A stretch of DNA of 64,000 nt from Acidobacteriota bacterium (GTDB lineage Bacteria > Acidobacteriota > Terriglobia > Terriglobales > Acidobacteriaceae), in assembly GCA_021779935.1 (NCBI GenBank), contig JAJXZT010000027.1:1-64000 (forward strand). The letters are read 5' to 3'. The notes under the pieces were generated by a model. It had not been told where the DNA came from. It searched no databases and saw only the letters and a program-made list of their open reading frames with translations. Shown one piece after another: positions 1-64,000 of the stretch. How positions within the stretch are numbered: the first letter of the stretch is position 1; the number at the start of each line of letters is the position of its first letter. Both the position numbers and the translations under genes were made by a program.

Positions 1-138
1 ACTGAAATAGCCCCAGTTCCGCTCGTTTCTTGCGAACGAACATTCGCCACCAAGCCTGCTCAGGAAAACCAAGAACCGCCCCGATCACACCCGCACACGC
101 AGTCGGTTACTCAGACAGGCTCCTAGCAGAGGTGTTCC

Positions 139-1167
139 ATGAATACTGCTGAGATGCCTTCGCATCCGAAGCCCGATAATTTTTTCGAGACCGTTCATGC
201 ATTCCAGCGCTCCGCTGCCATGAAAGCGGCGATAGAGTTGGACGTCTTCACGGCGATCGCGGATGGTGCAACCGACGCAACTTCAATCGCGCAGCGCTGC
301 AAGGCGGCTGAACGCGGCATCCGCATCCTCTGCGACTACCTGGTGATCCTTGGTTTTCTCAAGAAGAATGCAAGCGAGTACACGCTGACAGAAGAGTCTC
401 AATTCTTCCTCAACCGCCGTTCGCCGGCGTACATCGGATCAGCGGTTGAATTTCTCATTTCGCCACGTGCGTTGGAGATCTTCCATACGCTCACCACCTC
501 GGTGCGCAATGGCGGGTTGCCGCTCGAACACAGCCCAAGCCTCGATCCCGAGAATGAAATGTGGGTGACGTTCGCTCGCGCCATGATGCCGTTGATGTAT
601 CCGGCCGCGCGGGCCATGGCGGAACATCTTCCACTGCCCGCCGGTCGCGACGCACGCGTGCTCGATATTGCGGCCTCGCATGGACTGTGGGGAATCTCGG
701 TGGCGCAACGTCATCCGAACGCGCACATTGTTGCGCTCGACTGGAAAAACGTGGTGGAGGTGGCGCGCGAAAACGCAGCCAAAGCGGGACTCGACGGACG
801 CCACACGACACTTCCCGGAGATGCATTCGAAATTGATTTTGGCGGCGATTACGACGCAATACTGTTGCCGAACTTCATTCACCACTTCGACATTCCGACG
901 AATGAAAAACTACTAGTCAAGTGCGCGCGCAATCTGCGGCCCGGCGGGCACGTCGCCATCGTAGACTTTGTTCCCAACGACGATCGCGTCTCGCCGCCAA
1001 CTGCGGCGGGCTTTGCGATGACGATGCTGGCGGGTACTCCGGCGGGAGACGTCTACACCTTCACCGAATACGAAGGCATGCTGAAGAGAAGTGGTTTCGC
1101 CCGCGTGGAAGCCCGTGCACTGGCCGGAATGCCGCAGACACTGATCCTCGGACGAAAGACGGCATGA
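139..1167 (+). CDS. SAM-dependent O-methyltransferase-like protein
   Basis: A 342-residue class I methyltransferase of the type with an N-terminal winged-helix dimerisation domain (about residues 20-95). The SAM-binding motif I is VLDIAASHGLWGI at 174-186, followed by an acidic residue at the end of strand 2 (D201). LPNFIHHF near 243-250 matches the LxNxxHH segment of COMT/acetylserotonin-type methyltransferases. The ATG at 139 has AGAGGTG 4 bases upstream. It stands alone, with a convergent M20 peptidase downstream. Small-molecule O- or C-methylation is expected from the family, but the substrate cannot be read from the sequence. Confidence 0.85.
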   Translation: MNTAEMPSHPKPDNFFETVHAFQRSAAMKAAIELDVFTAIADGATDATSIAQRCKAAERGIRILCDYLVILGFLKKNASEYTLTEESQFFLNRRSPAYIGSAVEFLISPRALEIFHTLTTSVRNGGLPLEHSPSLDPENEMWVTFARAMMPLMYPAARAMAEHLPLPAGRDARVLDIAASHGLWGISVAQRHPNAHIVALDWKNVVEVARENAAKAGLDGRHTTLPGDAFEIDFGGDYDAILLPNFIHHFDIPTNEKLLVKCARNLRPGGHVAIVDFVPNDDRVSPPTAAGFAMTMLAGTPAGDVYTFTEYEGMLKRSGFARVEARALAGMPQTLILGRKTA

Positions 1168-1192
1168 CTTTCCAACTCGGCTCCCGCACACG

Positions 1193-1219
1193 AAAAAGGC
1201 CACGCACGGAGCGTGGCCT
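1193..1219 (-). terminator. Intrinsic terminator of the M20 peptidase gene
   Basis: GGCCACGC and GCGTGGCC pair around a 5-base loop. Read on the minus strand the stem is followed by TTTTT, so it ends the transcript of the M20 peptidase, whose stop codon is at 1238. Confidence 0.8.
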
Positions 1220-1237
1220 GTGTTGTCTACGGAGCGC

Positions 1238-2629
1238 CTACTTTGCGGCAACATCCGTTACGGCGGCGTAGATGTAGCGAACGAAAACACCCAGTTGCTT
1301 GACCTCGACATGCTCGTCGTTGCCGTGAACGGTGCGGCTTTCGGCCTCCGTGTGTGGAACGGAGATGCCGTAGGCCTGTACGCCCTTGGCGCGCAGGAAG
1401 GCCGAGTCAGTCGCGCCGGTTGTCATGATCGGCAGGGTGGTTGCGCCGGGTGCGACCTCCTTCTGCGCCTTTTCCAGAGCGAGGAACATCGCGGTGTGTA
1501 TACCGCTCGGCGGCGCGGCCGGCATTGAGTATGTGTTGTCGTAAGGAACGATCTTGATTTGCGGATCGTTGATGATCTTTGTCATCTCTTCACGGAACTT
1601 CACGAGGTCTTCATCTGGCAGTGCACGGAGATCGACTTCCGCCTGCGCCGTGGGCGGGATCACGTTGGTCTTGAAGCCGGCCTTCAGCATCGTGGGAACC
1701 ACCGACGTACGCAGCATGGAGTAATACTGCGGTTGCTGCACGCGCAGAATAGCCTGCACCTTCGGGTCGAGAACGTTGCGATACCACGCAGCTTCTTCGG
1801 GCGGCGAGATTGTGGCAAGACGCTGGAAAAACTCTCGCGTGGTCTCGTTAAGCCGTGCGGGCGTCTCCCACGTGCCGATCCTGGCGACTGCCGAGGCGAG
1901 ATGTACAACGGCGTTGTCCACGCGAGGAATAGAAGCGTGACCGCTCGAGCCGGTTGCAACCAGCGAGAACCATCGCGGAAGTTTCTCGGCGGTGGAGACA
2001 GCCATGTACTTGACGCGACCATTCTCAATCAGAGAGCTGCCGCCCTCATTGAGCGCGAACTCACAGTCGAATTTGTCCCAGTAGCGATCCACGATCACTT
2101 TCATTCCGGCAGGCGAGTCGGTCTCTTCACTGGCCTCGGCCAGAAAAATCACATCCCGGCTCAGTGGAATCTTCAGCCGCTTCAATTGCAGGAAGACTTC
2201 AAGGTTCGACGCAAGCATCGCCTTGTCGTCGAGCGATCCGCGACCATAGAGCGCGCCGTTGCGCACAATGGCCGAAAAGGCATCGACTGTCCAGTGCGAG
2301 CGATCCACCGGGACGACATCCTCGTGTGCCATGAGAAGAATTGGACGCTTGCTGCCGTCGCCCTTGAGGCGTGCAATCAGCGATCCGCGACCTGGCACCG
2401 GCTCGACGATCTCGCTCGGAATGCCCTCGCGTTGCAGAACTCCCTGTAAATAGTGCGCTACTTTCGATTCATTGCCGGGAGGGTCTTGCGTGTCAATCCG
2501 AACAAGGTCGGTGAGAAAGTGTTCGACTTCTCTTTGTGCCTGCACGGCATCGAGAGAGGGTACCTGCTGGGCAAACATCATGCCTGACGTCAAAAGCACA
2601 CACGAAAGCACAAGCAGACGACGGATCAA
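1238..2629 (-). CDS. Exported M20 family metallopeptidase
   Basis: A 463-residue zinc peptidase of the M20 (ArgE/DapE/CPG2, PM20D1-like) family, probably periplasmic. MIRRLLVLSCVLL followed by FAQQ is a signal peptide. Metal and catalytic motifs are AHEDVVPVD (101-109), GRGSLDDK (129-136, bridging Asp) and EASEE (165-169). I chose the TTG at 2629 because GGAGGTGCTATT lies directly before it and the signal peptide begins exactly there. The upstream ATG at 2740 would add 37 residues of non-signal sequence. It probably hydrolyses amide bonds of peptides or N-acyl amino acids; the substrate is unknown. Confidence 0.9.
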   Translation of the reverse strand: MIRRLLVLSCVLLTSGMMFAQQVPSLDAVQAQREVEHFLTDLVRIDTQDPPGNESKVAHYLQGVLQREGIPSEIVEPVPGRGSLIARLKGDGSKRPILLMAHEDVVPVDRSHWTVDAFSAIVRNGALYGRGSLDDKAMLASNLEVFLQLKRLKIPLSRDVIFLAEASEETDSPAGMKVIVDRYWDKFDCEFALNEGGSSLIENGRVKYMAVSTAEKLPRWFSLVATGSSGHASIPRVDNAVVHLASAVARIGTWETPARLNETTREFFQRLATISPPEEAAWYRNVLDPKVQAILRVQQPQYYSMLRTSVVPTMLKAGFKTNVIPPTAQAEVDLRALPDEDLVKFREEMTKIINDPQIKIVPYDNTYSMPAAPPSGIHTAMFLALEKAQKEVAPGATTLPIMTTGATDSAFLRAKGVQAYGISVPHTEAESRTVHGNDEHVEVKQLGVFVRYIYAAVTDVAAK

Positions 2630-2833
2630 AATAGCACCTCCAAGGAACGGCGACCGATTATACTGCCTGCCACTTTGCCGCCATAGAAATGTCTTGCGAT
2701 GGGCCTGCTGGGCAGGATCGGGAATTTTTTTCAGAAACAAAAGGAATTATTTATAGGCGTGGAACTAATCCAGACGGCATTCGTATATAGCGATGTGAGC
2801 AGTTGATCTCAAGGTTTATAGAGGAGACTCATC

Positions 2834-3205
2834 GTGACATTATTCAGCAGGATATTGCTGGGAGCATTCATCGCACTCATTAGCGTTGCGGCACTGGCCA
2901 AGGACCAGGAATCGTATAACATCACGCTGCACTCAAAGGCGGTCATTGCGGGCGCCAACCTTGCGGCCGGGGACTACAAGATCGTAATCGACCGCGCGGG
3001 AAACACCGCCAAGGTCACGTTCCTTCAGTACAAAACCAAGGTCGCCACGGCGGACGCGTCCATTGCGCCACTGCCGGCGGGCATCACCAACCTGGCGGTG
3101 GTTACGAACGCGAAGGGCGACCTGCTGCAAATTCAAATCGCCAAGATGAACGGAACCCTTGTCTTCCAGGCGGCGGACAAAGCAACTGCCGGCACCGGAC
3201 AATAA
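2834..3205 (+). CDS. Small exported protein of unknown function
   Basis: A 123-residue protein starting at a GTG with GAGGAG upstream. A clear signal peptide (about residues 1-22, ending VAALA-KD) precedes a mature chain of about 100 residues rich in short beta strands (HSKAVIAGANLAAGDYKIVI). The motif of an 'AG..L.AGDYK' strand pair occurs in many small acidobacterial secreted proteins of unknown role; that resemblance is from memory. No catalytic residues or cysteines are seen. It is monocistronic, with its own terminator 33 bases downstream. No function is proposed. Confidence 0.75.
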   Translation: MTLFSRILLGAFIALISVAALAKDQESYNITLHSKAVIAGANLAAGDYKIVIDRAGNTAKVTFLQYKTKVATADASIAPLPAGITNLAVVTNAKGDLLQIQIAKMNGTLVFQAADKATAGTGQ

Positions 3206-3238
3206 CCAGGTTCATAGCCGTATACATGTTCATGTAAG

Positions 3239-3273
3239 CCAAGGGTGGGCTCAGTCCCGCCCTTGGCGTTTTT
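3239..3273 (+). terminator. Intrinsic terminator
   Basis: CCAAGGGTGGG and CCCGCCCTTGG pair (one mismatch) around a 6-base loop. The stem is followed by CGTTTTT, just after the small exported protein gene. Confidence 0.85.
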
Positions 3274-3320
3274 GACTGATAACGATGAAGTGCAAGGCCG
3301 GGTCTGCGACAATTAGGATC

Positions 3321-3698
3321 ATGAACCTGCGCGTAATCAATCTTGCAGCGGCATTTGGAAGTTTCTCCGAATACTGGAGCCCGCGGATCGCCGGCGAGAT
3401 CAACGACTCCTTTGTGAAACTGGCAAAGCTATCCGGGGAGTTCGTCTGGCATCATCATGAAAAGGAAGACGAACTCTTTTTCGTGGTAAAGGGGACACTG
3501 CGGATGCGCTTGCGCATTGAGGGCGAAGAATCAGAGCTGCGGATTACGCCTGGAGAATTCGTCATCATCCCTCGCGGCACGGAACACTTGCCAATCGCCG
3601 ATGAAGAGGTGCACGTGCTGCTGCTGGAGCCGCAGTCGACATTGAACACAGGCAACGTCCAGAATGAGCGCACGAAAGCGGAATTAAGCAGGTTGTGA
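3321..3698 (+). CDS. Cupin domain protein
   Basis: A 125-residue single-domain cupin. Motif 1 is WHHHEKEDELFFVVKG (43-58), with H44/H46 and E51 as likely metal ligands. Motif 2 is PGEFVIIPRGTEHLP (77-91), with H89 as the last ligand. I chose the ATG at 3321, which has TAGGA upstream; an upstream in-frame ATG at 3285 would overlap the terminator region. The closest known relatives are the mannose-6-phosphate-isomerase-like cupins. Metal binding is well supported and the reaction is unknown. The permease gene downstream is only 45 bases away. Confidence 0.85.
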   Translation: MNLRVINLAAAFGSFSEYWSPRIAGEINDSFVKLAKLSGEFVWHHHEKEDELFFVVKGTLRMRLRIEGEESELRITPGEFVIIPRGTEHLPIADEEVHVLLLEPQSTLNTGNVQNERTKAELSRL

Positions 3699-3743
3699 TG
3701 GTAGAGAGCGGAACAAAGCGTACTGGGATGATATTTTCGTAGT

Positions 3744-4529
3744 ATGGGTTCGCACGCCATTCATCATGCGCTGTTGTTGCTTTCGGCGGCTGTCGCCGGC
3801 GGCGCGATTAACTCGGTTGCCGGAGGCGGCAGTTTTCTATGCTTTCCCGCACTCCTCTTCACGGGGATTCCGCCGGTGAATGCGAACGCAACGAATACGA
3901 TGGCGTTGTGGCCGGGTACGGTGGCGAGCGCGAGCGCATATCGCCACCGGCTGACGGGCGAAGACCGCAAGTTTCTTCTGCCTCTGATAGCCGCGGCCGT
4001 GACGGGCGGGTTGCTGGGCGCGACGATCCTGCTGCGAACCCCACAGAAATCGTTTCTCCATCTGATTCCATACCTGCTGACCGGCGCCACACTCATATTT
4101 GCAGCCAGCGGGCGGATTGGCAGTTTTGTGCGCTCCTATACCGGGCATACGCACAAGCGCACAATGAAGGCAGTATGGGTGGCGGCTGCCGTAGAACTTG
4201 TCATTGCGACGTATATCGGATTTTTCGGGGCCGGAGCGGGCATCCTCATGTTGGCGATGCTGGCCATACTGGGCATTGAGAGTATCCACACCATGAATGC
4301 GTACAAGACGATCCTGGGATCGATTGGTAACGGGATTGCGATCGTCGCATTTATTGTTCGTGGAGCGATTTACTGGCCACAGGCGATACTTATGCTGGTG
4401 GGTGCGATCCTCGGCGGATACTTCGGCGCGCATTATGCGCAAAAGGTGAACCCGCAATATGTGCGCTACATCGTCATTGCGATTGGTGCAGCGATGTCGG
4501 TCTACTTCTTCCGGACGATTGGATTCTAG
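3744..4529 (+). CDS. TauE/SafE family permease
   Basis: A 261-residue inner-membrane protein with about 7-8 hydrophobic segments. The two family repeats are visible: NSVAGGGS near residues 23-30 and the related GFFGAGAGIL near 159-168. TauE/SafE proteins are proposed exporters of sulfite or sulfonates and related small anions, but most members are uncharacterised. Nothing in the neighbourhood (a cupin upstream, a SemiSWEET downstream) fixes the substrate. Confidence 0.85.
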   Translation: MGSHAIHHALLLLSAAVAGGAINSVAGGGSFLCFPALLFTGIPPVNANATNTMALWPGTVASASAYRHRLTGEDRKFLLPLIAAAVTGGLLGATILLRTPQKSFLHLIPYLLTGATLIFAASGRIGSFVRSYTGHTHKRTMKAVWVAAAVELVIATYIGFFGAGAGILMLAMLAILGIESIHTMNAYKTILGSIGNGIAIVAFIVRGAIYWPQAILMLVGAILGGYFGAHYAQKVNPQYVRYIVIAIGAAMSVYFFRTIGF

Positions 4530-4567
4530 GCCGTGGATGGTGGTGGAGAGGATTTCAAGGTGAAGTG

Positions 4568-4840
4568 ATGGCGATGGTTTTTACAATTGTTGGGTACCTG
4601 GCAGGCACGCTGACGACGGTGGCGTTTCTGCCGCAGGTGTTGCGTACTTATCGTACGAAATCCATGGGCGACATTGACGGCGCAACATTGGTTGCGTTTA
4701 CGCTCGGGGTGATTTTGTGGATCGTCTATGGAGTTTACGTGCACTCGTGGCCGGTCATCGTAGCGAATGGAGTGACGCTCGGATTGCAGATCATGCTCCT
4801 GGCGATGAAAGCACGCTATCGAGCGGCAGCACGCCGATAG
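4568..4840 (+). CDS. SemiSWEET-type PQ-loop transporter
   Basis: A 90-residue, three-helix protein with the PQ-loop motif (LPQVLRTYRTKS, PQ at 22-23). It also has the conserved Trp of helix 2 (ILWIVYG, near 51) and the conserved Asn of helix 3 (VANGV, near 67). Bacterial SemiSWEETs dimerise to form a sugar channel that works by alternating access. A GTG three bases upstream (4565) is an alternative start; AAGGTGAAG precedes both. It lies 38 bases after the permease gene and is probably co-transcribed. The sugar substrate is inferred from the family only. Confidence 0.85.
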   Translation: MAMVFTIVGYLAGTLTTVAFLPQVLRTYRTKSMGDIDGATLVAFTLGVILWIVYGVYVHSWPVIVANGVTLGLQIMLLAMKARYRAAARR

Positions 4841-4915
4841 GCAGATTTGTGTTCTCGCCGGAGTCCCGGTTTTCGACTTTGCAGGCTGGTGCCGGGGCAG
4901 GTCGGGAAGGCCGGT

Positions 4916-4944
4916 TTGACGTGACCTGTTGAAAACGTTAAAAT
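4916..4944 (+). promoter_or_regulatory. Sigma-70-type promoter for rplU-rpmA
   Basis: TTGACG and TAAAAT are separated by exactly 17 bases. The predicted start is near 4951, giving a leader of about 175 bases before rplU. Such a long leader leaves room for r-protein autoregulation, but I recognise no known L21 leader motif in it. Confidence 0.7.
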
Positions 4945-5125
4945 TTTATGGTTTGCCTGTACTACCACGCCCTCTCAAGGGCACCCCGTAGCAGGCCCCC
5001 AGTGGCCACAAGAGACGAACAGAAGTTCCGCGATTCGGGGAAGTGCAAGCGCACAGAAGATTTCAAGACTCTCCATCTGCCTTGATGGTGTGTGCAATGG
5101 AGTGCAAGTTACTGGAGGCATTGCT

Positions 5126-5599
5126 ATGTACGCGGTGATCCGCGCAGGTGGAAAGCAGTATCGTGTCGCCCCGGGCGACGTTGTGAAGATCGAAAAAACA
5201 GAGGCAAAAGACGGAAACATTGACTTCGAAGTGCTGGCTGTAAGCGCTACCGAGGGCAAGATCGTCAAAGCCGCAGATGCCAAGGTGACTGGTCACGTGC
5301 TGGGCGAAGGCCGAGCCGACAAGATCCTTGTCTTCCACTTCAAGCGGAAGAAGCAATACAAGAAGCTGCAGGGTCATCGCCAGGCGTTCACGCAAGTGCG
5401 CATCGCGGAGATCAGCTTTGACGGGCAGACGTTCAAGGCCCCCGAAGCGGCCGTAAAGGCGCCGAAGGCTGCCAAACCCGCGAAGACTGAAGCGGAGCCC
5501 GTGAAGAAAGCAGCGGCTCCGAAGAAGGCGACTGCAAAAACGGTTGCGAAGAAGGCTCCCGCGAAAAAGACAGCGGCCAAGAAAACCACCAAGAAGTAG
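5126..5599 (+). CDS. rplU: 50S ribosomal protein L21 with Lys/Ala-rich tail
   Basis: Residues 1 to about 104 form a normal L21 (MYAVIRAGGKQYRV start, then HFKRKKQYKKLQGHRQ), which binds 23S rRNA domain VI. The chain continues for about 50 further residues of Lys/Ala/Pro/Thr sequence, ending KKTAAKKTTKK. Typical L21 is about 103 residues, so this is a tailed variant. The ATG at 5126 has GGAGG 9 bases upstream. rpmA follows after 62 bases, the usual operon. Similar tails are found on obgE and rsfS nearby. Confidence 0.96.
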   Translation: MYAVIRAGGKQYRVAPGDVVKIEKTEAKDGNIDFEVLAVSATEGKIVKAADAKVTGHVLGEGRADKILVFHFKRKKQYKKLQGHRQAFTQVRIAEISFDGQTFKAPEAAVKAPKAAKPAKTEAEPVKKAAAPKKATAKTVAKKAPAKKTAAKKTTKK

Positions 5600-5661
5600 C
5601 TTCCCGAATCACGCCGCGTGCGGCGTCGGGAAAAGACATCTTAAGATTTGAGAGTTGAGTT

Positions 5662-5922
5662 ATGGCACACAAAAAAGGATTAGGCAGTTCCAGGAACGGT
5701 CGCGACTCGAATGCGCAGCGGTTGGGCGTTAAGGCGTTTGGCGGCCAGGTAGTGACGGGCGGTACGATCATTATTCGTCAGCGCGGCACTCGCATCAAGC
5801 CGGGCCTCAACGTGGGTCGCGGCAAGGACGACACGCTGTTCGCCAAGATTGACGGACGCGTGAAGTTTGTCGATCGCGGCACGATGGGTAAATTCGTAGC
5901 CGTCGATCCGGTGGAGTCGTAG
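5662..5922 (+). CDS. rpmA: 50S ribosomal protein L27
   Basis: An 86-residue L27 beginning [16 protein letters not shown], so the N-terminus that reaches the peptidyl transferase centre starts directly after Met. No Firmicutes-type cleavable N-terminal extension is present. The conserved [16 protein letters not shown] and GKDDTLFA segments are intact. It is co-transcribed with rplU and followed by a strong terminator, so obgE is probably expressed separately. Confidence 0.97.
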
Positions 5923-6006
5923 ACTCCACCGAAGCGGAGAGCGCGGGCCCTTGCGCGACGTCGCAAGGTAAACGGCCTGCGGAACCCTCCCGCATCCGAG
6001 ACAGCA

Positions 6007-6034
6007 GCCCGGCCCGAGCGCCGGGCTTTCTTTT
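6007..6034 (+). terminator. Intrinsic terminator after rpmA
   Basis: GCCCGGC and GCCGGGC pair around a 6-base loop, followed by TTTCTTTT. It closes the rplU-rpmA transcript. Confidence 0.9.
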
Positions 6035-6303
6035 ACCCAACAGGCAAATCATGCGGCAGGCCGCTTCATGTCGATATAAGGATTGATTAATGTAAATCTT
6101 TGTATCGGAGGCATGTTGCTTCGGAGAGGAGCTGGCTACCCTCGAAATAGATTCACACTTATCGAAACAGTTGCGCACGATTGCCGGCGGCATTCCTTGA
6201 AGTGATGATGGACCTGGAGAGCGCATCGAGTTGTGCAATCCGATTACATGCACACTTTCATGGAAAACAAGCGGTGAATCGTTGTAATCTTGAAAGGCCA
6301 AGG

Positions 6304-7515
6304 ATGTTTGTAGACGAAGCGAAAATTCGGATTGCATCGGGCGCGGGCGGAAACGGCTGCATGGCGTTTCGTCGCGAGAAGTTTGTTCCGCGCGGCGGTC
6401 CGTCGGGTGGCGATGGCGGACGCGGTGGCGATGTGATCATGGAAGCCAGCGAGCGGCACAACACGCTGGTCCACTTTCGCTTCAATCCTGAGTACAAGGC
6501 GCAGCGCGGGCGCCATGGCGAAGGTTCCAACAGGACCGGCGCCGAAGGCCATGACATCGTGCTGAAGGTTCCCGTGGGAACCATTGTCTACAACGAAGAC
6601 ACCGGTGAACTGGTTCACGACTTCTCGCAGCCGAACGAAATCATCGTGATTGCGCGCGGAGGACGCGGCGGGAGAGGCAACGCCCGTTTTGCGACAGCGA
6701 CGCATCAGGCTCCGCGCGAATGCGAAGCCGGCAAGCCCGGGGAAGAACTTCACTTGCGGCTGGAGTTGAAGCTGCTGGCGGACGTTGGACTGGTGGGTTA
6801 TCCGAATGCCGGCAAGTCGACATTGATCGCGCGCATTTCCGCGGCGCGTCCGAAGATCGCGGACTATCCCTTTACGACGCTGCAACCGAATCTGGGAGTG
6901 GTGGCGCTGGGCGAAGAGCCGGACGTGAAGAGCTTCGTCGTTGCGGACATTCCGGGATTGATCGAAGGAGCAAGCGAGGGAGCGGGTCTCGGAACGCAGT
7001 TTCTCAAACACGTGGAACGCACGCGTTGCCTGGTGCACCTGGTCGATGTTTCGGATGCGAGTGGGCGTCCCGACCCGGTGAAGGATTTTGAGGTGATTGA
7101 CAGTGAGCTGGAAAACTTTGGGGCGGGCTTGGAAGAGAAGCCGATGATCGTGGCGGCTTCCAAGATTGACGCGGCAAACCCGGAGAAACTGGCGGCACTG
7201 CAACGCTACGTGAAACGCAAGGGACTGGAGATTTATCCGATTTCAGCAGTTACCGGCCAGGGCATCAAGGAACTTGAATGGGCCATGGAGCGGTACGTTG
7301 AAGAAGTTCGCCGTCGCACTGCGGCGGGCGAAACCGTCGTCGGTCCGCGGTTGTTCGCAACCACGGCTGAAGTTGACGGTAATTCCAAATCAAAACAAGG
7401 GAGAATCAAAATGGCTGCTAAGAAAGCTGCAAAAAAGGCTACGAAGAAAGTTGCAAAGAAAGCGGTAAAGAAGCCGGCGAAGAAGGCCGCGAAGAAGACC
7501 GCCAAAAAGAAGTAG
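6304..7515 (+). CDS. obgE: GTPase Obg/CgtA with histone-like tail
   Basis: A 403-residue GTPase that assists late 50S assembly and links it to stress signalling. The glycine-rich Obg fold covers 1 to about 158. The G domain carries G1 GYPNAGKS (165-172), G3 DIPG (215-218) and the G4 variant SKID (286-289). The G domain ends near 335 and no recognisable OCT domain follows. Instead residues 370-403 are a Lys/Ala tail ([19 protein letters not shown]...). The tail begins with an in-frame ATG at 7411 that has AAGGGAG 7 bases upstream. The ATG at 6304 fits the conserved [10 protein letters not shown] start. Confidence 0.95.
7411..7515 (+). CDS. Possible internally initiated Lys/Ala-rich peptide within obgE
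   Basis: In the same frame as obgE, an ATG at 7411 is preceded by AAGGGAG (7397-7403) with 7-base spacing. Initiation there would give a separate 34-residue peptide of KAAKK-type repeats with no acidic residues, resembling bacterial histone-H1-like proteins. It could equally be only the C-terminal tail of Obg. The ribosome-binding site is better than that of many real genes here. Separate translation is inference. Confidence 0.35.
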
Positions 7516-7619
7516 ACTCGAAACCGCCTTCCGGGCCACTATGGCGATTCGGCGAATGCACTGAATGGCAATCGGTAGGTCAGGCATCGGCGCAAGGAAG
7601 GCAAGGCACTCAATACTCG

Positions 7620-8366
7620 ATGAACGTCGCATTGTATGGCGGCACATTCGATCCAGTACACAAGGGCCACATTGCGGTGGCTCGCGCCGCGGCCGGGAAG
7701 TTTCATCTCGGCCGCGTGTATTTTATTCCCGCCAACATTCCTCCGCACAAGCAGAAGCGCCCGCTGACATCGTACTGTCAGCGTTATGCCATGTTGTCGT
7801 TGGCGCTGGCGGAAGAAAAGAAATTTCTCCCGTCGCTGCTGGAATCGACGGAACTCGTAAAGTCCGCGGACGTGCGAGCCAGTTATTCGATCGATACGGT
7901 TCGCCGTTACAAGCAGCAAATGCCGGCCGCCGACCATCTCTTCTTTCTGATCGGAGTCGACGCGTTTCTCGAGATCAGCACCTGGCGCAGCCCGGTGGAA
8001 CTATTGCGAGAGTGTGAGTTTATAGTTGCGAACCGTCCCGGATTTTCGCTGGCGGACGTTGTTGCGGCGCTCCCGCCGGAGTTACGGCCGCCGGTGGTGG
8101 ACAAAAAGTGCGGCAACAGGAGCGCGGGGAGCATCAGGCACGGAGGAGCAATCATTCACTTGCTGCCCGATGTGAACGTGCCGGTCTCGGCGACGCAAGT
8201 GCGGGAGGCTGTGCACGCGGGGCGTTCGATCAAGAAGTTGGTCGGAGAGCCAGTTGCGGAATACATTCGCAAGATGAAGCTTTACCGGGATGAGCAAGAG
8301 GTAGCATCACGCGAAATTGTCACCGACGTACATTCAATGCAAGGTTGCTGCAAGCACAAGCCATAA
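7620..8366 (+). CDS. nadD: Nicotinate-nucleotide adenylyltransferase
   Basis: A 248-residue enzyme converting NaMN and ATP to NaAD in NAD synthesis. The nucleotidyltransferase motifs GGTFDPVHKGH (7-17) and VSATQVREAV (the ISSTxxR motif) are intact. Usual NadD length is about 200-215. The extra residues are an insert around DKKCGNRSAGSIRHGG and a C-terminal extension of about 25 residues after KMKLYRDE. AAGGAAGGCAAGG lies upstream of the ATG. Position between obgE and rsfS is the classic context. Confidence 0.95.
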   Translation: MNVALYGGTFDPVHKGHIAVARAAAGKFHLGRVYFIPANIPPHKQKRPLTSYCQRYAMLSLALAEEKKFLPSLLESTELVKSADVRASYSIDTVRRYKQQMPAADHLFFLIGVDAFLEISTWRSPVELLRECEFIVANRPGFSLADVVAALPPELRPPVVDKKCGNRSAGSIRHGGAIIHLLPDVNVPVSATQVREAVHAGRSIKKLVGEPVAEYIRKMKLYRDEQEVASREIVTDVHSMQGCCKHKP

Positions 8367-8374
8367 GAGGATTG

Positions 8375-8896
8375 ATGAGCACAAAAGAAACGAGACAACA
8401 AGTTGCAATCGCGCTGGAAGCAACGAAGGCGAAAAAAGCCGAGGATATCGCCCTCCTCGAATTGCCAAAGGAATCCAGCACGTTCACGGATTACTTTTTG
8501 ATCTGCAGCGGCGGTAATCCGCGGCAGGTGCAGGCGATTGCCGACGAGGTCGACGAGCGACTTTCAAAAACGGGTATCGAGCCAAACCACCGCGAGGGGT
8601 ATGGGACGGCGGAGTGGATTCTGCTGGATTACGTGGACTTCGTGGTTCACATCTTCTCGTCGAATTCACGGCGCTTCTACGACCTTGAACGATTGTGGAA
8701 GTCGGCGAAGCACGTATCCGAAGAGGATCTGCTGAAGCCCGCCACAACAAAGAAACCGGCAAAAGCGACCAAGGCCGTCGCTAAGAAAACGGTAGTCAGG
8801 AAAACTGCGCCGAAGCCGAAGAAAGCCGTGGCAAAAAAGAAAGCCGCGCCGAAGAAGGTCGCGAAGAAAAAGCCCGCACCTCGCAAGAAAAAGTAA
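8375..8896 (+). CDS. rsfS: Ribosome silencing factor RsfS with Lys-rich tail
   Basis: Residues 1 to about 118 are a normal RsfS, which binds L14 and blocks subunit joining. Seen motifs are ELPKESSTFTDYFLICSG, GYGTAEWILLDYVDFVVHIF and RRFYDLERLW. The remaining 55 residues form a Lys/Ala/Pro tail ending KPAPRKKK, whereas typical RsfS stops near 110-120. The ATG at 8375 lies 8 bases after the nadD stop, with AGAGG between, so the two genes are coupled. The tail resembles those of L21 and Obg in this cluster. Confidence 0.95.
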   Translation: MSTKETRQQVAIALEATKAKKAEDIALLELPKESSTFTDYFLICSGGNPRQVQAIADEVDERLSKTGIEPNHREGYGTAEWILLDYVDFVVHIFSSNSRRFYDLERLWKSAKHVSEEDLLKPATTKKPAKATKAVAKKTVVRKTAPKPKKAVAKKKAAPKKVAKKKPAPRKKK

Positions 8897-8979
8897 CGCG
8901 GGCCCGTGAGCGGAATTACGCGCGGTGTGCGAATCTTTGTATTCAAGATTCGCCGCCGCGTTCGTGACAGGGATCAACC

Positions 8980-9420
8980 GTGAAGCTGCGTATTGCGTGG
9001 ATCGGAAAAACGAAAGAAGCGTCGATCCAGGCGCTCACCGCGGAGTACCTGAAGCGGATCGCGCGCTACAACGCGTGCGAAGGGCTGGAGCTGGGTTCCG
9101 AGGAGGCGGTGCTGCGTCTGCGCGAAAAAACAGCGCGCACCGCGCCGGTACTGGTGTTGATGGATTCGCGCGGGCGTGCGATGACCAGCGAAGACATGGC
9201 GGATTTCGTGCGCGATCACCTGGAGTGCGGAACGCAGGAGTTGATCTTCGCGATTGGTCCGGCGGACGGCTGGAGTGAAGCAGCGCGAAAGAGTGCGAGC
9301 GCGAAGCTTTCGATGGGCCCAATGACGCTGCCGCACGAACTGGCGCGCGTGGTGCTGCTGGAACAGATCTACCGCGGCTTCACGATCCTCAAGGGACATC
9401 CTTACCACGGCGGCCACTGA
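8980..9420 (+). CDS. rlmH: 23S rRNA (pseudouridine1915-N3)-methyltransferase
   Basis: A 146-residue SPOUT methyltransferase that modifies helix 69 of 23S rRNA in assembled 70S ribosomes. Visible features are LVLMDSRGRAMTSE, FAIGPADGWS (the knot glycine loop, normally IGGxxG) and the conserved C-terminus LKGHPYHGGH. The start is GTG, 83 bases after rsfS, with ACAGGG upstream. It is the last member of the ribosome-assembly cluster. Confidence 0.95.
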   Translation: MKLRIAWIGKTKEASIQALTAEYLKRIARYNACEGLELGSEEAVLRLREKTARTAPVLVLMDSRGRAMTSEDMADFVRDHLECGTQELIFAIGPADGWSEAARKSASAKLSMGPMTLPHELARVVLLEQIYRGFTILKGHPYHGGH

Positions 9421-9517
9421 CTTCCCGTGCCAAAAGAGCGGCCAAACCCGCTCACGCTGCTAGAATAAGGTGTTGCGGGCGCGCCCCTGCAACAGACTGC
9501 GAAGAACCGGAAAAACC

Positions 9518-10054
9518 ATGGCCGACGTCAGACGTGGACTCATCATCGTGAACACCGGACCCGGCAAGGGGAAAACTACAGCCGCCATGGGCACAGCCCT
9601 GCGCGCAGTCGGCAACGGGATGAAAGTCCTGATGCTGCAATTCCTTAAAGGCTCGTGGCACTATGGCGAACTGGATGCCGTGCAGGCGTTCGGCGACCGC
9701 TTTGTGATGAAGCAGATGGGCCGCGGCTTTGTGAAGGTTGGCGGCGCGGAGACCGATCCGGAAGATATTCGCCTGGTGGAAGAGGCGTGGAACGAAGCCG
9801 CAGCGGCCATCCTCTCCGAGAAGTGGGACCTGGTTGTTCTCGACGAAATCAACTACGCCATCAGCTACAAGATGCTTGATCCGGAGAAAGTGGCGGAGGT
9901 ATTGCGCCGCAAGCCGGAGATGGTTCACGTCATCTTGACGGGACGCAACGCGCATCCGACAATTATTGATTTGGCGGACACCGTGACCGAGATGCGTGAA
10001 GTCAAGCACGCCTATCAGAAGGGGATCATGGCCCAGCGCGGAATCGAGTACTGA
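9518..10054 (+). CDS. cobO: Cob(I)yrinic acid a,c-diamide adenosyltransferase
   Basis: A 178-residue CobA/CobO-type ATP:corrinoid adenosyltransferase that adds the 5'-deoxyadenosyl group to cob(I)alamin or its precursors. The P-loop is NTGPGKGKTTAAMG (12-25). LQFLKGSWHYGEL, LVVLDEINYAI and LTGRNAHP are also family motifs. No other cobalamin gene or B12 riboswitch is visible nearby, so it may serve salvage. The ATG at 9518 is the first that leaves the P-loop at its usual distance. Confidence 0.93.
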   Translation: MADVRRGLIIVNTGPGKGKTTAAMGTALRAVGNGMKVLMLQFLKGSWHYGELDAVQAFGDRFVMKQMGRGFVKVGGAETDPEDIRLVEEAWNEAAAAILSEKWDLVVLDEINYAISYKMLDPEKVAEVLRRKPEMVHVILTGRNAHPTIIDLADTVTEMREVKHAYQKGIMAQRGIEY

Positions 10055-10151
10055 CTTCGCGCACCGGGATTGCGCCATTTTCATCCGCAACAGGTTTCCG
10101 GCACAAGTTTAAGTCCCGGAAACCACGACCGAATTATCAGGAACCGCCTTT

Positions 10152-11009
10152 ATGAGCTGGTTTAAACGGCAGTCACAGGATTTCGATACCTCGGGTGAAC
10201 GTAAGGTTAAGACCGAGGGGCTCTGGGTGAAGTGCGATCAGTGCCGGCAGATCATCTGGAAGAAGGATCTGGAAGAGAATCTGCACGTCTGCCCGAAGTG
10301 CGATAAGCACTTCCGCATTGACGCTCGCACGCGCCTCGCACAACTCTTCGACAACGGCGAGTACACCATGGAAGATGGGAACCTCTCATCGACCGATCCG
10401 CTGAAGTTCACTGACCTGAAGCCATACGCGGCGCGACTGAAGGCCGCACAGAAACAGACGGGGCTGAAAGACGCCATCATCAATGCGCGCGGATTGATCC
10501 TGGGCAAACCGGTCATCATCAGCGCGATGGAATATTCGTTCATCGGCGGCAGCATGGGCGCGGTGGTTGGCGAAACCATCACGCGAGCCATTGAAAAGGC
10601 TACCAAGGAACGGATTCCGATCATCATCATTTCGGCCTCGGGCGGCGCGCGCATGATGGAGGGAACGATCAGCCTGATGACGCTGGCGAAAATTTCCGCC
10701 GCGCTGGCGCGCCTCGACCAGGCCGGCATGCCATTCATCTCCGTGTTGACCGATCCGACGACCGGCGGCGTGACCGCGTCGTTCGCCATGCTGGGCGACC
10801 TGAATATTGGCGAACCGGGTGCTCTGATCGGATTTGCCGGACCGCGCGTAATTGAGCAGACAATTCGCCAGAAACTCCCTGAGGGATTCCAGCGCAGCGA
10901 ATTCCTGCTGGAGCACGGCATGCTAGACGCAGTGGTACACAGGCGCGACCTGAAGAATTACATCGCACGCGCATTCGAATTCATGGCCGTCCGCAAACAG
11001 GGCGCCTAG
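10152..11009 (+). CDS. accD: Acetyl-CoA carboxylase carboxyltransferase subunit beta
   Basis: A 285-residue AccD that transfers CO2 from carboxybiotin to acetyl-CoA together with AccA. The N-terminal four-cysteine zinc finger is complete (C28, C31, C47, C50). The crotonase-like carboxyltransferase domain has SASGGARMMEG and TDPTTGGVTASFA. accA is not in the window. folC follows about 100 bases downstream, an arrangement also seen in enterobacteria. Confidence 0.96.
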   Translation: MSWFKRQSQDFDTSGERKVKTEGLWVKCDQCRQIIWKKDLEENLHVCPKCDKHFRIDARTRLAQLFDNGEYTMEDGNLSSTDPLKFTDLKPYAARLKAAQKQTGLKDAIINARGLILGKPVIISAMEYSFIGGSMGAVVGETITRAIEKATKERIPIIIISASGGARMMEGTISLMTLAKISAALARLDQAGMPFISVLTDPTTGGVTASFAMLGDLNIGEPGALIGFAGPRVIEQTIRQKLPEGFQRSEFLLEHGMLDAVVHRRDLKNYIARAFEFMAVRKQGA

Positions 11010-11110
11010 AATCGAAACAGTGGAATGGAACAGGGGCATGGGCTACCATGCCCCTTCCGTTTGCCAACGGGCGCAGCGGGTGGACTGCGAGAGTTGAAGT
11101 GAGCCTTCCG

Positions 11111-12472
11111 ATGAATTACGAACATGCTGTGTCACGGCTCTATGAGCTGGGACACGAACTGGCGCGCATTCCCGCGCAAAAATTCGACATCGCACACATG
11201 CGCGAGCTGGCGCACGCACTGGGAAATCCGCAGAACAGTTTTTCTTCCGTATTGATTGCCGGCACCAACGGCAAGGGTTCCACGGCGGCAACGCTGGCGA
11301 GCATTCTCCGCGCGGCGGGATACCGGACGGGCCTTTACACTTCGCCGCACCTGGTACGGATCAACGAGCGGATTCGCATCAACGGCGCAGCTATAGCGGA
11401 CGAAGACTTCACGCACGCATACGCACGCGTCGGCCTGGTGGCGCAGGAGTTGGTGGACGGCGGAAGGCTTCCATGGATGCCGAGCTTCTTTGAGACGATG
11501 ACGGCCATGGCGTTTGAATACTTTGCACACGCAGGCGTGCAGATCGCCGTGCTGGAAGTCGGCATGGGCGGACGTCTCGATGCGACGAACATTGTCGATC
11601 CGCTTATATCGATCATCACCGATATTGACCTTGATCACCAGAAGTATCTTGGCGACACGATCGCCGAGATCGCGCGAGAAAAGGCAGGAATTCTTCGCAA
11701 GGACCGCATTGCCGTCACGCTGCCGCAGCATCCACAGGCCAACGACGTAATTGGGCGAACAATGATTGAGATTGGTGCGCAGGCGGTGAACGCCAGCCGC
11801 AACGTGCCTCCGGTTTCTCCCGGAGCGGGCGACCTGGTGAAGACCGAGCACGGCAGGACTCGATACCGGCTGAGTGTTCTTGGCGAAGAGATAGAGATCG
11901 ATTCTGCCCTCACCGGACGTCACCAGTTGCGGAACCTTGCGCTTGCCATCACGGCGGCGGAAGAGCTTAACCAGTGCGGTTTTGCGGTGACGGCCCGGCA
12001 AATCGCGACGGGAATTCGCGAAGCAAGCTGGTCCGGACGCTTCCAGGTATTGCCCGCGAGCGGTGACCACCCGGAGATCGTGCTCGACGTTGCGCATAAC
12101 CCGGCCGGTGCGTGGGCACTACGTTCGGCGCTCACTGACCGCTACGGCGAGCGGCCGAGGGTTGTCGTCTTCGGCGCAATGCGCGACAAAGCTATTCGCG
12201 ACATCGCGCAGATTCTTTTTCCCACGGCTACGAAAGTGATTGCCACAACCACCGATCACACTCCGCGTGCGGCCAGCACGGAAGAGATTGCGACGATCGC
12301 AAATACTGTGGGTATCGAAGTTGACCGGGCTGAAATTGTTTCGCTGGCGGTGGATGCTGCCGTGGCGTGCGCTCGCGAGATGAAGAGTTCCGAAGGCGAG
12401 CCAATCGTTGTGATCACCGGATCGATCTACATTGTGGGTTCGGCGATGGAAGCGCTGGGAGTCACTCCATAG
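11111..12472 (+). CDS. folC: Bifunctional folylpolyglutamate/dihydrofolate synthase
   Basis: A 453-residue Mur-ligase-fold enzyme that adds glutamate to dihydropteroate and to folates. The P-loop is GTNGKGST (51-58). TSPHLVRINERIRIN, EVGMGGRLDATN and the C-terminal DVAHNPAGAW are family signatures. The ATG at 11111 aligns the P-loop with other FolC proteins; an upstream ATG at 11048 would add 21 residues. It works with folK at 19.5-20.0 kb. Confidence 0.94.
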   Translation: MNYEHAVSRLYELGHELARIPAQKFDIAHMRELAHALGNPQNSFSSVLIAGTNGKGSTAATLASILRAAGYRTGLYTSPHLVRINERIRINGAAIADEDFTHAYARVGLVAQELVDGGRLPWMPSFFETMTAMAFEYFAHAGVQIAVLEVGMGGRLDATNIVDPLISIITDIDLDHQKYLGDTIAEIAREKAGILRKDRIAVTLPQHPQANDVIGRTMIEIGAQAVNASRNVPPVSPGAGDLVKTEHGRTRYRLSVLGEEIEIDSALTGRHQLRNLALAITAAEELNQCGFAVTARQIATGIREASWSGRFQVLPASGDHPEIVLDVAHNPAGAWALRSALTDRYGERPRVVVFGAMRDKAIRDIAQILFPTATKVIATTTDHTPRAASTEEIATIANTVGIEVDRAEIVSLAVDAAVACAREMKSSEGEPIVVITGSIYIVGSAMEALGVTP

Positions 12473-12509
12473 GGAGCAACCCCCGCAGCTTTCAAGGTAA
12501 CCGGTGTGG

Positions 12510-14060
12510 CTAGTGCCGATGCAGGTCCTTGTGCATGATCTTTCGCGTCTCATGCAGGCGATCGTCCGCCGGGAGATCCACCAGCTTCTGGTTCATGTTC
12601 TCGTCGTTTTCTTCCATCAATAGTTTTGCGACGTAATCCACCGTCTCTGGCGGGAATATTGCCTCGCGCTCGTAGAGAGATCGTTTCTGTCGCAGCAGGC
12701 GCGCCGACTCCACGCAACTCTTGGGCAGCGGCTGCAAGGTGGAGAGCAGTTTCTGATCGTGGAAGATGTCGCCGGTGACATAGAGGCTGTCCGCCAGGGC
12801 TGCGGACTGGTCAGAGGTCATGCCCCACTGTGCGGCCATGGTGATTCCAGCCAGCAACAGGTGGATGATCGCGCTGCCGTCGGGTGAACGAAGTTCCACC
12901 GTCTGGCGACCCTCGGTTTCGGTGAAGACGGATTTCTGCTGCGGATTAAGCCGGCCTGCCAGGTGTTTAACGTTGCTCCAGCCCAGCGGCACGCGGATCA
13001 TCGTGCTGCGGTTCATGTCGCTCCAGCAGATGCGCGTCGGAGCTTCCTGGTTGGGCACAAGCCGCAGGTACGCGGAGGAGATCGTGTTGCCAAATGCGGT
13101 GAGCGTGTCGGCGTAGTGGCACAATCCGCCGATCACCTGGCGGGCCACCGGCGAGAGTTTTCCCTCCGGTTCGGTCATCACGTTGCGGCCATTCTTCCGG
13201 ACGTCCATGTGGATGTGCAGACCGTTGCCGGCAACGCCCTCTTCGATCTTCGGCGAGAAGGTGGCGACGCATCCATTGCGATAGGCGACGTTGCGGATGA
13301 GCCAGCGCGCGAGCACGAGATTGTCAGCGGCATCTTCCACCGGCGTGGGCAGGAACTCGATCTCCAACTGCTCGGCGCTGCGGCCGCGCAACTCGTCCAC
13401 GTCGCTGCGGATGCTCTCGATGTAGCCGACCTCGCTGTGCGCGTACTTCACGGCGCCGGTTATCTGCGAGATGTAGCGCACCATTTCGTTGACGATGTTG
13501 CCGGTCTTCACAAAGGGCCCAGAGGCGTGGTAACCACGCTGTTTGTCCGCCGGGAATAGCGGCGAAGGATCGTTGACGAGGAAAAACTCGAGCTCTCCCA
13601 TGGCGTAAAAATCGTAGCCGCTGCGGCGGAAGAGTTCATTGGCGCTGTGCAGAATGCTGTCGAGCGCAAAGGGCGCAAGTTTGCCATCACGCGTCAGGTA
13701 GCGGCAGGTGACGTCGAGGCTGCCGGAGTCAAACGGATTGAGGAACGCCGATTTGTAGACCGGTACGACGTAGAGGTCGGAGAGGGAGGTTTCCACCATG
13801 CCCTTGAAAAGCGAGGATCCGTCGACCCGCTCGCCGTCGGCGAGGATGCGCTCCGCCTGGTAGCGATTGGCGATGGGGATCTTCAGTTCCTTGTACTTGC
13901 CGTCGAGCGCGGTGTAGTGGAAAGTGATGCGCTCGATCTGCTTGGCTTCGATGACACGGATTAGATCTTCGCGCGTGAACTCCTCGCGCGGCTTGTCGAC
14001 GATCAGGGAGATCGGATTTGTCAGTGCGTATGGTGTGCCAATAGCGGTAGTAAGAGACAT
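12510..14060 (-). CDS. Glutamine synthetase family protein
   Basis: A 516-residue protein with the GS beta-grasp and catalytic domains. Seen motifs are VDGSSLFKGMVETSLSDLYV, GELEFFL, GNGLHIHMDV (the ammonia/ATP loop, GNGMHxHxS in GS-I), NRSTMIRVP and VELRSPDGSA. The last motif, normally RxPD.AAN, is altered, and no GS-I adenylylation motif (NLYDLP) is present. It could be a real glutamine synthetase or a gamma-glutamylamide synthetase. The ATG at 14060 has AAAGGT upstream. It is divergent from plsC. Confidence 0.85.
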   Translation of the reverse strand: MSLTTAIGTPYALTNPISLIVDKPREEFTREDLIRVIEAKQIERITFHYTALDGKYKELKIPIANRYQAERILADGERVDGSSLFKGMVETSLSDLYVVPVYKSAFLNPFDSGSLDVTCRYLTRDGKLAPFALDSILHSANELFRRSGYDFYAMGELEFFLVNDPSPLFPADKQRGYHASGPFVKTGNIVNEMVRYISQITGAVKYAHSEVGYIESIRSDVDELRGRSAEQLEIEFLPTPVEDAADNLVLARWLIRNVAYRNGCVATFSPKIEEGVAGNGLHIHMDVRKNGRNVMTEPEGKLSPVARQVIGGLCHYADTLTAFGNTISSAYLRLVPNQEAPTRICWSDMNRSTMIRVPLGWSNVKHLAGRLNPQQKSVFTETEGRQTVELRSPDGSAIIHLLLAGITMAAQWGMTSDQSAALADSLYVTGDIFHDQKLLSTLQPLPKSCVESARLLRQKRSLYEREAIFPPETVDYVAKLLMEENDENMNQKLVDLPADDRLHETRKIMHKDLHRH

Positions 14061-14215
14061 AACAACGACCTTTTGGTGCCGATCATTTAGGCCGAAGGAG
14101 AATACCAACCGGCAGAGTGGCGTGTCACGGTTACACGTCACAAAGCCAAGCGAGCCCCAAAGTCGCCCCAGTTCGTTTATTCTGTGAGTAGCGAGAGTAG
14201 GGGACGGAGATCGCA

Positions 14216-15016
14216 GTGGCTGATCCGAAGAAAACGGGGATGGGAACCAGGCTGGCGTCGTTGCTCGTCCGCGTTCCTCTCATTTATGCCTACACTGCAA
14301 TACTAGGCACGCTGGCGCTGCTCTCCTCGCTCTTTGACCGCCAAGGCCGTGTACAGCACTGGTTTGCGCGGATGTGGTCGTGGCTCATCCTGAAGACCGC
14401 CGGTTGCCCGCTGCAGGTCGAGGGCATGGACCACATCGATACCTCGCAGCCGCATATTTACGCCGTCAACCACATCTCGGCGCTGGACATTCCGACGCTC
14501 TACTGCGGGGTGCCCTTCCAGTTCCGCATCATGGCGAAGAAGGAATTGTTTCGCTACCCGTTCCTCGGCTGGCACCTCAAGCGCTCCGGGCAGATTCCCA
14601 TCGAGCGGGAGAACGCACGCTCGTCGCTGCGCAGTCTGATCCAGGCCAGCACTACGGTCAAGGGCGGCATGCCGCTCGTCGTCTTCCCGGAAGGCGGACG
14701 CTCCGCAGACGGGTACATCAAGGACTTTCTCGGCGGAACATTCTATGTGGCGATCAAGGCACAAGTTTCCATCGTGCCGATGGCGATCGTCGGGACATTC
14801 GAGGCGCTGCCGATGAACACTTATGTCGTCGCGCCCCGGAAATTGCGCCTGATCGTAGGCGAACCCATCTCGACGGAAGGGTTGGTGGCGCGAGACATGG
14901 ACACTCTCGCGACCACGGTGAAGATAGCCGTTGAGAATCTGTATTATCCGCATGCCGACGTGGACGATCCGCGGAAGAATGTGCCAGCAGGCGAAGAACT
15001 GAAAGCTGGAAATTGA
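14216..15016 (+). CDS. plsC: 1-acyl-sn-glycerol-3-phosphate acyltransferase
   Basis: A 266-residue membrane acyltransferase that makes phosphatidic acid from lysophosphatidic acid. The catalytic NHISALD (NHxxxxD) is at 85-91. FPEGGRS at 157-163 is the acyl-acceptor phosphate site. One N-terminal hydrophobic segment (about 17-38) anchors it. The start is GTG with GGACGGAG upstream. The next gene begins 11 bases after the stop, so the two are likely co-transcribed. Confidence 0.92.
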   Translation: MADPKKTGMGTRLASLLVRVPLIYAYTAILGTLALLSSLFDRQGRVQHWFARMWSWLILKTAGCPLQVEGMDHIDTSQPHIYAVNHISALDIPTLYCGVPFQFRIMAKKELFRYPFLGWHLKRSGQIPIERENARSSLRSLIQASTTVKGGMPLVVFPEGGRSADGYIKDFLGGTFYVAIKAQVSIVPMAIVGTFEALPMNTYVVAPRKLRLIVGEPISTEGLVARDMDTLATTVKIAVENLYYPHADVDDPRKNVPAGEELKAGN

Positions 15017-15027
15017 GAACCAGTCCC

Positions 15028-15810
15028 ATGAAACCGCGCATAGCTATTCCGATACCGCACACGGATTCCGAGTACTCCTCGCGCACGCTTCCACAGTACA
15101 AGGCGGCCATTGAAGATGCGGGCGGAGAAGCGGTGGAGATCCCGCTCACGCTCTCGAACGCGGAGATCGCCAATCTGTGCAAGACCTGTGACGGCGTATT
15201 GCTGCCGGGCAGTCCCGCGGACGTTGACCCGGAAAAATTTGGCGCCACCACGCGTCACCCGCTTACGGCTCCGGCTGACCCGCTGCGTGACAACGTCGAC
15301 GAATTGCTGTTGCAGGACGCGCACAACATGCGCAAGCCGCTGCTTGGCATTTGCTACGGAGTGCAATCGCTCAACGTGTGGCGTAACGGCTCGCTGGTGC
15401 AGCACATTGAGTCCCAGGTGCAACACACGCGAAGGGACGATCAGCCGAGAGGAACGGTGATTCAGCATCAGGCCGAGATCGACCCCGCGTCGCGGCTGGC
15501 ATCGATCATTCGTCCGGCAATGAAAGTCGAAAATATCGGGCAGCTGGAAATCACCGTGAATTCCAGCCATCACCAGTCGGTCGAGCGTCCCGGCGACGGA
15601 CTCAAGGTCGTCGCGCGCTCCAGGCAGGATGACATCATCGAGGCCGTGGAAGGCACTGCGCGTGAGCATTGGTTGCTGGGCGTGCAGTGGCATCCGGAGC
15701 GAACCTTTGCGGAAGACGGCCCGTCGCGGGCAATTTTTCGGGCGTTGGTTGAGGCGGCAAGAAAATGGCACGAGAAAACCATCGCTGACTTTGAAACCGT
15801 GCGCCGCTGA
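15028..15810 (+). CDS. Class I glutamine amidotransferase-like hydrolase (peptidase C26 family)
   Basis: A 260-residue protein related to gamma-glutamyl-GABA hydrolase PuuD. The nucleophile is C109 in LLGICYGVQ. The His and Glu of the triad are H222 and E224 in GVQWHPE. PGSPADVDPEKFG matches the PuuD substrate-loop region. It begins 11 bases after plsC, though no functional link is evident. Hydrolysis of gamma-glutamyl amides is expected from the family; the exact substrate is unknown. Confidence 0.9.
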   Translation: MKPRIAIPIPHTDSEYSSRTLPQYKAAIEDAGGEAVEIPLTLSNAEIANLCKTCDGVLLPGSPADVDPEKFGATTRHPLTAPADPLRDNVDELLLQDAHNMRKPLLGICYGVQSLNVWRNGSLVQHIESQVQHTRRDDQPRGTVIQHQAEIDPASRLASIIRPAMKVENIGQLEITVNSSHHQSVERPGDGLKVVARSRQDDIIEAVEGTAREHWLLGVQWHPERTFAEDGPSRAIFRALVEAARKWHEKTIADFETVRR

Positions 15811-15887
15811 ATCTACGGATTTGAATTCGCTTTGCCGGTCAGTTACATTCGACCGTTCCTCATTCCAACTGTACGGAAATAATCCAG

Positions 15888-16658
15888 ATGCCTGTCACGC
15901 TTGATCTCGCTGGGAAAGTCGCCGTCGTCACCGGAGGTTCGCGCGGCATTGGGGCCGCGTGCGTACGCCTGTTTACGCAGGCCGGCGCCAGGGTCGTTTT
16001 CAGTTATCAGAGTGCGCGCGAAGCCGCCGAAAAGCTAGTGGCGGAGTGCGGTGCGGAACAGGCACATGCAGTACAGGCGACGCTCGACGGCCGGGGCGCG
16101 GAGCGCGCGCTGGTGCAGGCGGCGGTCCAGCGATTCGGGCGACTCGACATTCTGGTGGTAAATCATGGCGTGTGGCCGCCGCAGGATCAGCCCATCGACG
16201 CCATGCCCGATGAACAGTGGCACAGCACCGTGGCCACCAATCTCGACAGCGCCTTCGCGCTCGTCAAGCACTCCGTGGCGCAGATGAAGGCACAGGGAGT
16301 GGGCGGACACGTCGTGCTTGTAAGCTCCACGGCCGGGCAGCGCGGCGAAGCCTTCCATTGCGACTACGCGGCCACCAAGGGTGCAGTCATCAGCATGGTG
16401 AAGGGGCTCTCGACAGAACTGGCGCGCCATGGGATTTACGTGAACTGCGTGGCGCCGGGATGGGTAGCCACGGACATGGCTGCCGGCGCCCTGGGACAGC
16501 CCGATGCGCAGGACAAGATTTTTCGCCTGATCCCCTTGGGCCGCGCTGCCAAACCGGAGGAGATTGCTGCCCCGATCCTCTTCTTGTGCACGAAACACGC
16601 GGGCTTCATCACCGGGGAAATTTTTAACGTGAATGGCGGAGCGGTGCTCGTCGGCTAA
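15888..16658 (+). CDS. SDR family oxidoreductase (FabG-like)
   Basis: A 256-residue classical short-chain dehydrogenase. The cofactor motif TGGSRGIG is at 15-22. The catalytic Ser-Tyr-Lys is present (S146/S147, Y160, K164 in YAATK), and N119 is in place. The usual NNAG is changed to VNHGVW (91-96). FabG-like sequences include 3-oxoacyl-ACP reductases and sugar or alcohol dehydrogenases; the altered NNAG and lack of fab neighbours argue against a housekeeping FabG. Confidence 0.9.
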   Translation: MPVTLDLAGKVAVVTGGSRGIGAACVRLFTQAGARVVFSYQSAREAAEKLVAECGAEQAHAVQATLDGRGAERALVQAAVQRFGRLDILVVNHGVWPPQDQPIDAMPDEQWHSTVATNLDSAFALVKHSVAQMKAQGVGGHVVLVSSTAGQRGEAFHCDYAATKGAVISMVKGLSTELARHGIYVNCVAPGWVATDMAAGALGQPDAQDKIFRLIPLGRAAKPEEIAAPILFLCTKHAGFITGEIFNVNGGAVLVG

Positions 16659-16747
16659 AGCGCAACTCCCGTCGGCGGAACGACTTCGCCAAACTTGGGT
16701 TTAATTGAGCAGCAAATACAGCCGTGCCGGACTCTAATAATCCTGTG

Positions 16748-17578
16748 ATGAAGAAGCTGATCGTCCTACTTCCGCTCCTGATTGCATCCGCCACGGCGCA
16801 GACGGCCCCTGCGCCGGCAGCACAGCAACCGTCCAAACAAGCCCTGGAGCAGACCATCGCCAACCAGGATCCCAGCGCGCTCAAGGCGAAACAGTTGATC
16901 CAGCAGATGATCCATGCCCTTGGTGGTCAGGCTTATCTCACCTACTCCACCATGACGCAGGAAGGGCGGACGTACACGTTTTTCCAGGGTCAGCCGAACG
17001 GCCTTGGAACGCAGTTCTGGAGATTCTGGGAGTATCCCGACAAGGACCGCGTGGAGCTGACCAAGCAACGCGATGTCATCTACCTCTACGTTGGCGACAA
17101 GGGGTACGAGATCACCTACAAGGGAACGGCGGCGATGGATGCCACCCCGCTCAAGGACTACCTTCGCAGGCGTCGCCACACGCTGGATATCGTGTTGCGC
17201 GAGTGGCTGAAGGACCCGAAGACGATCTATTTCTACGACGGCCCCGGCGTGGCGGAACAGAAGATGGTGGACAAAGTTACCGTGTTGAACGGAAACAACG
17301 ACTCGGCAACCATCGGTATCGACCCCATCTCGCATCTGCCCGTTCAGCTGAGCTTCTCCTATCGCGATTTTGACCGGCTAAAGAGCGAGGAGGCCGAAAT
17401 CTTTGGCAACTGGCACAACATCGACGGGATCATGACTCCCTACGCGATCGTGCGAAAGAAAAACGGCGAGTACATCGGCCAGCGCTTTCTGGTCGACGTG
17501 AAGTACAACATGTCGCTGGCCAGTTCTCTGTTCACGGCGAAAGTCACCTACAATCCAAAGACTTACCGCGGAAAGTAG
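16748..17578 (+). CDS. Exported LolA-like protein
   Basis: A 276-residue protein with a signal peptide (MKKLIVLLPLLIASATAQ) and an Ala/Pro-rich mature N-terminus. The remainder is predicted to be beta-rich, with alternating aromatic strands (GRTYTFFQGQPNG, FWRFWEYPDKDRVELT). The pattern resembles acidobacterial proteins annotated as outer-membrane lipoprotein-sorting-like; this is remembered similarity, not an alignment. No catalytic motif is seen. It may bind a lipid or act in the envelope. lpxC lies next downstream. Confidence 0.7.
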   Translation: MKKLIVLLPLLIASATAQTAPAPAAQQPSKQALEQTIANQDPSALKAKQLIQQMIHALGGQAYLTYSTMTQEGRTYTFFQGQPNGLGTQFWRFWEYPDKDRVELTKQRDVIYLYVGDKGYEITYKGTAAMDATPLKDYLRRRRHTLDIVLREWLKDPKTIYFYDGPGVAEQKMVDKVTVLNGNNDSATIGIDPISHLPVQLSFSYRDFDRLKSEEAEIFGNWHNIDGIMTPYAIVRKKNGEYIGQRFLVDVKYNMSLASSLFTAKVTYNPKTYRGK

Positions 17579-17672
17579 TAGATCCCACGGAAGGCACTGA
17601 CCCTGCGAACGGTCAACGGGATCGCTCCCTCTTGTCTTGCATTAGCCACGCACCGTGGTTGATTTGCCACAC

Positions 17673-17700
17673 TTAACAAGTCTGTATCGGCGTGTAAACT
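17673..17700 (+). promoter_or_regulatory. Candidate sigma-70 promoter for lpxC
   Basis: TTAACA and TAAACT are separated by 16 bases. The predicted transcript start is about 20 bases before the lpxC GTG, so the leader is very short. Confidence 0.5.
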
Positions 17701-17725
17701 ACTTAGAGGAAGCCACATACACACC

Positions 17726-18625
17726 GTGCCGTTCGAGCAGACAATTCGTACAGCCGTGGAATGCACCGGCGTTGGACTGCACAGCGGGGCCCCCGTGCGG
17801 ATGCGCATTCTGCCTGCCGTGGCTGGCACCGGTGTGGTTTTCCGGCGCGTCGATCTGGATGACTTCGAGGTGGAGGCGAACGGCCGCAACGTCGCCAAAG
17901 TGAGCTACGCCACCAGCCTGATGAAAAAAGGCGTGCTCATCTCCACCACTGAACACCTGCTCTCGGCGTTCATCGGCGTCGGGCTCGATAATGCCATCGT
18001 TGAACTGGACAATCTCGAAGTACCCATCCTCGACGGCAGTGCTTCGCCGATTGTCAATCTGGTGATGCGAGCGGGTTTGCGGCAGCAACGTCGCAGGCGG
18101 CACTATCTTCGCATCCGTCGCGAAGTCGAAATCCGTGAAGGCGACAAGTTCATCGCGGTTTATCCGTCGGACACCTACTCAGTTTCTTACGCCATCAACT
18201 TTCCTCACCCGCTCATCGGACAGGAAACGCTGGAAGTCGACCTGACGAGCGGCGACTATACACGGGAGATCGCTCCCGCACGGACATTTGGATCTCTCCA
18301 GGACGAGCAGGCGCTGCGCAACATGGGTTTGATCCGCGGCGCTTCCGAGCAGAATGTCATCGTCCTCACGCCGGACGGCATCAAGAATCCCCCGCTGCGC
18401 TTTCCCAACGAGTTCGTTCGCCACAAGGTTCTGGACTTGATCGGAGACCTGGCGCTGATAGGGCATCAACTGCTTGGCAAAGTGGTTGCCGACCGTGCCG
18501 GACACGCCATGCACACCGCGCTGGTGCAACGCATCCTCAAGGATTCTTCTCTCTGGGAACTGACTACGGGGGAAGCTGACTCGTCGCCGACGGACGCATT
18601 ACCTTCCATTGCGGAACTTGCCTGA
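17726..18625 (+). CDS. lpxC: UDP-3-O-acyl-N-acetylglucosamine deacetylase
   Basis: A 299-residue zinc deacetylase catalysing the committed step of lipid A synthesis. The zinc ligands match H77 (TTEHLLSAF), H233 and D237 (HKVLDLIGD), with H260 (RAGHAMH) as general acid. The catalytic Glu is E76. GLHSG at 17-21 is also conserved. The start is a GTG. Its presence, with lptD in the same window, shows an LPS-bearing outer membrane. The gene ends 18 bases from a convergent receiver-PilZ gene. Confidence 0.95.
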   Translation: MPFEQTIRTAVECTGVGLHSGAPVRMRILPAVAGTGVVFRRVDLDDFEVEANGRNVAKVSYATSLMKKGVLISTTEHLLSAFIGVGLDNAIVELDNLEVPILDGSASPIVNLVMRAGLRQQRRRRHYLRIRREVEIREGDKFIAVYPSDTYSVSYAINFPHPLIGQETLEVDLTSGDYTREIAPARTFGSLQDEQALRNMGLIRGASEQNVIVLTPDGIKNPPLRFPNEFVRHKVLDLIGDLALIGHQLLGKVVADRAGHAMHTALVQRILKDSSLWELTTGEADSSPTDALPSIAELA

Positions 18626-18643
18626 TTTAAAAGCCTGCCGGTC

Positions 18644-19366
18644 TTAGGAAGATGATCGCGGTCTTGATCCCGGATTTGAGTTGGAAGTTTCTTCTTCCTC
18701 CATTCGCGCACTCAGCCATGCCAGCAGAATGGCTCGCGTCCGGTTGGAGAGGTTGCTGAAGTGCAACCCGGCTTGCTCATTCCTTACCCAGAGGACAAGG
18801 CATGTCACATCAAATCGTTCGGCAGTGTTCGGTAATTCAAACCGTGCCCGCACGGTCGAACCTGTTGAGAGTGGCCCTTTGACTGCAATGGCCATTCCAC
18901 TGCTGCTTAGATTTGTGCTGCGCGCATAAATCGCGGGAATGTCCTTACCATCAAGATCGACAGGTATCGATAGACGGTGGCGGTAATAGCGACGCCGCTC
19001 CGCTTGAATCAGTCCGTAAGCGGCGCGGAAACACCGCAATGCGCGGTCGAGGCTGAGCGGTTTTTCGAGAAGGAAGTTTGCGCCCAGGTCGAATGCCTGC
19101 CGCATCGAGGTCGACTTGGTGACGACCGCAAAGAATATGGAAGACTTGCACGATGGTTCCGCGCGCAGCGTCTTGAGCAGGGCAGCCCCACCCGTGCCGG
19201 CATCGCAATCCACAACGATTGCCTCATACCGTCCAGTGGGTACGCGTCGAAGTGCATCTTCCGGCTCCGGGCACAGGTCCATCCCCAAACCTACTACCCC
19301 AAAAACCCGGCGGAGAAGCGCGACAGCGTCAGGATCGTTTGTGACGACCAGTGCGCGGACTTCCAT
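18644..19366 (-). CDS. Receiver-like domain fused to PilZ domain
   Basis: A 240-residue protein. Residues 1-115 look like a response-regulator receiver: an acidic patch at N10-D11, a likely phosphoacceptor D53 (or D55) in VVDCDAG, and K102 in EKP. Residues 123-225 are a PilZ domain with the c-di-GMP-binding RxxxR (R125-R129) and NxSxxG (N152-G157) motifs. It probably couples phosphorylation to c-di-GMP reading. The ATG at 19366 precedes the receiver strand MEVRALVV. It follows folK in the same direction. Confidence 0.85.
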   Translation of the reverse strand: MEVRALVVTNDPDAVALLRRVFGVVGLGMDLCPEPEDALRRVPTGRYEAIVVDCDAGTGGAALLKTLRAEPSCKSSIFFAVVTKSTSMRQAFDLGANFLLEKPLSLDRALRCFRAAYGLIQAERRRYYRHRLSIPVDLDGKDIPAIYARSTNLSSSGMAIAVKGPLSTGSTVRARFELPNTAERFDVTCLVLWVRNEQAGLHFSNLSNRTRAILLAWLSARMEEEETSNSNPGSRPRSSS

Positions 19367-19456
19367 TCCATCAATATAACCGCGATATTCCCGAACGGGG
19401 CGATGGAACTTTACATTATTTCGGTTTTTTCGACACAAAGCGGTTCCGGAGCCGAC

Positions 19457-19963
19457 CTATTGTTCCGAGTCGGGTGGCTTTCCCCACAGTCGCACTTCCG
19501 GGCCATTTTCCGGCAGAGATTGTAGCAGTTCGCGCACGGTCTTCCGGAAAACAGGATGGAGAGCATCGGGAGCTATTTCGGCGAGCGGCGCCAGGACAAA
19601 GCGACGCTCGCCGAGCGCGGGATGGGGAACTGTCAGCACTGGAGTCTCGATCGTCTCACCACCATATAGAAGAATGTCGATGTCAATGGTGCGCGGGCCC
19701 TTAAGGACGATTCGCCGCCGTCCCATCGACTGCTCTATGGCGAGCACTGCATCCAGCAGTGGACGGGGCGCCATCGTCGTTCGCAGAGCAACCGTGCAGT
19801 TCAGGAACCAGGGCTGGTCGAGATACTCCACAGGCTCCGTTTCGTAAAGCGAAGAGACAGCCACCACCGTTCCAGCTTTGGCGAGACGCTGGATGGCTTC
19901 GGCAATGGTCGCGGCACGATCACCGAGGTTCGATCCCAGCGATAGATAGCAGGTCGTCTCCAA
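19457..19963 (-). CDS. folK: 2-amino-4-hydroxy-6-hydroxymethyldihydropteridine pyrophosphokinase
   Basis: A 168-residue HPPK that pyrophosphorylates the pterin for dihydropteroate synthesis. SLGSNLGDR, FLNCTVAL, GPRTIDIDILLYGG and VPHPALGERRFVLAPL are the family motifs. The start is TTG, 8 bases after the stop of the upstream exported-protein gene on the same strand. folB and folP are not beside it. Confidence 0.94.
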   Translation of the reverse strand: METTCYLSLGSNLGDRAATIAEAIQRLAKAGTVVAVSSLYETEPVEYLDQPWFLNCTVALRTTMAPRPLLDAVLAIEQSMGRRRIVLKGPRTIDIDILLYGGETIETPVLTVPHPALGERRFVLAPLAEIAPDALHPVFRKTVRELLQSLPENGPEVRLWGKPPDSEQ

Positions 19964-19971
19964 GATCTTCG

Positions 19972-20511
19972 TTACTGCTTTCCTGCCGTGCGATGCGCGG
20001 CTGCCTGTACATAGGTACGGAATTCATCAGGATGGCCCGGAGGGGCAATCTCAAAAGTGAGGTGAACGGCGTTTTCACCAGTCTTCTCGTAGGTCAGCCG
20101 GTAACGGGGAGCGCCCGGCTGAAGGTCGCTCACGAAGAGAATCTTGTGGCCATCAGGACTGGCCGACACAGCGTAGTGAATGACGTGGCCTTCGTTGTCG
20201 AAGTAGATGGCCTTTGTGTCCGAACCTTCGCGGTAGACGATCGTCAGGTCGTCGTGCCGGAATGCCGGCCGATCCTTGGTCGCCGGATACTCAGCGAAAC
20301 TTGTTCGCATGAGGATTCGACCCTGGAGATCGGAGTGGAATGAAAATGCTCCGCTGCCCTGGCCGGGTGCGCCACCGCCATCGCCCGCCCAGCTTCCGGT
20401 GAGCGAGTCGAGCGCCTTCCATTCAGGTGGAATTGTTTGTGCGATTGCGCCTGTTGCGCACAACAGAACCGACACCACCAGGCCGGCGAGCAATGACTTT
20501 CTGGTTCGCAA
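19972..20511 (-). CDS. Exported lipocalin-like protein of unknown function
   Basis: A 179-residue protein. I chose the TTG at 20511 because GGAGG lies 7 bases upstream and the signal peptide MRTRKSLLAGLVVSVLLCATGAIAQ starts exactly there. A longer reading from 20697 would add 62 unrelated residues. The mature chain (LDSLTGSWAGDG, then RHDDLTIVYREGSD and HVIHYAVSASPDG) has the beta-strand spacing of small DUF1579/THAP4-like beta-barrels; this is a tentative fold guess. It precedes folK by 8 bases, probably by operon packing. Confidence 0.7.
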   Translation of the reverse strand: MRTRKSLLAGLVVSVLLCATGAIAQTIPPEWKALDSLTGSWAGDGGGAPGQGSGAFSFHSDLQGRILMRTSFAEYPATKDRPAFRHDDLTIVYREGSDTKAIYFDNEGHVIHYAVSASPDGHKILFVSDLQPGAPRYRLTYEKTGENAVHLTFEIAPPGHPDEFRTYVQAAAHRTAGKQ

Positions 20512-20789
20512 TCTGTTTCCTCCGAAGCACTTTTCGCGGCTGGTTTGGCAATGTGCGCAGGACATTCCTGGCCGGATGTGCGTAGCCAACATTATGACAT
20601 CGTGGTAAGAACCACGGTGTTTGCGGCATCTCGCGAAGGACGGAAAAGCACAACAGGTTGTGGATTTGGAACGATCGGAGGTCGAAGACACAACCAATTG
20701 GGTTTCGCCGTATGCCGTGAAACCGGCATGGAAAGCGGCTTTGAGAGCCGACCCTGTGGAAAACCCCGCATAAAATCTAGGAAAAACGC

Positions 20790-20817
20790 TTGTTTGAAGA
20801 AAAATGCCTGATATAAG
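20790..20817 (+). promoter_or_regulatory. Candidate promoter for the HU gene
   Basis: TTGTTT and TATAAG are separated by 16 bases in a locally A+T-rich stretch. The predicted start is close to 20824, just before the tandem repeat. Confidence 0.5.
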
Positions 20818-20830
20818 ATGGCCGCACTGG

Positions 20831-20854
20831 TACGCAGTGCGTTACGCAGTGCGT
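20831..20854 (+). repeat. Tandem 12-base repeat in the HU leader
   Basis: TACGCAGTGCGT occurs twice with no spacer. Each unit contains the odd palindrome ACGCA-G-TGCGT. An upstream GCACTG (20824-20829) can also pair with CAGTGC. It lies at the predicted transcript start and could be an operator or a leader hairpin. Confidence 0.75.
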
Positions 20855-20880
20855 GAGCAGATTCAAGGAGGATAATTCCA

Positions 20881-21177
20881 ATGGCAGCTGGCATGACAAA
20901 AACACAGCTCGTCCGCGCACTGGCGGAGAAGCTGGAAGTCAGCAACAAGCAGGCCGCAGCTTTCCTGGCGAACCTGTGTGAAGTCGCCATCAAAGAAACC
21001 AAGAAAAATGGCGTATTCGTTCTGCCGGGCCTTGGCCGTCTGAAGAAGTCGGCACGCAAGGCGCGCATGGGCCGTAACCCGCAGACGGGCGCACCGATCA
21101 AGATTCCTGCCAAGACCGTCGTGAAGTTCTACGTAGCGAAGGCCGTGAAGGACGCGATCGCTCCCCCGAAGAAGTAG
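20881..21177 (+). CDS. HU family nucleoid protein
   Basis: A 98-residue DNA-binding protein of the HU/IHF fold. TKTQLVRALAEKLEVSNKQAAAFL is the helical dimer part. LPGLGRLKKSARKARMGRNPQTG is the strand and DNA-binding arm region, with NPQTG matching the intercalating-proline loop. The C-terminus ends APPKK. The arm GLGRLKKSARKARMGRNP is the divergent type seen in Acidobacteriota and Planctomycetes rather than the enterobacterial GFGxFxxxxRxxRxGRNP. It is monocistronic with its own promoter and terminator. Confidence 0.92.
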   Translation: MAAGMTKTQLVRALAEKLEVSNKQAAAFLANLCEVAIKETKKNGVFVLPGLGRLKKSARKARMGRNPQTGAPIKIPAKTVVKFYVAKAVKDAIAPPKK

Positions 21178-21194
21178 GTACCCGCTTTCATGCG

Positions 21195-21220
21195 AAGACC
21201 GGCCGTGTGGCCGGTCTTTT
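21195..21220 (+). terminator. Intrinsic terminator after HU
   Basis: AAGACCGGCC and GGCCGGTCTT pair around GTGT, followed by TT. The stem can work on both strands and may also end the convergent Smr transcript. Confidence 0.85.
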
Positions 21221-21237
21221 GCTGTCTGTGGAAACTT

Positions 21238-21591
21238 TTAGAGCACGACGATGGTGATGCCGCGATTGCCTCGCCCGAGATCGCGGTCCTGCTTCAGCTC
21301 CGGCGCCTTCTTCAGCAGTTCCCAGGTTGCTTCGTTGGAAATGCGGAAATCTTCGCCGGGAATGAACTCGCGGATCATGCCGTTGCGTTTGTAGCGATCA
21401 AGCGATTTCCAGACTTCCATCCGCAAGCGTCCACCCACGCCGCTTGAACCGTAACCATGAATCAACTTGAGCAGTCCCGCGCCTTCATGCTTCCCGGCAA
21501 CCAGCGCGCGATCCAATCGCAGCAGGCCGACATTCACCGTTGGACGGCCATCTTCGAGGTTCACGATTTTCATCGCAAGCTGCATAGGCAT
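21238..21591 (-). CDS. Smr domain protein
   Basis: A 117-residue protein that is essentially one Smr (small MutS-related) domain. VNVGLLRLDRAL is the first strand and helix, LLKLIHGYGSSGVGGRLR is the signature HGxGxG loop, and the last strands are GMIREFIPGEDF. Smr domains are nucleases or nucleic-acid-binding modules, some of which cut mRNA on collided ribosomes. The usual LDLHG start motif is not conserved (VNVGL), so nuclease activity is uncertain. The start could be the ATG at 21591 or a nearby one. Confidence 0.75.
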   Translation of the reverse strand: MPMQLAMKIVNLEDGRPTVNVGLLRLDRALVAGKHEGAGLLKLIHGYGSSGVGGRLRMEVWKSLDRYKRNGMIREFIPGEDFRISNEATWELLKKAPELKQDRDLGRGNRGITIVVL

Positions 21592-21626
21592 TTCGAATCA
21601 TACCGCGCAGGCAAGATCTGGCCGTG

Positions 21627-21657
21627 AAAGAAAACGGCACGGCCGAAGCCGTGCCGC
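21627..21657 (-). terminator. Intrinsic terminator of the S9 peptidase gene
   Basis: On the minus strand GCGGCACGGC and GCCGTGCCGT pair around the stable tetraloop TTCG, followed by TTTCTTT. It lies 36 bases after the stop at 21693. Confidence 0.9.
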
Positions 21658-21692
21658 ATAAGAATCAGCAATCCTTCGTGTCATGCGCGAAG

Positions 21693-23954
21693 TTACTTCG
21701 CAGCGGAAGGCGGAACGAAATCGCTGATGAAGTGGCCAAGGATCTTATCGAAGAGATCCACGCGCGCGTCGCGGCCGGAGATGGCATGTGTCTTGCGCGG
21801 ATAGATCATCACCTCAAAATGCTTGCCTGCATTGATCATTGCGTTGATGAACTGAATCGAATTCTGCATGTGAACGTTATCGTCACTAGTGCCGTGAACC
21901 AGCAGCAGGTCCCCACTGAGGTTTCCGGCGGCATTCACGATCGACGTTCTCTTGTAGCCCTCGGGATTGTCCTTTGGCAGGCCCATGTAGCGCTCGGTGT
22001 AAATCGAGTCATAGTTGAGCCAGTTGGTCACGGGAGCGACGGCCACGCCCGCCTTGAACAAAGTGGAGTGAGTCATGGCCCACGCCGTCATGGAACCACC
22101 GTAGCTCCAGCCCCACCAGCCGAGGCGCGTGCGATCAAGCTGCGGAAACTCCGCCAGCGCCTGGTCGAGCGCGGTGATCTGATCGTGGAGTTCGAGCACC
22201 AGGTTGTTGTGGAAGGTCGCAAAAGCAAACTTCTCACCGCGATTCCACATGCCCCGGTTGTCCACCTTCAGCACGGCGAAGCCTTCATGCGCAAGAATCT
22301 GATCGAAGGCGTTCATCGTGCCGTAAGCGTCGCGCACTACCTGTCCGTGCGGACCGCCGTAAGGGTTCAGGATGAGCGGGAATTTACCGTTCACTTCCGC
22401 GGGCGCGCCCTGGCGCGGCAGGATGATGACACCGTACATTACGGTTCCGTCGTCCGCCTTGAAGTTCACGAACTTCGGCGTGATGGTGTCGTAGCCGTCG
22501 AACGTCGTCGAGTGCCAGATGGCGTGGCACATGCCGCCGGTCTGGCAGAGCTGCATGCTCGGCTGCACGGTCAGCGCGGAATAGTCATCCATGTAATAGC
22601 GCGTGGTCGAGGCCATGTCGACGCGGTGGACGCCCTCCTCCTTCGTCAACGGCCGCATGTCCGAGCCATCCAGCTTGATGGAGTAAAGCTGCTCCTGGCG
22701 CGGATCATCCTTGTTTGCCGTGAAGTACACCACGCCATCCTTCTCGTCCAAGCCACGCAGGCTGTTCATCTCGTACTCGCCCTTGTCGACCTGGTTGACC
22801 AGCTTGGCATCGCCGGCCAGCGGGTTTGCGTTGTCATAGCTATAGAGGTAGAGATGCGTGTGTCCGTCGCGCCAGCTCGGCCAGAGGAAGCGCGCCGAGT
22901 CCTTGAAGAAGTGCAGGCCGTCATTCAGCTCGATGTACTTGTCGTTGGTCTCGGTCAACACCAGCTTGGTGGCGCCGGTGTTCGTGTCGATGAAGTACAG
23001 GTCTTCGCGGTTCTGTTCGCGGTTCATCACCATGGCCCACGCGACACCGGGACGCAGCCAGCCGAAGCGCGGGATGTAGATGTCCGTGTCGGAGGTGAGG
23101 TTGATCCAGCGCGTTTTGCCCTTCAGGTCGGTGACGGCGAGCCGCACCGCCGGATTCGGCGTGCCCGGATTCGGATACTTTTCCCACGAGAGCGTTGGCG
23201 TCTGCGGAACCCAGTCAACGATCGGGTAGTTCGGGACCTGCGTCTCGTTCATCTGGAGGTAGAGAATCTGCTTCGAGTCCGGCGACCAGAAGTAATTCCT
23301 CCGCACGTCGAGTTCTTCGGAATACACCCAGTCGACTTCTCCGTTGAGGATGTTCGGGTCCGTTCCCTTCGTGAGCTGTTCCTGCTTGTCGCTCTTCGTC
23401 GAGTGGACGTAGAGATTATGTTCGTGAATGTATCCGAGGTATTCGCCATTGGGCGAAAACTGCGGATCGCCGCTTACGTCATTCGCCCGCGTGATCAGCT
23501 TGCCCGTGTTGGTGTTCAGATTGAAATACCAGAGATCGCCGTTGCGATTGAACAGGATTCCCTGGGAATCGGGCGCCCACTGATACGCCGCCACGCCGTA
23601 ACGGGCGCGGTTGTCGCGTGCCCGGTCGTCGGTCTTTCCGTTGGAAGACGGAGCCGTAAGCTCGGCAATTTTGTCGGCTGAGACCAGCACAGCTTCCTTG
23701 CCGGTGGCGGGATCGAGATAATAGAGCGCATCCTTCTGGCCCGGCGCGCCACGCTTCAGGAACGCGAGTTTACTTCCGTCGGGACTCCATTGCAGCGCCA
23801 TTGGCGCGGTGGATGCCATGACCGCGGGCGAGTACATTCCCTCGACCGTGTACTGTTTCTTTTCGGATGATTGGGCTGGAGCGCTCTGTTGTGCAACCAG
23901 AGCCAGGGGGATGAGCAGACAGATCAGTAGTAGACCTGACAAGTACCGTTTCAC
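21693..23954 (-). CDS. Exported S9 family prolyl peptidase (dipeptidyl peptidase IV type)
   Basis: A 753-residue serine peptidase with a signal peptide, an N-terminal beta-propeller (about 60-490) and a C-terminal alpha/beta hydrolase. The catalytic triad is S617 in GWWGWSYGG, D691 in HGTSDDNVH and H723 in RKTHAI. DPP-IV-type enzymes release Xaa-Pro dipeptides from peptide N-termini. The propeller includes the double-Glu region EELDVRR that anchors substrate amines. I chose the GTG at 23954, with AAGGAG 6 bases upstream, which starts the signal MKRYLSGLLLICLL. An ATG 15 bases upstream lacks a ribosome-binding site. Confidence 0.93.
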   Translation of the reverse strand: MKRYLSGLLLICLLIPLALVAQQSAPAQSSEKKQYTVEGMYSPAVMASTAPMALQWSPDGSKLAFLKRGAPGQKDALYYLDPATGKEAVLVSADKIAELTAPSSNGKTDDRARDNRARYGVAAYQWAPDSQGILFNRNGDLWYFNLNTNTGKLITRANDVSGDPQFSPNGEYLGYIHEHNLYVHSTKSDKQEQLTKGTDPNILNGEVDWVYSEELDVRRNYFWSPDSKQILYLQMNETQVPNYPIVDWVPQTPTLSWEKYPNPGTPNPAVRLAVTDLKGKTRWINLTSDTDIYIPRFGWLRPGVAWAMVMNREQNREDLYFIDTNTGATKLVLTETNDKYIELNDGLHFFKDSARFLWPSWRDGHTHLYLYSYDNANPLAGDAKLVNQVDKGEYEMNSLRGLDEKDGVVYFTANKDDPRQEQLYSIKLDGSDMRPLTKEEGVHRVDMASTTRYYMDDYSALTVQPSMQLCQTGGMCHAIWHSTTFDGYDTITPKFVNFKADDGTVMYGVIILPRQGAPAEVNGKFPLILNPYGGPHGQVVRDAYGTMNAFDQILAHEGFAVLKVDNRGMWNRGEKFAFATFHNNLVLELHDQITALDQALAEFPQLDRTRLGWWGWSYGGSMTAWAMTHSTLFKAGVAVAPVTNWLNYDSIYTERYMGLPKDNPEGYKRTSIVNAAGNLSGDLLLVHGTSDDNVHMQNSIQFINAMINAGKHFEVMIYPRKTHAISGRDARVDLFDKILGHFISDFVPPSAAK

Positions 23955-24179
23955 GGAATGCTCCTTCATCGAATTTAACGTCGCAACCAAACCCCGGGCG
24001 GTCATCGCTCGGCGATGCCAAACACGCGGTTCGAAAAACAACTGGGCGAGAGTGACAAGTGTATACGTGCATAGGGCCAGGAACGCAACCTGCAAACGAG
24101 CTGGACATTTCCCGGCTGGCACGAAGGGGACAGCGGATGCCGGCGCAGCGTGCTAAAATCAAGCATTCATCGGCCAATC

Positions 24180-25250
24180 ATGCATCCAGACCTTGAAAAA
24201 CTGATTCAGCTCCAAAAAGTGGACTCGGAGATTGCCAGCCTCACCGCCGAGATCAACGCGCTGCCGAAACATGTCAAGCAGATCGAGGCTAAGCTGGCGA
24301 AGGCGCAGGCTCGCGTGGAAAAGGCCAAAGCTGCCATCAAGGCAGACGAGGCGTCCAAACGCAGGCACGAGCAGGACATCCAGGCTCAGAACGACAAGAT
24401 CGCCAAGTTCCGCGAACAATCCTCCAGCGTCAAAACCAACGAACAGTACAAGGCTTTTCTCGGCGAGATTTCCTTTGCGGAAGTGGAGATCGGCAAGATT
24501 GAAGACAAGATCCTTGAGATCATGATGGCGGCCGATGCCCGCACTGCCGAACTCAAGGCCGCCGAAGCGGAGCTGAAAGCGGATATTGCCGAAGTCGAAC
24601 GGGAAAAAGCGGAAGCCCACGCGCGCACCGAAGTGATGTCCCGGCAGACCAAGGAACTCAATGGGCAGCGGGAAGGTCTGCGCAGCGGAGTCGATGAAAG
24701 TACCTTGCAACACTACGATCGCGTTCTCCGCGGGCGCGGGACCGCCATCGTACAGGCGATCGACCAGCGTTGCACCGGATGCCAGGTGCTGTTGCGTCCG
24801 CAGGTTTACAACGACATCATTTCCGGTAACGTCGTCTACTCCTGCGAAACATGCAGCCGCTTGCTCTACTTTGTTCCCGACGAGGAGGCCATTGCAAAAG
24901 CCGCCGAGGAGGCCGCCGCACTGGCGCACAGTTCGGAACATGCCTGGATGTTTGTCCCCGGCATCGGCGAGGGTGGCGTGTTTGCCGTCTTCGCCAACAG
25001 TAAGGGCAACGCCAGCATGAAGAGTTATGACGCGCTGACGGGTGTGTTCCTGGAGAAGCGCGTGGAGAAGAACGCGAATTATCAGCGCGCGTTTGCCGAA
25101 CAACTGCGCGAAGCGCGCAACCTCTTCGTCGACGAAGCAAACCTCGAAGAGATGTACAAAGAGCAGCTTCCTCCGGAAATTCTGCAGGACCTGCAACACC
25201 AGCTTCCGGAACGACCGGCGAATCCACAGGCCACCTCTCCGGCGGAATAG
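24180..25250 (+). CDS. Coiled-coil C4 zinc-ribbon protein (CdsZ/DUF164-like)
   Basis: A 356-residue protein. Residues 1 to about 175 are a long antiparallel coiled coil (LQKVDSEIASLTAEIN and following heptads). A zinc ribbon follows, with Cys pairs in RCTGCQVLL and SCETCSRLLYF (about 200-235). Bacterial relatives of about 240 residues stop here. This one has roughly 110 further residues with a WMFVPGIGEGGVFAVF segment. The family is proposed to act with NIF3-like or RNase HI proteins, but its role is unclear. It is divergent from the S9 peptidase, and a TPR gene begins 17 bases downstream. Confidence 0.8.
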   Translation: MHPDLEKLIQLQKVDSEIASLTAEINALPKHVKQIEAKLAKAQARVEKAKAAIKADEASKRRHEQDIQAQNDKIAKFREQSSSVKTNEQYKAFLGEISFAEVEIGKIEDKILEIMMAADARTAELKAAEAELKADIAEVEREKAEAHARTEVMSRQTKELNGQREGLRSGVDESTLQHYDRVLRGRGTAIVQAIDQRCTGCQVLLRPQVYNDIISGNVVYSCETCSRLLYFVPDEEAIAKAAEEAAALAHSSEHAWMFVPGIGEGGVFAVFANSKGNASMKSYDALTGVFLEKRVEKNANYQRAFAEQLREARNLFVDEANLEEMYKEQLPPEILQDLQHQLPERPANPQATSPAE

Positions 25251-25267
25251 CCGGGGCCGGAGTATCC

Positions 25268-26350
25268 ATGTTCTCGCGTCGTGCGCTGGCCCGCCTCCTT
25301 ATCGCGCTGACCTTCCTTTCCTGTGCTGCCAGCCTCTCCTTTAGCCAAACCACGGTAGACATGCGGGTCACGCTCGAATGGAGCCGCGGCCGGGGACCGC
25401 ATGATGCCGGAATGCCGGGCGTCGCCAACCGTGGAAGCAGCATTGGTGAGTCACACGGAATGGATGCAGCCACCAGCCGGCAGATCACCATACGCGTCAT
25501 CTCCGATAGCGGCCAGACCATCGCCGAGGCATCTCCGGACACGCAAGGCGCCGCGACATTCACCGTCACTGGGCAGGTCGTTTCCGACAAGGGAAACCGT
25601 TTCTATCCCGTGTATCGCATTCGCGTCTTCGGCTCCAATATCGACGAAGCATGGGCCGACAATGTGCAGCCCGGACTTGGCGACCGCATGGTGACGATTC
25701 GTATTCACGCCAAGGGCGAGAAGCCGGCGGACACCGGCAAGGGCGGGGCGATGATTTCCGCCGCAACGCTGGCCGTGCCGCCGAAGGCCGAAAAAGAGTT
25801 CGACAAGGGAAACCAGGCTCTTGCCGACGGAAAACTTCCGGAAGCTCGCAAGCACTTTGAGACGGCCATCGCGCTCTACCCGCAATACGACACCGCTTAC
25901 AACAACCTCGGTGTCACGCTGATGAAGTCCGGCGATGCTGTAGCGGGCAAGCAGGCATTTGAGAAAGCGCTCGCCGTCAATGACAAGTTTGCGCGCGCCT
26001 ACGTCAACCTGGCGCGCATTGCCATGCAGGAGAAGTCATACGCGGAGGCTTCCGCGCTGCTCAAGAAAGCGGTCTCGTCGGAGCCGCTCAATGCAGAAGC
26101 GCTCTCCATGCTGGCGCAGGCCAGCTATCTCACCGGCGATTACGCTGTCGCCGTCGAAAGCGCGCGCAGGATGCACGACGTACCGCACCCGGGGCTTGCC
26201 CTTGGACACTTTGCCGCTGCCGGTTCGCTGGAGAAGCTCAATCGCCCGGCAGAGGCCGTCGTCGAGTACAAGCTCTTTCTTCAGGAAGCTCCGCAGAGCC
26301 CCCTTGCGGAAGACGCCCGGCAGGCAATCACGCGGTTGCAGCCGCAATAA
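25268..26350 (+). CDS. Exported TPR protein
   Basis: A 360-residue protein with a signal peptide (1 to about 27, ending LSFSQ). A beta-rich domain covers about 30-155 (VDMRVTLEWSRGRG, FYPVYRIRVFGSN). At least four TPR-like helix pairs follow from 170 to the end (AEKEFDKGNQALADGKLPEARKHF and repeats). TPRs mediate protein contacts; partners are unknown. It starts 17 bases after the zinc-ribbon gene and probably shares its transcript. The next gene begins 43 bases on. Confidence 0.8.
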   Translation: MFSRRALARLLIALTFLSCAASLSFSQTTVDMRVTLEWSRGRGPHDAGMPGVANRGSSIGESHGMDAATSRQITIRVISDSGQTIAEASPDTQGAATFTVTGQVVSDKGNRFYPVYRIRVFGSNIDEAWADNVQPGLGDRMVTIRIHAKGEKPADTGKGGAMISAATLAVPPKAEKEFDKGNQALADGKLPEARKHFETAIALYPQYDTAYNNLGVTLMKSGDAVAGKQAFEKALAVNDKFARAYVNLARIAMQEKSYAEASALLKKAVSSEPLNAEALSMLAQASYLTGDYAVAVESARRMHDVPHPGLALGHFAAAGSLEKLNRPAEAVVEYKLFLQEAPQSPLAEDARQAITRLQPQ

Positions 26351-26393
26351 TCTCCATCCACCCTCGGGAGTGTCATCCCGCTACAATCGAACT

Positions 26394-27650
26394 ATGACTG
26401 AACCACGACCGTCGAAAACAGCGGCCGCCAGCAACAAGGACAAGAACAAAGCCATGGTCGCTTTGCCGCAGGTCCGCGTAACCCGGCGCGGTGCGCAACG
26501 CGTCCAGGCAGGACACGTCTGGATCTACCGCTCGGACATTCAGAGCACCGGCGACGCTCCGGCCGCCGCGCTCGTCAGCGTGGTCGACGAACGAAGCCGC
26601 GTGCTGGGCAACGCGCTCTACAGTAGCGCCTCGCAGATCGCGCTCCGCATGGTGACCCGCGCCACGCCCGACGGCGTGTCGTGGACCGATCTCCTGCGCC
26701 AGCGCATCGCACAGGCCGTCGACTTCCGCCAGCGCCACGTGAACAACACCGACGCCTATCGCGTCGTCTTCAGCGAAGCCGATTCCGCCCCGGGCCTGAT
26801 CGTCGATCGCTACAACGATCTGCTCTCGTTTCAAGTGTTGACGCAGGCCATGGACCCGGAGCCTGTCCGCGAAGCGATGATCGCCGAGCTGGCCGAGCGA
26901 CTCGATCCCGTCAGCATTCTCGAACGCGTCGAGCCGCGCATCCGGACCTTGGAAGAACTTCCCGAGCGCAGCGATGGCGTGGCCTACACCCGTGCGGGCT
27001 CCGAGCCAAAGACCTCGACCATCTTCACCATGAACGGCGTGCGCTTCCACTACGACGCCGAGGCCGGGCAAAAGACTGGAGCGTTCCTCGACCAGCGCGA
27101 GAATTACGCCGCAGCGGCACGCTACGCGCACGGACGCGCCCTTGACGTCTTTACTTACCAGGGTGGCTTCGCCCTGCATCTCAATCCCGTCTGCGAGCAG
27201 GTCGCTGCCGTCGATGCCTCGCGCCCAGCGCTCGAAGTGGCCGACCGCAACGCCGCGCTCAACGGTGGACGCGAGATCGAGTGGGTCGAGGCCAATGCCT
27301 TCGACCTCTTGCGCGACTACTCGGATGCCGCCTCGCGTTACGACACCATCGTCCTCGACCCGCCGGCCTTCGCCAAAACGAAGCGCGTGCTCGAAGGCGC
27401 CGTACGCGGCTACAAGGAACTGAACCTGCGCGCGCTGAAGATGCTGAAGCCGGGCGGAATCCTCGTCACCTGCTCGTGCTCCTTCCACGTCAGCGAGAGC
27501 GAGTTTCTCGAAATGCTCTCCTCGGCCGCGGCCGACGCGCATCGCCGTGTGCGCATCCTGGAAAAACGCACGCAGTCCATCGACCACCCCATCCTGCTCG
27601 GAGTGCCGGAAACGTACTACCTGAAGTGCGTGATCTGCGAAGTGGGGTAA
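26394..27650 (+). CDS. Class I SAM-dependent 23S rRNA cytosine methyltransferase (RlmI-like)
   Basis: A 418-residue protein with an N-terminal PUA domain (about 25-110, GHVWIYRSDI), an EEHD-like middle domain (FSEADSAPGLIVDRYND) and a C-terminal Rossmann domain. ALDVFTYQGGFALHL is the SAM motif. The catalytic region DPPAFAK and the CSCSFHV segment match RlmI/YwbD. RlmI makes m5C1962 in E. coli 23S rRNA; here the position is inferred. It begins with a hydrophilic 25-residue stretch. The ATG at 26394 is the only one that keeps the PUA domain intact without running into the TPR gene. Confidence 0.88.
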   Translation: MTEPRPSKTAAASNKDKNKAMVALPQVRVTRRGAQRVQAGHVWIYRSDIQSTGDAPAAALVSVVDERSRVLGNALYSSASQIALRMVTRATPDGVSWTDLLRQRIAQAVDFRQRHVNNTDAYRVVFSEADSAPGLIVDRYNDLLSFQVLTQAMDPEPVREAMIAELAERLDPVSILERVEPRIRTLEELPERSDGVAYTRAGSEPKTSTIFTMNGVRFHYDAEAGQKTGAFLDQRENYAAAARYAHGRALDVFTYQGGFALHLNPVCEQVAAVDASRPALEVADRNAALNGGREIEWVEANAFDLLRDYSDAASRYDTIVLDPPAFAKTKRVLEGAVRGYKELNLRALKMLKPGGILVTCSCSFHVSESEFLEMLSSAAADAHRRVRILEKRTQSIDHPILLGVPETYYLKCVICEVG

Positions 27651-27966
27651 CAGAGCAATATTGCGGCGGATGGAATCATCTCTGTGCATTCCTTCCTCCA
27701 CCAAGCCCTGTTCCAAGACATCCTTTACAGCCTAAAGTCACTTGGAGCCGCCCCAACGCTTCTTCTTGGGATACTCACAGAAGAGAGAAAATTTCTCTAT
27801 CTAACTGAATATAAGAAAGTTACAAACATGGAATCATAGAAGTAAAACTGCGATTCATACTTGACAATATAACACTCATATTTTATGCTTCTATCGTGAT
27901 GAGATAAGCATCAAACTTGGCGAGCATCCACAGCTCGCTATGAATTCAGATTTTGGAGGAATTACC
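27651..27966. other. A+T-rich region upstream of hsp20
   Basis: About 315 bases with no credible gene. The first half has no signal I recognise. The second half is distinctly A+T-rich and contains the hsp20 promoter, a 6-bp hairpin GCGAGC/GCTCGC (27920-27938) in the leader, and the hsp20 ribosome-binding site GGAGG. Confidence 0.7.
27860..27889 (+). promoter_or_regulatory. hsp20 promoter overlapping a HAIR-like site
   Basis: TTGACA (27861-27866) and TATGCT (27884-27889) are separated by 17 bases, a good sigma-70 promoter. Overlapping it is CTTGACA-N7-ACTCATA (27860-27880). Each half matches 5 of 7 positions of the HspR-binding HAIR consensus CTTGAGT-N7-ACTCAAG. The promoter is well supported; the HspR site is a suggestion. 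Confidence 0.6.
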
Positions 27967-28449
27967 ATGACAGTGTTAACCCGTTGGGAACCTTTCCGTG
28001 AGCTTGCAACCTTGCAGGAGCGCATGAACCGTTTGCTCTCTGAGCAGGCGGCTGGCTTCGGCAACGAAGAGACACTGACGGCTGGTTCGTTTGTTCCGCC
28101 GGTCGATGTATATGAAGACGAGCACTCCATCCAGTTGAAGATGGAGGTTCCGGGGATCGAAGAGAAGGACATCGACGTGCGCCTGGAGAACAACCTGCTG
28201 ACCGTCCGCGGGGAACGCAAGTTTGAGAAGGAGCAGAAGGAAGAGAACTTCCACCGTATCGAGCGCCGCTATGGCAGCTTCACCCGGTCGTTCACCCTGC
28301 CGAACACGTTGAACATGGAAGACGTGAAGGCCGACTACGACAAGGGCGTGCTGACCATCAAGCTGGCGAAGAAGGCCGAAGCCAAGCCGAAACAGATCAA
28401 GGTGGAAATCGGCAAGAAAGACAGAGAACTGGTGGGAGCCGCAAAGTAA
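27967..28449 (+). CDS. Hsp20/alpha-crystallin family small heat-shock protein
   Basis: A 160-residue holdase chaperone. The alpha-crystallin domain runs about 45-145 (FVPPVDVYEDEHSIQLKMEVPGI, then RIERRYGSFTRSFTLP and YDKGVLTIKLAK). The C-terminal IxI-like tail is represented by IKVEI. GGAGG is 7 bases before the ATG, and AATTC/GAATT around it could form a weak hairpin. clpB follows after 114 bases, so the holdase and the disaggregase that acts on its clients are adjacent. Confidence 0.94.
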   Translation: MTVLTRWEPFRELATLQERMNRLLSEQAAGFGNEETLTAGSFVPPVDVYEDEHSIQLKMEVPGIEEKDIDVRLENNLLTVRGERKFEKEQKEENFHRIERRYGSFTRSFTLPNTLNMEDVKADYDKGVLTIKLAKKAEAKPKQIKVEIGKKDRELVGAAK

Positions 28450-28495
28450 TACGATGGCGGGCAAGCCCCGCGATCTGGCAGTTTCGATTTGTGAA

Positions 28496-28519
28496 GGGCG
28501 CGCGGCCAATGGCGCGCCC
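28496..28519 (+). other. Hairpin between hsp20 and clpB
   Basis: GGGCGCGC and GCGCGCCC form an 8-bp stem with an 8-base loop. No T-run follows, so it is not an obvious terminator. It may stabilise or partly attenuate the hsp20-clpB transcript. Confidence 0.6.
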
Positions 28520-28563
28520 AATCATTTGGGAAAAGTTTTAGAGAGCAGCAACAGGAGTGAGCG

Positions 28564-31185
<2,622 letters not shown>

Positions 31186-31200
31186 CAACGGGTCATAACA

Positions 31201-31245
31201 AAACATGCCGCGGAGCTTTCAAAACGAGGGTTCTGCGGCATGTTT
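31201..31245. terminator. Hairpin terminator between clpB and a convergent gene
   Basis: AAACATGCCGC and GCGGCATGTTT form an 11-bp stem around a 23-base loop. The loop contains the stop codon of the convergent membrane-protein gene. It can act on both strands, with only short T-runs. Confidence 0.6.
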
Positions 31246-31833
31246 GTCTTCGGGCTTTGTTGCGAACTCGGTTTTCAGCCGCCAGCCGAAATAGACAAGC
31301 AGGATGAGGCACCACGCGAGGCCAAACGGTGCAATCTGCCGAAACGGCCGCGCGGACCTGAACGCCATGACCGCTGCGTAGCCTACAATGCACGCGAAAA
31401 CAGATCCCAGCGCCGCACCTGCGATTCGCAGAATGCGGGGCAATCGCGAAAGGCTGTGGCGGAGTCTTGTGTCGATCTTTGCCCCCACCCAGAGCCAGAG
31501 AATCCCAACCCCAAGAAAGAACAAAACATCACCCGGAGTAAACCAAGCCCCTCCTCCGTCGACCTCCCACTTAAAAAGTGGACGATCACGAGGGGTAAGG
31601 GCATCTGGCAGTACCACTCCCGTAGAGAACAAAAGCACAGGAAAGTTGATGGCGTTGGAGATTCTCTGCGCAGGAGCGGGGTAGTTCTGCACGAAGTACT
31701 CTACCGTGCTTCCTCCTGTAGCGCGAACACCCTTGCGATATTGATACGGCTCATAAACATAGAGAGCCGCCGCCAATACAATCTGCAGGAGTGGCAAGAC
31801 AACTATCCATCGAATTCGTTTCAAGGCATTCAC
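31219..31833 (-). CDS. Membrane protein of unknown function
   Basis: A 204-residue protein with about four to five hydrophobic segments (near 10-28, 60-78, 100-118, 137-158 and 170-187). The last is followed by a charged tail (FATKPEDKHAAEPSF). The start is GTG. No motif identifies a family. Its 3' end overlaps the clpB terminator stem. The next minus-strand gene upstream (32349 to 31918) also encodes a small membrane protein. Confidence 0.6.
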   Translation of the reverse strand: MNALKRIRWIVVLPLLQIVLAAALYVYEPYQYRKGVRATGGSTVEYFVQNYPAPAQRISNAINFPVLLFSTGVVLPDALTPRDRPLFKWEVDGGGAWFTPGDVLFFLGVGILWLWVGAKIDTRLRHSLSRLPRILRIAGAALGSVFACIVGYAAVMAFRSARPFRQIAPFGLAWCLILLVYFGWRLKTEFATKPEDKHAAEPSF

Positions 31834-31917
31834 CGTTTATCCCGATCCGGCGACTTCACGTCTGACGTAGATGATTGCTCTTGGCGACTGCTCAAGGTCT
31901 CCGCAAATATACGCTCC

Positions 31918-32349
31918 TCACCCAAACTCTTCCCTTACCGGCTCCTGCATCAGATACCAGATAGCCGCGATGCGGATGATGATCTCCAGTCCGTTGCGCG
32001 CGATGTCGAGGTAGCGAAAGTCGGCGACGGCCATGGAGATGTCCGGCACGGTCTGGAGGAATCCGAAGGCCAGCACCGCCAGCGAGAGCCAGCGCGCCCA
32101 GTTATAGAGTTTCCATAGCCCCCAGGCGCAGACGAAATGAATCGCTGCGTAGATCAAGAAGAGTACAGGCCCCATGACGTAGAGGTCTCCGCCGATGAGG
32201 AACGATCCAAAGTTCAGCGGGACGGCCTGTGCGTATATCAGTCCCGCGACGCCCAGCGCAAGCACTGCCGCGACGCAGAACAGCGCGGCGATAGCGGTCA
32301 CGCCCGTGGGCCGTTCGCGAACTCTCGTCTCTTCTTGCAGCAGCGACAC
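31918..32349 (-). CDS. Small membrane protein of unknown function
   Basis: A 143-residue protein with four predicted membrane helices (GVTAIAALFCVAAVLALGVA, then VMGPVLFLIYAAIHFVCAWG, WLSLAVLAFGFLQTV and a C-terminal IIRIAAIWYLM). The charged start MSLLQEETRVRERP is typical of acidobacterial four-helix proteins of unknown role. I chose the GTG at 32349, with AAAGGA upstream, over an ATG at 32406 with no ribosome-binding site. Confidence 0.65.
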   Translation of the reverse strand: MSLLQEETRVRERPTGVTAIAALFCVAAVLALGVAGLIYAQAVPLNFGSFLIGGDLYVMGPVLFLIYAAIHFVCAWGLWKLYNWARWLSLAVLAFGFLQTVPDISMAVADFRYLDIARNGLEIIIRIAAIWYLMQEPVREEFG

Positions 32350-32518
32350 GCGCAGTCCTTTCGGCCGACATTGTCGCAGATGGAAGGACAACGGCCAACG
32401 GAACATGCGCGCCGGGGAGTTTTGAGATAGGAATCCATGCTAGGGGGAACCGCCCAGGGGACTGGACTTGGCCCCCGCATTTGCCTATCGTGCCCTGTGG
32501 TAGGGGAGCGGAGGTTGT

Positions 32519-33940
32519 ATGCGTAGCCGAATCATATTCCTCATACTGGCAGTTGTTGGACTGGGCCTGATCATAGGAACGTTGGCGTGCAGTGGCGGCT
32601 CGGGAGGTCCCGGGCCAACGTTCAACACCGGTGGCGGTTCCTATGTAAGCGTCTCCATGAGCGATCCGCCGACGTGCGCCGGACCTGCCGGACCTTACGG
32701 GCACGTCTACGTCACCATCAGCGACGTGCAGATCAACACCAGCGCGACTGCTGGTCCCACCGATGCCGGATGGGTCGACCTGACGCCTTCGCTGAAGAGC
32801 GCTCCGCAACAGGTAGACCTGCTGGGAACGCCGAACAACAGCTGCTTCCTCGCGCAACTCTCCGGCGCGCAACAGGTGGCCACCGGAACCTATCAGCAGG
32901 TGCGTGTCTACCTCGCGGCCAACAACATTTCCCTCGCCAACAACAAATGTTTCACGGGAAATAACTGCGTGCAGACCAGCGATGGCGCCTTCCATGCGCT
33001 CGATCTGTCGAGCGAAATTACCTCCGGCATCAAGATTCCCGCCGCGCAGATGGCCGGTGGTGGATTCACTCTCGCCGCAGGCCAGACAAAGAATCTCAAC
33101 CTCGATTTCGATGCCTGCGCCTCCCTGGTCGCGGAAACCAGTGGATCGTTCCGCCTGAAGCCGGTGATGCACGCCGGAGAAGTCAGCGCGACCGCAAGTT
33201 CGATCAGCGGCCGGTTGCTCGACAGCGCGACGGCTCAGCCAATAGCTGGTGGCAATGCAATCGTTGCGCTGGAACAGAAAGACGCCAATAGTATTGACCG
33301 CGTCGTCATGCAGACCACTCCCGACTCGCAGGGCAATTTCACTCTCTGCCCCGTACCTGCCGGAACCTACGACGTGGTGGCAGTCGCGGTAAACGGCAGC
33401 AACACGGCTTACGCGGCGACCATCACTCTTGCCGTCCAACCGGGAACGGCGCTGGGATCGATCTCGCTGCATCCGCAGACGGGCGTGAATACTGCGTCGG
33501 CAACCATCACCGGACAAGTCACCAGCACGTCGGGTGTCGCCGTCGATGTAATGCTCTCGGCCTTGCAGCCGATCTATGTGAGCGGCGCGCCAGTCCAATT
33601 TACAATTCCGCTGGCGCAGCAGTCGTCTTCCACCGCAACGGTAACGACCGCGAGCGGAGCATCATGCGCTTCAGGCGTAAACTGCGCGCAGTACTCGCTG
33701 GCCTTGCCGGCAGCGCAGCCCTACGTGGGAACCTACGCAAGCACCGGGACGAACTATACGCAGGCCTCTGGGTCAAATTATTCCGTCGAGGGGCAGGCAT
33801 TCTCTCCCGGCACCGGCTCCACGCCCGATTGCACGCCGTCTGTCGTAACCGTGAGCACAACCCCGCTGAGCGCCCCGTTGATTGTCGTCGCCGGACAGAC
33901 TACGACGGCGGCAACCATGGCGTTCACAAGTTGTCAGTAA
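32519..33940 (+). CDS. DUF4382 domain lipoprotein
   Basis: A 473-residue lipoprotein: the signal ends GLIIGTLAC-SGG, a lipobox, followed by a Gly-rich linker. Residues about 43-200 have the DUF4382 pattern (SVSMSDPP, VYVTISDVQI, GTYQQVRVYLAANN). Later segments (ISGRLLDSATAQPIAGGNAIV) look like carboxypeptidase-regulatory or Ig-like beta domains. A Ser/Thr/Ala-rich C-terminus follows. It has GGAGG 5 bases before the ATG. DUF4382 proteins are exported and of unknown function; surface or matrix binding is only a guess. Confidence 0.82.
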   Translation: MRSRIIFLILAVVGLGLIIGTLACSGGSGGPGPTFNTGGGSYVSVSMSDPPTCAGPAGPYGHVYVTISDVQINTSATAGPTDAGWVDLTPSLKSAPQQVDLLGTPNNSCFLAQLSGAQQVATGTYQQVRVYLAANNISLANNKCFTGNNCVQTSDGAFHALDLSSEITSGIKIPAAQMAGGGFTLAAGQTKNLNLDFDACASLVAETSGSFRLKPVMHAGEVSATASSISGRLLDSATAQPIAGGNAIVALEQKDANSIDRVVMQTTPDSQGNFTLCPVPAGTYDVVAVAVNGSNTAYAATITLAVQPGTALGSISLHPQTGVNTASATITGQVTSTSGVAVDVMLSALQPIYVSGAPVQFTIPLAQQSSSTATVTTASGASCASGVNCAQYSLALPAAQPYVGTYASTGTNYTQASGSNYSVEGQAFSPGTGSTPDCTPSVVTVSTTPLSAPLIVVAGQTTTAATMAFTSCQ

Positions 33941-33966
33941 TAGAAGGCGGCTGGCAAAAGACAAAG

Positions 33967-33990
33967 GCCCACGCGAGATCGTGGGCTTTT
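33967..33990 (+). terminator. Intrinsic terminator after the DUF4382 gene
   Basis: GCCCACG and CGTGGGC pair around a 6-base loop and are followed by TTTTCT. Confidence 0.9.
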
Positions 33991-34012
33991 CTGCGTGAGA
34001 ATTCTCAGGCTG

Positions 34013-34327
34013 TTACTTGCTTTCGGATTTCGATGCCGGTGCCGCAGGCTTGGATTCCGTCTTCGACTCGGACTTCGTCTCGCTCTTGGATGAAGACGAA
34101 TCCGTGTTCGCGTTGACCGGCGAAGACGAGCCTGGGCTGGAGCTTTTTTTCGCGTAATCGGTCACATACCAGCCGGAACCCTTGAACTGCACGGCCGGAG
34201 CCGACAGCAACTGCTCAATCGTTTCCTTGCCGCAATTCGGGCACGTCGTAAGCGGCTCATCGGAAAACTTGCGGATCTTTTCAAAACGATGGCCGCAACT
34301 CTTACATTCGTACTCGTAGAGGGGCAC
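34013..34327 (-). CDS. FmdB family zinc-ribbon protein
   Basis: A 104-residue protein. The first 45 residues are the FmdB/CxxC_CXXC_SSSS regulatory zinc ribbon, with C8, C11, C29 and C32 as ligands. The rest is a low-complexity Ser/Lys/Glu-rich tail (residues 60-104). The start is GTG with AGGAG 9 bases upstream. Members are often called transcriptional regulators after FmdB of Methylophilus, but the function is not established. Confidence 0.88.
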   Translation of the reverse strand: MPLYEYECKSCGHRFEKIRKFSDEPLTTCPNCGKETIEQLLSAPAVQFKGSGWYVTDYAKKSSSPGSSSPVNANTDSSSSKSETKSESKTESKPAAPASKSESK

Positions 34328-34517
34328 TGCGTGAATCTCCTGAAAAAGGCGGGCTGCAACACCGCTACGTTAGATTCTAGGGTCGCACAGGGACAATGGT
34401 CAATTTACCGCTCCGATCGCAGCCCCACCGCCCCCGCACGGTGGTACACTGCGCGCAAAACGTGTTTTGCTTCGGGAGTAGAGTGAGAGTAGCAGAAAGA
34501 AATTTGGGAGAGACATC

Positions 34518-35366
34518 GTGGCCGGAACCAAACCTGCGCTCTACCTGGTGGCGACACCCATCGGCAACCTGGAAGACATCACGCTGCGCGCCCTGCGCAC
34601 CCTGAAGGAAGTCGACCTGATCGCCTGCGAAGATACGCGCCAGACGCAGAAACTGCTCAACCACTACGGCATCGAAAAGCGCACCATCAGCTACCACGAA
34701 CACAACGAACTGACGCGCTCCGCCGAACTCATCATGAATCTCGAACAGGGATCGTCCATCGCGCTGGTCACCGACGCCGGCATGCCGGGGATCAGCGATC
34801 CTGGCTTCCGCTTGATCTCGCTCGCCATCCGGCACAAGGTTCCCGTGGTGCCAATCCCCGGAGCGTCGGCATTTCTTTCGGCACTGGTCGCCAGCGGCCT
34901 GCCAACGGATTCATTCCGCTTCAGCGGATTCCTGCCCGTAAAGAGCGGCCAGCGAAGAAAGCTGCTGGAAAGCATCAAGGCCTCGCCTCGGACGCAGATC
35001 TTTTACGAGGCTCCGCACCGCCTCGTCGAATCCGTGGAGGACATCGTCGACGTGCTCGGCCCCGTGCGGCATGTCGTCGTCGCGCGTGAAGTCACCAAGC
35101 TCCACGAGGAATTTCTGCGCGGACAGGCCGGTGAAGTGTTAAAGGACCTGAAGGCGCGTGAAGAGATCAAGGGCGAAATCACGCTCCTCATCGGCAAGCC
35201 CGAAGACCACGGAATCCCGGTCGTCCAGCAGAAGAATGCACGGACCCGCGTGCGCGAGCTGATGAAGTCCGAACAGATCGACGAGAAGGAAGCCATGAAG
35301 CGCGTGGCCAAAGAGATGGGCGTCAGCAAGAGTGAGGTCTACCGGGAACTGCAGAAGGGGAAGTAA
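34518..35366 (+). CDS. rsmI: 16S rRNA (cytidine1402-2'-O)-methyltransferase
   Basis: A 282-residue SAM enzyme of the tetrapyrrole methylase fold that makes the 2'-O-methyl of m4Cm1402 in the P site. LYLVATPIGNLEDITLRAL is the N-terminal signature. CEDTRQTQKLL, LVTDAGMPGISDPGF and YEAPHRL are further family motifs. The C-terminal helical part (SKSEVYRELQKGK) is present. The start is GTG with GGGAGAG upstream. Confidence 0.95.
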   Translation: MAGTKPALYLVATPIGNLEDITLRALRTLKEVDLIACEDTRQTQKLLNHYGIEKRTISYHEHNELTRSAELIMNLEQGSSIALVTDAGMPGISDPGFRLISLAIRHKVPVVPIPGASAFLSALVASGLPTDSFRFSGFLPVKSGQRRKLLESIKASPRTQIFYEAPHRLVESVEDIVDVLGPVRHVVVAREVTKLHEEFLRGQAGEVLKDLKAREEIKGEITLLIGKPEDHGIPVVQQKNARTRVRELMKSEQIDEKEAMKRVAKEMGVSKSEVYRELQKGK

Positions 35367-35446
35367 ACAATTTTGCGGTCGACAACCCGCGCGTTCCGCT
35401 AACATATTGCCTCACGATTTGTATCCCGCTAAGTTGAGGAGGGTGG

Positions 35447-36385
35447 ATGGCTGCTGCTGAGCCTGTTGAAACCAGAATCATGAAACGGATCTTCCTTGGC
35501 CCGCAAGGACTCAGGGCTGGCTATCGCGCCGTGATCTTCGTCGCGCTTGCGCTCTTTCTCGGCGGGTTGGGCTTCGGCATCGGAGGGCGGCTTACTGCCC
35601 ATCTCGGCAAGCCGGGGCAGGCCCTGCAAATGTTGACGACGGAAGCGCTGGGATTCCTCGGTGTCTTCATAGCCGCATCCATCATTGCCCTCTTCGAGCG
35701 GCGCAAAGTCCGCGTCTACGGATTGCCGTTGCGCGGAGCTTTCGGCAAACACTTCTGGCAGGGAGCTGCGTGGGGCTTCGGCATGTTGAGCGTCGTGATC
35801 GCTTGCATGGCCGCCACCCATACGTACTCCGCCGGCACCCTCGCCATCGCCGGACGCGACATCGTCAAGTACGGCGTCCTCTGGGGCCTGGCGTTTCTCG
35901 GCGTTGGATTCTTCGAGGAGTACATGTTTCGCGGCTACCTGCAATACACCCTGACTTGGGGCATGGGTTTCTGGCCGGCCGCGATTACCAGCAGCGTCCT
36001 TTTCGCTCTCGTGCACCGGGGCAACAAGGGAGAGACGTGGTTTGGCCTGTTCAGCATCCTGGTCATCGCCATCCTGCTCTGCACCGGACTGCGTCGTACC
36101 GGCACGCTATGGTGGGCCGTCGGCTGGCACATGGCGTGGGATTGGGCGCAGAGCTTCCTGTATTCGGTGCCTGATAGCGGCACGTACTCCTATGGCTGCC
36201 TGCTGAAGTCGAAGATCAGCGGCAATAAATGGCTCTCCGGCGGAACCGTTGGTCCCGAGGCAAGCATTTTTGCCGTGATCGTCGTAGCGGTCGCGATCTT
36301 GGTCGTGGCGAAGTTGTATCCCGAGGTGAAGTATCCCCAGCCGGACGAGGCGCCGTTGGTCACGCCGCAGCCCGAGGCCGTCTAG
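35447..36385 (+). CDS. CPBP family intramembrane glutamic endopeptidase
   Basis: A 312-residue multi-pass membrane protein of the Rce1/CAAX-protease-like family. The active-site motifs are EEYMFR (E157, E158), FALVHRGN (FxxxH) and HMAWDW. About eight hydrophobic helices are visible. The cytosolic C-terminus is short and acidic. Bacterial members process or sense membrane peptides; the substrate is unknown. The stop overlaps that of the convergent NTF2-like gene by 4 bases. Confidence 0.88.
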   Translation: MAAAEPVETRIMKRIFLGPQGLRAGYRAVIFVALALFLGGLGFGIGGRLTAHLGKPGQALQMLTTEALGFLGVFIAASIIALFERRKVRVYGLPLRGAFGKHFWQGAAWGFGMLSVVIACMAATHTYSAGTLAIAGRDIVKYGVLWGLAFLGVGFFEEYMFRGYLQYTLTWGMGFWPAAITSSVLFALVHRGNKGETWFGLFSILVIAILLCTGLRRTGTLWWAVGWHMAWDWAQSFLYSVPDSGTYSYGCLLKSKISGNKWLSGGTVGPEASIFAVIVVAVAILVVAKLYPEVKYPQPDEAPLVTPQPEAV

Positions 36386-36834
36386 CCCCCGGACGAGTGG
36401 TCGTGGATGATTCGCCAGCCCTCGGGAAATTTCTTGAAGATCAACGTCGTCACGCCGTGCGGCGTCTTGCCGTCGGGCATCTTCAGGAACCACTCACCAC
36501 GCACGAACGCCGCATTCGGCGCCAGCATCTCCACCCTTATGTTCGTAAAGTCGAGGTGTCCCATCGCGTGTCCATCTGACTTGTAGGCCTTGCGATAGCG
36601 CTCCAGCGTCGGCGTCCAGCCATGCGTCTCCGTGGCTCCGCTGAAAAACGTGAGCTCGGGCGAGTTCCAGTAGCCGGACATATACGCTTCCAGGTTTCCG
36701 CGATTCCACGCATCTTGCTGCTTGTTGAGCACGGTGCGGATCGCCTGCTCGGGCGTAGGTTCCGGCTTGGGCGTGGTTTGTGCGGCAGCCATGGCAACAT
36801 ATGCCAGCATCAGGACGATAAGAGTTCGTTTCAT
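36382..36834 (-). CDS. Exported NTF2/SnoaL-like protein (DUF4440-like)
   Basis: A 150-residue protein with a signal peptide (MKRTLIVLMLAYVAMAAAQ). A compact NTF2-like cone fold follows: QQDAWNRGNLEAYMSGYW, ELTFFSG, FVRGEWFL and the C-terminal GWRIIHDHSS typical of the family. Such proteins bind small ligands or are catalytically unassigned. Two ATGs lie 6 bases apart; GAGGGA is ideally spaced for the second (36834). Confidence 0.82.
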   Translation of the reverse strand: MKRTLIVLMLAYVAMAAAQTTPKPEPTPEQAIRTVLNKQQDAWNRGNLEAYMSGYWNSPELTFFSGATETHGWTPTLERYRKAYKSDGHAMGHLDFTNIRVEMLAPNAAFVRGEWFLKMPDGKTPHGVTTLIFKKFPEGWRIIHDHSSGG

Positions 36835-37121
36835 CTGCATTCCCTCGGACGAAGCAAGGTAACGGTTGCTGGCTGGAAGTAGCAAGCAAAACTCTGAGTC
36901 GGGACCGGTGGGATGAAACGCAATTCCTAAAGTAAATATAGAGCAACCGCTCAGGATATAATTCTGCCTGTTCCCTGCGAAATCATGCTGTTCAGAGGCG
37001 GCTGATTGCCGTCCTGTACGGTGCTCCCGTAGGGTGCCAGCAACGCAGCCTTGCGACCAGACGATGGCCCAAAGGGTGAGCGAGGCGTCGTGGCCCAAAT
37101 TTCCTGAGAGAGAAGAAACCC
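36835..37121. other. Divergent region upstream of the CADD-like gene
   Basis: About 290 bases with no gene. A perfect TATAAT at 36957-36962 points towards the CADD-like gene. The best -35 at the right distance (TAAATA) is poor, and the transcript leader would be about 150 bases. Nothing else is recognised. Confidence 0.4.
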
Positions 37122-37802
37122 ATGGAGTTGAGCAAGTTTCAGGCGGAATTAGATGGGCGCATTGCGCGCTTCGATCTGTTATGCCACCCCTTTTACCAGG
37201 CGTGGAGCGAGGGCAAGCTGACGCGCGAGGATCTGCGCGAATACGCTGCCGACTACTATCACCACGTCGCGGCCTTTCCTACCTACTTGAGCGCCCTCCA
37301 TTCGCGCCTTGAAGACGGCGAACTGCGCCGGGCCGTATTGCGCAATCTGGCGGACGAAGAAGTCGAAGGCCGCGCACATTCGGATATGTGGATGGATTTC
37401 GCCGAGGGCATGGGGGCTTCCGCCGACGCCGTGCGCGGACGCGATCCGCTGCCGGCCGTGCAGTGCGTGATCGAGAACTTCCACCGCGTCGCGCGCGAGG
37501 GCTCGCGTGCCGAGGCGCTGGCGACGTTCTACGCCTATGAATCGCAGGTGCCGCGCGTAGCCGCGGAAAAGGCGCGTGGATTGATGGAGCGTTACGGCGC
37601 GGACAGCAAGACCTGCGGCTATTTCACGTTGCACCAGTATGCCGATGTCGCGCACTCCGGTGTGTGGCGCGAGGAGTTGCAGCGCGAGCTGGCAAAGAAT
37701 CCGGCAGAGACAGAAGCCGCTTTGGAAGCCGGAGCGCGCGCGGCCCGCTGGCTCTGGCAGGTGCTGGATGGCATGGAATCCCGCCGCTTGGCCACCGTCT
37801 AA
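37122..37802 (+). CDS. CADD-type diiron oxygenase for p-aminobenzoate synthesis
   Basis: A 226-residue haem-oxygenase-fold (TenA/PqqC-like) protein closely resembling Chlamydia CADD (CT610). CADD makes p-aminobenzoate from its own tyrosine. Iron ligands align as E79, H86, E140, H171, D175 and H178 (HQYADVAH). The sacrificial tyrosine corresponds to Y25 in HPFYQAW. The match to the Chlamydia sequence is remembered. This would feed folate synthesis with FolK and FolC, bypassing pabABC. The ATG has GAGAGAGAAG upstream. Confidence 0.85.
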   Translation: MELSKFQAELDGRIARFDLLCHPFYQAWSEGKLTREDLREYAADYYHHVAAFPTYLSALHSRLEDGELRRAVLRNLADEEVEGRAHSDMWMDFAEGMGASADAVRGRDPLPAVQCVIENFHRVAREGSRAEALATFYAYESQVPRVAAEKARGLMERYGADSKTCGYFTLHQYADVAHSGVWREELQRELAKNPAETEAALEAGARAARWLWQVLDGMESRRLATV

Positions 37803-37808
37803 AAAGAA

Positions 37809-37970
37809 GTTTCGGAAGTTTCCAGAGACAGGTTTCGGAGGTTTCGGACGTTGCGGCGTTCGGAGCCCCGAGGCCTGTTTGCTTTTCACGTCTTCTCAAG
37901 GCAAATCATAGCTGCGAGGGCCGCTGTGACCGGGTTTTGAAACCTCCGAAACGTTCGAAACTTCCGAAAC
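37809..37970. repeat. Nested inverted-repeat element
   Basis: Two 14-base units on the left, GTTTCGGAAGTTTC (37809-37822) and GTTTCGGAGGTTTC (37832-37845), are matched perfectly in reverse complement on the right. The right-hand copies are GAAACCTCCGAAAC (37939-37952) and GAAACTTCCGAAAC (37957-37970). The outer pair and the inner pair can form one 28-bp interrupted stem around a loop of about 93 bases. The loop has no gene. It lies between the CADD-like and thioesterase genes. Confidence 0.9.
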
Positions 37971-38067
37971 CCGCATTTCCCGCCCATTCCCTTTTCGCGC
38001 TGGCCGACGCAGCTCTGTGTTCACCGGTACTTGCTAATGAGCGGTTGGAGGTCTAGTCTGTCGCGCT

Positions 38068-38463
38068 ATGGCTAAACAGGTTCCGATTGGTAGCAAAGGC
38101 CACTGTGAAGAGCGCGTGAAATTCGAGAACACGCTGACGGCTCATCACCACGAATTGCCTCCCGTCTATTCCACCCCGGACATGATCCGGTTGATGGAGA
38201 CGGCGGGCTTCCACGCGCTCCAGCCCTTCTGCGACCTCGGAGAAATCTCGGTCGGGACGGCGATCAACGTCGTGCACATGCTCCCCGTCGGCCTCAACGC
38301 GCTCGTCAGGGCCGAGGCCGAAGTGGAGTCGTTCGACGGAAAGTTCTATGTGCTGAAAGTGACGGTCACCGAGGGCAAGCGCGAGATCGGACACGGCACC
38401 ATTCAGCGCGCCATCGTGAACATGGAGAAATTCCTCAAGAAGCACGACATCCCCAAGCCCTAG
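38068..38463 (+). CDS. FlK-like hotdog thioesterase
   Basis: A 131-residue hotdog-fold protein. The catalytic residues of fluoroacetyl-CoA thioesterase FlK (Thr, Glu, His at 42, 50, 76) align with T36, E44 and H70 here at identical spacing (STPDMIRLMETAGF and INVVHMLPVG). Thioester hydrolysis of a small acyl-CoA is therefore likely. Specificity for fluoroacetyl-CoA needs additional gating residues and is not claimed. Confidence 0.82.
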   Translation: MAKQVPIGSKGHCEERVKFENTLTAHHHELPPVYSTPDMIRLMETAGFHALQPFCDLGEISVGTAINVVHMLPVGLNALVRAEAEVESFDGKFYVLKVTVTEGKREIGHGTIQRAIVNMEKFLKKHDIPKP

Positions 38464-38507
38464 AAACGCGCGCCCCATCGCGTGCGAAATTACCAGGCAG
38501 CATCAAA

Positions 38508-38538
38508 AAAACGGAGGCGGCGAAGGCCGTCTCCGTTT
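38508..38538. terminator. Bidirectional terminator
   Basis: AAACGGAGGCGG and CCGTCTCCGTTT pair around CGAAGG (one mismatch), between the thioesterase gene and the convergent C1 peptidase gene. An A-run on one side and TT on the other suit both directions, best on the minus strand. Confidence 0.75.
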
Positions 38539-38560
38539 GGCGTTATGGTGAATATCGCGC

Positions 38561-40000
38561 TTACTGCATGCTGGTCCAGTCGGTGAATGGATCCCACGGC
38601 GGCAGCATGACCGGCTTTTTGTTGATGAGTTGCATCAACTCCGGTGGCACGAAACGCTTGTCGATGATCACCTCGAAGACATTCTGGTGGAACCATTTGT
38701 TGCCGATGGTGAACCAGCCGTTTTCGCCTACTTTGGTTCCCCACGAGTTTTCCACCTTCCACTTGTCGGGCACGCCGTTCTGCACATCCACTCCGGTGAA
38801 CACCATCGCGTGATTCGGTGTGCCGTTGTCAAAGTCGAGTGTGTCTTTCTTGTCCATGGAGAAATCGACACCGAAGAGATCCTTGGAATCCACAATGCCG
38901 TCTTCCCAGAGACCGGATGGCCGGTCGCCATCGGCGGAGTCGTTGGCGCCGAACCACACCGGCTGATCGGCCATTACGGATGCCAGTGCCATGTCCTGCA
39001 TTTCTTTCGCCGTAATGTTGATCGCCCACAGATTTTCATGGTCGGCCATGCCGCGTTCCCATGCCCATTCCAGCTTCTCGTGCATCGGCTGTCCGGGGTA
39101 GTTGACGAAGCGAACGTAGTTATTCAGATCCCGTCCGAGGAACTCCTGGTAGAAGGCGACTGGGGTGTACGTCTTGAGTGGGCTGACCTTACCGTCTTTC
39201 GTCTCGTAGCGCCATTGGAAGCTCTGCGGTGGCTCGCCCAGGCAGAGCACCAGGATCTTGTAGACGTCCTGCAACGCCGCGGTTTTGATCGCGCGCATCT
39301 GCTCGATGCTCTCTCCCTTTGCCGAGGCTTCGCGGATCTGCACCACGGCTTTACGCAGGCGGGCGGCCAGCAAGTTGACCATCTCGTCCGTGTGAGAAGC
39401 GGCGTAGTCGTCGGGCATGATGCTCTGGGGCACGGCGCCGTACTTGTCGATGAGTGCCTGTGCGTAATTCCAGTTGCCGCCGTCGCTGATGATGTCTTTC
39501 AGCAGGGTGTCCATGCGGCGGCTGTGGATCGGCTCATTGCGCAGCGCGATCGCCAGTTCCAGCGACCGGTTGGAGGCTTCCAGCTTCTGGTAGAACTGCT
39601 CGTAAGCCTGCGAGAGCGTGAAGTCCTTCATGTTGTATTTGTTCATCACCTCCGGACGCAGCATGTTCAATCCGGCAAACAGCCAGCACCGGCCCGTGGC
39701 CTTCTGGTCGGTGATGGAACCTGGATCTTTTATGACGTGCGTGAAGTATTGGTCCGTGTGATGAACCTTGTCCTGGTCGATAACCAGTGACTGAATGCTG
39801 TGATTAGCCAGTGCGTTCCGGTCAGCGCGGAGTTGCGGCGTCATCTTAAGTGATTCGCGCAATGATTGCAGGGCGGCGGGGCTCAAGCCTTGTTCAGCCG
39901 TGGGAGCCTCACCGGGGACGGGCGTGTACTGTGCAAAGACTGGAACGGCTATCAATGCCGCCAGCAGGAAAAAGAGCAGGGATCTGCATATGGATTTCAT
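38561..40000 (-). CDS. Exported C1B cysteine peptidase (bleomycin hydrolase/PepC type)
   Basis: A 479-residue papain-fold aminopeptidase. The catalytic residues are C105 (TGRCWLFAG), H397 (TPNHAMVF) and N418 (ENSWGTKVG). Q99 in SITDQKATG occupies the oxyanion position. PepC and bleomycin hydrolase are normally cytosolic hexamers. This one has a clear signal peptide (MKSICRSLLFFLLAALIAVPVFAQ), so it should act in the periplasm or outside. The C-terminal self-blocking arm ends TDWTSMQ. AAGGAG is 12 bases before the ATG. Confidence 0.92.
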   Translation of the reverse strand: MKSICRSLLFFLLAALIAVPVFAQYTPVPGEAPTAEQGLSPAALQSLRESLKMTPQLRADRNALANHSIQSLVIDQDKVHHTDQYFTHVIKDPGSITDQKATGRCWLFAGLNMLRPEVMNKYNMKDFTLSQAYEQFYQKLEASNRSLELAIALRNEPIHSRRMDTLLKDIISDGGNWNYAQALIDKYGAVPQSIMPDDYAASHTDEMVNLLAARLRKAVVQIREASAKGESIEQMRAIKTAALQDVYKILVLCLGEPPQSFQWRYETKDGKVSPLKTYTPVAFYQEFLGRDLNNYVRFVNYPGQPMHEKLEWAWERGMADHENLWAINITAKEMQDMALASVMADQPVWFGANDSADGDRPSGLWEDGIVDSKDLFGVDFSMDKKDTLDFDNGTPNHAMVFTGVDVQNGVPDKWKVENSWGTKVGENGWFTIGNKWFHQNVFEVIIDKRFVPPELMQLINKKPVMLPPWDPFTDWTSMQ

Positions 40001-40352
40001 GACGGGGAAGTGTCTCCTTGAATGTCCTCAGCATCAACTTTGATTAGACCGTTGGCAGGTCCGGACTAGCAGAGGGCCGTCAACAGGGCGTCTTCCATAC
40101 TTTCCGCCTCCCGCAAATGAAACGCAAACACACGGAGATGGCACTGAAGTGGTGGTTCATAGTGCCAATAAGGAAATCGCGATATTTTTGTGAAAACCTT
40201 GCGACGCAGGAAGAACTCGTCGCATCTATTTCAAAAGCAGCACGCATGAGAATGCGTGGAGTTGTTTCATCCCTCGGATGGCCTGTGGGGGGCGTCCGAG
40301 GGTTTTTGTTTTGTCTGGAAGTAAACGTAGACTGCTGAATAGATAAATTGAC
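40001..40352. other. Gene-free region with orphan hairpins
   Basis: About 350 bases between two minus-strand genes. Its only strong signals are three consecutive hairpins oriented for plus-strand transcription, the last a terminator. A 73-codon frame at 40117-40338 has no ribosome-binding site and runs through the terminator, so it is not called. Confidence 0.6.
40200..40312 (+). ncRNA. Candidate small RNA: two hairpins plus terminator
   Basis: TGCGACG/CGTCGCA (40200-40224, 11-base loop) and CACGCAT-GAGA-ATGCGTG (40241-40258, a GNRA tetraloop) precede a terminator. The terminator is CCCTCGGA/TCCGAGGG (40271-40302) followed by TTTTTGTTTT. No plus-strand gene lies upstream for which the terminator would be needed; the last one ends at 38463 with its own terminator. 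I see no convincing promoter, so the 5' end is unknown. Confidence 0.45.
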
Positions 40353-40979
40353 TTATCTCGATAGGGCGCTGCCCAGGTAATCGTCCACAACCTTCCGGTC
40401 TCCTTCGAACAACAGCGCTTGCAATCCTGCCCGCCGCGCGCCTTCCACGTTCTTCATCTTGTCGTCGAGAAAAAGAGTTTCTCCGGGAGCGGTGCCCATC
40501 GCTTCAACCGCTCGAAGATAGGACTCCCGGGCCGGTTTCACCACGCCGATCTCGCACGAGAAGAGTTGCGCGTCGAATTCGCAGAGCCAGTCGAGTTGGC
40601 GGCGCATTGCGGCCAGCATGTCGCGCTGCATGTTGGAGAGGATGCCGATGGTCATACCGGAGGCCTTGGCGTGCCGCGCAAACTCCAGCATCTCCGGGTT
40701 GATGCGCGTCCACTGCCGGTTATCCAACTCGATTTGCCGGTCGATCGCCGCCGAGGTGAGCACCACGCCCGTGCGCTGCGCAACGTGCAGCCAGTACTCC
40801 GCGCCGGAGAGTTCATTCAGATCGTACTGGTCGCGAAACTCCCAGTAGAGCTGCTCGAAGGTCGCTTCCGAGGTGCGAAAGATTGCCCGCAAAGCCGCCC
40901 AGTCTTCGGGCGTCGGTGGCAGCGAGAGAACCTTGCCGTAGTCAAAGAGAATGCCGCGAACGTTTACTTCAAGCCCCAT
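40353..40979 (-). CDS. HAD family hydrolase
   Basis: A 208-residue haloacid-dehalogenase-like protein. The nucleophile is D13 in LFDYGKVL; the second Asp of DxD is replaced by Gly, as in YihX-type members. Motif II is S115 (ILSNMQ), motif III K148 (GVVKPARESY) and motif IV LDDK (D172/D173). A helical cap lies between 20 and 95. It is most likely a sugar-phosphate or nucleotide phosphatase, though the missing second Asp leaves the mechanism open. The ATG at 40979 leaves 100 bases to the divergent tgt gene. Confidence 0.85.
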   Translation of the reverse strand: MGLEVNVRGILFDYGKVLSLPPTPEDWAALRAIFRTSEATFEQLYWEFRDQYDLNELSGAEYWLHVAQRTGVVLTSAAIDRQIELDNRQWTRINPEMLEFARHAKASGMTIGILSNMQRDMLAAMRRQLDWLCEFDAQLFSCEIGVVKPARESYLRAVEAMGTAPGETLFLDDKMKNVEGARRAGLQALLFEGDRKVVDDYLGSALSR

Positions 40980-41079
40980 ACATTCATCATAAGGGAAGGT
41001 CTGAAAGTTTGCAGGTGTAGAGGAATCGGCAGCGCCCGCCTCCACGCCATATCCCGCGGAAACATTTACAATCGCCGTG

Positions 41080-42219
41080 ATGTCTTTTTCGTTCCAGGTG
41101 GAAGCCACTGATGGCGCGGCGCGTGCCGGACGTTTCATAACGCCTCACGGCGCCGTCGAGACGCCCGTCTTCATGCCCGTTGGCACTGTCGCCAGCGTCA
41201 AGGGCGTGCCACAGGATGTGCTCGAAGAACTTGGCGTCCAAATCCTTCTCAACAACACTTACCATCTTTATTTGCGCCCCGGCGTTGACACGGTTCGCAA
41301 GCTGGGCGGCGTGCAGAAGTTCATGAGCTGGAACAAGCCGATCCTCACCGATTCCGGCGGATTCCAGGTATTCAGCCTGAGCGAGTTGCGCAAGATCAAC
41401 GAAGATGGCGTGCAGTTCCGTTCGCATCTCGATGGTTCCCTGCATTTCTTTTCGCCGGAGAACTCCATTGCGGCCGAGATCGGCCTCGGCGCGGATATCA
41501 TCATGGCCTTCGACGAGTGCACGGAGTTTCCTGCCGAGCACGAGCGCACCCGCAAGTCGATGGAGATGACGTTGCGCTGGGCGCGGCGATCGCGCGATTA
41601 CTGGCATGCGCACAAGCACGAGACGCCGTGGTACGACGAGAAGACGCGCCAGATGGGATCGCCGCAATACCAGGCTCTCTTCGGAATTGTCCAGGGTGGA
41701 ATGTACGCGGACCTTCGGCGCGAGTCAGCCGAGCGCACGGTCGAGATTGATTTTCCCGGCTATGCCATTGGCGGCCTGAGCGTGGGTGAACCCCGCGAAA
41801 AAACCTGGGAGATGGTCGAAGCGACAATCCCCCTGCTGCCGAAAGACAAGCCGCGCTACGTCATGGGTGTCGGCACTCCCGAGGAGATCGTGGAATATGT
41901 GCGGCTCGGTGTTGACATGATGGACTGTGTGTTGCCGACGCGTGCGGCGCGCCACGGGCTGCTGTTCACTTCGGAGGGCAAGGTAAATATCAAGAACGCG
42001 CGGCATGCGCGGGATGAGGCTCCGCTCGACCCGAAATGCGGTTGCAAGGTCTGTGCGCGCTACTCTCGAGCCTATCTGAGGCACCTATATGCCGCTAACG
42101 AGGTACTCGCTCAAGTCCTCAACACGGTTCACAACCTGGCCTATTACCTTGACACCATGCGCCGAGTCCGGCAAGCTATACAACTTGGGGAGTTCGCTAG
42201 TTCCCGTTCTGCTGTTTGA
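41080..42219 (+). CDS. tgt: tRNA-guanine transglycosylase
   Basis: A 379-residue TIM-barrel enzyme exchanging G34 for preQ1 in GUN tRNAs. The active-site segments LTDSGGFQVFSLS, FDECTEFPAEHERT, IGGLSVGEP and YVMGVGTPEEIV are intact. The zinc site is DPKCGCKVCARYSRAYLRHL (three Cys and His). A GTG three bases upstream (41077) is an alternative start. The next genes are yajC-secD-secF, the same order as in many bacteria. Confidence 0.96.
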   Translation: MSFSFQVEATDGAARAGRFITPHGAVETPVFMPVGTVASVKGVPQDVLEELGVQILLNNTYHLYLRPGVDTVRKLGGVQKFMSWNKPILTDSGGFQVFSLSELRKINEDGVQFRSHLDGSLHFFSPENSIAAEIGLGADIIMAFDECTEFPAEHERTRKSMEMTLRWARRSRDYWHAHKHETPWYDEKTRQMGSPQYQALFGIVQGGMYADLRRESAERTVEIDFPGYAIGGLSVGEPREKTWEMVEATIPLLPKDKPRYVMGVGTPEEIVEYVRLGVDMMDCVLPTRAARHGLLFTSEGKVNIKNARHARDEAPLDPKCGCKVCARYSRAYLRHLYAANEVLAQVLNTVHNLAYYLDTMRRVRQAIQLGEFASSRSAV

Positions 42220-42533
42220 TGACGGGATGCATGTTTGGTACAGACGGGTCTCCATGGATTGAGCTGCGTAGTCTGCACTCGCCGCTGATGTCGACAGAGC
42301 CCCCAAATCACCTGGCACTGCTGATGAGAAGCACACGGGCCGAACCCGCCGAACTAGAGCGGGACAGGGCTGGTTCGCGGGAAGCCGCGACACGGTGTAT
42401 CATCGCCAAATCCAGGTAAACGCTGGTAGCTGCAAGGCTCAATGGGATTCAACTGGGATTCCAGGGCGAGCCGTGTGGCGAACCCTTGCGAGGCAAAGCC
42501 CGCGAGGGTGTTGTAACGGGAGTTAGCACGCTG
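42220..42533. other. tgt-yajC intergenic region
   Basis: About 314 bases. TCGCGG-GAAG-CCGCGA (42375-42390) and an imperfect hairpin ACCCTTGCG/CGCGAGGGT (about 42482-42511) are visible just before yajC. They suggest a structured leader for the sec genes, but no known riboswitch is recognised. No gene is supported. Confidence 0.4.
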
Positions 42534-42866
42534 ATGACATCTTGCTATGCTGCGTTCCTTCAGGGCACGTCTTCTGGAATGGCGTCGCTGCTGATGATGG
42601 TGGCGATCTTCGCCATCTTCTATTTTCTACTTATCATGCCGCAGCAGAGGCGCCAGAAAAAATGGCAGCAGATGCTGAGTGAGTTGAAGTCGGGCGATCA
42701 CGTCACGACCTCCGGGGGGATCCAGGGAATCATCCTGTCGATCAAGACGCCGGAAGCCGGCGATCCGGGCACGGTCATCTTACGTGTTCCTCCTGACAAT
42801 CTGCGGATTGAAGTTTCCCGCAGCGCAATCGTCACCGTTCGCACGGATGACGGGTCCAAGTCCTAG
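42534..42866 (+). CDS. yajC: Preprotein translocase subunit YajC
   Basis: A 110-residue single-span membrane protein of the SecDF-YajC complex. The helix MASLLMMVAIFAIFYFLLIMPQQRRQKKWQ with the diagnostic MPQQRRQKK end is followed by the small cytosolic domain (LKSGDHVTTSGGIQGII). The start at 42534 has GGGAG at slightly long spacing (11 bases). secD begins 18 bases after the stop. Confidence 0.94.
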   Translation: MTSCYAAFLQGTSSGMASLLMMVAIFAIFYFLLIMPQQRRQKKWQQMLSELKSGDHVTTSGGIQGIILSIKTPEAGDPGTVILRVPPDNLRIEVSRSAIVTVRTDDGSKS

Positions 42867-42884
42867 TAGGCGGTCGCGGTTTCC

Positions 42885-44531
42885 ATGAAGAAGAACCTGC
42901 ACTGGAAAGTCGTTCTCATCATCTCCACTCTGCTGGTGTTTGTCTGGGGCATATTCCTCGGTACAACGCCTGACAAGAGCCTCGCTGCCATGAAGCAGGG
43001 CGGCTGGCTGGCTGCTATCCAGCAAAACATTCACCTCGGACTCGACCTGAAGGGTGGCACCCACCTTATCCTTCAGGTGAACGTCAACGACGCGGTCAAC
43101 GCGGAAACCGATCAGGTCGTCCAGCGGCTCAAGGAAGACCTCCACAGCAAGAACATTGCTTACGGTGACGTCTCCAAGCCTGATCCGAAGAACAACCCTC
43201 AGCAGGTTGTTCTTAGTGGTATTCCCCCGGAAGTATCGGGTGACCTGCGCAGTCTGGTGCAGGACCGTTATCCGGAATACGATCTGACCTCCGGTCCGAA
43301 CAATACGTGGATGTTGTCGATGAAGGCGCAGACGCTGACGCAGTTGAAAAACCGCGCGGTGCAACAGGCCATCGAAACCATCCGCAATCGAATTGACCAG
43401 TTGGGCGTTACCGAGCCGACCATTCAGGAAAACGGCCTGGGTGATTACCAGATTCTCGTGCAACTGCCCGGTGTTGACGATCCCGCACGCGTCAAGGAAG
43501 TCATGCAATCGACCGCGATGCTGGAAATCCGGCAGTCGCTCGATGGCGGCAAGTCGTATCCCTCCGAAGATGCGGCGCTGGCAGCGCATGGCGGCGTGTT
43601 GCCTTCGGATGCGGTCATCATGAAGGGCAAGAGCTCCGGCATCGGCGCCAATGATGAAAGCACGGGCGACACCTACTACGTCATCTCTCGCGCCTCGGCC
43701 GTTAGCGGCCGTGACCTGCGCGATGCCGAGCCGGGCCGCGACGAAAACGGACGTCCCGACGTAACCTTCATCCTGACCCGCAATGGTGGACAGCGCTTCT
43801 ATCAGTTCACCAGCCAGCACGTCGGCGACTATCTCGCCGTGGTGCTTGACGGCAAGGTGCAGGAAGTCGCGACCATTCAGGAAGCGATTCGCGACCAGGG
43901 ACGCATCTCCGGTTCGTTCACTGAGCAGCAGGCCAAGGATCTTTCCATGATCCTGCGTTCCGGCGCTCTACCGGCCAGCATCACCTACCTGAACGAACAG
44001 ACGGTTGGTCCTTCGCTCGGCGCGGATTCAATCCGTGAAGGCGTGCGGGCAGCCATCGTCGGCCTGATAGCGGTGCTCGTGTTCATGCTGGTCTACTACA
44101 AGGGAGCGGGTATCAACGCCGACCTGGCGCTGATTCTCAACCTTGTCATCCTGCTCGGCTTCCTCGGATTCAGTGGCGCGACGTTGACCTTGCCCGGTAT
44201 CGCCGGTTTGATTCTCACCGTCGGTATGGGCGTCGACTCCAACGTCCTGATCTTCGAGCGCATCCGGGAAGAACTGAGGAACGGCAAAACGCCGCCCTCG
44301 GCCGTGGAGCAGGGTTTTGGACATGCCTGGCTGACGATCGTCGATACGCACGTCACCACCATCGTTTCGGCGGCCATCCTGTTCCTGTTCGGTACCGGTC
44401 CGGTCAAGGGCTTCGCCGTCACGCTGACCTTCGGTCTGCTGGCGAACCTGTTTACCGCCGTGTATGTCTCGCGCGTGATTTTCGATTGGCACTTGAACAA
44501 TCATCAGCGCGGCGAAGCATTGAGCATCTAG
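42885..44531 (+). CDS. secD: Protein translocase subunit SecD
   Basis: A 548-residue RND-family subunit that uses the proton gradient to help release proteins from SecYEG. It has an N-terminal membrane helix and GLDLKGGTHLILQV (D1 motif). A large periplasmic P1 domain (about 60-375) follows, then five helices containing GLILTVGMGVDSNVLIFERIREELR with the conserved proton-path Asp. It is co-transcribed with yajC and secF. Confidence 0.97.
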   Translation: MKKNLHWKVVLIISTLLVFVWGIFLGTTPDKSLAAMKQGGWLAAIQQNIHLGLDLKGGTHLILQVNVNDAVNAETDQVVQRLKEDLHSKNIAYGDVSKPDPKNNPQQVVLSGIPPEVSGDLRSLVQDRYPEYDLTSGPNNTWMLSMKAQTLTQLKNRAVQQAIETIRNRIDQLGVTEPTIQENGLGDYQILVQLPGVDDPARVKEVMQSTAMLEIRQSLDGGKSYPSEDAALAAHGGVLPSDAVIMKGKSSGIGANDESTGDTYYVISRASAVSGRDLRDAEPGRDENGRPDVTFILTRNGGQRFYQFTSQHVGDYLAVVLDGKVQEVATIQEAIRDQGRISGSFTEQQAKDLSMILRSGALPASITYLNEQTVGPSLGADSIREGVRAAIVGLIAVLVFMLVYYKGAGINADLALILNLVILLGFLGFSGATLTLPGIAGLILTVGMGVDSNVLIFERIREELRNGKTPPSAVEQGFGHAWLTIVDTHVTTIVSAAILFLFGTGPVKGFAVTLTFGLLANLFTAVYVSRVIFDWHLNNHQRGEALSI

Positions 44532-44630
44532 GCGCGTTGCGCGCCGGGACGAAAGTCCTGATGCAAGCCAAAGTGGCGGCCAGCCGGAAGGCAGCCGCCA
44601 CGGGTATCACGAGTTCTCGAGGGTTTCATC

Positions 44631-45830
44631 GTGGAGTTTTTTCATAACCCGAACATCGACTTCCTGAGCAAGAAGTGGTTCTTCCTGGCGCTGTCGCTCG
44701 TCCTTAGCGTGGCTGGCGTCCTTTCGATGCTGTTCTGGCACCACATTCCGCTCGGTCTGGATTTCCGTGGTGGAACGCAGGTGGAGGTGAAGTTCACCAC
44801 TGCGCCGAACGCCGATCAGATTCGCCGTCTCATGGACAGCGCCGGACTTAAAGATGCGCGTATTCAGCCGTATGGTCCGGTCGACAGGCATGAAGTGCTC
44901 ATTTCCCTGGATCTCAAGGAGACCAGTGAGCAGGCGCTCGACCGCGGCAAGGACACGATCATCCGCGCGCTCGAAACCAACGCCCCCGCCGACAAGAAGG
45001 ATCTCAACAACACTGGCTATCCCTCGTTGAAGCAGTTCCTGATGGACAAGGACCCGCTGCGTGCCGGCACCAACGCCGACCAGCAGTATGGCGATCTCGC
45101 CCAGGCCATTGTCGATTATCGCGACAAGAAGCTCGAAGGCGTGCTGAACTCCGTCAACGATATTTCGCCCGTGGCGCCGCCGGCGGTCGTGCAGGCTTTG
45201 CAGTCGGCTTACTACACTTCCGACTTCGGTGTGCGCAGTGTTCAGATCGTTGGCCCGCAGGTCGGATCGCAACTCCGCCGTCAGGCGATTCTCGCAACGC
45301 TGTACTCCCTCGGTGGAATGCTTGTGTACCTTTGGTTCCGGTTTGAGCTCATCTACGGCGTCGCTGCCGTGGTTGCCTGCTTCCATGACACCGTCATCAC
45401 TGTCGGCATGTTCTCCATCTTGAACACCGAGATTTCGCTGACGGTCATCGCCGCCATTCTGACCTTGATCGGTTACTCGATGAACGATACTATCGTCGTC
45501 TTTGACCGTATCCGCGAGAACCTGAAGTTGCTGCGCCGTGAGAAACTGGTCGATCTTGTTAACTTAAGTATCAACCAGACGCTGAGCCGGACGGTACTCA
45601 CCTCGGGACTCACTTTCCTGACAGTACTGTCGCTTTTCCTCTTCGGCGGCGAAGTGCTCCACGGCTTCTCTCTGGCGCTCGTGATCGGCATTGTGATTGG
45701 TACTTACTCTTCGATTTTTATCGCCGCCCCAATGTTGGTGGCCTATCAGGATTGGCGGTCAAAAAAGGGTGGCAACGCTGCTGCTACGCTGCCTGCAGCA
45801 CGCGGGACAAAGGCCAAAGCAAAGGCCTAA
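44631..45830 (+). CDS. secF: Protein translocase subunit SecF
   Basis: A 399-residue partner of SecD. GLDFRGGTQVEVKF follows the first helix, and the C-terminal helices include LIGYSMNDTIVVFDRIRENL. At about 400 residues it is longer than E. coli SecF (323); the extra length is in the periplasmic part (about 100-200), including KKDLNNTGYPSLKQFL. The start is GTG. A 99-base gap after secD contains a GTGGCGGC/GCCGCCAC hairpin. Confidence 0.96.
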   Translation: MEFFHNPNIDFLSKKWFFLALSLVLSVAGVLSMLFWHHIPLGLDFRGGTQVEVKFTTAPNADQIRRLMDSAGLKDARIQPYGPVDRHEVLISLDLKETSEQALDRGKDTIIRALETNAPADKKDLNNTGYPSLKQFLMDKDPLRAGTNADQQYGDLAQAIVDYRDKKLEGVLNSVNDISPVAPPAVVQALQSAYYTSDFGVRSVQIVGPQVGSQLRRQAILATLYSLGGMLVYLWFRFELIYGVAAVVACFHDTVITVGMFSILNTEISLTVIAAILTLIGYSMNDTIVVFDRIRENLKLLRREKLVDLVNLSINQTLSRTVLTSGLTFLTVLSLFLFGGEVLHGFSLALVIGIVIGTYSSIFIAAPMLVAYQDWRSKKGGNAAATLPAARGTKAKAKA

Positions 45831-46106
45831 GATTTTCTATATCAGTAACTTAGACCGGCGGCCACGCAGCCGCTGGCGGGTAGTAGGGCGTCTCATTCGG
45901 CATGGAACTACCTTCGGGTGGTTGGGCTCCGGAAGACGCCCGTGTGTATTTTCGGCAAGACATTGTGACGGTAGGGAGAAAGTTCCGTGGACGGGGATGC
46001 ACCTGCTACCCGCCAGGTTGTAATTGTTTTCCACGAGAACTCGCGATTCCGGGAACAATCGCGGAACCCCGGTGTCTAAGTAAGCAGTAAGACGGAGAAC
46101 AGGCTT
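45831..46106. other. secF-tonB intergenic region
   Basis: About 275 bases without a supported gene. One small hairpin, AACTACC-TTCG-GGTGGTT (45904-45921), is visible. No clear promoter for tonB was found. Confidence 0.4.
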
Positions 46107-46853
46107 ATGTTTGAAGACAGCCTTCTGGAATCGGGAGGGAAGCTCAAGAAGGGCAACCCATGGACGACTGCTCTGTCGTTCCTTTTGCAGGTTGGCCTGA
46201 TTGGCGTGATGGTCCTCATCCCCCTGATTTACACTGATGCACTTCCCAAGCAACAGTTGATGACGTTCCTGGTGGCTCCACCACCTCCACCTCCACCCCC
46301 ACCCCCACCGGCCGCAACTCCGCAGGTCCACATCCAGAAAGTGGTCAGCGAACTTGATAACGGCCAGCTCCGTACTCCCACCGCGATCCCTAAAAAGATT
46401 GCGATGATCAAGGAAGAAGAGCAACCGCCGAGTGGCGGCGGTGTAACGGGCGGCGTCGTTGGTGGTGTGGCAGGCGGATCGCTGGGTGGTGTTCTTGGTG
46501 GCGTAATCGGCGGCATCGTAAACTCAGCGCCGGTGGCCGTGCCCAAGATCCAGACCCCGCAACGTGTCCGCGTTTCTCAAGGTGTGTCGCAAGGCTTGCT
46601 GATACACCAGGTGAGACCGCAATATCCGCCGCTGGCTCGTCAGGCCCGTATTCAGGGCTCGGTGATCCTGCAGGCCGTCATCAGCAAAGATGGAACGATT
46701 CAGAACCTCCGCTTGGTCAGCGGTCACCCAATGCTGGCCCCGGCGGCGATCGATGCCGTAAAGCAGTGGCGTTACAAGCCCTACTACCTGAACGGCGAAC
46801 CGGTCGAGGTGGAGACCCAGATTACGGTCAACTTCACCCTGGCTGGCGGTTAA
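46107..46853 (+). CDS. tonB: Energy transducer TonB with glycine-zipper segment
   Basis: A 248-residue TonB. It has an N-terminal helix (about 21-42) and a poly-proline run at 58-68. Residues 110-137 are an unusual glycine-rich, hydrophobic stretch with GGV repeats. The C-terminal TonB domain covers about 165-248 (HQVRPQYPPLARQARIQGSV, AVKQWRYKPYYLNG). It transmits proton-motive force from ExbBD to outer-membrane receptors. The ExbB and ExbD genes follow directly, though no TonB-dependent receptor is in the window. Confidence 0.93.
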   Translation: MFEDSLLESGGKLKKGNPWTTALSFLLQVGLIGVMVLIPLIYTDALPKQQLMTFLVAPPPPPPPPPPPAATPQVHIQKVVSELDNGQLRTPTAIPKKIAMIKEEEQPPSGGGVTGGVVGGVAGGSLGGVLGGVIGGIVNSAPVAVPKIQTPQRVRVSQGVSQGLLIHQVRPQYPPLARQARIQGSVILQAVISKDGTIQNLRLVSGHPMLAPAAIDAVKQWRYKPYYLNGEPVEVETQITVNFTLAGG

Positions 46854-47034
46854 ACCCAGGCCGCGCTCGGGACTACGCGTGCGGAAGTGAAGTGGTGAGG
46901 ACGTAACGTCCGTCTGCCATGCGCTTCCCGATTGCGTTCTCTTCGGGCTGCATGTAAGCCGGACTGCCGAAGCAAGTACGCCACGCCATCCGGACCGATC
47001 AACCATTGACCCGCGACGCCAGGCGCCGAGGGTA

Positions 47035-47057
47035 GAGGTTCTCCCGAGGAGAACCTC
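47035..47057 (+). other. Leader hairpin upstream of exbB
   Basis: GAGGTTCTCC and GGAGAACCTC form a perfect 10-bp stem around CGA, about 80 bases before the exbB ATG. No T-run follows. Nearby, TTCGAA-G-TTCGAA (47094-47106) is a direct repeat of a palindrome. Either could regulate exbBD relative to tonB. Confidence 0.6.
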
Positions 47058-47134
47058 AGGGTATGCGCAGCCCCTCAATTCTGTGCAACGACATTCGAAG
47101 TTCGAAAAGAGTTCCTGAGGAGGAAATTCAACTC

Positions 47135-47881
47135 ATGTTTCTCGCACTTGCAACCCTTATGTACAGCAACATTCACACTGTTGCTCTCTGGATGTTCCAG
47201 GAAGCCCAAATCGGCTGGGATCCCATTTCGATGTGGAAGCAGATGGGCTGGCTGGCCCGCATCGTCGTTATCGTTCTGTTCATCATGTCCGGCTGGTCCA
47301 TCGGCGTCATGATCGATCGTGCGATGGCGTTCAGCGCTGCCCGCAAGCAGTCCCGCTCTTTCGCCCCGGCAGTCGCCGGCGCCCTGCGTGATGGCAAGAT
47401 CGAAGAAGCGATCAAGGTTGCCGAGCGCAACAAGAAGAGCCACCTGGCCAAGGTAGTCACCGCCGGCCTGCAGGAATTCAAGGCCCACGGCGAATCCACC
47501 GACATCCCCGGCGAACAGATCGAAGCCTCCAAGCGCGCGCTCGAGCGGGCTGAAGCCATCGTTCACGCCGAGTTGAAGCGTGGTCTTGGCAGCCTTGCCA
47601 CCATCGGCTCCACCGCACCCTTCGTCGGTCTGTTCGGAACCGTCGTCGGCATCTTGAACGCCTTCCAGTCGATCTCGACCAATAAGGCGACCGGTCTCGG
47701 CGCAGTAGCCGGTGGTATTTCGGAAGCCCTCGTAACGACCGCCGTCGGTCTGTTCGTGGCCATCCCTGCCGTCTGGATGTTCAACTACTTCACCAACCGC
47801 GTGGAAGCGTTCGACGTGGAGATGGACAACAGCTCGAGCGAGCTGATCGACTACTTCCTGAAGCGCCGCAACCGCAAGTAA
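47135..47881 (+). CDS. exbB: MotA/TolQ/ExbB proton channel family protein
   Basis: A 248-residue three-helix proton channel subunit. Helix 1 is around 28-50 (IVVIVLFIMSGWSIGVMID). Helices 2 and 3 lie in LGSLATIGSTAPFVGLFGTVVGI and SEALVTTAVGLFVAIPAVWMFNYF, with the conserved family Thr/Ser-lined pore. AGGAGG lies 11 bases before the ATG at 47135. Synteny with tonB and two exbD genes supports ExbB rather than TolQ. Confidence 0.94.
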   Translation: MFLALATLMYSNIHTVALWMFQEAQIGWDPISMWKQMGWLARIVVIVLFIMSGWSIGVMIDRAMAFSAARKQSRSFAPAVAGALRDGKIEEAIKVAERNKKSHLAKVVTAGLQEFKAHGESTDIPGEQIEASKRALERAEAIVHAELKRGLGSLATIGSTAPFVGLFGTVVGILNAFQSISTNKATGLGAVAGGISEALVTTAVGLFVAIPAVWMFNYFTNRVEAFDVEMDNSSSELIDYFLKRRNRK

Positions 47882-47907
47882 CTCGAGCATTGGGAGTGTA
47901 GACGTCT

Positions 47908-48378
47908 ATGGCGAAGGAAAAGAGCAAAAAGCACCGCATGGCAGCGGTCAACTCGGACATCAACGTGACTCCGATGGTGGACGTGATGCTGGTGCTGCTG
48001 ATCATCTTCATGGTGATCACGCCAATGCTCCAAAAGGGCGTTAGCGTGGAACTCGTGAAGACTGATAACCCGATCCAGATGCCCGATGCCGATAAGGAAG
48101 ACGCAGTCCTCGTAGCCGTTATGCGCGACGGGACAATCTTCCTCGGTTCGGACAAGATCGCGGCGGATCAGCTCACCTCGAAGGTCAAGGACCAACTGGC
48201 GAACAAGACCGACAAGCGCATCTTTATCAAGGCCGATGCCCGCGCCAAGTACGGCGATGTCGTCGATGTAGTCGACAACGTTCGTGCCGCGGGAGTCGAT
48301 GAAGTCGGCCTCTTGACGGAGCAGCGCAAGCAGAGCTCGTTCGAAACACCACCCCCACCGGCGGGCGGCGTTCAGTAG
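47908..48378 (+). CDS. exbD: Biopolymer transporter ExbD (first copy)
   Basis: A 156-residue single-span protein. The N-terminal SDINVTPMVDVMLVLLIIFMVITPM has the functional Asp (D25) in the helix. A periplasmic domain follows (RIFIKADARAKYGDVVDVVDNVRAAG). The C-terminus is Pro-rich (ETPPPPAGGVQ). It begins 26 bases after exbB. Confidence 0.95.
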   Translation: MAKEKSKKHRMAAVNSDINVTPMVDVMLVLLIIFMVITPMLQKGVSVELVKTDNPIQMPDADKEDAVLVAVMRDGTIFLGSDKIAADQLTSKVKDQLANKTDKRIFIKADARAKYGDVVDVVDNVRAAGVDEVGLLTEQRKQSSFETPPPPAGGVQ

Positions 48379-48391
48379 AGAGGATTTAGTT

Positions 48392-48835
48392 ATGGCAATG
48401 GCCGTTGGAGGAGGGCAAGGCGGTCCCTCCGCAAACATCAACGTTACTCCGCTGATCGACGTGTTGCTGGTGCTGCTGATCATCTTCATGGTCATCACGC
48501 CGTTGACTCCGAAGGGCCTTGACGCGCTGGTACCTCAGCCGCCCAAGAAGGATCAGCAAAAGCAGCAGGATGTTGATCAGCGCACCATCGTGATCCAGGT
48601 CATGAGAGGCGGTGGCGATCACCCAGCTCTCAAGATCAATCAGGACGACGTTACGTGGGAAAATCTGCAAGGCAGATTGACGGACATCTTCAAGACCCGC
48701 GCCGAAAAGGTCGCGTTCGTAAAAGGTGATCCCGATCTCCCGTATGCCGATGTCGCCCAGGTGATCGATATGGCCCATGCCGCCGGCGTGGACAAAATCG
48801 GACTGATCACGAAGGCCGTCGAAGCCGGTAATTAA
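48392..48835 (+). CDS. exbD: Biopolymer transporter ExbD (second copy)
   Basis: A 147-residue paralogue of the preceding gene, 13 bases downstream. SANINVTPLIDVLLVLLIIFMVITPL has the functional Asp (D21 by count). The periplasmic part differs (Gln-rich KKDQQKQQDVDQ, then VAFVKGDPDLPYADVAQVID). Tandem ExbD genes suggest a heterodimer in the channel, as seen in several phyla. Confidence 0.94.
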   Translation: MAMAVGGGQGGPSANINVTPLIDVLLVLLIIFMVITPLTPKGLDALVPQPPKKDQQKQQDVDQRTIVIQVMRGGGDHPALKINQDDVTWENLQGRLTDIFKTRAEKVAFVKGDPDLPYADVAQVIDMAHAAGVDKIGLITKAVEAGN

Positions 48836-48840
48836 TCTCC

Positions 48841-48872
48841 GCGTGGCCGCACCCTCCGGGGTGCGGCCGCAC
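48841..48872 (+). other. Strong hairpin after the second exbD
   Basis: GGCCGCACCC and GGGTGCGGCC form a 10-bp stem around TCCG (a UNCG-type tetraloop), just after the exbD stop. A short T-run (TTTT, 48881-48884) occurs only some 12 bases later, so it may be an RNA-stabilising 3' end or a weak terminator. Confidence 0.55.
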
Positions 48873-49071
48873 ACGGAATCTTTTCGCCGGGCGGATTCGT
48901 AGCCGCTTCGGCGCAAAAAGCTCCGCGAGAGTGCCGGAACGACCGGCGACAGCGTGTACCTTCAGCCAATGCTGAAGCCACGTTCGCCGAAAGGGCCTTG
49001 GTGCGAAGCCTCCCCGACATTCGGCGTGCCGGGATTCGACCACCCGACTTTGCAACGGAAGGTGATACCTC

Positions 49072-49878
49072 ATGAACAGAAGCGTACGCGTGCTGGTCGG
49101 CCTTGCGGTCCTGATCACGATGCTTTCGGCTGCTGGCTGCACCAAGCTGAAAGCGCGTGACCAGCTCAACAAGGGCGTCCAGTCCTATAAGAACGCCCAG
49201 TACGAAGCGGCGATCGAGCACTTTAAGAATGCGGTCGCGTTAGACCCGAGCCTTATCAATGCACGGCTGTACTTGGCCACGGCCTATGCGCAGCAGTACA
49301 TTCCGGGTGCCGACACCGAAGACAACAACCGGATGGGCAGCCAGGCGATCGATGAGTACAAGAAGGTTCTGGAAGCCGATCCAAAGAACATTGGCTCGGT
49401 GAAGGGAATCGCTTACCTGTACCTCCAGATGAAGAATTTCGATCAGGCCAAGGAGTACTACAAAAAGGCAACCGAGATCGATCCCAATGATCCGGAAGCT
49501 TACTACTCCGTTGCCGTCATCGACTGGACGCAGGCCTACCAGATGCGTATGGACGCTCGTGCCAAGCTGGGCCTGAAGCCGACCGACGAACTGAAAGACA
49601 AGAAGGTCTGCGCGGCAGTCAAGGCAGCAAACTCGGACAAGGTTGAAGAGGGCATGACTGAATTAGAGAAAGCCCTCCAGCTGCGTCCTGACTACGATGA
49701 CGCTATGGCGTACTTGAACCTGCTGTATCGCGAGCGCGCCGATTACGAATGCGATGATCCGCAAGCCCGTGCGGCTGACCTCAAGACGGCCGATGAATGG
49801 GTCGACAAGACCCTGGCCACCAAGAAGGCCAAAGCCGATAAAGCTTCGGGTGTTGGCGGCATCGTCATGAACAAGTAG
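49072..49878 (+). CDS. TPR-repeat lipoprotein
   Basis: A 268-residue lipoprotein. The signal ends MLSAAGC-TKL, a lipobox. TPR helix pairs follow from 29 (DQLNKGVQSYKNAQYEAAIEHF, then VKGIAYLYLQMKNFDQAKEYY and later repeats). The conserved Ala, Gly and Pro positions of TPRs are visible. It is probably transcribed with the ExbBD genes, and may be an outer-membrane scaffold for them. That role is inference from position. Confidence 0.85.
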   Translation: MNRSVRVLVGLAVLITMLSAAGCTKLKARDQLNKGVQSYKNAQYEAAIEHFKNAVALDPSLINARLYLATAYAQQYIPGADTEDNNRMGSQAIDEYKKVLEADPKNIGSVKGIAYLYLQMKNFDQAKEYYKKATEIDPNDPEAYYSVAVIDWTQAYQMRMDARAKLGLKPTDELKDKKVCAAVKAANSDKVEEGMTELEKALQLRPDYDDAMAYLNLLYRERADYECDDPQARAADLKTADEWVDKTLATKKAKADKASGVGGIVMNK

Positions 49879-49900
49879 TTTGTAACCGTACTGTTTTGAA

Positions 49901-50002
49901 GCGCGACGGCGTGACCACGCCGTCACGCTGATGTGCCACGGTAGTGGCACTGCTTGTTGTACGTACCTCCTCAGCAAGAGCCTCTCACCCGAGAGGCTCT
50001 TG
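49901..50002 (+). terminator. Three consecutive hairpins, the last a terminator
   Basis: GACGGCGT/ACGCCGTC (49905-49924) and GTGCCAC/GTGGCAC with loop GGTA (49933-49950) precede CAAGAGCCTCTC/GAGAGGCTCTTG with loop ACCC (49975-50002). The last is followed by TCATTT. The 12-bp last stem closes the Ton-TPR operon. Confidence 0.75.
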
Positions 50003-50126
50003 TCATTTATGTCCCCAACTACGCACTCGGGTCGCTGACAACCGCCATCGCCGCCTGATACGATTTCCAACGCTGGGGATGCGTTTCTGCATCGTTCTTC
50101 TCATACCTCAGCGGAGCAGCGCTTTC

Positions 50127-51665
50127 ATGTTCAAGCGAATCCTGATTGCCAATCGCGGCGAAATTGCCGTTCGCATCATCCGCGCCTGTCGCGAAATGGG
50201 TGTGGAATCCGTGGCCGTCTACTCTGACGTTGATCGCGGGTCGCTGCACGTGCGCAAGGCTGATTACGCCTACCATATCGGTCCCGCGCAGGCCAGCGAG
50301 TCCTACCTCAACATGGAGAAGATTCTCGACGTCGCTCGTCGCAGTGGCGCGGAAGCCATCCATCCCGGTTATGGATTCCTCTCGGAAAATGCGCGCTTTG
50401 CGCATGCCTGCGAAGAGGCTGGCATCAAGTTCATCGGCCCCAAGGCGTCGTCCATGGAGATGATGGGCTCCAAGACGCGGGCCCGTCAGAACATGAAGAA
50501 GGCCGGAGTGCCGTTCGTCCCGGGAACCGAGAAAGGCCTCGAAAGCTTCGAACAGGCCGAACGTTTCGCAGGACAGGTCGGCTACCCCATCATGCTGAAA
50601 GCCGCAGCTGGCGGAGGCGGCAAGGGGATGCGCTTGGTGCGCTCCGCTGCCGACCTCAAATCGGCGCTCGAAGCCACACAAAGCGAAGCTCAGCGCGCCT
50701 TTGGCGACAACGAGGTCTACATTGAGAAATACATCGAGAATCCGCGTCACATCGAGATGCAGATTCTTGCCGACGAGCACGGCAACACTGTTTATCTCGG
50801 CGAGCGCGAATGTTCCGTGCAGCGCCGCCATCAGAAGGTGCTGGAAGAATCGCCTTCTCCAATCGTCGACCCGGACATGCGGCGGCGGATGGGCGAAATC
50901 GCGGTGCGTGTCGCGCAGGCTGCCGGATACACCAACGCCGGCACGGTCGAATTTCTTGCCGATCAAAACAAGAATTTCTACTTCCTGGAAATGAACACGC
51001 GCTTACAGGTGGAGCATCCCGTGACGGAGCTTGTCACTGGGCTCGACCTCGTACACCTGCAACTGCGTATTGCTGCTGGCGAGCCTCTCCCGTTTCGCCA
51101 GCAGGACATCACCATCCGCGGCCACGCCATCGAGTGCCGCATCTATGCCGAGGACCCCGACAACAATTTCTTTCCCTCGCCGGGAAAAATCACACGCCTC
51201 ATCTCGCCCTCCGGTCCGGGCATTCGCCGCGACAGCGGCATGTATGAGGGCTGGGTGGTTCCGCTCGACTACGATCCTCTCCTGGCCAAACTCATCGGTT
51301 TCGCCGAAACCCGCGAGCAGGCCATCAACCGCTTGCGCCGTGCGCTGGTGGAGTACTTCGTCGGCGGCATCAAGACCAACATCCCGCTCTTCCGCCGCAT
51401 TCTGCTCGACCCTGATTTCCAGGCCGGCCGTCTCGACACGGGGTTCCTCGAACGCCTGCTGCAAAAGGATCCTGTCGCCGATGATCGCACCAGGGAACGC
51501 ATTCCGATTGCGGCCATTGCGGCGGCCATCTTTGCGGCAGCCGATCCCAAGCCAGTGCTGGCGCCCGCTGCGGGAGCCGCGACAAACTCACGAGACGGTG
51601 GCCGCCCGGCAACCGATCAAGCTTCGGACTGGAAGCGCACCGCGCGTGCGGAGGCGCTGCGCTAG
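50127..51665 (+). CDS. accC: Biotin carboxylase subunit
   Basis: A 512-residue ATP-grasp enzyme that carboxylates biotin. MFKRILIANRGEIAVRIIRAC, LSENARFAHAC, the Gly-rich AAAGGGGKGMRLV, ECSVQRRHQKVLEESPS and MNTRLQVEHPVTE are intact. Classic AccC is about 450 residues; the extra 60 form an Ala-rich C-terminus. The biotin carrier gene follows after 13 bases. The pair might serve acetyl-CoA carboxylase with AccD, or another acyl-CoA carboxylase. The start at 50127 matches the universal N-terminus. Confidence 0.93.
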   Translation: MFKRILIANRGEIAVRIIRACREMGVESVAVYSDVDRGSLHVRKADYAYHIGPAQASESYLNMEKILDVARRSGAEAIHPGYGFLSENARFAHACEEAGIKFIGPKASSMEMMGSKTRARQNMKKAGVPFVPGTEKGLESFEQAERFAGQVGYPIMLKAAAGGGGKGMRLVRSAADLKSALEATQSEAQRAFGDNEVYIEKYIENPRHIEMQILADEHGNTVYLGERECSVQRRHQKVLEESPSPIVDPDMRRRMGEIAVRVAQAAGYTNAGTVEFLADQNKNFYFLEMNTRLQVEHPVTELVTGLDLVHLQLRIAAGEPLPFRQQDITIRGHAIECRIYAEDPDNNFFPSPGKITRLISPSGPGIRRDSGMYEGWVVPLDYDPLLAKLIGFAETREQAINRLRRALVEYFVGGIKTNIPLFRRILLDPDFQAGRLDTGFLERLLQKDPVADDRTRERIPIAAIAAAIFAAADPKPVLAPAAGAATNSRDGGRPATDQASDWKRTARAEALR

Positions 51666-51678
51666 CGGCGGAGAAAAT

Positions 51679-52179
51679 ATGATCTACGAAGTCAGCATCA
51701 ACGGAACGCCCCATCGCGTCGAACTGCTGAAGGGCGACAAAACCTGGACCTGCCGCGTCGACGAGAGCGAAATGGAAATCGATGCGGCCTTCACCGCTCG
51801 CGACGTGCTCTCCATCCTCATCGGCGGCAAGGCCTTTGAAATCAAGCGTGAGTATTCGCTCAACGGCGAACTGCACGTAGTGATCGGTTCGGAACGCTTC
51901 TCCAGCGAAGTCCGTGACCCGCGTTCACTGAAGGCGCGACGTGCAGCCTATGCGGGTGCGGAAGGTCCTGCGAAACTCACTTCGCCGATGCCGGGAAAGG
52001 TCGTGCGCATTCTTGCCCCTGAGAAATCGGAAGTGGAAGCCGGGCAAGGCGTCATCGTGGTTGAAGCCATGAAGATGCAGAATGAACTCAAGTCGCCGAA
52101 AAAGGGCGTTGTGCAGAAGATCACCGTGGCGGAAGGTACTGCCGTTAACTCCGGCGACACGCTGGCGATCATCGAATAG
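51679..52179 (+). CDS. Biotin carboxyl carrier protein-like subunit
   Basis: A 166-residue protein with a C-terminal biotinyl domain (about 97-166). The biotinylation motif is VVEAMKMQNE, with PMPGKV and the matching second half. The N-terminal 90 residues (MIYEVSINGTPHRVELLKGD and WTCRVDES) differ from classical AccB, which has a Pro/Ala-rich linker. They resemble the carrier part of propionyl-CoA-type or oxaloacetate decarboxylase-type enzymes. The partner is the biotin carboxylase 13 bases upstream. Confidence 0.85.
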   Translation: MIYEVSINGTPHRVELLKGDKTWTCRVDESEMEIDAAFTARDVLSILIGGKAFEIKREYSLNGELHVVIGSERFSSEVRDPRSLKARRAAYAGAEGPAKLTSPMPGKVVRILAPEKSEVEAGQGVIVVEAMKMQNELKSPKKGVVQKITVAEGTAVNSGDTLAIIE

Positions 52180-52203
52180 CCCGCTCGAATCGCACAATAA
52201 AAT

Positions 52204-52232
52204 GCCCCGCGTGCTGCGGGGCCATTGTAGTT
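52204..52232 (-). terminator. Terminator between biotin carrier and PPIase genes
   Basis: GCCCCGC and GCGGGGC pair around a 5-base loop. On the minus strand ATTTTATT follows, ending the PPIase transcript; on the plus strand the T-run is poorer. Confidence 0.75.
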
Positions 52233-52246
52233 ACGAAAAGTCGTCT

Positions 52247-53314
52247 TTACTGGTTGGAGCCGGCGTTCTTCAGAATCTCGTCGGCCAGGTAGTTTTCAAT
52301 CGACGCGCTATTGCGCAGCGACTCGTAATAGGCGCTCTTCAGCAACTGTTCGCGGCGATCGCGAAGCTGCTCGCGGATGGCCTGCTGCACGCGCGGATCG
52401 TTGAGTTCGCGCTGTCCCGCCGGTTCCTTCGAAATCAGCTTGATGATGCGATAGCCGAAAACCTGGTGCGTGCTGGGGTCGAGCGCCGGAAGCGCCGCCG
52501 TGTACTGCCCGGGCTTCAGCTTGGAGATCGCCTCAAACGCCTGTTTATCGGACTTCAGCGACGATTCCGGGATGAACCCCAGGTCGCCGCCCGTGGCCGA
52601 TGTCTCGGGTTGTTCGCTGTAGTTCATCGCCACCGTGGCGAAATCCTCGCCGCTGTCCAGCCGGTTCACCAGCATCTGGATTTTCTTCTTCGCGTCGGCT
52701 GCGTTCTGCGCCTTGTCGTTTTTCAGGTTGCGAACCTGCGGATTCGGCTGCGTCGTTACCAGGATCTGTGCCAGGTGATACTGCGGCTCGATCAGGTTGA
52801 ACTCGGCCTTGTGCTGGTTGTAGTAGTTCGTTATGTCGGCATCGGTGATGTTGATCTTCGACGTGATCTCTTTGTTCATCACCTTGTCGATCGTGATCGA
52901 GCGGCGCAAGTCGCGCTTGAAGTCATCGAGCGTGATCCCGCGGTCCTTCAATCGCTGGTCGAATTCTTCTTTGGTGTAAGGCGCCTTGATCTCGTTCAGC
53001 TTGCTTTCCACCTCTTCGTCGGTGGCCAGAAGGCCGAGCTTTTCGGCGCGCTGCATCAGGATCTCGTTGTCGATCAACTCGCGCAGGATGCTGAGTTTCA
53101 GGCTCATCGCCTGTTCTTCGGAGGGCTGTTGCGGAGCGCCCTGCGTCTGATTGCGATAATATTTCTCGACTTCGGCGCGTGTGATCTTCCGGCCATTGAC
53201 GCGCGCCCACACTTCGTCGCCGCCCTGCTTGCCTTTGCAGCTGAGCACAACCAACAGGGACACTGCCGCCGTCAACATCAGCGCCATCCCTATCCATTTT
53301 GTCGTGCGATTCAA
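52247..53314 (-). CDS. SurA-like peptidylprolyl isomerase lipoprotein
   Basis: A 355-residue periplasmic chaperone. The signal ends LLVVLSC-KGK (lipobox). An N-terminal helical chaperone part (VNGRKITRAEVEKYYRNQ to about 170) leads to a parvulin PPIase domain (QYHLAQILVTT, FATVAMNYSEQPETSATGGDLGFIP). It probably helps fold outer-membrane proteins such as LptD, encoded 3 kb away. I chose the TTG at 53314, with GGAGG 6 bases upstream; the longer reading from 53491 has no signal peptide in place. Confidence 0.9.
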   Translation of the reverse strand: MNRTTKWIGMALMLTAAVSLLVVLSCKGKQGGDEVWARVNGRKITRAEVEKYYRNQTQGAPQQPSEEQAMSLKLSILRELIDNEILMQRAEKLGLLATDEEVESKLNEIKAPYTKEEFDQRLKDRGITLDDFKRDLRRSITIDKVMNKEITSKINITDADITNYYNQHKAEFNLIEPQYHLAQILVTTQPNPQVRNLKNDKAQNAADAKKKIQMLVNRLDSGEDFATVAMNYSEQPETSATGGDLGFIPESSLKSDKQAFEAISKLKPGQYTAALPALDPSTHQVFGYRIIKLISKEPAGQRELNDPRVQQAIREQLRDRREQLLKSAYYESLRNSASIENYLADEILKNAGSNQ

Positions 53315-53375
53315 GTGGGTCCTCCCCGAGATTTCGACTCCATCGCGCATCGCGCGTGGTGCTGAACAAATTGTT

Positions 53376-54299
53376 TTACTTCGAGCCGCTCTTGGCAGCC
53401 GCCGGTGCACTGGCGGCTGGCGCAGACTCGCCCACGTCGGCAAGTGCCTGGTCGAGCACGGCCTTGAAAGCGTCTTCGGATACCGCCCCATCCATCTTCA
53501 TCCCGTTGACGAAGATTGAGGGCGTTGCCTGCACACCCAGCGACTCAGCTTCTTTCATCGAAGCGTCCAACTGTGCATGCGGCTGTTCCTTGATACAGGC
53601 GGTCAGCTTGGTCATGTCCACTGCGTGGCGTTGGCCCATCTGTGTTGCAATGCGGTCCACTTCCGCCTCTTGCACGCCCAGCGGACGCCCGTGGCCGGAG
53701 ATCGACGGCCCGTTGCCATGCACGTAATCCGCAAAGTCCCAGAAAGCGCCCGAGCTCAGGTTCGCCAGGCACTCCGAATCGACGGCCGCGCGTCCCGCCC
53801 ACGGATGAATTTCTACCAGCGGGAAGTCCTTGTAAACCACCTTGATGCGGTCGCCGTAAGTCTTCAACGTGTCGACAATCGTCTCGTGCATACGCGAGCA
53901 GAAGGGACACTGGTAGTCGTCGTACACAACCACCAGGACCTTCGCATCCTTGTTCCCGCGGTATGGACGGCCCTTGATGTCGATCTTGTTCATGATATCG
54001 GCGTAAGGGTCTTTCGTGAGGTCAATCTTGCTCACCGACATCAGCGTCTTGTTGTCTTTGGAAATTAGAAAATCGAGGTCCTTCGTCTTCTGGCCAAGTG
54101 AAAGCGTGACCTTCAGATTGTCGTAACCCGTAAACTCGCTGGGGCTGCGCTGACCCACCGCGATCTTCACGTACGGCGGAACTTGCAGCGTCGAACGAAC
54201 CTGCTGTTCAATACGCAAATTCAAATTTGCAGGCGGGGCTGATTGCGCATGGCAACCCACCGCCAGCAGGCTCAGGGCGATAAAAAGACGACGAAGCAT
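53376..54299 (-). CDS. Periplasmic DsbA-like thiol-disulfide protein
   Basis: A 307-residue protein with a signal peptide ending SLLAVGC-HAQ, possibly a lipoprotein. An N-terminal beta-rich domain (about 20-105) precedes a thioredoxin-like DsbA domain with the active site DDYQCPFC. The cis-Pro is in VQATPSIFVNG. An Ala/Pro/Ser-rich tail follows. It probably oxidises or isomerises periplasmic disulfides. The arrangement of a DsbA-like protein beside a SurA-like PPIase fits envelope protein folding. AGGA is 6 bases before the ATG. Confidence 0.9.
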   Translation of the reverse strand: MLRRLFIALSLLAVGCHAQSAPPANLNLRIEQQVRSTLQVPPYVKIAVGQRSPSEFTGYDNLKVTLSLGQKTKDLDFLISKDNKTLMSVSKIDLTKDPYADIMNKIDIKGRPYRGNKDAKVLVVVYDDYQCPFCSRMHETIVDTLKTYGDRIKVVYKDFPLVEIHPWAGRAAVDSECLANLSSGAFWDFADYVHGNGPSISGHGRPLGVQEAEVDRIATQMGQRHAVDMTKLTACIKEQPHAQLDASMKEAESLGVQATPSIFVNGMKMDGAVSEDAFKAVLDQALADVGESAPAASAPAAAKSGSK

Positions 54300-54475
54300 A
54301 AATTCCTGTACTTGCTTGAAATCGAAGGACATTACGCACAAATTATCTCATGCGCAACGGTCTGCCGACAGAGTTTTCCCCCGGAAGTGCTAGCCCTGAA
54401 AATCTGGAGGCAATGGCCCAGTGTGTCCATCGCCGGGTTGGGTAACCGGAAGCTACTGGGGGTTTCGAGACTGCA

Positions 54476-55384
54476 TCAGCCGTTGCGATGCGTGACCTGC
54501 TCGATTGGCAGAAGTGAATTCATCGAGCCCGAGCGGAATCCTTCCATGTCGAGCGTGACGAACTTGAATCCAAGTTTTCGGAAGGCCGCCGAGATACGTG
54601 CAAATGTTTCCACCGTGAGCACGGCGGGCAATTCGTCGCGGGCGATTTCGATCCGCGCAATATCGCCATGGTGGCGTACGCGGAATTGCCGCAGTCCCAT
54701 ACTGCGAAGGAAGTCTTCTCCCTGCTCTACTTGCAGCAGCTTTTCCCGTGTCACAGGCCGCCCATACTCTATGCGCGACGACAGGCAGGCGGAGGCCGGC
54801 TTGTCCCACACGCGCAGTCCCGAGGCCTCGGCCAGCCTGCGGATGTCCCGCTTGGTAAGCCCCGCATCCAGCAGCGGTGCCGACACTCCATGCTGCCGCG
54901 CGGCCTGTTGTCCCGGACGCCAATCTCCCTGGTCATCCACGTTCACGCCATAGGCCACGCTCTTCCACCCGTGCTTGTCGCGGAAACCTTCCATCACCGT
55001 GAACAGTTCGTCCTTGCAGTGGAAGCAGCGCATTGCATCATTGCGCACGTAGTCGGGCTTCTCGAGTTCGTCTGTCCGTACCACTTCCAGCGGGATGTGC
55101 TGTTCTTCGGCGAACGCGATGGCGTCGTTCCTTTGTGCCCTGGCCAGGCTTGGCGAATCCGCCATCACGGCCAGCATATTTTCGCCAAGCGCCTCATGCG
55201 CTGCGTATGCCAGGTAGGCCGAGTCCACGCCCCCCGAGTAAGCCACCAGCAGGCGGCCACTGGCTTGCAATAGCGAATTGAGCCGCGCGTGTTTCGCGGC
55301 AAGCTCGGCGGAAAGAATCTCTTCGCTGTTCAACGACGAAAACCCCGCTTCCAGTGTACGATAATTTCTCCCCTCTTCAGGCAA
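54476..55384 (-). CDS. larE: ATP-dependent sacrificial sulfur transferase LarE
   Basis: A 302-residue PP-loop ATPase that donates cysteine sulfur to the nickel-pincer cofactor of lactate racemase-type enzymes. The PP-loop is SGGVDSAYL (50-58). The sacrificial cysteine lies in DKPASACLSSRIEYGRP. larB, larC and larA are not in the window. The start is uncertain: TTG at 55384 gives 302 residues, and TTG at 55333 is an alternative. Divergent MFS gene at 55424. Confidence 0.88.
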   Translation of the reverse strand: MPEEGRNYRTLEAGFSSLNSEEILSAELAAKHARLNSLLQASGRLLVAYSGGVDSAYLAYAAHEALGENMLAVMADSPSLARAQRNDAIAFAEEQHIPLEVVRTDELEKPDYVRNDAMRCFHCKDELFTVMEGFRDKHGWKSVAYGVNVDDQGDWRPGQQAARQHGVSAPLLDAGLTKRDIRRLAEASGLRVWDKPASACLSSRIEYGRPVTREKLLQVEQGEDFLRSMGLRQFRVRHHGDIARIEIARDELPAVLTVETFARISAAFRKLGFKFVTLDMEGFRSGSMNSLLPIEQVTHRNG

Positions 55385-55423
55385 GTTACCGGAAACCGCC
55401 GCGGAGTGGTGCGTCTACCTTAC

Positions 55424-56677
55424 ATGCGTAGTGTCTTGAAAAATCGGCCATTGCGGCTGCTCTTCGCCGCCAACTTCATCTCCATGATTGGCAGTGGGAT
55501 GAACTCTGCCGCCGTGATCTGGTACATCCTCCAGGCCACCGGCTCGGAAAAAGTGCTGGCGGCCCTCGTCGTCATGCAGGCCATCCCCACGCTCCTCCTC
55601 ATGCCTTTCAGCGGAGTCATCATCGACCGCGAAGACCGCCGCCGCATCGTCATGCTGCTCGACATTGCCCGCGCGCTCATCATCCTCGTCGTGGCTCTGC
55701 TCTGCTTCCACGGCTCGGTCCAGGTCTGGCAATTATTCGTGATGAACATCCTGGTTTCCACCGGCTTCTGGATGTTCTGGCCCACGGTGAACGCGCTTCT
55801 GCAGGAGCTCAGTTCCACCTCGAATCTTGCCGAGTCCAACGCCATGCTACTGGCGGGTTTCCAGGGCGGATGGCTCATCGCCGGAGCCATTGTCGGCTTC
55901 GTCTACAACAAGATCGGCATCGGCGGCATTCTGTTTCTCGATGTAGCGAGCTACGGTTTTTCCATCGCCTGCTATGCCGCCGTGCGCAAGGGCCGCCACG
56001 TCGTTCACCAGCACAACCCCGAATTCGCGCACCACAGTCCGTTCAAGCGGTTTTTCCACGAGATGAAGGATGGCCTGCTCTTCGTCAAGGACCGTCCGTA
56101 TGTCGCCACCATCGGCACCACCTGGGCACTCTTCGTGGCGGCCATGATGGTGACCAGCGTTGTCACCGCGCCCATCAGCGACAAGATTCTCCACGCCGGC
56201 GCAACCGGCTACGGCTGGCTCAATGCCGGTTGGGGAATCGGCGCCTTCCTCGGTTCGCTGGTTGCCGCAAGGACACTGGAGAAGATGGGAATGCGCCGCG
56301 CGATTGTCGTTGCCATGCTGCTGCTCTCCGCCGCCATGTTCGCCTTGCCCTTCTCGGCGTGGCTGGGAGTTGCAGCGGCGTTGTTCTTCGTGGCTGGAAC
56401 GGCGCGTGGCATCGGCGGCATCGGACTCAGCAGTTGCATCATGACCGTGGTGCCGCGCCACTACATGGGCCGTGTGCAGAACCTCTTCAGCGTCCTCGCC
56501 ATCGTTGTGCAGATCGCCATGGCCCCCATCGTCGGCGGCACGGCGCAGGGCAAGGGCCTTATGTCGGCTGTGATGATTATCGCGGCGATGTACCTGCTGG
56601 CCAGCTTCAGCGGAGTGCTCTCCGCGCGTGGCCCTGCCATTGGCCCGCCCGTCAATGACGACGTGCAGAGCGCTTAG
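55424..56677 (+). CDS. MFS transporter (enterobactin/macrolide exporter-like)
   Basis: A 417-residue 12-helix permease of the EntS/MefA-like MFS branch. RLLFAANFISMIGSGMNSAA is helix 1, and DREDRRRIVMLLDIARALI is the helix 2-3 loop motif A. Such proteins export siderophores or drugs. The substrate is unknown. ATG at 55424 starts the conserved MRSVLKNRPLRLL; there is no good Shine-Dalgarno, so a GTG slightly upstream is possible. Confidence 0.88.
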   Translation: MRSVLKNRPLRLLFAANFISMIGSGMNSAAVIWYILQATGSEKVLAALVVMQAIPTLLLMPFSGVIIDREDRRRIVMLLDIARALIILVVALLCFHGSVQVWQLFVMNILVSTGFWMFWPTVNALLQELSSTSNLAESNAMLLAGFQGGWLIAGAIVGFVYNKIGIGGILFLDVASYGFSIACYAAVRKGRHVVHQHNPEFAHHSPFKRFFHEMKDGLLFVKDRPYVATIGTTWALFVAAMMVTSVVTAPISDKILHAGATGYGWLNAGWGIGAFLGSLVAARTLEKMGMRRAIVVAMLLLSAAMFALPFSAWLGVAAALFFVAGTARGIGGIGLSSCIMTVVPRHYMGRVQNLFSVLAIVVQIAMAPIVGGTAQGKGLMSAVMIIAAMYLLASFSGVLSARGPAIGPPVNDDVQSA

Positions 56678-56692
56678 AGCAAATCCGCGGAA

Positions 56693-56773
56693 GGTGTATC
56701 CCTTGGTAGAGCCGGGCTTCAGCCCGGCGTTGCAGGGATCAAACAGATGGGGCTTTAGCCCCTGGGGTACACC
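56693..56773. repeat. Three-stem palindromic repeat element
   Basis: Outer arms GGTGTATCCC (56693-56702) and GGGGTACACC (56764-56773) pair (one G-U). They enclose two palindromes, GCCGGGCTTCAGCCCGGC (56711-56728) and GGGGCTTTAGCCCC (56749-56762). The whole forms a three-way junction on either strand. I recall the two palindromes as a common intergenic repeat family of Acidobacteriota. It sits between the convergent MFS and lptD genes. Confidence 0.8.
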
Positions 56774-56788
56774 AATTTTGGAACCGCC

Positions 56789-59245
56789 TTAGAAGAGTCT
56801 TTCCTGCCGACGCAGGTTCCCGAACGTCCCAATATTCAGCAGCGTAAACGCGAAACGGAACTGGTTCTCATTACGCACCGAGCCCAGCGCGAATCGCCTG
56901 TATTCCACGCTCACGCCGCAGCAGTCCCAGTTGTAGGTGGTCTGCACCGCGCCGTATTGCAGGAATCCGACGTGTTGATCGAACCCGATGCTGCCGCCTG
57001 CGCTCAGCCCTCGTTTGTTGGGATGTCCATACCCCACCAGCGCACGGTATTGATTGAAAACGTTAGGCGTGGGAACAGGTGTTCCCGTCGAATCCACCGC
57101 CTGCCCCGGTGCTCGCAGAAACGCCTGGCTGCCCCCGACGAAGAATTCGCCGATGCGGTAGTCGATCATCGCCGTACTCGCGTTGATCCGGCCCTTCTTG
57201 GTGTCGTAGTCCAACTGCCACTGGATATCGGTGTTGGCCGAAGTCTGCACGCGCAGCTTGGAGACAATCGGCGACCAGTTACGCTGGTCGGTCAGGAATG
57301 CGATGCCCGTCAGGTCGTCCGTCGTCGTGAAAACGTTGCGCGTACCTGGAATGAGTGCGCCGCCGAAGTCCGAGTTAAAGAAGTATTTCTGGCGAACGTC
57401 CCAGCTCAGAATCTCGCGTGTGCTCGAACCTTCATCCTCGCAGCGAATCGGCACGGCCGCCGTGCCTGGGATGAACGCACCCGGCTGCTGCTCGGTTTCC
57501 GATCCTTTCGGCAGCAGGTCGCAGCGCGGATCGTGTTTCCCGATGTGCCGCTTGGCATAGAGTCGCTGTGTAAAGCCGTACTCCAGTTCGCTGGTGTCGG
57601 CCAGTATGTCGCGACCGTCGAACAGAATCGTGTTGTTGAAGTTGTTGATGCCCGTGACGTAGTTATAGGAAATCAGCGGCTCGATCACGTGCTTGATTTT
57701 GCGGCCCATCACTTCATGGGTAAAGACGCGTTCCAGCGCGGGCGGCCGCAGTTCGACGCTGCCTTCCAGCGCCCGCCGGTTCAGCCCGTCATTGATGGCT
57801 GCTCCCACCGGCCCCTGTCCGCTCGCAAGTTGCTTCGTGTAATACGTGTCGCGCAGGCCAATCTCCGTGCGCAGTCCCCATCCCTTCCACACCAGCGGCA
57901 GTGACACCCGAGGGTTGAGGTCGAATCGTCCAACCAGTCGTCCAGTCGTGAATCCGGGCTCGCGGCGCGAAACGCCTTCCGCGGTCGAATCGAAGCTCCA
58001 CATCAGCCGAGTGTTATGTACGCGGCGTTCCACGCTCGAAATTTCCAGTGACGGCATGTGCAGCATCAGGATCTGGTCGCCGCGATTCGTGCTCTGGAAG
58101 TTCTGGTAGCGCGAGGCCATCAGGCCGAGCGAATACCCGTTGATCGCCTTCGATACAAAGGCAACGGATTTCACCTCCGAGTTCACTGCTTGCGAGAACG
58201 ACTCCGAGAAAGCCAGCCGATACAGGAACGAACTCAGGTAATTGATGTCACTGACGGCGCGAAAACCATTCGGTAGGGCGACATGATAATTCAGTCGGAC
58301 ATCTTCGCCGCTCTGGTCCTGGTGCGACACCGGCGCGCCCCGGTCGATCACTCCGTTGTAGCGGAAGTTAAAGTCCGAGGTAGCGCTCGGACGGGCCCGG
58401 AACTCCGCGTGTTGTGCCCAACCGCGTGACGACCAGTACTCCGCGCCCAGCGTGGCGTCCATGCTGCGGTTGATCGCCCAGTAGAACGAATCGCCGAAGA
58501 TGAAGCCCTTGCGCGACGACTGCCCGATATTCGGCATCAGGAATCCGCTCTGGCGGCCAAGTGTATCCACCGGATGCGTAGCGTAAGGGAAGTAGAAGAC
58601 CGGCATTCCGTGCAGGCGGAACGTGCTGTGATACATCTTCGCGCCTTGGCCGGCCACCACGTCGACCTTCTCGGAGTTGAAGGTCCACAGCGGATGCGGC
58701 AAGGTGCAACTCGTTACCGTCCCGTGGAGCACGATGAAGCGATTGCGGCCCGTCTTGCGGACTTCCTTCCCCGTGAACATGAACGGGTTCGACGAGGTCA
58801 GCACCACGTTTTTGCCACGGAAACGCGCGCCGATACTGCCCACCACGTCGTAGAAGACACCTGTATCGCTTTGCAGGTTGTAGGTTCCCCGTGTGGCTTC
58901 GATGTGTTCGTCGCGAGGTCCGCCATCCAGCACCACTTCGCCGCTGGCGTTGATGTCTCCGGTGGTGCGGTTATACAGCACTTCGTCCGCGCGGAAGATA
59001 TAACTGCGGTAGGTGATTTCAACGTCGCCCCGCAATTTATACAGGTCGCCGAGTTTTTCCTGCTGCCGCGCGCGAATAATCACTTCCTCCGACGGAAGGA
59101 TGCGAACTCCAGTCTGGAGAGGCGGTTGCACGAATTTCGTGTGGACAGTTTCCTGCCCATGCAACTGGCTGGTAACTAGCGTTGCGAATAGAAGCAGATG
59201 ACGAACCGGCCTGGCTGTGATAATCAATCGAATGCGAGAAGTCAT
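56789..59245 (-). CDS. lptD: LPS-assembly protein LptD
   Basis: An 818-residue outer-membrane protein inserting LPS into the outer leaflet. It has a signal peptide (1 to about 32) and an N-terminal OstA/LptA-like jellyroll (about 55-200, LYKLRGDVEITYRSYIFRADEVLY, GDINASGEVVLDGG). A C-terminal barrel follows (YFPYATHPVDTLGRQSGFLMPNIGQSS and many beta strands). It ends with Phe (NLRRQERLF), suiting BAM recognition. It is the final step of the pathway begun by LpxC in this window. ATG at 59245; an upstream ATG would add 16 residues before the signal. Confidence 0.92.
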   Translation of the reverse strand: MTSRIRLIITARPVRHLLLFATLVTSQLHGQETVHTKFVQPPLQTGVRILPSEEVIIRARQQEKLGDLYKLRGDVEITYRSYIFRADEVLYNRTTGDINASGEVVLDGGPRDEHIEATRGTYNLQSDTGVFYDVVGSIGARFRGKNVVLTSSNPFMFTGKEVRKTGRNRFIVLHGTVTSCTLPHPLWTFNSEKVDVVAGQGAKMYHSTFRLHGMPVFYFPYATHPVDTLGRQSGFLMPNIGQSSRKGFIFGDSFYWAINRSMDATLGAEYWSSRGWAQHAEFRARPSATSDFNFRYNGVIDRGAPVSHQDQSGEDVRLNYHVALPNGFRAVSDINYLSSFLYRLAFSESFSQAVNSEVKSVAFVSKAINGYSLGLMASRYQNFQSTNRGDQILMLHMPSLEISSVERRVHNTRLMWSFDSTAEGVSRREPGFTTGRLVGRFDLNPRVSLPLVWKGWGLRTEIGLRDTYYTKQLASGQGPVGAAINDGLNRRALEGSVELRPPALERVFTHEVMGRKIKHVIEPLISYNYVTGINNFNNTILFDGRDILADTSELEYGFTQRLYAKRHIGKHDPRCDLLPKGSETEQQPGAFIPGTAAVPIRCEDEGSSTREILSWDVRQKYFFNSDFGGALIPGTRNVFTTTDDLTGIAFLTDQRNWSPIVSKLRVQTSANTDIQWQLDYDTKKGRINASTAMIDYRIGEFFVGGSQAFLRAPGQAVDSTGTPVPTPNVFNQYRALVGYGHPNKRGLSAGGSIGFDQHVGFLQYGAVQTTYNWDCCGVSVEYRRFALGSVRNENQFRFAFTLLNIGTFGNLRRQERLF

Positions 59246-59381
59246 TAGCGCGCTTCGGTCTGCCGTTCGGCAGGCCTTAGGGCAAGGTAGCACGGCCTTC
59301 CGTAGGAGCGAAAGTGTCTCGACGGAGACTAGCCGTGGCGCTCGTGCTCTCGCTGCTCTGTGGTTCTCTCAAACCGGAAGA

Positions 59382-60611
59382 ATGCCCTGTCCCTTATGTG
59401 GTGAACAGTGCACTTGCTCCGCGTCGGCCTCCCGCCCTCGTCCTCAGGATTCGGGAGCGCGCTACGGCGACGCTCTTCGTGTGTCCACATCGTCTTCCGT
59501 GGCGGCAGACCGCTACGCCACCGCCCCAGGGGCCTGTATGCAACCAGACCACTCCGATCCCGATTCGGCGCCGCAGCCCGAAAAATGGCGCAATGAAGTA
59601 GCTTCGCGCGTCAACCACTACCGCGTCCGCCGCCGCCGCAAGGTCGAGGGCAACTACTCCATGCGGCTCGACTTCAGCACTCGCGCCGAAAGTGCCGCCG
59701 CTTTGCAGGAATTCGAGGCGCACGCCCTCGCCGCCGAGCAGCCGCGTCCCCGCGAAATCTGCGACACCAATTACTACCGCCGCGCCAACGCCGAAGTCCT
59801 CGCCGTCGCGTCAGCGTCCATTCCCCTCGCCAGCGCCGCTGCAACCGCTCCCGCCATGGAGCCCGAGGCGCATGAACCGCTGCCGGAGCCGGCCATGGTC
59901 CACGAACCGGAGCCCGAGCAGCAGGAGCGCGTCGCAGCATTTCCCGAGCCAGCTCCAAGGCCGGCTCTGCCTCAGACCAACGTGATCGTTTTTCCCAGGC
60001 CGGTGATGGAGCCGCCCTTGGCTCCCACGCCGCCGCGCGATGAGCTGGCCGAACCCATGTTCGATAGGCCGCGCATCCTTGACGTACCGGAGGGCATCGT
60101 GCCGACTATCGACGGGCCCCTTTTTGCCAACGTCCATCTCGAACCCGAGGAGCCGGAGAACGCTCCGGAGACGTCCGGCGATTTCAGCATCGACCTGCCA
60201 TTACAGGTCGCGATGTTGCCGCAGCGCGCCGCTGCGGCCGTCACCGACTGGGCAATCGTGCTGGCCGCTTCCGCGGCTTTTGCCGTTGCCGGATGGAAGA
60301 CGCTCTCCGTGTTGCCGCACACCAAGCCGTTTATCGCGGCGGCCGCACTCGTGCCGTTGATCTTCTGGGCCCTTTATCAGTACCTGTTCCTCGTCTATGC
60401 CGGACGCACGGCTGGCATGATGACCAACCGTCTGCGGCTTAGCCGGTTTGACGGCGCTCGCCCAACCTGGCGGGATCGCAAGCGCCGTGCCATTTTCATG
60501 ATGCTCTCCTGCATCTCCGTCGGCTTCGGATTCCTCTGGGCGCTGGTCGATGAGGATTCGCTCTGCTGGCATGACCGCATCACCCGCACCTTCGTCACTC
60601 AGGACGAGTAG
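59382..60611 (+). CDS. RDD family membrane protein with N-terminal Cys cluster
   Basis: A 409-residue protein. It begins MPCPLCGEQCTC (Cys at 3, 6, 10, 12), a likely small metal-binding knot. About 235 residues of Pro/Glu/Ala-rich, probably disordered sequence follow. From about 285 the RDD domain has three hydrophobic helices with AAAVTDWAIVLAA and MTNRLRLSRFDG. RDD proteins are of unknown function, some proposed as Na+/H+ transporters. GGAAG lies just before the ATG. It diverges from lptD, 136 bases away. Confidence 0.78.
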   Translation: MPCPLCGEQCTCSASASRPRPQDSGARYGDALRVSTSSSVAADRYATAPGACMQPDHSDPDSAPQPEKWRNEVASRVNHYRVRRRRKVEGNYSMRLDFSTRAESAAALQEFEAHALAAEQPRPREICDTNYYRRANAEVLAVASASIPLASAAATAPAMEPEAHEPLPEPAMVHEPEPEQQERVAAFPEPAPRPALPQTNVIVFPRPVMEPPLAPTPPRDELAEPMFDRPRILDVPEGIVPTIDGPLFANVHLEPEEPENAPETSGDFSIDLPLQVAMLPQRAAAAVTDWAIVLAASAAFAVAGWKTLSVLPHTKPFIAAAALVPLIFWALYQYLFLVYAGRTAGMMTNRLRLSRFDGARPTWRDRKRRAIFMMLSCISVGFGFLWALVDEDSLCWHDRITRTFVTQDE

Positions 60612-60629
60612 CCCGCATCCAGACCAGCA

Positions 60630-60660
60630 AAAAGCGCGACCCAATATGGGCCGCGCTTTG
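60630..60660 (-). terminator. Terminator between RDD and APC permease genes
   Basis: AAAGCGCG and CGCGCTTT pair around a 13-base loop that itself holds CCA/TGG. On the minus strand a TTTTT run follows, so it ends the APC permease transcript. It may also act for the RDD gene. Confidence 0.75.
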
Positions 60661-60674
60661 CAGTTACACATGGA

Positions 60675-62978
60675 TTAGCTTTTCTTCGCTGGTGGCGATT
60701 CAGGCAGTGCCGGTGGAAGCTCCTTCTGCTCGACCTCGTCCTTCAATTCCGCCAGCACCCTGTCGCGCTCCGCTCCATGCATCTTGGCATCCAGATCCTC
60801 CAGCGCCACGCCGACGATGTTGTAGTGGTGCAGCGACGCCAGCTCCGGCACCGCCGAAGCCTCCAGCCACAGCTTGTGCAGCAGTGCGAGGTCCTGCGGA
60901 CGCAGTCGGGGCGTGTGCGGTCCGAGGCGGTATTCGTGCTTGCTCCCGCCTGCGCCCACCAGCTCAAGTTTCAGCCGTGGCTTTGGCTCCGGCAGGCGCT
61001 CCCACGCGTCGCCCGTCAACTTGCCCTGTTCATCCACGCTCAACCTGTTGGAGAGACCGCAGACGATCTTCGACGATTCAAGCCGTTGTGCCGTGGCCAC
61101 AATTCCGTCAAACACGTCATTCGTCGGAACCACCATCAACGAGACGTGCTTCCCGGCCTTCTCCGCCACTTCTACAACTTTTGTAAATAGCTGCTGTTCG
61201 TAATCGTCAAACAGCTCCTTCGTCTCGTACTGCACGTTGCCGCTGAACGAGTGCTCGCGGTGATACAGCCGCGCCGTCATCACCACCACGTCCTGCTTGG
61301 TCGTATCCGTACTGTCCAGCACGTCCCGCAGGTAGTAGAGGTTGCGCGGATCGCGAATCGCCACCAGGATGTTCCCCGGACGGACATTCATCGCCTCGCG
61401 CGTCAGCAGTGGACGCTCCGCGACCCGGAACTCATCCACTATCCCGTGCTCGCCCGGTTTTCTCCCGTGCTTCGTGATGCGTTCGGAGAGTGTGAAGACC
61501 CCGAACAGGATGACCGAGAACGATACGCCGCTGATTGTCGCCAGCGGCTTTGTCGCCAGGTTGACGAGCGCCGTGGCGAACAGCACCAGCGTGATCAGCG
61601 CCAGCCCGATCGGCAGCTCGATCTTTCCAACCTTCAGATTGCCGGGCACCTTGAACTCGCGATTCTCCGGTTCAGTGAACCGCAGCACCGTGACCGCCAG
61701 TCCCTTGAAGGCGAAGCTCCAGATGACGCCGAACGCGTACAGCGCCGCCAGCAGATAAACGTTGCCCCGGCTGATCAGAATCGTGATGATCTGTAACCCG
61801 ACGATCAAATTGATCAGGCGGTGGCTGGTCCCGAAGCGTGAGTGTGGTTTGCGGAACCATGGTGTCAGCACACCGTCTTCGCTGATGCGGTTCAGCACTC
61901 CGTTCGCGCCCACGATGGCCGTATTCACCGCGCCCGACAGAATCAGCACGCCCACCAGCACCACGAATCCCTGGAAGAACAGCCGCAGCGTATATGGCCC
62001 CGCCACGTTCATTGCTAGGCCGCTGATCAGGTTCGCGTAGTAGCCCGGCCGCTGTGCATCCGGAATGATCATTACCGCAAAGAACGACACCAGCGCCGTG
62101 AACAGCAGCGAGTATACGAAGATGACCAGTCCTGCACGTTCCAGGTTCTTCAGCTTCGGGTGCTCGATCTCGCGGTTCACCTGTGCCAGCGACTCTTCGC
62201 CGCTCATCGCCAGCACCGAGTGTCCAAAGCCCACCAGCATCAGGATCAGCGGAATCTGTGCCAGCCAACTGTGCTTCAGCCACCCCAGCGTTTCGCCATG
62301 CGTATGCGCGTTGGCCTGCAGGATTGCTGCCGCCGTCGGCATCGGCGGCAATTGGCGTGCCGCCGGATGCAGTAGGATCGTCAGCAGGCACCACCCGATC
62401 AGCATCACCACCATGATCGTCGTGATCTGCATGATGCGCAGTGCCTTCTCGCTCGACTCGTGGATGCCCTGCGTGTTCTTCCACCAGAAATAAATCGTCA
62501 CCACGATGGCGAAAAACGCGGCAAAGTAGTTTCCGCTCTCCCCGGAGAGGTTGACCGGGTGGCCAAGGTGTTTGCTGAGATCGGAGACAAAGCCGGCAAA
62601 ATACTGTCCAGCCGAAACCGCGCTGATCGGCCCCGTCAGCACGTAGTCAAATAGCAGCGCCGACACCGACAGCTTGGCCAGTGACCCGCCCATGGCTTCC
62701 TTCACCACGCGATACACGCCGCCGCGGACGAACATGCTGCTCGACTCGATGTAAATGGAGCGCACCGCGTAGCTGAACAGCATCACGGCCAGGATGAACC
62801 ACGGAGCGCTCTTTCCAATGACCTTTTCCGCATCGCCGCCCACGTAATAGGCGGAGGATGCAAGGTCTGAGAGCACGATGGCGGCGGCCCGCCAGAAGGA
62901 GATGAAAGTCAGCATCACCGTCGTGGCAACGAAGACCTTGATGGCTGGGCGTTTAAACTCTTGAGCGTTTTCCGACAT
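60675..62978 (-). CDS. APC superfamily permease with long soluble C-terminal domain
   Basis: A 767-residue protein. Residues 1 to about 495 have about 12 membrane helices of the amino acid-polyamine-organocation type (FISFWRAAAIVLSDLASSAYYVGG, MFVRGGVYRVVKEAMGG). Residues 520-767 are soluble, with NILVAIRDPRNLYYLRDVLD and VSLMVVPTNDVFDGIV segments that look like universal-stress-protein or nucleotide-binding folds. Such tails on APC or KUP transporters can be regulatory. The substrate is unknown. Divergent from gltX. Confidence 0.85.
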   Translation of the reverse strand: MSENAQEFKRPAIKVFVATTVMLTFISFWRAAAIVLSDLASSAYYVGGDAEKVIGKSAPWFILAVMLFSYAVRSIYIESSSMFVRGGVYRVVKEAMGGSLAKLSVSALLFDYVLTGPISAVSAGQYFAGFVSDLSKHLGHPVNLSGESGNYFAAFFAIVVTIYFWWKNTQGIHESSEKALRIMQITTIMVVMLIGWCLLTILLHPAARQLPPMPTAAAILQANAHTHGETLGWLKHSWLAQIPLILMLVGFGHSVLAMSGEESLAQVNREIEHPKLKNLERAGLVIFVYSLLFTALVSFFAVMIIPDAQRPGYYANLISGLAMNVAGPYTLRLFFQGFVVLVGVLILSGAVNTAIVGANGVLNRISEDGVLTPWFRKPHSRFGTSHRLINLIVGLQIITILISRGNVYLLAALYAFGVIWSFAFKGLAVTVLRFTEPENREFKVPGNLKVGKIELPIGLALITLVLFATALVNLATKPLATISGVSFSVILFGVFTLSERITKHGRKPGEHGIVDEFRVAERPLLTREAMNVRPGNILVAIRDPRNLYYLRDVLDSTDTTKQDVVVMTARLYHREHSFSGNVQYETKELFDDYEQQLFTKVVEVAEKAGKHVSLMVVPTNDVFDGIVATAQRLESSKIVCGLSNRLSVDEQGKLTGDAWERLPEPKPRLKLELVGAGGSKHEYRLGPHTPRLRPQDLALLHKLWLEASAVPELASLHHYNIVGVALEDLDAKMHGAERDRVLAELKDEVEQKELPPALPESPPAKKS

Positions 62979-63262
62979 AAAAATTCACGGACCTGCGGGT
63001 CCGCGCTTCCGACCTGGTCACGGGATTTTCAGCGTGCCGACAAATGGTGAGATCTCATTTGTTGCGGAGGGCGTCTACGAATGGGCGCCCAATATGAACC
63101 AATTGCAAACGACGGATCGCGTGTGCTTACTTATTCATTCTCAAGGTTGCGCGGCAATTCCGCATCACCACTAAGTGCTATTCCGTGAAAGACAGCTTCT
63201 CTCCGCCACACCCGTTCCACCTATTGAATTCCTTGTGCGCCTCTCTGCTACCATCAATGTTT
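62979..63262. other. Divergent APC-gltX intergenic region
   Basis: About 284 bases without a supported gene. CGGACC-TGC-GGGTCCG (62990-63004) is a hairpin close to the APC start. TGAGATCTCA (63048-63057) is a perfect palindrome with AAATG/CATTT flanks, a possible operator. I looked for a c-di-AMP or other riboswitch upstream of the permease and found no convincing motif. Confidence 0.5.
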
Positions 63263-64000
63263 ATGGCGCATGACGACAGTTCTCATTATTCCGACAAGGT
63301 GCGCGTCCGTTTCGCGCCTTCGCCAACCGGACAGCTCCACGTAGGCAATGCCCGCACCGCTCTCTTCAACTGGCTCTTTGCCCGTCAGCAGGGCGGAACC
63401 ATGATCCTCCGCATCGAGGACACCGACGTGGAACGCAGCGAAACGCGTTACGAGACCCAACTCCTCGACGACCTCAAGTGGCTCGGCATCGATTGGGACG
63501 AAGGCCCCGACGTCGGCGGCCCTTATCCGCCCTATCGCCAGAGCGACAAACTCGGTGTCTACCAGGAGCACGCCGAACGGCTCGTCAACGAGGGCAAGGC
63601 CTACTACTGCTTCTGCACCCAGGAAGTGTTGGAACTTCAGCGCGAACAGGCGCTCAAGGAGCATCGCCAGCCAATCTATCCCGGCACCTGTCGCAACCTC
63701 GATCTCGACGAAGCTCGTCGCCGTCGCGCCTCCGGCGAACCGTGCGCCATCCGCCTCAAGATCCCCGAGAAGCCGATTCGCTTCCACGACATCGTGCGCG
63801 GCATGGTCGAGTTCTCCAACGAGGTCGTCAGCGATCCCATCATCCTCCGTTCCTCCGGTGTTCCCGTCTACAACTACGTCGTTGTCGTCGACGACGCCGA
63901 GATGAAGATCACCCACGTCATTCGCGGCGATGACCATCTTTCCAACACGCCCAAGCAGGTCGCTCTCTACGAAGCTCTCGGCTGGCCCGTACCCGAGTTC
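63263..64000 (+). CDS. gltX: Glutamate--tRNA ligase, 5' part only
   Basis: The first 246 codons of a class I aminoacyl-tRNA synthetase, running off the window end. The HIGH-type motif is [20 protein letters not shown]. Further family motifs are [32 protein letters not shown] and [25 protein letters not shown]. The downstream KMSKS motif lies beyond the window. ATG at 63263 is preferred; an in-frame ATG at 63257 is possible. Confidence 0.95.

Follow-up and report, generated by a model that had tools for sequence, protein, structure and literature searches.

Orphan terminators have been scored as hints of small RNA genes, as the available part of PMC2573895 describes. In the Helicobacter pylori small RNA RepG, the terminator loop is C/U-rich and acts as a seed for known targets (PMC8295292, in the part available). 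The element described here resembles RepG in that its terminator loop has a distinctive base composition and is a putative pairing seed; unlike that of RepG, the loop is G-rich and is a candidate seed only, and the likeness does not imply common descent. Small RNAs derived from 3' UTRs, as presented in the accessible portion of PMC9438474, offer a second comparison. The element shares with them a location within a gene's 3' region, as seen in relatives, a conserved terminator hairpin and a genome that encodes Hfq, but its leading part is not conserved, and it is known from sequence alone. Terminators of Hfq-binding small RNAs carry seven or more T according to the excerpted text of PMC5558911, whereas the tract here (TTTTTGTTTT) is interrupted. 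Few acidobacterial small RNAs are on record, with 4 in a table of PMC9029176 (accessible part), and two acidobacterial motifs, Acido-1 and Acido-Lenti-1, are named in the available part of PMC2864571. Both are in Rfam, and neither matches here. Our search of the literature on acidobacterial, terminator-loop and orphan-terminator small RNAs found no publication on this element.

The nearest described arrangement is an intrinsic terminator between convergent genes. As in that arrangement, a GC-rich stem and a T tract lie at the 3' end of a gene with a convergent neighbour, both in the window (the whole 64,000-nucleotide stretch that we analysed) and in two relatives (G061 and G126). Unlike ordinary intrinsic terminators, however, this one combines a varying stem with a loop preserved in several genera, and in this genome it is parted from its gene by another gene. 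A loop that is kept at one locus on a varying stem is a useful handle, and suggests recognition of the loop.

The element comprises three predicted plus-strand hairpins, the last of them terminator-like, as a preliminary description of this DNA had claimed. Hairpin 1 (40200-40224) is enclosed by an outer stem (40191-40195 with 40229-40233), and hairpin 2 (40241-40258) has 7 bp and a GAGA loop; both are derived from folding. The terminator stem-loop (40271-40302), with the conserved apical segment GCCTGTGGGGGGC at 40281-40293, is identified by its fold, by homologous hairpins in relatives and by a covarying stem. Its GC-rich stem is followed directly, on the same strand, by the T tract TTTTTGTTTT (40303-40312), which is the layout of an intrinsic terminator, and judged by these features the element is an intrinsic terminator.

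The 123 nucleotides at 40190-40312 fold on the plus strand with -55.3 kcal/mol (z -5.75), a stability matched by none of 200 shuffles. This value is reached by 6 of 12,776 sliding windows in a G+C-corrected scan of both strands of the whole window, and two of the six overlap the element. The leading 75 nucleotides alone (plus strand, z -4.30; 0 of 200 shuffles equally stable) are less special than the full stretch, since 49 of 12,786 windows in the G+C-corrected scan reach their value; the terminator alone has a fold z of -4.31. On the minus strand the leading part has z -2.40, with 4 of 200 shuffles equally stable, and 499 of 12,776 windows reach the 123-nucleotide value, so the fold is weaker than on the plus strand. 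A consensus terminator scan of 38000-42500 lists hairpin 2 as its plus-strand site here and lists it as terminator-like on the minus strand too; the stem at 40271-40302 is not listed. A search of the window with Rfam gives no match at the gathering threshold, in agreement with the preliminary description, which had recognised no known RNA family, and nothing credible at a loose threshold, where the best match, BTnc201, scores 20.6 bits (threshold 105; E 0.28). Other folds that are very stable for their G+C content lie at 49881-50023 and 31151-31273 of the window. Upstream of both the hairpins and the peptidase gene described below, an inverted repeat TGGCACT...AGTGCCA with a 15-nucleotide spacer (40139-40167) is a possible operator or extra hairpin.

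Two minus-strand genes flank the element, as previously stated. One encodes a C1-like peptidase (Peptidase_C1_2, 38561-40000), and the other a HAD-type hydrolase (40353-40979; the start codon at 40979 is a choice, with the frame open to 41138), whose gene is convergent with the element and ends about 50 nucleotides from the last stem. The element lies 190-312 nucleotides upstream of the peptidase start codon, and the earlier proposal that it is antisense to this upstream region holds as a statement of position only. The plus-strand gene upstream encodes an FlK-like thioesterase (38068-38463); about 1.8 kb separates its stop codon from the terminator, with the peptidase gene in between. This thioesterase gene had been credited with a terminator of its own, an attribution that calls for correction. 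The inverted repeat between the thioesterase and peptidase genes (38509-38538) is predicted to be a good terminator on the minus strand and a weak one on the plus strand. With seven T on the minus-strand side against three on the plus, it mainly resembles a terminator of the peptidase gene, and this asymmetry is as expected if the repeat serves that gene.

A direct DNA search with the element found only the element itself, in 1 of 61 genomes (its own included), so homologues were sought through gene order. Of 120 family genomes, 95 contain a match to the HAD protein. When the 420 nucleotides downstream of the HAD gene were compared by eye in 29 relatives, a similar apical word was seen in a hairpin in G061 (L006) and G126 (L005). 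The thioesterase has a match in 105 of 300 genomes; we examined the best 30 loci from these 105 genomes, the window's included, and added 77 further loci, partly from the same genomes. Among the best 30, a hairpin with the loop word lies downstream of the thioesterase gene, on the same strand, in G175, G029, G126 and G061, with 96 to 247 nucleotides between the stop codon and the loop. The hairpin is thus carried by five genomes, that of the window (G000) included. Matches to the loop word in L056 and L063, 348 and 518 nucleotides downstream, are surrounded by sequence unlike the hairpin and were rejected.

G061 and G126 have the order thioesterase, hairpin, HAD, as in the window, without the C1 peptidase gene; in G029 the HAD gene does not come next. 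The hairpin is followed by a T tract in G175, G126 and G061 and by a degenerate one in G029, which gives a plus-strand T tract in four of the five genomes. The earlier claim that the terminator serves no visible protein gene concerns the window, where it looks orphan; in these four relatives the hairpin follows closely on the thioesterase gene.

Support for the terminator stem comes from covariance models. A model built from the window and G061 and run over 94 loci recovers G029 (E 4e-5), G126 (E 7e-5) and G175 (E 0.006). Its next matches, at E 0.022 and weaker, are the ordinary terminator of G069 (on both strands) and three weak ones. Across the alignment of the five sequences, 98.1% of cells are paired, and both sides have changed in 7 of the 11 stem pairs. 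None of 500 shuffles reaches any of the five measures, and sliding the partners abolishes the signal. Compensatory change upholds the stem in these five sequences, in an alignment fitted to the structure; because the fit was to a model from two of the five, it is biased towards that structure. Since the flanks are unalignable, homology rests on position, loop and stem.

Across 100 thioesterase loci, the five-sequence model finds the four relatives, which are in it by construction, and otherwise nothing better than E 0.3; the window's own locus in this set (L046) stops short of the hairpin. A hairpin model (R1) has a match at E up to 1 in 78 of 398 family genomes. Thirty of the matching loci were read as sequence: 4 are the known locus, and among the 26 others a partly similar loop is found in two, one in G222, beside other genes, and one in G062. 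G175 is absent from the R1 matches, having either not been drawn or been lost to stricter filters. Another model (R2), applied to 200 genomes of the order, matches G000, G126, G029 and G017 at E up to 0.01, the G017 match (L190) having a different loop; G061 and G175 are not among the R2 matches and may not have been drawn into the 200.

A thioesterase tree was built from 52 distinct sequences, taken from 70 loci after identical ones were dropped. A branch with support 100/99 sets apart seven of the 52, among them the window's, and the hairpin is present in five of the seven genomes concerned. With a root outside the seven, the hairpin carrier G029 is the first branch within them. G069 and G155 belong to the same clade, close to G126 and G175, and have ordinary terminator-like hairpins at this place that do not contain the loop word, so the loop is dispensable. 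The other 45 rows of the tree are loci without a match to the hairpin model at E up to 1. This distribution is best read as that of a hairpin ancestral to the seven-member group, which would have been lost once or twice in the G069/G155 lineage.

The C1 peptidase has a more restricted distribution. Of 100 genomes searched at E 1e-20, this one alone has a match to the protein; G061 and G029 are included in the 100, and G126 and G175, which were left out of this set, have an interval between thioesterase and hairpin that is too short for a C1 gene. We consider it probable that the element descends from the terminator of the FlK-like thioesterase gene and was displaced by insertion of the C1 peptidase gene on the other strand. 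In the ancestor, the thioesterase's own intrinsic terminator would have faced the convergent HAD gene. On the simplest history, the peptidase gene then inserted on the opposite strand and split the thioesterase gene from its terminator, which looks orphan because the peptidase gene sits between the two. The terminator would most likely still halt plus-strand transcription before the HAD gene, and the transcripts stopped might be read-through from the thioesterase gene or antisense transcription across the peptidase gene. More generally, an ordinary terminator can come to look orphan once a new gene has arrived, and the gene order of relatives points to the cause. Borders of the insertion were looked for and none was found. 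A 12-nucleotide inverted repeat flanks the peptidase gene (38551-38562 and 40175-40186) and could mark an insertion; it is no better than other repeats in the region.

A displaced terminator alone does not account for the two leading hairpins, which are better folded than shuffles. Neither has a counterpart in the four relatives G175, G126, G061 and G029, none of which is of the same genus. The leading parts of the five regions have differing folds, and they share no common word beyond that of shuffles, of which 299, 291 and 262 of 300 perform equally well at word lengths of 8, 10 and 12. Conservation of the stems in relatives was the preliminary description's own test of its proposal; in our set, which holds no same-genus genome, the terminator stem is conserved and the two leading hairpins are not. 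Judged by these comparisons, the three hairpins have different histories, in that the terminator is homologous to hairpins in relatives and the leading two are not.

The apical word GCCUGUGGGG is kept in relatives, and the sequence that precedes it is unalignable. G061 and G029 have exactly the segment GCCTGTGGGGGGC, and G175 and G126 a near-identical one. All five regions contain the word GCCTGTGGGG, with a summed total of one mismatch, the shuffle minimum being 6 (0 of 300 shuffles as good). A loop kept in this way suggests that it may be recognised by a protein or another RNA. Among 150 family genomes, the exact loop 13-mer has 14 sites in 12 genomes and adjoins the thioesterase gene at three, in the window, G061 and G029. 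The surroundings of the other 11 sites were folded, and gene context was read for L037 only. This site is a second copy of the 13-mer in the window's genome; it lacks a T run, lies on the opposite strand by a DNA-polymerase-like gene and was taken as chance.

Within this genome the loop word precedes a T run at this locus only. Among 250 family genomes, the loop word before a T run has a match in 96, with 128 rows (118 places when overlapping registers are merged) against about 109 in a reversed control, as counted by eye; these counts do not support a common repeated terminator loop. Two of 30 fetched loop-word loci are terminator hairpins at other genes, L099 in G162 and L092 in G157. The loop word is therefore not exclusive to the locus, which slightly lowers the odds of the clade-specific small RNA discussed below. 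In G162 the terminator hairpin (L099:1501-1524 region, minus strand) carries CCTGTGGGGG and lies between two frames that we take, from the reading frames alone, to be BNR-repeat-like and LexA-like.

The preliminary description had proposed a small RNA, and a small RNA is possible because the loop is conserved, the leading part is well folded and Hfq is encoded, the Hfq gene being clear (G000:C37:209047-209235, E 1e-26). In one version, the locus would be a small RNA gene of about 110-125 nucleotides with its own promoter, whose G-rich terminator loop would serve as a seed for C-rich mRNAs with Hfq as helper. The compact three-hairpin fold and a loop word common to five genomes beyond shuffles are consistent with this, and RepG provides a precedent for a terminator loop as seed (PMC8295292, in the part available). 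We nevertheless regard such a gene as unlikely, given leading hairpins that are not conserved, the lack of a match in Rfam and the position of the hairpin in the thioesterase 3' region in relatives. No sigma-70-like promoter, the type sought, scores better than shuffles in the leading part of any of the five genomes. The orphan position, too, is weakened as an argument for a small RNA, because the hairpin of relatives follows the thioesterase gene and the peptidase gene was detected in this genome alone out of 100; what had seemed to call for a small RNA admits a simpler explanation. A related proposal is a clade-specific small RNA of Terriglobales-like Acidobacteriota, which would derive from the thioesterase 3' region, use the G-rich loop CCUGUGGGG as an Hfq-dependent seed, and have been freed by the peptidase insertion and the rise of two new hairpins ahead of it. 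The location in the 3' region of a gene is found in four relatives, and by analogy the element could form the 3' terminus of a small RNA derived from a 3' UTR, but this fuller scenario seems to us improbable. In none of the five genomes does the loop pair with the thioesterase mRNA better than shuffles do. Two weaker Hfq matches elsewhere in this genome are over the cut-off. Regulation of the CsrA type was considered because the loop of hairpin 1 contains AGGA, and was discarded, as the genome has no CsrA match.

The remaining readings concern which transcript, if any, the hairpins end. The terminator might close a long 3' UTR of the thioesterase mRNA; this UTR would extend for about 1.8 kb, antisense to the whole peptidase gene, and the antisense transcription would couple both genes. 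The T tract of the inverted repeat at 38509-38538 is weak on the plus strand, and the plus-strand terminator-like site in the 38000-42500 scan belongs to this element (hairpin 2), but the repeat may terminate adequately on both strands, and we think this coupling quite doubtful. It is very unlikely that the hairpins act on the minus strand as a terminator for the HAD mRNA: here, as in G061, G126 and G175, it is the plus strand that carries the T tract, and the minus-strand fold is the weaker one. In favour of this reading are the minus-strand listing of hairpin 2 and the end of the HAD gene about 50 nucleotides before the last stem. A functionless chance cluster of inverted repeats would fit the absence of the leading hairpins from the four relatives examined, yet hardly the covariation of the terminator and the conservation of its loop, and we give it next to no credence. 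The displaced thioesterase terminator is the reading that we prefer to all of these.

One of the relatives presents a separate feature. Just downstream of the hairpin in G029, a plus-strand frame (L032:1554-2230) contains an in-frame TGA, and the residues after it are Pro-Val-Cys; this U-x-x-C pattern would be consistent with selenocysteine. We presume that this frame resembles the glycine/betaine/D-proline reductase family.
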